Assembly: GCA_024277475.1 (NCBI GenBank)
Contig: JAJRVC010000097.1
Location: 1 to 24,588 of the forward strand
DNA from: Deltaproteobacteria bacterium
GTDB lineage: Bacteria; Desulfobacterota; Desulfobacteria; Desulfobacterales; JAFDCJ01
DNA length: 24,588 bases
Direction of reading: 5' to 3'
Shown: piece after piece, positions 1-24,588 of the stretch
Layout: every line of letters starts with the position of its first letter
Position numbering within the stretch: the first letter of the stretch is position 1
Program-made: the position numbers and the translations under genes
The notes under the pieces: model-generated
Told to the model about the DNA's origin: nothing
Seen by the model: only the letters and a program-made list of their open reading frames with translations
Database searches by the model: none

Positions 1-4
1 ACAA

Positions 5-50
5 GGGTTTACGTTGAGACGTACTTTTCGTACTTCGCAGACGTAAACCC
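5..50. repeat. Long hairpin at left edge
   Basis: GGGTTTACGT (5-14) is matched by its reverse complement ACGTAAACCC (41-50). The loop contains a second short pairing around ACGTAC/GTAC. There is no T-run, so it looks like an intergenic repeat or cruciform rather than a terminator. The next 120 bases before the stress-protein gene hold no gene I can see. Confidence 0.5.
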
Positions 51-178
51 GCGGAGAACGCCGCTCAGAGGAAAAAGGGCCATTTATGGATGGAAAATAG
101 CTAACTGCGGAGCTTGCAGAGAACGCAAGGGGAAGATGGAATTTTCTTTCTGCTGATCCGTTAGAAAAGGATGTAAAG

Positions 179-709
179 ATGAAACTACCGAACATTCAAA
201 TCAAAAAAATCCTGTATGCAACCGATTTGTCGGAAACCGCTGTTCACGCCTTTTCCTATGCGGTCAGCCTTGCCAATATGTATGGCGCCGGCATTACAAT
301 CCTGCATGTGCTGGCAGAATTTCCCGGGGAACAATTTATATCGAACATGATCGATACCGACACCTGGCAGGAAATCAAAATGCGACATTATTCCGAAGCT
401 CGGGATCAACTGATCGGCAAAAAAAGGGATCATATCGCCCTAAAGGAAGTTCTTCAGGCATTTTCCGAAGAGGTAAAGGCCGATGAAAAAGATCAGGCCT
501 TTGTCACCGATGAAATTCTGATCAAAAACGGAACCCCGGCTGAAATTATAGTTCAGACAGCGAAAGAGCAGAATTGCGATCTCATCGTCATGGGCACCCA
601 CGGCCACAGCGGCATCACCGATGTCCTGATCGGCAGCACCGCCAAATGGGTCGTCAGGAAATCCGCAATCCCGGTTTTAGTCATCCGGTTACCTGAATCA
701 CTGACTTGA
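179..709 (+). CDS. Universal stress protein, UspA family
   Basis: Single-domain cytosolic Usp of 176 aa, slightly longer than the usual 140-150 because of an insertion around residues 55-105. The N-terminus (KILYATDLSE, about residues 11-20) is the first beta-strand of the fold. The C-terminal GTHGHSG followed by IGSTAKWVVRKS fits the G-x2-G-x9-G-S/T ATP-binding signature, so it is predicted to bind ATP. AGGA about 8 nt upstream supports the ATG at 179. It stands alone, with accessory DNA downstream. The family is linked to stress survival; the specific role is unknown. A second, shorter Usp lies at 21413-21805. Confidence 0.93.
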   Translation: MKLPNIQIKKILYATDLSETAVHAFSYAVSLANMYGAGITILHVLAEFPGEQFISNMIDTDTWQEIKMRHYSEARDQLIGKKRDHIALKEVLQAFSEEVKADEKDQAFVTDEILIKNGTPAEIIVQTAKEQNCDLIVMGTHGHSGITDVLIGSTAKWVVRKSAIPVLVIRLPESLT

Positions 710-803
710 GACTATGCACCTATGGGTTGAAGTAGTATAGTTATATGTTGTTTTTCCGGCCGTCCATGGACTCGTCAGATCAATTTCGAAATAAATAAAA
801 AAG

Positions 804-917
804 GCTGTTATTCCGGAGTTAAGCCGACTTCGTTATATTTCCCGGAAATTGGATCGTAATTTCTCAGTCGATGAACTGCAGTCGGCGATTGATGTTACAA
901 AAGAGAATGCCTGCTAA
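804..917 (+). pseudogene. Unidentified 3' gene remnant
   Basis: An open stretch of 37 codons has a protein-like composition (for example RYISRKLDRNFSVDELQSA) and ends in TAA at 915-917. It is preceded in frame by TAA and has no start codon or ribosome binding site. It reads like the C-terminus of a lost gene. I do not recognise the family. The rest of 710-998 shows nothing else. Confidence 0.25.
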
Positions 918-998
918 AAATTTATAAGGATAAAAGGCGTTGGATGCAAAGATAACGATCTGTTATCAGAATATCATCTCAGTTGGGTACCTTATTTT

Positions 999-1269
999 TT
1001 ACGGAAAGTATCGATAGATCTCACTGCGGTGCAGTATTCTGACAAAGCAGGTCGTATCCCCTTCCATCGTTAAACCGATACGATAATTACCAAGTCGGAT
1101 ACGATAGTAATTACCCTTGGCTCTAAGTTTTTTGAGATTTCTTATTTCATCAGTAAGATTAGCCTCATCGACTTGTTGGATAACCTCTTGTACACGTGAA
1201 CGCAGGTTTGCATTCTTTGCTTTTTTTCTTTAAATCCCTGGCAAAGCTCTTTTTAAATTCTATGTTCAC
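999..1269 (-). pseudogene. RelE/ParE-type toxin, frameshifted
   Basis: The GTG start (1269-1267) overlaps the antitoxin stop in a GTGA junction. Reading begins VNIEFKKSFARDLKKK, then the frame breaks at a run of seven A (complement of 1221-1227). With one A removed, reading continues KNANLRSRV and onward to NYYRIRLGNYRIGL and the C-terminus HRSEIYRYFP before TAA. The YRIRLGNYRIG and HRxxIYRYFP motifs are typical of RelE/ParE ribosome-dependent mRNA interferases. As written, translation stops after about 30 codons. Possible causes are an inactivating indel, a sequencing error in the homopolymer, or slippage restoring the frame. The antitoxin is intact, which fits either decay or slippage. Confidence 0.8.
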
Positions 1270-1472
1270 GCCTGTCCTTCCAGTATATCGAAAATCTCTT
1301 GTTTGCTAACCGTCTCTGTGTTCTGTCCTTCCCGGATGGCATTGATCAGGCCGATGTCTTCAATCGCTTCGACAATGAGCTCATGAAAAACATCTTTTTT
1401 TTCTTCAAGGGCTTCAATCAAAGCCTCTTTGAAAATTTGTTTGAGTTTGCCTTCATCTAACTGTGTTTGCAT
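1266..1472 (-). CDS. Antitoxin of RelE/ParE-type pair
   Basis: Small acidic, mostly helical protein of 68 aa (KLKQIFKEALIEALEEKKD, about residues 9-27), of the kind that precedes RelE/ParE toxins in cyanobacteria and Desulfobacterota. I see no Phd or RHH signature. It probably wraps the toxin and may act in autoregulation, but no DNA-binding domain is recognisable. GAGG about 9 nt upstream of ATG 1472 supports the start. Its stop overlaps the toxin's GTG, so the two are translationally coupled. The toxin partner is frameshifted, which leaves this antitoxin apparently orphaned. Confidence 0.75.
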   Translation of the reverse strand: MQTQLDEGKLKQIFKEALIEALEEKKDVFHELIVEAIEDIGLINAIREGQNTETVSKQEIFDILEGQA

Positions 1473-1702
1473 TTTTTAATCCTCAAAATCTAACATTGCG
1501 ATCATTAACCGTTTTGGATTTTTATTTTTTCCTCTCAATGAATGCGTCTAATAGTTGCAAAATCGCCGCTTTTCTTTGGCATCCAATTTTTTGATCTGAC
1601 TAAATCGACGCCACAGGCGCATGTCCTTTTTTTGTCGTCTGAATTTATTTGATTTTTCCCTTGACAGGTTTTTTAAGGCAGGGATCTTCGACAAGAAAAA
1701 AT

Positions 1703-1742
1703 GCCATCAACCGGATGACTTTTGCGGGTCAGGGTTGATGGC
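1703..1742. repeat. Intergenic stem-loop
   Basis: GCCATCAACC (1703-1712) pairs perfectly with GGTTGATGGC (1733-1742) across a 20-nt loop. It lies just before the CHC2 remnant and has no T-run. The interval 1473-1702 holds AT-rich DNA with no gene or clear signal that I can support. Confidence 0.45.
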
Positions 1743-1760
1743 CTGGCAAGGCATCCCGGG

Positions 1761-1930
1761 CGGTTAATCGAGTTAAAAAAGAACGGTAAAAGCTATCATG
1801 GCCTTTGCCCCTTCCACGACGATAAAAACACACCTTTATCCATCATGCCGATAAAAACCTGTGGCAGTGCTTTGGCTGCAGTGCAGCCGGGGAAGTGATC
1901 CGCTTTGAGAAGCTGTATTCGGAATCCTCC
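1761..1930 (+). pseudogene. CHC2 zinc-finger (DnaG-type) remnant
   Basis: Frame one from about 1761 reads [20 protein letters not shown] and on through [10 protein letters not shown] one-base loss near 1848-1850 moves the reading to [20 protein letters not shown]. Joined, these give the CHC2 finger: C-x2-H (CPFH) then C-x2-C (CFGC), as in DnaG primases and in primase-like proteins of mobile elements. There is no start codon, no TOPRIM domain, and the frame is broken. It is the N-terminal debris of a primase-like gene, probably from a phage or plasmid-type element. It ends where the minus-strand fragments begin. Confidence 0.72.
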
Positions 1931-2033
1931 CTAAATCTGCATCCCATCTCCCATATAGCGCACTGTCGGGGATGCGTGGAAGCCCTTGACGTTGTAGGTA
2001 CAGAGCATAACGCTGTTGTAACCGAGGATTCGA
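1931..2033 (-). pseudogene. C-terminal tail of unknown gene
   Basis: On the minus strand a frame different from that of the adjoining helicase fragment reads RAYRILGYNSVMLCTYNVKG, then FHASPTVRYMGDGMQI and a TAG (complement of 1931-1933). The composition is convincingly protein-like and ends where the CHC2 remnant begins, so it may be the tail of a third gene fused by deletion. I cannot name the family. The same bases can be read in the two other frames with less convincing sequence. Confidence 0.3.
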
Positions 2034-2292
2034 TAGGCGCGAGCAAAACGTCCTGGGTAAGCGCGTCGGCCACCCTGGCCGCAGCGGCAACGTAGGTTAT
2101 TTGCTCTGGCGTGCCGGTTGCAGTGTCCTCAAGCGGCTTAAGATTGGCCGCAGGAATACGCACCACCGAATCCGAACCGGGCAGCCAGACACGGCAGGTC
2201 GTATCGCCCCAGAGACTCTGGGTTTCGATGACCTTGCAGAGTTGCCCGTGGTCGGGACTGTAGTACCAGCTGTTTGCATCAATCTTTGTCAT
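2020..2292 (-). pseudogene. Defence-type SNF2/DEAD helicase, N-terminal remnant
   Basis: ATG at 2292 opens a frame whose first 91 residues (MTKIDANSWYYSPDHGQLCK onward, to VLLAPIESSV) resemble the N-terminal region of large SNF2/DEAD helicases found in defence islands, such as the DISARM DrmD group. In those, a PLPHQ stretch and the Walker A motif follow. Here the sequence turns to unrelated residues directly after IESSV, so the whole ATPase core is missing. It starts 18 nt after the AIPR stop on the same strand, so an AIPR-helicase operon probably existed once. The match is from memory of the family; DrmD itself is only one possibility. Confidence 0.55.
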
Positions 2293-2310
2293 TGAGAACT
2301 AAACCGATCC

Positions 2311-3981
2311 CTATTCTGCCAACATCTCAATAAGATCTCCACGTCTGAAAGTAGCCGATAGCTGTTGAAGAGAAATTTCTCGTTCGCCATATAAATCCGT
2401 TAATGCTTTTGTAACGTCATTGATGGAATCCTGATAATATTCACTTTTTTTACTCTCAAAATGATCATGGATATTTTTGAAATTACGATGGTCAATATCA
2501 GAAAGTTGTACATTTTTATCTGCCAATAATTTTCGTCCAACCAACATGGAAATATAGTGGGATGCGTATGGAAGAAAAATCGGAGGATTGGCCATACTTG
2601 GGCGCTTTCGTTCGTTTTCAACATGTCTGAATATCATGGTTGCCAAAAGTGCCTGGGCAGCGTTTAGTTCGTTGAAGATAGCGTTGTAGAGCTTTCCAAA
2701 GTGTTCTTTTCGGCGAAATTTTGCCTGCTGTGGCCTTTTTCGCCAGATGGCAAGCACCGACTCGGCAACAATGGAACTGGTGATAACAGACGAACCGCCG
2801 CCACCTTCTTCGCGTTTGCGTTTGTATGTATACCCAAGATCCTTAATGCCTATTTCAAGTTGTTTCTGAATCCCGTCATTAGACCGCAGATCCCGCAAAT
2901 CCACAGGATTTTGACTGTTGGTTGCGTAAGTGATATCACGAACAAAGTCTTGATCATCCTCTGACAGTTCATAAATACGAAGCAATACATATACATTTTC
3001 AAACGATTCATTAAACAACTGTTTCTGAGAAGGATAGAGCGTTTGTTGGATGGTTTTACATGTTTGTCCACCATTAATAATCTGCATGCCTTCCAGTTTT
3101 AGTTGATAGTTTTCTCCTTGCAGCGCATTATGACGGAATTTTTTGCATATCATCGTAATTCCATTATTAAAAAAGTAGAAATCACCCCTTTTTTCTTTAT
3201 CAACAAGAGTTTCATGAATAGCCAAGTTGACGCGGTTGGAGTGTAACCCGAGATAACGTCGAATATTTCGTTCCAATAACAGATCGCTGTGTCGGTTAAA
3301 AAGTTCAGCAATCTCAGTCACAGCCACTTTCCCAACCAGAACCCGACGGAAATTGAAGTCTTCAATAACAGCTTTACCCTGCAAACGAACAGAATCATCT
3401 ACAGTTTTTTTGCGTTGCAAGACAGCGACAATACTGTCATGATTGTAATGAATCCAAATTACCTGATCATCAGCAAAGCCTGATTGATCAATCCAGTTTT
3501 GCGCCTGATCGTTCCACTTTGCACCATTATTGCAAAGAACGACGCGCACAGTTGGAATATAACCGTCACGTACAAGAGAACGAATTTCTTCTACCTTGGG
3601 AGCTATTCTGTCATTTAGCTCAATTTTTTTTGCCGGATCAAAAAGAGTTGCCACTGTGTTAACAGCCTTTTGGACTCCATTTTCCGGGAAATTAGCAACC
3701 CCTCTCAGGTCTTTGACCTTATATTTCCCCTGAAAAATTGTTACTGCAAATTCTCCGTCATCTACTTCACTGATGTGAATGCCATCTACTCCTGCGTCGT
3801 TTCCGCCTTCGGTGAGTAATTCAGCCGCTTCTTCCAAAGTAAGCTCCAAAGCGGCAGACATGCAGAGCAGAACAAATGCGGATGATTTTTTTTTGTTTTC
3901 ATCTCCATCAGGCAACAAATCAGCGTGATCTTCGATAATACCTCTTATCCTCTGATCAATGATGCTTGCGTTTATATTCAT
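2311..3981 (-). CDS. AIPR family phage-resistance protein
   Basis: Protein of 556 aa from ATG 3981. An upstream in-frame ATG at 3996 is less likely because GGAGGG lies 7 nt before 3981. The N-terminus has a restriction-endonuclease-like pattern: GVDG (D66) then IFQGK (Q84-x-K86), as in Mrr-type nucleases. The centre carries the AIPR hallmarks ERNIRRYLG (about 238-245), FFNNGITMIC (about 270-279) and IINGGQT (301-307). The family (abortive infection phage resistance) is linked to defence. A nuclease role is inferred from the motif. The gene lies behind a small HTH protein and ahead of a truncated helicase, so it may be the surviving core of a larger system. The frame is intact throughout. Confidence 0.9.
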   Translation of the reverse strand: MNINASIIDQRIRGIIEDHADLLPDGDENKKKSSAFVLLCMSAALELTLEEAAELLTEGGNDAGVDGIHISEVDDGEFAVTIFQGKYKVKDLRGVANFPENGVQKAVNTVATLFDPAKKIELNDRIAPKVEEIRSLVRDGYIPTVRVVLCNNGAKWNDQAQNWIDQSGFADDQVIWIHYNHDSIVAVLQRKKTVDDSVRLQGKAVIEDFNFRRVLVGKVAVTEIAELFNRHSDLLLERNIRRYLGLHSNRVNLAIHETLVDKEKRGDFYFFNNGITMICKKFRHNALQGENYQLKLEGMQIINGGQTCKTIQQTLYPSQKQLFNESFENVYVLLRIYELSEDDQDFVRDITYATNSQNPVDLRDLRSNDGIQKQLEIGIKDLGYTYKRKREEGGGGSSVITSSIVAESVLAIWRKRPQQAKFRRKEHFGKLYNAIFNELNAAQALLATMIFRHVENERKRPSMANPPIFLPYASHYISMLVGRKLLADKNVQLSDIDHRNFKNIHDHFESKKSEYYQDSINDVTKALTDLYGEREISLQQLSATFRRGDLIEMLAE

Positions 3982-4030
3982 AACTCGTCCCTCCATTTTC
4001 TATCTAAACTTTTGTTTATCCGCATGTTAT

Positions 4031-4228
4031 TCATCTCCCACTCTGGTCTTCAACTCGTGTTTCATCCAGCCATCGGTCGATGGCCTTTTTCCGGAAGCGC
4101 CAGTGCCGCCCCACCTTCTGGGACGGAACCTTACCCTCCCGAACGAGCTTGTAGAGCGTGGATTTCGAGATTTTCAGGTAAATGGAGAGCTCTTCGATGG
4201 TCAGGACATCGCCTGTTTTTTCATCCAT
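4031..4228 (-). CDS. Excisionase-type HTH DNA-binding protein
   Basis: Protein of 65 aa with one MerR/excisionase-like winged helix: VLTIEELSIYLKISKSTLYK (residues 8-27), then GKVPSQKVGRHWRFRKKAID, typical of HTH_17 proteins. AGAGG lies about 8-9 nt before ATG 4228. It is 49 nt upstream of the AIPR gene on the same strand, and a promoter with a palindrome lies ahead of it. The simplest reading is an autoregulator of the HTH-AIPR operon. It could also be a leftover recombination directionality factor of a lost element, but no integrase is nearby. Confidence 0.88.
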   Translation of the reverse strand: MDEKTGDVLTIEELSIYLKISKSTLYKLVREGKVPSQKVGRHWRFRKKAIDRWLDETRVEDQSGR

Positions 4229-4288
4229 CAGGTATACCTCTCTGACAGCAAGATAGAAATTTCTTCATAATACCTACAACAACCATCT

Positions 4289-4317
4289 AATATGCAGTTA
4301 GTGACAGTTGCTGTCAA
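4289..4317 (-). promoter_or_regulatory. Promoter with palindromic operator for HTH-AIPR operon
   Basis: On the minus strand TTGACA (complement of 4312-4317) is followed after 17 nt by CATATT (4289-4294). The palindrome TGACAG-TTG-CTGTCA (4302-4316) overlaps the -35 box. A repressor there would block RNA polymerase; the adjacent HTH protein is the obvious candidate. The assignment is by inspection only. Confidence 0.6.
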
Positions 4318-4347
4318 TCGTTTTTCTGAATTTGGGGCATTCGGCGT

Positions 4348-4617
4348 CTATTCCGACCAGATGCCAGTTGGAATGAGATCTATTCCACTCTTGAGGGATT
4401 TATCACCGACATAGAGCCATGCCAGGACGGTGCTCTTTCTGGCGTGAATCGGCACAAGGACCCGTCTGTAGAGACTCGAACCGTCCGGATGGAAGCCCTC
4501 CAAACGGTCTATGGCGGGCAGACGGGACTCAGGGTCGTCCGACCCCAGGACACAATTGGGTAGAGGAAGTTTTAAAAATGGATCGAACCAACGCGATTCA
4601 AAATGAACGGAAAGCAT
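4348..4617 (-). pseudogene. Gamma-glutamylcyclotransferase (AIG2-like), N-terminally truncated
   Basis: The frame carries RLPAIDRLEGFHPDGSSLYR then RVLVPIHARKSTVLAWLYVG, ending GIWSE. This is the C-terminal half of AIG2-like gamma-glutamylcyclotransferases, with the conserved LDxLEG-like acid region and the AWxYV strand. The N-terminal YGSNL substrate-binding loop is absent. The first about 25 residues (MLSVHFESRWFDPFLKLP) do not fit the family. No ribosome binding site precedes the in-frame ATG at 4617. It is most likely a decayed fragment and not a short functional enzyme. Confidence 0.6.
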
Positions 4618-4744
4618 AGCTGTCGGTGATAAAGAATTTGTGATGGAAACAAAAGCTAAACTGAGTGCAAAGGCAATAGGCCGCAGAGAGTTGGAAAATG
4701 ATGAAGGTTATGAGCTTAACGAATCCCAAAGTCCTTATAAGTGA
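4616..4744 (+). pseudogene. REP-type (Y1_Tnp) transposase, C-terminal fragment
   Basis: One frame reads VGDKEFVMETKAKLSAKAIG, then RRELENDEGYELNESQSPYK before TGA at 4742-4744. It resembles the C-terminal tail found after the HUH Y1 domain in REP-associated transposases of Desulfobacterota. A TGA lies just upstream in frame, and no HUH motif or catalytic tyrosine is left. The identification rests on recall of the tail pattern, so it is moderate. It directly abuts the cyclotransferase fragment on the other strand, which points to a recombination joint near 4615. Confidence 0.42.
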
Positions 4745-4759
4745 TAAGGAGTTATGAAA

Positions 4760-5008
4760 TCAGAAGTGCTTTGAAGTGAAAGCACGGCCGGAATGAGATT
4801 TGAGATATTTTTCAAACTCGGCGGCTTTTTCTCGAGAACGAAAAGCAATTGCGGTCTAAATTCGACATGGGCGGTATTTAGCAGTGTGAGGGACCTGACT
4901 GTTGTTGTGTGCTTTGAGTCGAGCTTCCAGATTTTCAGTAACACCAGTGTAATGGCGCGTTTTGTCAGAGTCACTGACTAAAATGTAAACATAATGAAAA
5001 TTTTTCAA
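4760..5008 (-). pseudogene. GIY-YIG nuclease with in-frame TAG
   Basis: From TTG 5008 the frame reads KNFHYVYILVSDSDKTRHYT, then GVTENLEARLKAHN and HTAKYRPCRI, followed by an amber codon (complement of 4856-4858). It resumes as TAIAFRSREKAAEFEKYLKS and SGRAFTSKHF before TGA. This is the whole length of a small UvrC-like GIY-YIG protein (82 codons); VYIL and YTGVT form the GIY-YIG strands, and R27 and E66-type residues are in place. The stop replaces the usual lysine of the RPWRIKT stretch, and the tryptophan is Cys. It is most likely a nonsense-mutated pseudogene. Amber readthrough is conceivable but unsupported. Confidence 0.75.
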
Positions 5009-5141
5009 ACCATTGATTCCAGTCTTCGTTCTCAACTGCGTTTCGAACGAAAATTACTCCGGCTTGCCAGGGCGAAGCTTGCAGCGCATATGCTCGTCTT
5101 AAATCAAGAGGCCCGTCTTCGCCCTTCGGACTACGCCGTGG

Positions 5142-5178
5142 CAGTCTTCGCTCTTCGCTCCGCTGCGAGCGAAGACTG
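5142..5178. repeat. 12-bp-arm hairpin next to the att-like repeat
   Basis: CAGTCTTCGCTC (5142-5153) pairs perfectly with GAGCGAAGACTG (5167-5178) across 13 nt. Its right arm runs into the 25-bp copy of the tmRNA end. The segment 5040-5141 is rich in CTTCG/GAAG words and looks like intergenic repeat DNA without a gene. Confidence 0.6.
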
Positions 5179-5201
5179 GTGGAGGCGGCGGGAGTCGAAC
5201 C
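5177..5201. repeat. Duplicate of tmRNA 3' end (att-like direct repeat)
   Basis: These 25 bases (TGGTGGAGGCGG ... GTCGAACC) are identical, in the same orientation, to 7511-7535, the T-arm/acceptor/CCA end of the tmRNA gene. Duplicated 3' ends of tRNA or tmRNA genes are the usual footprint of site-specific integration. The 2.3 kb between the copies holds only the AbiE-like pair. No integrase is visible. Confidence 0.75.
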
Positions 5202-5268
5202 TGTCTTCACATCAAATATTATCAATTATTTCAATATATTAATTTCAACATGAACAACATGTGAACAA

Positions 5269-6144
5269 CTATTCTTTTTGATAAGGAAACAGCTCCTGCA
5301 GGACAGACATGAATTTTTCATTCTGTAATTGGGGCCGAGAATAAGGGCTTTCTCTCAACCGGATCATGCCCATACGCTCAGAGGTGGAAAAGTACTTAGA
5401 AACCAAGTACCCAGCTTCTATAGTAAAGGGATCATTCTTATGCAAATCACGCAGTTGGAGGGCATATTCCCACTCATCCTCCGTCATTGTTGCCAAAATA
5501 GTGTACAAATCCAGTGCATGGTAGCGGCCGAACTCTTTGTCAGGATCGTCGAGCCGGTCCCTGAATGCGAAAAGCTTCATCATCGAAAACGTATAGGGAT
5601 GCGGCAGGAAGATTTCAGACTCCCAAGTTTCACCTGAACTGATTGTTCCCGTCAATAATATTGGTAGCAAGCCCTCCTCCAAGGTCAGAGCTTCATCTAC
5701 GGGGTGGGCATGCATGCCGGCAGAAGGTTTGGGGCGAGCACGGCGGGTGTCTGCCCTCACTCGAGTTCCTTGAAAACAACTTTGCGGACCGGTTAGAATA
5801 TCTATTTTAACGCTGCCCGCATCAGTGCCTCCCGGTCCGGTTTTGACAAACTGATAATTTTCCGCTCCGGGGACCACCTGATAACCCAGGCCGGTGATGG
5901 CGCTTACCATCGGTTTTAACTTGGATGATTCGATTAGCAAATCAGGACGTAGAAACAAGTCGAGGTCGTTGGTGGAACGCTGTTCAGGCCATTGATCCAA
6001 AAGTGTCCTCATCTCCAGACGTTTAACGTGATTGGTCTTGAGATAGATACCGAAGCCACCTCCGATGATGAGTTTGATTTCTGAATCTCGTAGTTTTTGA
6101 AGCAAGTCGAGCAAAGCCGTTTGAAGATCTGTTATCGTAATCAT
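5269..6144 (-). CDS. AbiEii-like nucleotidyltransferase toxin
   Basis: Cytosolic protein of 291 aa. It has the nucleotidyltransferase-beta core: IIGGGFGIYL (GGG at 28-30), STNDLDLFL (D60 and D62, metal ligands) and KIDIL (D115, third acidic residue). The later MMKLFAFRDRLDD ... GRYHALDLYTI block (about 188-216) matches the conserved motif of AbiEii/DUF1814 proteins, which transfer nucleotides to tRNA or related targets and arrest growth during phage infection. Its ATG overlaps the preceding gene's stop by 4 nt (ATGA), so the pair is translationally coupled. All key residues are present, so it looks active. The exact substrate cannot be told from sequence. Confidence 0.82.
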   Translation of the reverse strand: MITITDLQTALLDLLQKLRDSEIKLIIGGGFGIYLKTNHVKRLEMRTLLDQWPEQRSTNDLDLFLRPDLLIESSKLKPMVSAITGLGYQVVPGAENYQFVKTGPGGTDAGSVKIDILTGPQSCFQGTRVRADTRRARPKPSAGMHAHPVDEALTLEEGLLPILLTGTISSGETWESEIFLPHPYTFSMMKLFAFRDRLDDPDKEFGRYHALDLYTILATMTEDEWEYALQLRDLHKNDPFTIEAGYLVSKYFSTSERMGMIRLRESPYSRPQLQNEKFMSVLQELFPYQKE

Positions 6145-7214
6145 TGTCGCACTGGCCCAACATCATTCAAAATTAACGTTTTTAGTTGTTCGGCAGTTTC
6201 CTGGTCTCTCTTATCGCCGGCCATCAGTTCCAGATAAACCTGCACCGGGGAGGCCCACCAGAAATTCCCCTCCTGCCGGGCATCAAAATAGACCGTTTCA
6301 TCCTCTGTCTCCAAAAGCTCAAGATTTGGGAATCGATCCGACTGACTTCCAGGCAACCGTTCAAGCAGCATCTCCACTTTCGGGCAGTAAACAGACAATA
6401 AATCTCCGCGCTGCATCACGGCGTATCGTGCAACGGATGATGTTCCTGAAGCCATAAGGGGCAAATCCAATGTCTGTGATTGTTTGGACAGCAATTTCCA
6501 AACCTCCCCATTTTCTTCCGATATCTTGAGACGGACCCGCTCCTTTACTGCAGGAGGGTTATAATTTTCGCGCAATTTTCCCAGTAGCTTGTCGGGCTGC
6601 AGCAGGCGAATGGTTTCTTCACGCGTGACAATCAGATCTTCTTGCAACGTTTTCAGGGCTTTCGACACGGTTGAGAGGCTCATGGGTTTTTTATCCCAAC
6701 GGTTCACCAGGAGATTTCGTTGGTTGATCTTTGTGCGGATATCTTGAACGGTTTGGTAGTCGGCACAGAGGAGGAAAGCCCTCCCCACCATAGAACTGTT
6801 TTTCCGGTATATGTTTTTAATTAGGGCCGAAGAGGGGAAACGGTTCTTCCCGCCACTGCGGAACACGGCAATTGTGCCCGGTACAATCACCACGCCATTT
6901 CCGCACAGATCAATGCCGCTAAGCCCTTCCCTCTCCAGCTCCTGAAGCTGCTGTTCACTTAAGAAAGGCATTAAAAGCATTGGCAAATAATCATTGGGAA
7001 GGGAAAATGATTTCAGAAAATTGACACTATCCTGAAAGACCTTGGGCGTTGAAAGGGCTTTACATTCGACAGCGAATCTTGCTATATTCTGCTGCCATTT
7101 TGCCTCGATAATTGCGTCGAAGCGTCTTTTTGCCCCAACGTCCGGCTGGTCCTCCAAAAAGCGTAAAGCCAGTGGTGGAAGTTGGATCCTATCTTCCCGA
7201 AGCTGGTCGAGCAT
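6141..7214 (-). CDS. AbiEi-like antitoxin with nuclease-like N-terminus
   Basis: Protein of 357 aa, upstream partner of the nucleotidyltransferase. The N-terminus (about 20-60) reads RRFDAIIEAKW ... FAVECKA: D33 followed by E50-x-K52, the pattern of a PD-(D/E)xK nuclease fold. It may be catalytic or only a structural relic. The centre has LSGIDLCGNGVVIVPGTIAV (about 99-118), and SLSTVSKALKTLQEDLIV (about 181-198) looks like a winged-helix recognition region. The order DNA-binding protein then nucleotidyltransferase with an ATGA overlap is that of AbiE systems, though this protein is longer than the classic roughly 200-aa AbiEi. It probably represses its own promoter and neutralises the toxin. 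The ribosome binding site is weak. Confidence 0.72.
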   Translation of the reverse strand: MLDQLREDRIQLPPLALRFLEDQPDVGAKRRFDAIIEAKWQQNIARFAVECKALSTPKVFQDSVNFLKSFSLPNDYLPMLLMPFLSEQQLQELEREGLSGIDLCGNGVVIVPGTIAVFRSGGKNRFPSSALIKNIYRKNSSMVGRAFLLCADYQTVQDIRTKINQRNLLVNRWDKKPMSLSTVSKALKTLQEDLIVTREETIRLLQPDKLLGKLRENYNPPAVKERVRLKISEENGEVWKLLSKQSQTLDLPLMASGTSSVARYAVMQRGDLLSVYCPKVEMLLERLPGSQSDRFPNLELLETEDETVYFDARQEGNFWWASPVQVYLELMAGDKRDQETAEQLKTLILNDVGPVRQ

Positions 7215-7230
7215 TTAGTTTTCGGTTGGT

Positions 7231-7286
7231 ATTTTCCTATTTCTATTCATTTTCTTAATCAAGAAAATATATGATTTTAGGAAAAT
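7231..7286. promoter_or_regulatory. Nested palindrome and promoter of AbiE-like operon
   Basis: Two inverted repeats share one centre (7258.5). Outer arms are ATTTTCCTA (7231-7239) and TAGGAAAAT (7278-7286); inner arms are ATTTTCTT (7249-7256) and AAGAAAAT (7261-7268). On the minus strand TTGCAA (7287-7292), a 17-nt spacer and TATTTT (7264-7269) form a plausible promoter whose -10 lies in the inner arm. AbiEi antitoxins are known to repress from inverted repeats, so this is the likely operator. The remaining 7293-7510 is AT-rich with no gene visible. Confidence 0.6.
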
Positions 7287-7510
7287 TTGCAAGCAAAAAA
7301 TTCTTGCTAAACCGAATTATTATTAAATTGAAATGCGAAGCACCTTTCTACGGTGAAACCTGTATAAATGAACTTGGCCGTATCCGAGTTCTCATGTTCG
7401 GTTTTTTTTGAGAATTGAAACTGCGAGATGTGACTGACTTGTGAACAACCAAAAAATCAGGTTTTAAGAGGGCGATATTTTATAAATAACTGATTTAATT
7501 GAATTTATTA

Positions 7511-7864
7511 TGGTGGAGGCGGCGGGAGTCGAACCCGCGTCCGAAAACATTCCACTTAAACATCTACATACTTATCCTGAAATTTAGATTTCGCCGTCTA
7601 CGTCTCCTTCAGGCTGGATACCCAACCGGCTATCCCGCTAAGTTTCGCCGGTACCGTCACGGGCAGTCGGTGCCGACTATCCTGCTAGTCGACGCTCTTA
7701 CCGGATGCGCAGGAGTAACCCGGCAGAACGCTGGCCTATTTATGCGGCCAGGGCATATTCATAATCATCTGCGATTATGTTTAGGTCCCATCATTTTAAC
7801 GAGCCGACAGGAGCTCGGTATGCAGCTTAAGCTTCTTTGTCCCCGTCGAAGCCGTTTCGCCCCC
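7511..7864 (-). ncRNA. ssrA: tmRNA (SsrA)
   Basis: On the minus strand the RNA starts GGGGGCGAAACGGCTTCGAC (from 7864) and ends GGTTCGACTCCCGCCGCCTC followed by CACCA at 7511. The first seven bases (GGGGGCG) pair with CGCCTCC to form the acceptor stem, and the T-arm with TTCGA follows the classic plan. An internal tag frame is present (7740-7772). The length of 354 nt is normal for one-piece tmRNA. Its role is to rescue stalled ribosomes and tag the nascent peptide for proteolysis, together with SmpB, whose gene lies 1.5 kb away. CCA is encoded. The 3' end is duplicated at 5177-5201. Confidence 0.96.
7740..7772 (-). CDS. tmRNA-encoded proteolysis tag
   Basis: Inside ssrA the frame GCA-GAT-GAT-TAT-GAA-TAT-GCC-CTG-GCC-GCA-TAA encodes ADDYEYALAA and stops at TAA. 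It ends in the LAA degron recognised by ClpXP-type proteases and closely matches known bacterial tags such as ANDENYALAA. The resume codon is taken to be the GCA at 7772; the exact one cannot be proven from sequence. Confidence 0.85.
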   Translation of the reverse strand, partial: ADDYEYALAA

Positions 7865-7957
7865 AAGTGCAAACTTCCTTTGTAGCTCAAGGCTCAAAGC
7901 ACAAAGGAGATGTGAGGTCGGTCTTTAGGGATTATGTAAAAGAGCAGTTATGGCTGA

Positions 7958-7986
7958 AAGTTAAGCAAATTTTGGCGTTTTGTCAA
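7958..7986 (-). promoter_or_regulatory. Possible ssrA promoter
   Basis: TTGACA (complement of 7981-7986) is followed after 17 nt by TAACTT (7958-7963). Transcription would start near 7951, leaving a leader of roughly 85 nt to be trimmed from pre-tmRNA. The -10 box is weak. Confidence 0.45.
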
Positions 7987-8047
7987 GAATTTAATCCTTG
8001 GCCTCCATTGCGTAGCCTTTTAAGCGTGCTTATCATCTTTCGTAGGC

Positions 8048-8380
8048 GTTCAGGGTTCTGGGTTCTGCGTTCAGGGTTCTGGGTTCAGGGTTCAGGGTTC
8101 TGGGTTCTGGGTTCTGGGTTCTGGGTTCAGGGTTCTGGGTTCAGGGTTCAGGGTTCTGGGTTCTGGGTTCTGGGTTCAGGGTTCTGGGTTCAGGGTTCTG
8201 GGTTCTGGGTTCTGGGTTCTGGGTTCAGGGTTCTGGGTTCTGGGTTCTGGGTTCAGGGTTCTGGGTTCTGGGTTCAGGGTTCAGGGTTCTGGGTTCTGGG
8301 TTCTGGGTTCTGGGTTCAGAGTTCTGGGTTCAGGGTTCTGGGTTCAGGGGTTCAGGGGTTCAGAGGTTCGGGGGTTTTGG
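8048..8380. repeat. Heptamer tandem array GTTC(A/T)GG, about 43 units
   Basis: From 8048 to 8348 the 7-bp unit GTTCWGG repeats in unbroken phase about 43 times; almost the only variation is A or T at position five. From 8349 the phase loosens to 8-bp units (GGTTCAGG/GGTTCAGA) ending near 8380. Because 21 bp is both three units and seven codons, a long frame with SGFWVLG/SGFWVQG repeats appears on the plus strand; I treat it as an artefact. The array lies upstream of the DUF2780 gene. Confidence 0.92.
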
Positions 8381-8422
8381 GGTTCAAGGGGTGCATTCTC
8401 GCTCCTGGACAGGATTTGTGAT
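8381..8422. repeat. Dispersed array-end unit, copy 1
   Basis: GGTTCAAGG is followed by CATTCTCG and GGATTTGTGAT. This block recurs, imperfectly but in the same order and with nearly the same spacing, at 24386-24426, again directly after TTC-type repeats. It therefore seems to be the conserved end of a dispersed element and not random flank. Confidence 0.6.
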
Positions 8423-8458
8423 TTTGTTTTTCCGGTTTATGCGGGTCTGGAGGTTAAA

Positions 8459-8917
8459 ATGAACAAAAGAGTTATCAACAAAACAATCGTTTTATTGGCA
8501 GTGGGGATTTTCAGCATAACCGGGCCGGTATCGGCCGGTGCGGGCAAATTGATCGGTTCGCTGGTTGACACGCTCGGTGTATCCGAGGAGCAGGCTACGG
8601 GAGGCGCCGGTGCTGTTTTCAGAGAGGCTAAGAGTAACATGAGTCCCGGTGATTACTCTCAGCTTCTCAACGCCGTGCCCGGCATTGATTCGCTTATTTC
8701 CGCAGCCCCCCAGGCCGGCGGTTTGGCCGGCAAGGCTTCTTCTTTGCTTGGTGGTTCTGCCGGATCGGTGGGAGGTGTGGCCGCCCTGACGGACAGTTTC
8801 AGTAAACTTGGTTTATCGCCGGATATGGTTAATCAGTTCGTGCCGGTCATTTTGGATTTTGTGCAGTCCGAAGGCGGCCAACAGGCCATGACGCTTCTTA
8901 AAAGTGCCTTGTTTTAA
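8459..8917 (+). CDS. DUF2780 family exported protein
   Basis: Protein of 152 aa. Residues 1-27 look like a signal peptide: NKR, then a hydrophobic stretch (TIVLLAVGIFSITG) and a VSAGA cleavage region. The mature part is rich in Gly, Ala and Ser: LIGSLVDTLGVSEEQATGGA then GAVFREAKSNMSPGDYSQLL, the pattern of DUF2780 (VcgC/VcgE-type) proteins. It ends with FSKLGLSPDMVNQFVPVILD and LLKSALF. GGAGG lies 6 nt before ATG 8459. The function of the family is unknown; periplasmic location is inferred. It is flanked on both sides by TTC-type repeat arrays, and the nearest genes run the other way. Confidence 0.85.
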   Translation: MNKRVINKTIVLLAVGIFSITGPVSAGAGKLIGSLVDTLGVSEEQATGGAGAVFREAKSNMSPGDYSQLLNAVPGIDSLISAAPQAGGLAGKASSLLGGSAGSVGGVAALTDSFSKLGLSPDMVNQFVPVILDFVQSEGGQQAMTLLKSALF

Positions 8918-8925
8918 AGGGGTTG

Positions 8926-9080
8926 TGGGTTCAGAGGTTCAGAGGTTCAGAGGTTCCGGGTTCTGAGTTCAGAGGTTCCGGGTTCAGAGGTTCCGGGTTC
9001 AGAGGTTCCGGGTTCAGAGGTTCCGGGTTCAGAGGTTCTGGGTTCAAAGCTTCAGGGGATAGAGGGCTCGGGTTCAGAGG
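8926..9080. repeat. Second TTC-type array with 15-bp units
   Basis: After GGTTCAGA octamers, five copies of a 15-bp unit (GTTCAGAGGTTCCGG, last copy with one change) fill 8967-9041. Degenerate units continue to about 9080. The 15-bp unit equals an 8-mer plus a 7-mer, so it is built from the same words as the array at 8048-8380. Confidence 0.88.
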
Positions 9081-9341
9081 TTCATAACAGATAAAGGTGT
9101 CAGGAATGCGGAAAATAAGAAAAGATGCAGGGCGTATGCATGCGATTTAATCTGATTTTTTTCGTACTCTTGTCCGTCCTCGTGAATCAGAATTTTATAG
9201 AAATAAGGGACGAGGACGTAGTCTGTACTCTGTAACCGCGTATGGTACTTCACGAAAATGAGCACTTTTAACGAGGACTTCGGGTTTTTAATGCCTTCTT
9301 GGTCCTTAGCCCGGAGCGGTGAACCTTGAACCTGTGAACGG
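9081..9341. repeat. Gene-free interval with dispersed repeat
   Basis: No gene is supported here. CGTCCTCGT (9175-9183) and ACGAGGACG (9210-9218) form an inverted repeat. The minus strand at 9308-9274 carries AAGAAGGCATTAAA within a 35-base core that matches 31 of 35 bases at 21879-21913. Both copies are preceded by GTTCACAGGTT. The interval reads as a decayed dispersed element downstream of smpB. Confidence 0.6.
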
Positions 9342-9803
9342 TCATCTATATTCTTTGCGCGCGCGGTCGAGATCTCTTTTTTCATCGCGGCGCCGGATGG
9401 CATCGCGTTTGTCGTATTTTCGTTTCCCTTTTGCAAGCGCCAGGGACAGTTTGACCTTGCCGCCTTTAAAATACATCTTTAAGGGAATCAGGGAATGACC
9501 TTTTTCATTCACTTTACTGTAAAGGCGTTTGATTTCCTGCCTGTGCATTAAAAGCTTTCGCTTTCTCAATGGATCGTGATTCCCATAGTAGGCAAACGGA
9601 TAGGGTCCGATGTGTATCTGATAAACAAATACTTCACCGTTTTCGATTCTGGCGTAAGAATCCTTGAGGTTGACCTTGCCGATTCTGGCTGATTTCACCT
9701 CCGTTCCCTTAAGCACCATTCCGGCTTCATATTCATCTTCGATGTGATAGTCGTATCGGGCTTTGCGGTTATGGGAAACTATTTTTATATGATTTTTATC
9801 CAT
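9342..9803 (-). CDS. smpB: SsrA-binding protein SmpB
   Basis: Protein of 153 aa, full length for the family. It starts KIVSHNRKARYDYHIEDEYE; GMVLKGTEVKSARIGKVNLK (about 28-47) and HIGPYPFAYYGNHDPLRKRK (about 64-83) are SmpB signatures of the OB-fold. The basic C-terminal tail (KRKYDKRDAIRRRDEKRDLD) inserts into the decoding centre when tmRNA enters a stalled ribosome. Its ATG overlaps the ptsI stop by one base (TAATG), so it is probably translated by coupling from the ptsH-ptsI transcript. Its RNA partner ssrA is 1.5 kb downstream on the same strand. Confidence 0.97.
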   Translation of the reverse strand: MDKNHIKIVSHNRKARYDYHIEDEYEAGMVLKGTEVKSARIGKVNLKDSYARIENGEVFVYQIHIGPYPFAYYGNHDPLRKRKLLMHRQEIKRLYSKVNEKGHSLIPLKMYFKGGKVKLSLALAKGKRKYDKRDAIRRRDEKRDLDRARKEYR

Positions 9804-11566
9804 TAGGAAAACGTCACGGCCGAAAGCGTATCGCCGAATGCATCCTTCGACAATTCGAAAACCCCCCTGGCGGTTTTCTTTTTCAGGGCTTCCCGGACGA
9901 ATGACCGGGCATCTCCGGTGTCTATGGAACGAATCACCCGTTTGATTTGCGGAATTGATTGCGGGTTCATGCTCAACTCATCCATGCCCATGCCAAGCAG
10001 CAGGGGAATGTGATGGGGCGTTGCCGCCATCTCGCCGCACATGAAAATACCGATGCCTTTGTCCCTGGATACGTCCGCCACATGCTTGATCATGCGGATA
10101 ATCGATAGATCCAAGGGTTGATAAAGATCGGCCACATGCCGATTGCCACGGTCGATTGCCAGAGCATACTGGATGAGATCGTTCGTGCCGATACTGAAAA
10201 AATCGACTTTTTCTGCTAATAAATCTGCCACAACCACTGCTGAGGGGACTTCAATCATAATCCCGATGTCAATCTCCCGGTTATAAGGCAACCCTTCTTT
10301 TTCGAGAGAATCAGCGGCTTGGTCCAAAAATTTTCCAGCTTTGCAAATCTCGTGATAGGCTGATATCATGGGAAATAATATGCGGACGGAGCCAAATGCC
10401 GCCGCCCTTAAAATCGCCCGAAGCTGGGTCTTGAATACATCCGGTTTTTTCAAACAGTACCGTATGGCGCGAAGTCCGAGAGCCGGATTGATTTCGTCGT
10501 AGCCGGTGTGGTTGGCGACCGCCTTGTCGCCATTAATGTCCAGGGTACGAATCGTGACGGATTTGGGAGCCATGACCTCGACCACATCCCGGTACTTGTC
10601 AAACAGTTCTTGCTCACTTGGGAATTCCGCACGATTCATATATTGAAATTCCGTTCGATAAAGACCGATGCCGTCCCCCCCATAATTCTTCACTGCTACA
10701 ACTTCTTCCGGGAGCTCAATGTTTGCCATTACCTCCAGTTGGACACCATCGGTAGTTTGCGCTTTAAGATGGCTCCCCCGGGCAATACCCACTTTGTAGT
10801 CATCATATTGAATTTTTCGTTCTTCATATTCGACCAGAGACTGTTCGCTCGGATTGATGACAACTTTTCCGGTACTTCCATCGACGATGATGAGATCTTC
10901 GTTTTTTATTGCCGTGGTTGCATTGAGCAGTCCGACGACGGCCGGGATTTCAAGTGCCTGGGCCATGATACCGGTGTGGGAGGTTTTTCCGCCGCGATTA
11001 GTTATAAAACCCATAATTAGTGCTATGTTTATCTGACTGGTGTCTGCCGGCGACAGATCGTCGGAAACCAGAATGACACGCTTATCAATGGCGGAGATAT
11101 CTTCGGATTCCACCCCCACCAGGTTGCGCATGATAGTGTCCGATACCTGAACCACGTCCAACGCCCGTTCTTTCAGATAGGAGTCGATCATGTTTTGAAA
11201 TATCGAATTTAAATTTGACACGACTTTTTTAAGCGCCCATTCAGCATTGACACCTTCTTTTTCTATAATTTCAATGGTTTTTCCATAGAGCAGTTTATCA
11301 TTCAGCAGCGCCAGGTGCGTTTCAAGAATATGGGCCTGCTGCAGTTCTTGCGGACTGTTTTCGATGATGGTGTGAATTTCATCCTTGGCTTTCTTTACGG
11401 CCGCCTTAAACCGATTGATTTCACTTTGTATTTTCCCCTCCTTGAGATAATACTTTTTGATGACATCCACCCCTTCTCTATCCACAAGGTAAGCCTTTCC
11501 GATGCAGATACCGGGAGATGCACTGATGCCTTTAAGCGTTGTTTCTTCAACAGCTGGTCCCGACAT
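9803..11566 (-). CDS. ptsI: Phosphoenolpyruvate-protein phosphotransferase (enzyme I)
   Basis: Cytosolic enzyme of 587 aa, normal for EI. It takes phosphate from PEP on a histidine and passes it to HPr. The active loop is NRGGKTSHTGIMAQALEIPA (about 190-209) with His197. PEP and Mg contacts include LYRTEFQYMNR, IMIEVPSAVVVADLLAEKVD and FFSIGTNDLIQYALAIDRGN; the C-terminal catalytic cysteine is in FMCGEMAATP. AGG 5 nt before ATG 11566 supports the start. It lies 6 nt after ptsH and is coupled to smpB. No sugar-specific EII lies in the window, which suggests a regulatory phosphorelay, as is common in Desulfobacterota. Confidence 0.97.
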   Translation of the reverse strand: MSGPAVEETTLKGISASPGICIGKAYLVDREGVDVIKKYYLKEGKIQSEINRFKAAVKKAKDEIHTIIENSPQELQQAHILETHLALLNDKLLYGKTIEIIEKEGVNAEWALKKVVSNLNSIFQNMIDSYLKERALDVVQVSDTIMRNLVGVESEDISAIDKRVILVSDDLSPADTSQINIALIMGFITNRGGKTSHTGIMAQALEIPAVVGLLNATTAIKNEDLIIVDGSTGKVVINPSEQSLVEYEERKIQYDDYKVGIARGSHLKAQTTDGVQLEVMANIELPEEVVAVKNYGGDGIGLYRTEFQYMNRAEFPSEQELFDKYRDVVEVMAPKSVTIRTLDINGDKAVANHTGYDEINPALGLRAIRYCLKKPDVFKTQLRAILRAAAFGSVRILFPMISAYHEICKAGKFLDQAADSLEKEGLPYNREIDIGIMIEVPSAVVVADLLAEKVDFFSIGTNDLIQYALAIDRGNRHVADLYQPLDLSIIRMIKHVADVSRDKGIGIFMCGEMAATPHHIPLLLGMGMDELSMNPQSIPQIKRVIRSIDTGDARSFVREALKKKTARGVFELSKDAFGDTLSAVTFS

Positions 11567-11572
11567 TTTTAC

Positions 11573-11851
11573 CTATTCCCCAAATCCGCTATCAACGAGA
11601 TCGACAATGGCGTTTAAGATGTTGATATCCACCCAATCTTCGATGATAATCGCTATTTTTGTCCCTTTTCCACATGCCAAGGTCAAAATATCTATAATAC
11701 TAGATGCATCGGCCATTTTTCCATCTTTCTCGAGCCAGACATCGGCTGCGCTGTTTCCGGCGATGTGGGCTATCTGAGCAGCCGAACGAGCATGCAGTCC
11801 GAGCTCGTTTTTGATTGTCGCAACTTTACGTAGCTCTTGCTTTTCCTTCAC
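11573..11851 (-). CDS. ptsH: Phosphocarrier protein HPr
   Basis: Protein of 92 aa from GTG 11851. ELGLHARSAAQIAHIA places the phospho-accepting His at residue 20. The usual proline of GLHARPA is Ser23, a variant that keeps the His and Arg. DASSIIDILTLACGKG matches the regulatory-serine region (Ser51 equals the classical Ser46), so HPr kinase control is possible although no hprK is seen. The start has only AAGG about 9 nt upstream. It is the first gene of ptsH-ptsI-smpB and is divergent from the selenoprotein-like gene at 12096. Confidence 0.93.
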   Translation of the reverse strand: MKEKQELRKVATIKNELGLHARSAAQIAHIAGNSAADVWLEKDGKMADASSIIDILTLACGKGTKIAIIIEDWVDINILNAIVDLVDSGFGE

Positions 11852-11872
11852 GATCTAAACCTTGCAACCGTT

Positions 11873-11902
11873 AATATTTATCAAAAGCCATATTTTTGTC
11901 AA
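11873..11902 (-). promoter_or_regulatory. Probable ptsH promoter
   Basis: TTGACA (complement of 11897-11902) is followed after 18 nt by AATATT (11873-11878). This gives a perfect -35 and a weak -10 at a sensible distance from GTG 11851. Confidence 0.5.
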
Positions 11903-11918
11903 TTCGAAATATTGGTGG

Positions 11919-12017
11919 TTTCGTAAAAAGTCAAAAAACTGCCAATTTGAAAATATCACACTTAATAGTTTCATAGGTTAGGAGATCGAAATTTGATAAT
12001 CTTGACTTTTTACGAAA
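11919..12017. repeat. 99-bp element with 16-bp terminal inverted repeats
   Basis: TTTCGTAAAAAGTCAA (11919-11934) is the exact reverse complement of TTGACTTTTTACGAAA (12002-12017). The 67 bases between them are AT-rich and non-coding. The structure is that of a miniature inverted-repeat element (MITE-like) or a very large operator, placed between two divergent transcription units. Confidence 0.7.
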
Positions 12018-12095
12018 TTGTCAATGTTGACTTGAAAGATAATGGTTGTTAAGCTTTTTGCAACCATATTTGAACTCTACCGGAGGAGATAAAAG

Positions 12096-12317
12096 ATGTT
12101 TGACAACACCCAGATATACGGAAAGGATGCTTGACCTTTTACCCGGGCAGCTCGTGAAGCGTTTGCCAGGCAGGGCCGACAGTTTGAGTATTTCAACGTT
12201 ATCAAAGATCCTGATCATCTCGAAACCATGTTGAAGTATTCTAAAGGATCACGCAAAGTTCCTATTCCGGAGGGATCATGCCGTGTTGGATTTAAAACCC
12301 GAAAAATTAACCTATGA
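12096..12317 (+). CDS. Glutaredoxin-like selenoprotein (Sec at codon 13, UGA)
   Basis: GGAGGAG (12082-12088) lies 7 nt before ATG 12096. The frame reads MFDNTQIYGKDA, then TGA (12132-12134), then PFTRAAREAFARQGRQFEYF and NVIKDPDHLETMLKYSKGSR followed by KVP. This is a thioredoxin-fold glutaredoxin in which the UGA sits where CPYT-type proteins have their N-terminal active-site cysteine. KVP matches the cis-proline loop. Read as selenocysteine (U-P-F-T), it gives a 73-aa protein. Known selenium-rich Desulfobacterota encode such Sec-containing glutaredoxin-like proteins. A stem-loop just after the UGA could be the SECIS. The C-terminus is short and overlaps the next gene by 35 nt. The alternative is a pseudogene with a Cys-to-stop change, but the intact frame, strong ribosome binding site and exact stop position argue against it. 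Confidence 0.78.
12143..12170 (+). promoter_or_regulatory. Candidate SECIS stem-loop
   Basis: Beginning 9 nt after the UGA, CC (12143-12144) pairs with GG (12169-12170), GGCA (12146-12149) with TGCC (12164-12167), and GCT (12150-12152) with AGC (12158-12160). The apical loop is CGUGA, with a G-A mismatch and a 3-nt bulge. Bacterial SECIS elements sit immediately 3' of the UGA and carry GU in the apical loop, which this one does at about +20. Folding was done by eye. Confidence 0.5.
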
Positions 12318-13878
12318 GGAACTGGAGCTCCACACCGGCGAGCTTGAAAGAGAAATTTATAAAACCAAACAGGCAGAAGAATCGTTACGGCGGCAAAACG
12401 AGTATCTGACTGCACTGCATGAAACGTCCCTTGGCCTGATTGACCATTTAGACAAAGAAAAATTGCTGGAAACGATACTGCAGCGTGCGGCCATGCTGAC
12501 CGGTACTGAACACGGTTATATTTATTTGCTCGAACCCGGTGAAAGTGAAATGCAAATGCAGGTCGGTATGGGTTTTTTTAAAAGTCAACTGGGCCGCCGG
12601 GTGAAGCTGGGGGAGGGAATGGGGGGCAGTGTCTGGAAATCTGAACATCCTCTGCTGGTGGCCGATTATCATTCCTGGGATGGGCGCCTCAATGATAAAT
12701 CATTGGATGATCTTCATTCGGTAGTCGGGATTCCTTTGAAAGATCGCTACCGGGTGCACGGCGTCATCGGGCTTGCCAGTGTTAATCCCGATAGACGCTT
12801 TACAGAGGAAGATAACGCCATTTTGGGCCGTTTTGCCGAACTGGCGCTGGTGGCCCTGGACAAGGGAAAACTTTATGCTGATGTGCGGCGGGAACTGATG
12901 GAACGAAAACGGACGGCGGCAATTCTGAGGAAAAGCGAGCAACGCTACCGCCTGCTGCTGGAGTCGTCTCCCGACCCTATTGTTCTTTACAACATTCAGG
13001 GCAAGGCGACCTATGTGAATCCTGCTTTCGAACAAACGTTCGGATTTTCAAGTAAGGATTTGCTGGGCAAACAAATTGATTTCGTCCCTCCGGAAAACTG
13101 GCCTGAGACCAAAGTCGCTATCGGGCGAATGCTCAGCGGCCAAAAAATCCAGCTGTTTGAAACCAGACGCAGAACCAAAAACGGTCGAGTGCTGGCTGTT
13201 CAGCTCAGTTCGACCCTTTATTATGACCGAAACGATGAGCCTGCCGGCAACATCGTTACCCTCCGCGACATCAGTGCGCAGAAAAAGACTGAAATAGAGC
13301 TGAGAAAATATCACGATCATCTCGAGGAACTGGTGGCGGAACGAACCGCCGAACTGGCGAAAATCAACGCGCGGCTAGAGCAGGAAATTGAAGAGCGCAT
13401 CCGGGCTGAAGAAGCCTTGCGCAAACAGGGAAATAAACTTAAAGCCCAATCTCACCACCTGGCAGAAGTCAACATCGCCTTAAAAGTGCTGTTGAAACAA
13501 AGAGAAGATGATAAAAAAGAACTGGGTGAGAATGTATTGTCCAATGTGAAGGAGTTGATCAGCCCCTATCTTGTAAGATTGAAAAAAAGCCGGCTGAGCA
13601 CCCATCAGCAAACGCTGGTCAGTATTTTGGAATCCAATCTGAATAACATGACATCTCCTTTTATCAGCAAACTGTCTTCGAAATTTTTTGGTCTCACGCC
13701 CATGGAAATCCGGGTTGCCAATTTGGTCAGGGAAGGACAAACCAACAAAGAGATTGCTGAGATTCTGTGCTTGTCGAAAAATACCATTATGTTTCACCGG
13801 TATAATATCCGCTGTAAGCTAGGTCTGAAAAATAAAAAGATCAACCTTAGATCCCACCTGTTGTCTAAAGACATATAG
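12283..13878 (+). CDS. GAF-PAS-LuxR one-component transcription regulator
   Basis: Protein of 531 aa from GTG 12283, with GGAGGG 8 nt upstream. Order: helical N-terminus (about 8-45), GAF domain (about 47-195, including LGEGMGGSVWKS and VVGIPLKDRYRVHGVIGLA), PAS domain (about 218-335, ILLxNxxG-like core with YVNPAFEQTFGFSSKDLLGK), long coiled coil (about 338-415) and a C-terminal LuxR-type HTH (about 471-528: LTPMEIRVANLVREGQTNKE, IAEILCLSKNTIMFHRYNIR). There is no histidine-kinase or receiver domain, so a ligand or redox signal probably acts directly on DNA binding. It overlaps the selenoprotein-like gene by 35 nt. A palindrome covers its stop codon, with a promoter for the liv operon just beyond, so autoregulation and control of liv are likely. 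Confidence 0.88.
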   Translation: MLDLKPEKLTYEELELHTGELEREIYKTKQAEESLRRQNEYLTALHETSLGLIDHLDKEKLLETILQRAAMLTGTEHGYIYLLEPGESEMQMQVGMGFFKSQLGRRVKLGEGMGGSVWKSEHPLLVADYHSWDGRLNDKSLDDLHSVVGIPLKDRYRVHGVIGLASVNPDRRFTEEDNAILGRFAELALVALDKGKLYADVRRELMERKRTAAILRKSEQRYRLLLESSPDPIVLYNIQGKATYVNPAFEQTFGFSSKDLLGKQIDFVPPENWPETKVAIGRMLSGQKIQLFETRRRTKNGRVLAVQLSSTLYYDRNDEPAGNIVTLRDISAQKKTEIELRKYHDHLEELVAERTAELAKINARLEQEIEERIRAEEALRKQGNKLKAQSHHLAEVNIALKVLLKQREDDKKELGENVLSNVKELISPYLVRLKKSRLSTHQQTLVSILESNLNNMTSPFISKLSSKFFGLTPMEIRVANLVREGQTNKEIAEILCLSKNTIMFHRYNIRCKLGLKNKKINLRSHLLSKDI

Positions 13879-13908
13879 TGGTTAATACCCACTATATACC
13901 CACTAATT
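13873..13908. promoter_or_regulatory. Palindromic lux-box-like operator
   Basis: ATATAGTGG (13873-13881) and CCACTATAT (13889-13897) are perfect 9-bp arms separated by 7 nt. TACCCACTA occurs at 13886-13894 and again at 13897-13905, an 11-bp periodic repeat. It spans the regulator's TAG and ends about 10 bp before a -35 box, where LuxR-type activators usually bind. It has no GC-rich stem or T-run, so it is not a terminator. Confidence 0.65.
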
Positions 13909-13915
13909 AATCTGC

Positions 13916-13943
13916 TTGACATTATTTTCTCGTTCTGTATCTT
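13916..13943 (+). promoter_or_regulatory. Near-consensus promoter of liv operon
   Basis: TTGACA (13916-13921), a 16-nt spacer, then TATCTT (13938-13943). Transcription would start near 13950 and run through a leader of about 230 nt into livG. Confidence 0.68.
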
Positions 13944-13949
13944 AAGGGG

Positions 13950-14181
13950 CATAATGTAGCTATTTTATAGCGTGGATCGTTCCGATTCTCTATAACCATG
14001 TCCACTTTGGAGCAGACAAGACATAAATAGCTGCAATTTTTTTTCGTTCTTGACTAAATTGCAAGCATCTTATAGAAAGCCATCTATGAAATGAATTGTA
14101 TTCACGGGCTGTTTCATTTCGGTTGTACTGGAACCGTACCGGATTATTGGCAGGATAATCATTCTATTTGCTGAAATTGCT
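13950..14181 (+). other. liv operon leader with stem-loop
   Basis: The untranslated leader holds one clear inverted repeat: TGCAATTT (14032-14039) with AAATTGCA (14056-14063). A 27-codon frame at 14091-14174 ends just before livG but has no good ribosome binding site, so I do not call it. No known riboswitch is recognised. Confidence 0.4.
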
Positions 14182-14943
14182 ATGACAACTTTAACTATTT
14201 CAGATGTGACACTTACCTTTGGCGGCCTCAACGCCCTTTCCGATGTTAATGTTGAAATAAAATCGGGACTGATTACATCGATTATCGGCCCTAATGGTGC
14301 CGGCAAAACTAGTCTACTAAACTGCATTTCCGGATTTTACCATCCCACATCCGGAGTCATTCATTATGGAAATCATGAACTCACCCATGCCTCCCCGCAC
14401 CAGATCGCCCAATTAGGTATTTCCCGGGCTTTCCAGAATATTGAGCTTTTCAGTGGCCTGTCCGTTATCGACAACCTGATGCTGGCACGTCATAAACAGT
14501 TGAAATACAACCTGCTGCAGGCGGTCATCTATTTCGGGAAAGCGTCCCGGCAAGAGGCTGAAAATCGACACTATGTTGAAGATGTCATCGACTTCATGGA
14601 ACTGGAACCCTATCGAAAAAAAATGGTTGGCAGCCTCAGTTACGGTGTTCAGAAGCGGGTGGAAGTCGCCCGTGCGCTGACCATGGCCCCCGCGCTGCTG
14701 TTGCTGGATGAGCCCATGGCCGGCATGAATATCGAGGAAAAAGAGGACATGGTTCGTTTCATCATGGATATTCAGCAGGAGCGTAATATCTCCGTCGTGC
14801 TGGTCGAGCATGATCTCGGCGTTGTGATGGACATCTCCGATCAGGTGCATGTGTTTGATTTCGGCGTGTTGATCGGGTCGGGCAAACCCGAAGAAGTCGC
14901 TACCGATCCTAAAGTAATTGAAGCCTATATCGGAGAAGATTAA
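14182..14943 (+). CDS. livG: LivG-type ABC transporter ATP-binding protein
   Basis: Protein of 253 aa. Walker A IIGPNGAGKTSLLN (36-43 core), Q-loop near SRAFQNIELF (81-90), signature LSYGVQKR (152-159, Tyr and Val replacing the usual GG of LSGGQ), Walker B LLLLDEPMAGMN (172-183) and H-loop His210. It is one of two ATPases energising a hydrophobic-amino-acid-type importer at the inner membrane. ATG 14182 has no clear Shine-Dalgarno; the frame is open for about 29 codons upstream without a better start. It is the first gene of the operon and ends 6 nt before the acyl-CoA synthetase. Confidence 0.94.
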   Translation: MTTLTISDVTLTFGGLNALSDVNVEIKSGLITSIIGPNGAGKTSLLNCISGFYHPTSGVIHYGNHELTHASPHQIAQLGISRAFQNIELFSGLSVIDNLMLARHKQLKYNLLQAVIYFGKASRQEAENRHYVEDVIDFMELEPYRKKMVGSLSYGVQKRVEVARALTMAPALLLLDEPMAGMNIEEKEDMVRFIMDIQQERNISVVLVEHDLGVVMDISDQVHVFDFGVLIGSGKPEEVATDPKVIEAYIGED

Positions 14944-14949
14944 ATCAGT

Positions 14950-16878
14950 ATGACAGACAGAGACAGCTTAATACAATATACGATTCCGCAGCTGTTGCGC
15001 CGGCGGGTACATAGCTCCGGGGATAAGGTCGCTTTGCGCGAAAAAGACTTCGGGATCTGGAATGTCTTGACCTGGCGCCAATTCTACGACCTGGTATGTA
15101 AGACTGCCATGGGACTCGAAAAAATAGGGCTGCAAAAAGAAGACAAACTGGCGTTGATTACCGATAATATCCCCGAGATGCTGATCGTTTCCATCGCTGC
15201 CCAGTCCATCGGTGCGGTTTCGGTCGGAATATATCAAACCACTTTGCCCGATGAGATTGCGGGTATCCTTGATTATCTGGATGTGAGCCTTGTCTTTTGC
15301 GACGATCAGGAGCAGGTCGACAAGCTGATCGAGGTCCGGGACAGAATTCCCGAAGTAAAAAAAGTCATTTATGAAGACCCTCGCGGGATGCGCGGCTATC
15401 GATCCGATGACTGGTTTATGGATATTGAAGACCTTTACCGCATAGGAGATGAAGTCCTTAAAGAGAATCCGGATAGTTTTGATGAACGGGTCGACCGGGG
15501 CCAACCTGACGAAATTTGCCATATTTGTCTGACCTCGGGTACGACCGGTTTCCCCAAAGGCGCCATGATATCCCATCGTAACTATATCAATATGGGGATC
15601 CAGTTGACCAAGGTCGATCCGCTGGAGAAAAACGATGAATACGTTTCCTTTCTGCCATTTGCCTGGATCGGTGAGCAAATGAACTCTTTTGGCGTTGCCC
15701 TGGCTACCGGAATTACCATTAATTTTCCGGAATCGGTTGAAACCGCCATGGAGGATTTAAAGGAAATCGGTCCGCATTTTATGTTTGGTGCACCCAGGAT
15801 CTATGAAACGTTGCGCTCTCAAATCTGGTTGAAAATAGATGAATCCTATTGGCTTAACCGCCGGTTTTATGAATATTTCATGAAGATCGGCGAAAAAGCG
15901 GCCACTTATCGTATGCTGGGCAAAAAAATGCCGGGTCCCCTGCGGCTTCTGGCCTGGATCGGCAAGATCCTTGTATTTACACCGCTGATCAACCAGATCG
16001 GTATGCAGCGATTAAGACGGGCCTACACCGGAGGCGCCGCTCTGGGACCGGAGCTGTTTACCTTTTACCAGGCTATCGGGGTGAACCTGAAGCAGATTTA
16101 TGGCCAGACGGAGATCGTTGGAATTGCCTATATGCATCGTGACGGGGATGTCCGTCCGGACACCGTGGGTATACCGCTGCCCGAAACCGAATGTAAAATT
16201 TCCGAACAGGGCGAAATCCTGTCACGCTCGCCGTCGGTCTGCGTCGGCTACTACAAGATGGCCGAAAAATCCGAGGAGTTGCTGGAAGGCGGTTGGCTGC
16301 ATTCCGGAGACGCCGGTTATATCGATGACAACGGCCATCTGGTGGTGATCGACCGGCTGTCGGATGTTATGTACAACAACCGGGATGAAATGCTCAGCCC
16401 GATGTTTCTGGAAAACAAGCTCAAATTCAGTCCTTACATCAAGGAGGCGGTCATCTTCGGCGACAAACAGAATTTTATAGCGGTTCTGATCAACATCGAT
16501 CCCATCGTGGTCGGCAAATGGGCCGAAGATCGGGGGATTTCTTTTACGACTTTTATGGACCTTTCCCAGAAACCGGAAGTTGCCGAACTGGTAAAGGAGC
16601 AGGTGGTTGACTTCAACAGAAACGTGGAGAAAGAGTATTTTAAAATTCGTCGCTTCGCCATTCTCTACAAGCTCTTGGATGTTGATGACGGAGAGTTGAC
16701 CAAAACCGGAAAAATCCGCCGTAAATTCATTTTGGAAAAGTACCGGGAATTTTACGATGCACTTTACGATGAAAGTGTCAGCGAAAAAAAAGTGGAAGCT
16801 TTTTTTCAGTACCAGGACGGGCAAACAACAACTGTTGAAACAACAATATCTTTTTTTACCATGGAAGAGGGTGCATGA
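14950..16878 (+). CDS. Long-chain-type acyl-CoA synthetase (AMP-binding)
   Basis: Adenylate-forming enzyme of 642 aa, in the size range of FadD15/ACSL-type ligases. It carries the ATP/AMP motif CLTSGTTGFPKGAMISH (about 194-210), YGQTE, HSGDAGYIDDNGHLVVIDRL and the C-terminal TKTGKIRRK with the catalytic lysine. It activates a carboxylic acid to acyl-CoA via acyl-AMP. It lies inside a liv operon between livG and livH and overlaps livH by 4 nt (ATGA), so uptake and CoA activation of the same substrate are probably coupled. The substrate is not visible; long-chain, branched-chain or aromatic acids are all possible. All motifs are intact. Confidence 0.92.
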   Translation: MTDRDSLIQYTIPQLLRRRVHSSGDKVALREKDFGIWNVLTWRQFYDLVCKTAMGLEKIGLQKEDKLALITDNIPEMLIVSIAAQSIGAVSVGIYQTTLPDEIAGILDYLDVSLVFCDDQEQVDKLIEVRDRIPEVKKVIYEDPRGMRGYRSDDWFMDIEDLYRIGDEVLKENPDSFDERVDRGQPDEICHICLTSGTTGFPKGAMISHRNYINMGIQLTKVDPLEKNDEYVSFLPFAWIGEQMNSFGVALATGITINFPESVETAMEDLKEIGPHFMFGAPRIYETLRSQIWLKIDESYWLNRRFYEYFMKIGEKAATYRMLGKKMPGPLRLLAWIGKILVFTPLINQIGMQRLRRAYTGGAALGPELFTFYQAIGVNLKQIYGQTEIVGIAYMHRDGDVRPDTVGIPLPETECKISEQGEILSRSPSVCVGYYKMAEKSEELLEGGWLHSGDAGYIDDNGHLVVIDRLSDVMYNNRDEMLSPMFLENKLKFSPYIKEAVIFGDKQNFIAVLINIDPIVVGKWAEDRGISFTTFMDLSQKPEVAELVKEQVVDFNRNVEKEYFKIRRFAILYKLLDVDDGELTKTGKIRRKFILEKYREFYDALYDESVSEKKVEAFFQYQDGQTTTVETTISFFTMEEGA

Positions 16879-17768
16879 GTTATTTTTTTCAGCTTGTGGT
16901 TAGCGGCTTCGTCGTCGGCTCCATCTATGCCCTGTCAGCCCTGGGCTTTGTGTTGATCTACAAGTCCAGCCGGGTTTTAAATCTCGCTCACGGGCAAATC
17001 ATTGCCGCCGGCGCTTTTATTACTTATGCTCTGACCGTCTGGGCAGGAATCCCGATTTATATTGCCTTTGTGATGAGTCTCATCATCACTTTTTTTCTGG
17101 CAATGAGCGTGGAAAGGGTATTTTTGCGCCGCCTGATTGGAGAGCCGATCATATCCGTGATCATGGTGACCATCGGATTAGGGTCGATCATCGACGGTTT
17201 GATTTATCTGACACCCTTTGGGACTGAGAATTTTTCATTTCCGGAGTTTTTACCCACCACCCCTCTTTCGGTCGCAGGCGTCTCCATGTCCTGGACCCAG
17301 TTGGTAGGCGTCATTATTACGGTAATCCTGATCGTGGGCTTTACCTGGTTTTTTAAGAAATCTACCCTGGGAATTTCAATGCGGGCCGTGTCCGATGATC
17401 AGCTGGCTTCCATGTCCATTGGTATCTCGATTCCCAGAGTATTCGGCCTGGCCTGGGCTACAGCCGGGTTCAGCGCAGCGGCTGCCGGTGGAATCATCGG
17501 CAACATTACCGGTCTGAATTTCGATACCCTGCACAGCTTCGGCATAGCGGTTTTTCCGGTGGTCATTCTCGGGGGCCTGGATTCGATCATCGGCGCCGTG
17601 GTCGCCGGGATCATCATGGGGCTGATCCAGCAGTTTGCCGCCGGCTATCTCGACGGCAACTGGGGCCTGTTCGGCACTGCCGATGTTTTACCTTACATAA
17701 TTCTTCTGGTTATTTTATTATTCAAACCACATGGCTTATTTGGAATACATGAAATTGAACGGGTGTAG
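16875..17768 (+). CDS. livH: LivH-type ABC transporter permease
   Basis: Integral membrane protein of 297 aa with about eight hydrophobic segments. It begins FFQLVVSGFVVGSIYALSAL, and GFVLIYKSSRVLNLAHGQII (about 25-44) is the LivH signature. The cytoplasmic loop for ATPase contact contains MRAVSDDQLASMSIGI, and GGLDSIIGAVVAGIIMGLIQ lies near the end. It forms half of the channel with LivM in the inner membrane. It starts inside the synthetase stop (ATGA) and ends 3 nt before livM, so the genes are tightly coupled. Confidence 0.96.
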   Translation: MSYFFQLVVSGFVVGSIYALSALGFVLIYKSSRVLNLAHGQIIAAGAFITYALTVWAGIPIYIAFVMSLIITFFLAMSVERVFLRRLIGEPIISVIMVTIGLGSIIDGLIYLTPFGTENFSFPEFLPTTPLSVAGVSMSWTQLVGVIITVILIVGFTWFFKKSTLGISMRAVSDDQLASMSIGISIPRVFGLAWATAGFSAAAAGGIIGNITGLNFDTLHSFGIAVFPVVILGGLDSIIGAVVAGIIMGLIQQFAAGYLDGNWGLFGTADVLPYIILLVILLFKPHGLFGIHEIERV

Positions 17769-17771
17769 AAT

Positions 17772-18866
17772 ATGTCCGCTAATCGTTGGCTAGCGACTGG
17801 AAATTTTTTCAGCACATACAAAGAAGAACAGCGAATATTCTTAACGAACATTGACCGGCTTGTTTTTATAATTTTTATGGTTGCCATTTTCAGCTGGCCG
17901 CTGTTTTTTAAAATCGGCAACAAATATATGTTGGTAATCGACAATGTTCTGATTGCGATCGTGGCCCTGCTGGGACTGAATCTCCTGACGGGCTTTGCCG
18001 GCCTGATTTCCATCGGGCACGCGGCCTTTGTGGGCATCGGGGCTTACACGATTGCCTCCTTTTCACGGGTCCTGGGAGACTCCCATGTATTGCTGACCCA
18101 TGCCTGGCCCCTGATGCTGCTGATCGCAGGAGGAGTCGGTGCTGTTTTCGGTGCCATCGTCGGCCTGCCGTCGTTCCGCCTGAGGCATTTATATTTGGTC
18201 ATGGCAACCCTGTCGTTTCAGATGATATTTCAATGGACGATTAACTTCCTGAAGTTTTTCGATCAGGGCCAAACCATTGCCGTCGGGCGCGTGTTTTGGT
18301 TTACCGGGAAAGTAATGAGAAGAGATCATTACTTTTTCTGGTATTATGCTATCCTGGTGACCATCGTGCTTTTAAGCTTTGGGGTTCGCAATTTACTGCG
18401 TACCCGCTACGGCCGGTGCCTGGCAGCCGTGCGCGACAATGATCGGGCCGCCGATGCCATGGGGATGAATCCGGGCTTCACGAAAGTCTACGCTTTTGCG
18501 CTGGCCGGTTTTTTAGCCGGTATCGCCGGTGGACTGCATGCCTATTTATATCGTGGCGTAGGCTTTGAATCCTTTACCTTGCAACAATCCATCAACTACC
18601 TGGCGATGGGTATCGTCGGCGGGCTTGGCACTTTGGTGGGAGCCCTTGTCGGTCCGGGGGCTATTATCATGCTGGATCTGCAGGTCGAGCGCATATCCGA
18701 GTTGGTGGGGACTTTTATCCCGGGTGCGATGAGCCTGACCACCGCCTTAAAACCGCTGACCTTCGGCCTGGTTATCGTTTTATTTTTAATGTTTGAACCG
18801 CGGGGGATTGCCAATTGGTGGCGTATTGTGCGCAGTTATTTCAAGCTGTGGCCGTTTAGATATTGA
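17772..18866 (+). CDS. livM: LivM-type ABC transporter permease
   Basis: Protein of 364 aa, the second membrane half-channel. An extended N-terminus (about 35 residues, polar) precedes VFIIFMVAIFSWPLFFKIGN. The family core LLGLNLLTGFAGLISIGHAA then FVGIGAYT (about 59-86) is clear, as is the coupling region RYGRCLAAVRDNDRAADAMG (about 211-230). NYLAMGIVGGLGTLVGALVG and LFLMFEPRGIANWWR close the protein, as in LivM. It follows livH by 3 nt and precedes livK by 116 nt. Confidence 0.96.
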   Translation: MSANRWLATGNFFSTYKEEQRIFLTNIDRLVFIIFMVAIFSWPLFFKIGNKYMLVIDNVLIAIVALLGLNLLTGFAGLISIGHAAFVGIGAYTIASFSRVLGDSHVLLTHAWPLMLLIAGGVGAVFGAIVGLPSFRLRHLYLVMATLSFQMIFQWTINFLKFFDQGQTIAVGRVFWFTGKVMRRDHYFFWYYAILVTIVLLSFGVRNLLRTRYGRCLAAVRDNDRAADAMGMNPGFTKVYAFALAGFLAGIAGGLHAYLYRGVGFESFTLQQSINYLAMGIVGGLGTLVGALVGPGAIIMLDLQVERISELVGTFIPGAMSLTTALKPLTFGLVIVLFLMFEPRGIANWWRIVRSYFKLWPFRY

Positions 18867-18982
18867 GCCCAGTTCTGATGTGGAATTTTTTTAATTTATT
18901 CTAACATTCTTGGATATTGGCAGAAATCACGATTCTTTTAACCCGTCAGCTTAACTTAATTGTAAAAAGGAGGAAGTCACAA

Positions 18983-20212
18983 ATGAAAAGAAGAGAAATG
19001 ATGTTTACCGCAGTTGCACTGGCATTTTTTTTCACCACTGTTTTTGGCGGGCCGGCGCTTGCCGGCAATGTTTACAAGCTTGGTTTATCCCTGGCCATTA
19101 CCGGGCCGACATCCGATGCCGGCAACCCTTATTCCAAGGGGGTCGAGGATTATATCAAATATGTCAACGACGAAAAATTGCTGGGCGATGATAAAATCGA
19201 AATCTTTATTCGGGACGATCAGTACAAAACGGATATCACCAAACGAAATTTCGAAGATTTTTTAGATAAAGGCATTGAACTGTACCTGAACTACTCCACG
19301 GGAAGCACCCTGAGTTTAAAAAAAGATTTTGAAGAGGAAAAAATTGCAGTCATCCCGGCTTCTTTTCACGCCGGCAACCTGGTGGACTCCAATTATATCT
19401 TTTTACCGATTGCCTCTTACTCCGGTCAAATGATCGGGTTGGCGGATTACATCGTGGCTAACCACAAGGGCGCCACTCCCCCCAAGGTGGCGATGTTCAT
19501 TCATCCCTCGGCCTTCGGGCGGGGTCCGGTGGAAGACACCAGGAAGGCCGTCAAAGCCGGCCTGAAAATGGAAATCGTCGAGGTGGTCGAACACGGCAAA
19601 GATCTGGATAACACCGCCATGTTAAAGCGGCTGATGAGCAAACATGTGCAATACGTTATTTGCCATACTGTCCAATCCCCGGTGGCAACCCTCATTAAAG
19701 ATGCCCAGCGTCTGGGTGTATCTGCCAAGAGCTTTGGCGAAGAGGGAAAAATTACGTTTCTGGGTGCCCATTATACCGGCGGCAACGACCTGATTGCTCT
19801 GGCCGGATCGGCAGCCGAAAATTTCTACTGGACGACTTCCTATAAGCTGACATCCGAGCCCGGACCGGGTACTGATGCCCAGTTAGCTCTGGCAAAGCGT
19901 TATGGCCGTGACAACAAGGCTGCCAATTCCCATAACTACACCAACGGTGTCATGGTGGCTCAGGTTGCCGTTGAAACCATTTTGCGTGCTAAAGCCCGGG
20001 GCAAGAAAATTACTCGCGAAGCGCTGTATGAAGAACTGTTGGCTATGAACGGCTATAATTCCTACTATCCGTTAACCACGGTGGGCCCGGTGAACTATTC
20101 CAAAACAGACCATGAGGGTGTGGATACCTTGCAGATTTATGTGGTCGATGGCGGGGTATTTAAGGCCGTCGGCACGCCGTTTGTCTCGGAATTCGTAAAA
20201 TTAATCAAGTAG
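18983..20212 (+). CDS. livK: LivK-type periplasmic substrate-binding protein
   Basis: Protein of 409 aa from ATG 18983. AAGGAGG sits about 8 nt upstream, so the longer in-frame start at 18917 is rejected. Residues 1-27 form a signal peptide (KRRE, hydrophobic core, ending GGPALA before GNVYKL). The mature protein opens YKLGLSLAITGPTSDAGNPY, the periplasmic-binding fold type I pattern of amino-acid and aromatic-acid receptors. It delivers the ligand to LivHM. The ligand cannot be read from sequence; the link to an acyl-CoA synthetase suggests a carboxylate. Two hairpins follow its stop, possibly stabilising the mRNA so that this receptor is made in excess. Confidence 0.93.
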   Translation: MKRREMMFTAVALAFFFTTVFGGPALAGNVYKLGLSLAITGPTSDAGNPYSKGVEDYIKYVNDEKLLGDDKIEIFIRDDQYKTDITKRNFEDFLDKGIELYLNYSTGSTLSLKKDFEEEKIAVIPASFHAGNLVDSNYIFLPIASYSGQMIGLADYIVANHKGATPPKVAMFIHPSAFGRGPVEDTRKAVKAGLKMEIVEVVEHGKDLDNTAMLKRLMSKHVQYVICHTVQSPVATLIKDAQRLGVSAKSFGEEGKITFLGAHYTGGNDLIALAGSAAENFYWTTSYKLTSEPGPGTDAQLALAKRYGRDNKAANSHNYTNGVMVAQVAVETILRAKARGKKITREALYEELLAMNGYNSYYPLTTVGPVNYSKTDHEGVDTLQIYVVDGGVFKAVGTPFVSEFVKLIK

Positions 20213-20317
20213 TAACTGCGTTGAAAAATAAGACTGCTTGCAGTTACTAGTGCAATCTAACCTATAGCAAAAAAGGACCGGATGAGGCGGCCTGGCAAGG
20301 GTGAATTCAGGCCGCCT
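20210..20317 (+). promoter_or_regulatory. Two hairpins between livK and livF
   Basis: Hairpin one: TAGTAACTGC (20210-20219, starting with the livK stop) pairs with GCAGTTACTA (20240-20249). Hairpin two: AGGCGGCCTG (20285-20294) pairs with CAGGCCGCCT (20308-20317) over 13 nt. Neither has a following T-run. They look like mRNA-stabilising or attenuating structures rather than a full terminator. Confidence 0.6.
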
Positions 20318-20388
20318 AACCCGGCATCTTTGCGGGACAGTTGACGGGCTATGGTTTCGCCTTAAAAAAATCAGGAATACGCCAGATA

Positions 20389-21210
20389 ATGACAATTGAA
20401 AATACCAATAATTATCTGTTGGAAGTCAACAATATTGAGGTCGTTTACAACGATATCATCCAGGTGTTGCGGGGTGTAAGCCTCAACGTTGCCAAAGACA
20501 GTATCGTGGCGTTGCTGGGAACCAATGGGGCCGGCAAGACCACGACGTTACGGGCCATCAGCGGTCTGCTGAAACCGGAAAACGGCTTTATCAAGGATGG
20601 CTACATCAAATTTGAAAACAAAGACATAACCAACCAGCTGGGGACCCGGGTGGTCAGAGAAGGGGCTGTCATGGTTCCGGAAGGACGTCGGGTGTTCAAG
20701 CACTTGACCGTTGATGAAAATATCCGGTCCGGATCCATCACCCGTGGAGACGGCTCCCGCAATATCCGGGCAGACCGGGATTTGATGTATGAACACTTCC
20801 CACGGTTGTCCAGGATCACCAACCGCCTGGCCGGTTACTGCTCGGGTGGTGAACAGCAGATGATCGCGATTGCACGTTCCTTGATGGCAGCACCCAAGAT
20901 GTTGATGCTGGATGAGCCGTCTCTGGGACTGGCGCCGTTGCTGGTCAAGGAAATTTTTCTGGATGTAGAGCGCATTAATAAGGAGTTGAAGACCACTATT
21001 CTGGTTGTCGAGCAGAACGCCAAAATTGCCTTGGAAATCTCAGATTATGCTTATATCATGGAATCGGGCAAGATCGTAATGGAAGGTTTATCCAAAGATT
21101 TGAAGGATAATCCGGATGTGAAGGAATTTTACATGGGGCTGACTCAGGCCGGCGGTAGAAAATCTTTCAAAGACGTCAAATCCTACAAACGGCGCAAACG
21201 CTGGATGTAA
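20389..21210 (+). CDS. livF: LivF-type ABC transporter ATP-binding protein
   Basis: Protein of 273 aa from ATG 20389; an upstream in-frame TTG at 20341 would add 16 residues of unlikely sequence. Walker A LLGTNGAGKTTTL (44-51 core), VMVPEGRRVFKHLTV (94-108), signature CSGGEQQ (151-157), Walker B MLMLDEPSLGLAP (171-183) and the LivF-typical VVEQNAKIALEISD. It pairs with LivG as the second ATPase. The C-terminus carries a basic extension ending KSYKRRKRWM, longer than in classical LivF (about 235 aa). It is the last gene of the operon. Confidence 0.95.
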   Translation: MTIENTNNYLLEVNNIEVVYNDIIQVLRGVSLNVAKDSIVALLGTNGAGKTTTLRAISGLLKPENGFIKDGYIKFENKDITNQLGTRVVREGAVMVPEGRRVFKHLTVDENIRSGSITRGDGSRNIRADRDLMYEHFPRLSRITNRLAGYCSGGEQQMIAIARSLMAAPKMLMLDEPSLGLAPLLVKEIFLDVERINKELKTTILVVEQNAKIALEISDYAYIMESGKIVMEGLSKDLKDNPDVKEFYMGLTQAGGRKSFKDVKSYKRRKRWM

Positions 21211-21218
21211 TTACTCCG

Positions 21219-21243
21219 CCCTGAAAAAATAGCATACTCAGGG
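21219..21243 (+). terminator. Weak stem-loop after livF
   Basis: CCCTGA (21219-21224) pairs with TCAGGG (21238-21243) over 13 nt. There is no T-run, so any terminator role is doubtful. The rest of 21244-21412 is AT-rich leader for the next gene, with TTGTCT and TATTAT-like words but no promoter I would place firmly. Confidence 0.3.
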
Positions 21244-21412
21244 TGATACATATTTCTTTCAAAACTGAAAATTGTTTTATGGTCCTGAGTCCGGCGGATT
21301 AATTATTTAATGCTGCGCATTTGATTTTTATGTTTTTGTCTTTAAGTACAATAATATTATACGTGCACCTGATATCGCTATCTTTCAGGGTGGAGTAATT
21401 AGGAGATTCACC

Positions 21413-21805
21413 ATGAAAATTTTAGTGGGATACAATGGTTCTGAGGTTGCCAAATCTGCCCTGTCCCAGGCGAAAAACTATGCAAAGACGTTTGATGCCC
21501 TTGTCTGTGTCGTGACTTCTCTGGAAGGCGGCAGTGGAGAGAAAATCGAAGAAATCAGCGAAGCCGCGGAAAATCTAAAGTTTGCTCAAGATTTCCTGGA
21601 AAAAGACGGGGTCCGATGCAAAACCGAGCAACTGGTACGAGGCCTTACACCCGGCGAAGATTTAGTCGGATTTGCCAATGAAAACGAGATTGACCATTTA
21701 TTTGTCGGTATTGAAAAAAAATCGAAGACCCGCAAAATGCTGTTGGGTTCCACCGCGCAATATGTCATCTTGAAGGCGCCTTGTCCGGTCACATCGGTGA
21801 AATAA
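21413..21805 (+). CDS. Small universal stress protein-like protein
   Basis: Protein of 130 aa, UspA fold. It begins KILVGYNGSEVAKSALSQAK. The second half has DHLFVGIEKKSKTRKMLLGS then TAQYVILKAPCPVTSVK. The C-terminal GSTAxxV motif is present, but the G-x2-G part is replaced (GIEKKSK), so ATP binding is less certain than for the Usp at 179. AGGAG lies about 8 nt before ATG 21413. It stands between the liv operon and a divergent AMP-binding ligase, with a dispersed repeat after it. Confidence 0.85.
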   Translation: MKILVGYNGSEVAKSALSQAKNYAKTFDALVCVVTSLEGGSGEKIEEISEAAENLKFAQDFLEKDGVRCKTEQLVRGLTPGEDLVGFANENEIDHLFVGIEKKSKTRKMLLGSTAQYVILKAPCPVTSVK

Positions 21806-21814
21806 AAATTTTTA

Positions 21815-21913
21815 GGTTCACAGGTTTGGGGCTCCGCCCTTCGGTTCGGGCTTCGACCCCACAAGCAGGGTTCAACGTTAAGGACAAAGAAGGCATTAAA
21901 GATCCGAAGTTCT
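21815..21913 (+). repeat. Dispersed repeat, plus-strand copy
   Basis: GTTCACAGGTT is followed by an imperfect hairpin (GGGG at 21828-21831 with CCCC at 21857-21860; GCCC at 21836-21839 with GGGC at 21848-21851). Then comes a 35-base core at 21879-21913 containing AAGAAGGCATTAAA. The core matches 31 of 35 bases of the minus-strand copy at 9274-9308. The interval up to 22010 has no gene. Confidence 0.6.
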
Positions 21914-22010
21914 TTGAAGCCGAGAACGCCTAAGCTTATTCGAAAACCTGGTCCTACCGGCCGGAAGCTGGATCCGGGTATCTATTCTACATAAGTGGGA
22001 TGAATTAATT

Positions 22011-23537
22011 ATGGGGCTTTACGATTTTGGTTTTTATGATCTCATTGAGCGCAATGCAGTATGTTTTCGGAACCGGCCGGCTTGGATGGAAGTTGATGAC
22101 CAACGCATTTTAACCTTCGCCGAGTACAAAAACAAAGTGGATCAACTGGCCTGCGGTCTGCAAGCTGCCGGCATCAAAAAAGGTGATCGCATCGGGGCTC
22201 TCGGAAAGAACAGCCTGGAATTTTTCTGTCTCTACGGGGCGGCCGGCGCTCTTGGGGCCATCGTACTGCCCATCAACTGGAGACTTTCCGTTGAAGAAGT
22301 GCTCTTTAACCTCAACGATTGTCAACCCGTCATGCTTTTCACTGATCCTGAATACCAGGAGATGGTTGAAAATGTTAAAGATCAGCTGCCTTCCGTAAAG
22401 GATTTTTACGGTTTGAAGCCGCCGGGAGGCAGTTTTTCCGGCTTTGATACCCTGCTGAAAAACGACGGAGACTTCGATCCGGCGGATGTGTCCACCGATG
22501 ACGGCCTTGTCATTATCCATACGGCGGCTGTGGCCGGAAGACCGCGGGGGGCACTGTTGAGCCATGGGAATCTTATCAGTGCCAATATACACATAAACCT
22601 TCAGATGAATTTGTCCACCGAGGATGTGCATCTCAATATATTGCCGCTTTTTCACGTCGGCGGCCTTTTTATGGCTAGCGGGAGTTTTCACGCCGGAGCC
22701 TTGAATGTCAATATGAGCAAATTTGATGCCGCCCGGGCAGTGCATCTCATCGAGGAGAAAAGTGTTTCGGTCATGTTTGATTTTGCACCGATACTTGGCT
22801 CCATTCTCGAAGAACAAAGAAAATCCGCTAAAAGCATCAAAACGCTGCAACATGTGGCCGGGCTGGAATCACCCACCGTCATTGAGAGTTACCAGAAATT
22901 GACCGGCGGAAGCTTTATCTGCATGTACGGTCAAACGGAAACATCGGCTATCGCTACCATGGGTCGCTACTCCGATCGACCTGGTTCGGCCGGCCGGACC
23001 ATTCAACTGGCCGACGTACGAATTGTTGATGACAACGACACTGAACTGCCTGTGGGGGAGATCGGCGAAATCGTAGTCAAAGGCCCCATGGTTTTTAAAG
23101 GGTATTGGAATCTTGCCGACGATACCGCCTTCACCTTTCGTGGCGGATGGCAGCATACCGGGGACCTGGGACGTTTTGATGGGGAGGGTTTTCTCTGGTA
23201 TGAGGGCCGCAAAGCCGAAAAAGAGCTGATTAAACCCGGTGGCGAAAACGTTTACCCGGCCGAGGTTGAAAAAGCGATTCTTGAACACCCTGCCGTTGCG
23301 AAAACTGTGGTTTTCGGTGTGCCGGATCCGAAGTGGAAAGAGGGCATCAAAGCGGTTTGCCGGTTAAAAACCGGACAAACGCTCGAATCCCGGGAGCTGA
23401 TAGCCTTTGTCGGCAGCCGCATCGCCGGTTTTAAAAAACCCCGGTATGTTGAATTCGTATCCGAGCTTCCGCAGCTAAAAGATGGTTCGGTGGACAGGGC
23501 GAAAGTTAAGAAGTTGTATGGGGGGCCGCAGGATTAG
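22011..23537 (+). CDS. Divergent AMP-binding acyl-CoA ligase family protein
   Basis: Protein of 508 aa, the size of short and medium acyl- or aryl-CoA ligases. The fold is clear: FAEYKNKVDQLACGLQAAGI near the N-terminus, MYGQTETSAIATMG, GWQHTGDLGRFDGEGFLWYE and ELIKPGGENVYPAEVEKAIL. Two catalytic places are unusual. The P-loop reads IHTAAVAGRPRGALLSH where TSGTTGxPKG is expected, and the A10 lysine site reads KDGSVDRAKVKK, with Ser in place of the normal Lys. It may use another lysine, or catalyse only part of the reaction. No clear Shine-Dalgarno precedes ATG 22011. It converges on brnA with a 3-nt gap. Confidence 0.85.
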   Translation: MGLYDFGFYDLIERNAVCFRNRPAWMEVDDQRILTFAEYKNKVDQLACGLQAAGIKKGDRIGALGKNSLEFFCLYGAAGALGAIVLPINWRLSVEEVLFNLNDCQPVMLFTDPEYQEMVENVKDQLPSVKDFYGLKPPGGSFSGFDTLLKNDGDFDPADVSTDDGLVIIHTAAVAGRPRGALLSHGNLISANIHINLQMNLSTEDVHLNILPLFHVGGLFMASGSFHAGALNVNMSKFDAARAVHLIEEKSVSVMFDFAPILGSILEEQRKSAKSIKTLQHVAGLESPTVIESYQKLTGGSFICMYGQTETSAIATMGRYSDRPGSAGRTIQLADVRIVDDNDTELPVGEIGEIVVKGPMVFKGYWNLADDTAFTFRGGWQHTGDLGRFDGEGFLWYEGRKAEKELIKPGGENVYPAEVEKAILEHPAVAKTVVFGVPDPKWKEGIKAVCRLKTGQTLESRELIAFVGSRIAGFKKPRYVEFVSELPQLKDGSVDRAKVKKLYGGPQD

Positions 23538-23540
23538 AGT

Positions 23541-23798
23541 TTATTGGGTTGCCCGCAATTCTTCCCTGATAACCCGGCGCAAAACTTCCTCATTCAGCGG
23601 TACCTGCTGTTTGTTGAGATATTCCCTAAGCGCGTTATTGATTATGGTTTGATAATTGCCACCCCCTGCCTTTTGTACCTGCCCTTTAAAATAATCAATA
23701 ATATCCGCGTCAAGCCGGATTGTAATACGTATTTTATTGGGATCAGGGGGAATTACCGGTCCACGCCTACCCTTACTGAAGTCGTATTCATCTCTCAT
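23541..23798 (-). CDS. brnA: BrnA antitoxin
   Basis: Protein of 85 aa from ATG 23798; GAGG lies about 9 nt upstream and the start is 4 nt after the brnT stop. A longer start at 23828 would overlap brnT and lacks support. The sequence KIRITIRLDADIIDYFKGQV then GGGNYQTIINNALREYLNKQ is the BrnA-type ribbon-helix-helix: a beta-strand with alternating residues, then two helices. It binds the BrnT toxin and represses the shared promoter, whose repeated TGTACA words are the likely operator. Confidence 0.93.
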   Translation of the reverse strand: MRDEYDFSKGRRGPVIPPDPNKIRITIRLDADIIDYFKGQVQKAGGGNYQTIINNALREYLNKQQVPLNEEVLRRVIREELRATQ

Positions 23799-23802
23799 AC
23801 TT

Positions 23803-24066
23803 TTAATCCTCGTATTGTTTACGTTCACGTTTCGTCGCTTTGCGAGCGGATATTAAGCGAATGATATCACCTCGCCACGTATAGGTGACAACAAGAATCC
23901 GACCGAAAGCATCCATGGCGATAGAAATGAACCTTTGTTCGTCATAGTCGGGATCATCTATGGTAACCGCATTTAAGTCATCAAAAACCATAACTGCGTC
24001 GGCAAAATCAATACCATGTTTCTCTATATTGGTGATTGCTTTGTTGGGATCCCATTCATAGCTCAT
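23803..24066 (-). CDS. brnT: BrnT toxin
   Basis: Protein of 87 aa from ATG 24066 (SYEWDPNKAITNIEKHGIDF at the N-terminus). An in-frame ATG at 24096 is rejected because it falls inside the promoter. The family pattern is complete: DPxKAxxNxxKHGIDFADA, DEQRFISIAMDAFGRILVVT and IRLISARKATKRERKQYE, with the RNase-type His, Arg and Lys residues kept. It is a ribosome-independent RNase related in fold to RelE. Toxin-first gene order with BrnA 4 nt downstream is standard. No ribosome binding site precedes the ATG. Confidence 0.94.
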   Translation of the reverse strand: MSYEWDPNKAITNIEKHGIDFADAVMVFDDLNAVTIDDPDYDEQRFISIAMDAFGRILVVTYTWRGDIIRLISARKATKRERKQYED

Positions 24067-24072
24067 TAAGGT

Positions 24073-24101
24073 ATTATATGTACAAACTGTGTACAAGGCA
24101 A
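24073..24101 (-). promoter_or_regulatory. brnTA promoter with TGTACA operator
   Basis: TTGCCT (complement of 24096-24101), a 17-nt spacer and a perfect TATAAT (24073-24078). The spacer is bounded by two TGTACA palindromes (24079-24084 and 24090-24095), a good target for the BrnA RHH dimer. The predicted start at about 24066 coincides with the brnT ATG. Confidence 0.75.
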
Positions 24102-24170
24102 GGGGCTTTTTGAAAAATTAATGAACCTTTTTAGAAAGGGTGGGCTGAGCTTGAAATGCAAAAAGATTAA

Positions 24171-24320
24171 TCAGCTTTTCATTATATCCCAGAAAGTGCG
24201 GGGATCGACAATTTCAACCTCTTTGAGTTTGCCGACCGACAGCAAATCCTTATCCCCGGTTATAATATATTGAACTTTTCCGGTAACAGTCGAGCCAAGG
24301 ACCATCAAGTCTTTTTTCAA
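24171..24320 (-). pseudogene. PIN-domain toxin, C-terminal remnant
   Basis: From TTG 24320 the frame reads KKDLMVLGSTVTGKVQYIIT, then GDKDLLSVGKLKEVEIVDPR and TFWDIMKS before TGA. TGDKDLL and the following IVDPRTF are the C-terminal acidic motif and strand of PIN (VapC-like) RNases. A TAA stands immediately upstream of the TTG, and the N-terminal acidic residues are missing. It is a remnant of a third toxin module in the window. Confidence 0.68.
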
Positions 24321-24361
24321 TTAAGTTGACTTCGACTTTTATATCGCCTATATATCGTAGG

Positions 24362-24426
24362 TGTTCACGGGTTCAGCGGTTCAGGGGTTCAAGGTTTCAT
24401 TCTCGTCCTTGAACTGCATTTGGGAT
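24362..24426. repeat. TTC repeats plus dispersed array-end unit, copy 2
   Basis: TGTTCACGGGTTCAGCGG and further GGTTCAGG-type units lead into GGTTCAAGG, CATTCTCG and GCATTTGGGAT (24386-24426). This matches 8381-8422 in order and nearly in spacing. Only three or four array units are present here, against about 43 at the first site. Confidence 0.58.
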
Positions 24427-24476
24427 GCGTATTTATTAGAAAAGCGTCAGCTTTGTCAGGCCTAATCCAATTATAT

Positions 24477-24511
24477 AAAATCGTTCCGCGATTTTATCGC
24501 GGAACGATTTT
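24477..24511. terminator. Strong bidirectional hairpin terminator
   Basis: AAAATCGTTCCGCGA (24477-24491) and TCGCGGAACGATTTT (24497-24511) form a perfect 15-bp stem with a 5-nt loop. It starts with A4 and ends with T4, so it can act as an intrinsic terminator on either strand. The gene it serves lies outside the window or was the lost PIN gene. The last 77 bases hold no recognised gene. Confidence 0.7.
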
Positions 24512-24588
24512 GCACCGCTTTCCATAATTATGTTTCTAAACAAGGAATTGCGGTATAAGTGGTTGTAGAAAAAAACGTTGCAATAACG

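Follow-up and report, generated by a model that had tools for sequence, protein, structure and literature searches.

The closest described relatives of the gene reported here are the UXX-star selenoproteins. Table 1 of PMC13188914 lists 'Distant Grx-like protein 1 (UXX-star selenoprotein family 1)' with NCBIfam model NF041114, the motif UxxT, and two selenocysteine (Sec) residues. An entry in PMC9312934 likewise gives 'Distant Grx-like protein 1' with the motif UxxT, and the words 'distant Grx' do not occur in the main text of PMC2398784. Among the papers listed by literature searches, none deals with a truncated UXX-star gene. An intact gene of family 1 would encode a small protein of glutaredoxin fold, with one Sec in the UxxT site and a second Sec after which only two residues precede the stop codon.

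The window, the whole stretch of 24,588 nt (contig JAJRVC010000097.1 of the deltaproteobacterial assembly GCA_024277475.1), contains a gene, here called uxx, of this already catalogued family (see the table). Its read-through product matched NF041114 with 76.9 bits (E=1.1e-21; cut-off 72) over residues 6-67. The product also has the Pfam Glutaredoxin domain (PF00462; 38.2 bits, gathering cut-off 22.9), as do Glutaredoxin 3, NrdH, and YruB-type proteins (TIGR02181, TIGR02194, and TIGR02196). Unlike those proteins, it has a UxxT rather than a CxxC-type site, and it scored 24.4-33.3 bits with their models versus cut-offs of 85.75-90 (33.3 bits with Glutaredoxin 3, cut-off 90). The related models for UXX-star families 2 and 3 (NF041211 and NF047338) gave matches of 30.7 and 34.3 bits, far under their cut-offs of 100 and 97. 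As in family 1, the UxxT site begins with the Sec codon (UGA13, then PFT) and the neighboring genes are those of the related loci. Unlike family 1, the window gene has one Sec codon, not two, and it lacks both the C-terminal U-x-x-stop, which all 18 of the relatives have, and the hairpin after it. With the Uxx_star subfamily model NF041212 it scored 59.6 bits, under the cut-off of 66, compared with 85.9 bits for the intact relative L001. Because the second Sec is missing, the window gene is filed as a truncated derivative of NF041114 rather than as a full member.

The first-pass annotation had proposed a hidden gene for a glutaredoxin-like selenoprotein in which Sec takes the place of the first active-site Cys, and the family match bears this out. 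The GGAGGAG, the ATG, the one UGA in GKDA-U-PFT, and the KVP on which the proposal relied are all present where it had placed them, and the comparison with glutaredoxins that it recommended gave the Pfam match. The frame starts with ATG at 12096, has codon 13 as its sole in-frame TGA before the terminal stop (TGA, 12315-12317, after 73 codons), and reads KVP at codons 54-56. uxx is a real selenoprotein gene, and one that is easily overlooked. What did not hold was the intactness ascribed to the rest of the glutaredoxin-like body: the codons for residues 57-73 belong to the leader and start of the adjoining regulator gene, and the second UGA of the family is absent. It had escaped the annotation that the family carries two Sec residues and that a deletion has deprived this copy of its C-terminal part, including the second Sec codon, and of the second SECIS-like hairpin.

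Coordinates of the features of the uxx locus (positions in the window unless another locus is named)
Feature	Position	Strand	Remarks
smpB	9342-9803		next after ptsI
ptsI	9803-11566		next after HPr
HPr gene, divergent neighbor	11573..11851	-	within about 420 nt of uxx in 15/18 loci
GGAGGAG, uxx ribosome-binding site	12082..12088	+	read from sequence; GAGGAGG at same place in L001
3'-truncated UXX-star family 1 gene (uxx)	12096..12317	+	UGA13 probably read as Sec; 73 codons + stop
In-frame UGA, codon 13, Sec position of UxxT site	12132..12134	+	TGC in L005, TGA in the other 17 related loci
Putative SECIS hairpin for codon 13	12146..12167	+	5-nt loop CGUGA, G at loop position 2; silent-site bias
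Deletion junction	12259..12262	+	end of uxx homology overlaps start of regulator-leader homology
Unrelated 17-codon tail of uxx frame	12264..12314	+	read from leader and start of next gene
GGAGGG, regulator ribosome-binding site	12269..12274	+	GGAGGG also in L003 leader
GAF/PAS/LuxR-type regulator gene, GTG start	12283..13878	+	orthologues downstream of uxx in 9/18 loci
Second-UGA hairpin, example	L004 1610-1656		just 3' of uxx stop codon

A scan of genome contigs yielded 18 related loci (L001-L018) from Desulfobacterales, Desulfobacteraceae, Desulfosarcina, Deltaproteobacteria, and Olavius-associated Delta symbionts. The first-pass annotation had regarded random stops or frameshifts in close relatives as the sign of a spurious gene; instead, codon 13 is TGA in 17 of the loci and TGC (Cys) in L005. 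Near the C-terminal end, a second UGA occurs in all 18 loci, with two more codons before the stop. That stop is TAA or TAG in 11 of the loci and is itself TGA in the other 7, where by analogy with the 11 it is taken to end the frame. A protein search found 11 relatives, every one of which has W at the position of UGA13 and a second W near the C-terminus, presumably UGA codons that gene callers rendered as Trp.

Just 3' of the second UGA, past the stop codon, the 18 loci can form a hairpin of eight pairs, seven of which have changed on both sides. Pairing was found in 91.4% of 139 cells, a value equaled by 0 of 500 shuffles, and slid versions reached at most 52.5%; L018 fits the hairpin poorly. 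This hairpin is probably the SECIS of the second Sec. Across L001-L018 it is a strongly covarying bacterial SECIS-like element that lies outside the coding region.

The flanking DNA shows how the window gene differs from these relatives. Window DNA matches uxx of L001 at 83% as far as 12262, within Pro56, and from 12259 onward it matches the leader and regulator gene of L003 at 73%; from 12269 it also matches the leader and start of the regulator gene of L009 at 76%. What has been lost is therefore the 3' end of uxx together with the second UGA, the hairpin that belongs to it, and any intervening spacer. The 4-nt overlap of the two matches suggests a deletion via short microhomology. The tail of the window product contributes 4.4 bits to the NF041114 score, versus 33.2 bits for the tail of L001, and residues 1-56 alone score 72.5 bits (cut-off 72). 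Family scoring on its own would thus accept the window gene as a good member, and it is the comparison of flanking DNA that reveals the cut. We considered that the tail might be a genuine C-terminus that has diverged with small indels and rejected this, as the same bases align to the regulator leader and start of both L003 and L009 and add only 4.4 bits. A C-terminal likeness of this kind ('KVP...EG...GF') can arise by accident at a deletion junction.

A junction of this sort could also be produced if the contig misjoined uxx to the regulator leader and the true genome had an intact gene. The junction was found in no other assembly in a DNA search of 389 genomes of the order plus a plasmid collection, which would fit such an artifact; the plasmid search with window DNA gave no match. 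However, the two matches share only 4 nt at the junction, and so short an overlap is insufficient for assembly by k-mer overlap. The reading frame and ribosome-binding site of the regulator gene are also intact across the junction. A misassembly is considered quite unlikely.

The putative SECIS hairpin for codon 13 was kept on the near side of the junction. It lies 18 nt 3' of UGA13 and, when folded with the upper-stem pairs enforced, has a loop whose second base is G and whose third is U, in agreement with the bSECIS rule as given in PMC13188914. Its folding energy was no better than that of shuffles in five of the six sequences folded (window z 0.74), and in L005, which has Cys at codon 13, it was weakly better (z -1.11). 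The case for a SECIS at codon 13 therefore rests on silent sites, which are held 3' of UGA13: Ala19 is GCT in 19 and Arg20 is CGT in 17 of 22 sequences, these being the 22 of 35 that the search pattern did not miss, compared with a background use of 12% for each codon in the long frames of the 18 loci. No probability is attached to this bias, because the sequences are related to one another. An Rfam search of 11880-12480 returned only matches below gathering scores.

The folding energies would be in line with the idea that UGA13 is an ordinary stop and the likeness to glutaredoxins accidental, or that the codon is a plain nonsense mutation. Against this idea are the UGA shared by 17 of 18 loci at codon 13, with Cys in the remaining one, the silent sites held directly 3' of it, and the finding of selB above cut-off in the genomes of 16 of the 18 related loci. 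It is almost inconceivable as an explanation, and a chance open reading frame was rejected on the NF041114 score together with the same-codon UGA in relatives. The two exceptions in the selB search were genome G009, which has two adjacent pieces, and genome G016, which has weak matches only; 2 of 14 control genomes also passed. The other refuting sign named by the first-pass annotation, a lack of sel genes, was checked in the relatives through selB and did not refute the proposal. tRNA-Sec was above the gathering score in 12 of the 18 relatives' genomes, 11 of them with at least 70 bits. Because 5 of the 14 controls also passed this search, scores near 47 prove little.

Whether the truncated gene still makes a working protein was weighed from the predicted fold and from the pattern of substitution. 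The AlphaFold model of the window product had a mean pLDDT of 59.0 and a pTM of 0.41, compared with 87.7 and 0.71 for L001 when both were modeled from one set of 19 proteins, and block means of pLDDT from residue 51 on were 43, 44, and 28; the prediction depends on an alignment that has 19 rows and contains no relatives of the tail. The L001 model matches glutaredoxins in the PDB, the best being 3ic4 (TM 0.80 by query length). The kept codons of the window gene look constrained. Their dN/dS relative to L001 (0.12/0.69) is near that of intact pairs such as L001 and L002 (0.162/1.14), and the window agrees with 21 other sequences at all 12 invariant and all 22 well-conserved columns. Relative-rate counts, which are small numbers, lean the opposite way: unique changes were more numerous in the window in nine of 12 comparisons and equal in three.

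The genomes of the wider order provide a further comparison. The order of genome G003 was sampled with 389 genomes, and 185 of these have uxx matches. Among the best 150 matches, 132 have two TGA codons, 17 have one, and 1 has none; among the 40 matches in the remaining 36 of the 185 genomes, 6 have two, 30 have one, and 4 have none. The best matches extend to at least position 69 of the 75 profile positions in 181 of the 185 genomes and fall short in four. One short match (G307) is cut by contig ends. As judged by translation, the uxx copy in contig C29 of G115 (L059) is frameshifted; the one in G303 (C186, 7158-7265; L060) has lost an internal segment in frame but retains both UGAs; and in G060 (C213; L061) a remnant without Sec codons is left. 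None of these four shows the junction of the window among the best matches of the 185 genomes. The notion that a broken copy is unique to the window was rejected, as G115, G303, and G060 are also broken among those best matches, and their broken copies slightly favor decay of the window copy.

It is possible to view the window gene as a working, shortened variant that keeps the UxxT site and the cis-Pro, has a replaced tail, and dispenses with the C-terminal Sec. As would be expected, the gene retains its frame, UGA13 with its hairpin, and every well-conserved column; its dN/dS relative to L001 is 0.12/0.69, and matches with one TGA do occur elsewhere in the order (17 in the best 150 and 30 of the 40 in the remaining 36 genomes). 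However, those one-TGA matches retain the C-terminal part, short matches excepted. The window tail derives from the leader of another gene, with a predicted pLDDT of 28-44, and the unique changes are in excess in nine of the 12 comparisons and equal in the other three. This alternative is regarded as unlikely, though not far-fetched.

The explanation that we favor, with a probability of roughly 0.7, is that uxx is a known UXX-star family 1 gene that was recently truncated by a deletion, is probably decaying, and has kept its first Sec codon. On this view the deletion fused uxx at codon 56 to the leader of the regulator gene, and the C-terminal strands were lost along with the second Sec codon and its 3' hairpin. 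UGA13 could probably still be read as Sec because its SECIS-like hairpin was kept. The product would be 73 residues long with an unrelated 17-residue tail and would be unlikely to fold, and for this reason we take the gene to be a recently broken copy rather than a working variant with one Sec. Loss of function and a recent date for the deletion are both probable on these grounds. The apparent constraint on the kept codons and the retention of UGA13 and its hairpin count against decay, as does the derivation of the fold prediction from a 19-row alignment.

The neighborhood of uxx is that of the related loci. A divergent HPr gene lies upstream in 15 of the 18, with ptsI next in 14 of those 15 and smpB found past ptsI in 10. 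The count of nine loci with the regulator gene downstream includes no call for L002, the contig of which is too short to show it. In those nine loci the gap between uxx and the regulator gene is 32-1373 nt (L001, 1373; L003, 569; L008, 63; L009, 77), the values for L004, L013, and L015 being extrapolated from partial matches. In L011 (8229-8689) there is no GAF/PAS/LuxR gene between uxx and livG, and a start-like remnant, LDLKTDKL, is left. The ptsI of the window (9803-11566) is nearest to that of L003 (87.9%, versus 74.6% for L001), and the uxx codons (12096-12263) are nearest to those of L001; a mixed ancestry of the window locus is possible. Between HPr and uxx the window has a 108-nt insert (11915-12022). 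Its ends are inverted: TTTCGTAAAAAGTCAA occupies 11919-11934 and recurs in reverse at 12002-12017. L001 has the site without the insert, with a possible 7-nt target duplication (AATATTG/AATGTTG). Genomes of the order contain similar stretches at many further sites, and the insert is a MITE-like element.

The window also contains tandem arrays at 8048-8386 and 8936-9083, with 7/21-base and 15-base units, respectively. An AIPR-domain protein is encoded at 2311-3996 on the minus strand (179.4 bits; 164.7 bits with an AbiU anti-phage model), and a toxin-antitoxin pair of the BrnT/BrnA type is encoded at 23541-24096 on the minus strand (104.3 and 45.9 bits).

In the window, the uxx frame and the regulator gene overlap by 35 nt. 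Ribosomes that decode UGA13 could in principle reach the GTG of the regulator gene and restart there, and stopping at UGA13 when Sec is scarce would prevent this, which would make the arrangement a selenium-dependent switch created by the deletion. We consider such a switch very unlikely. If it were true, the broken selenoprotein frame would act, at the level of translation, as the selenium sensor of the regulator downstream of it.

Reading of the raw sequence can find a UGA-containing gene that a standard list of open reading frames cuts into pieces. If the truncated copy is active, it would be a natural test for the role of the C-terminal Sec in this uncharacterized family.
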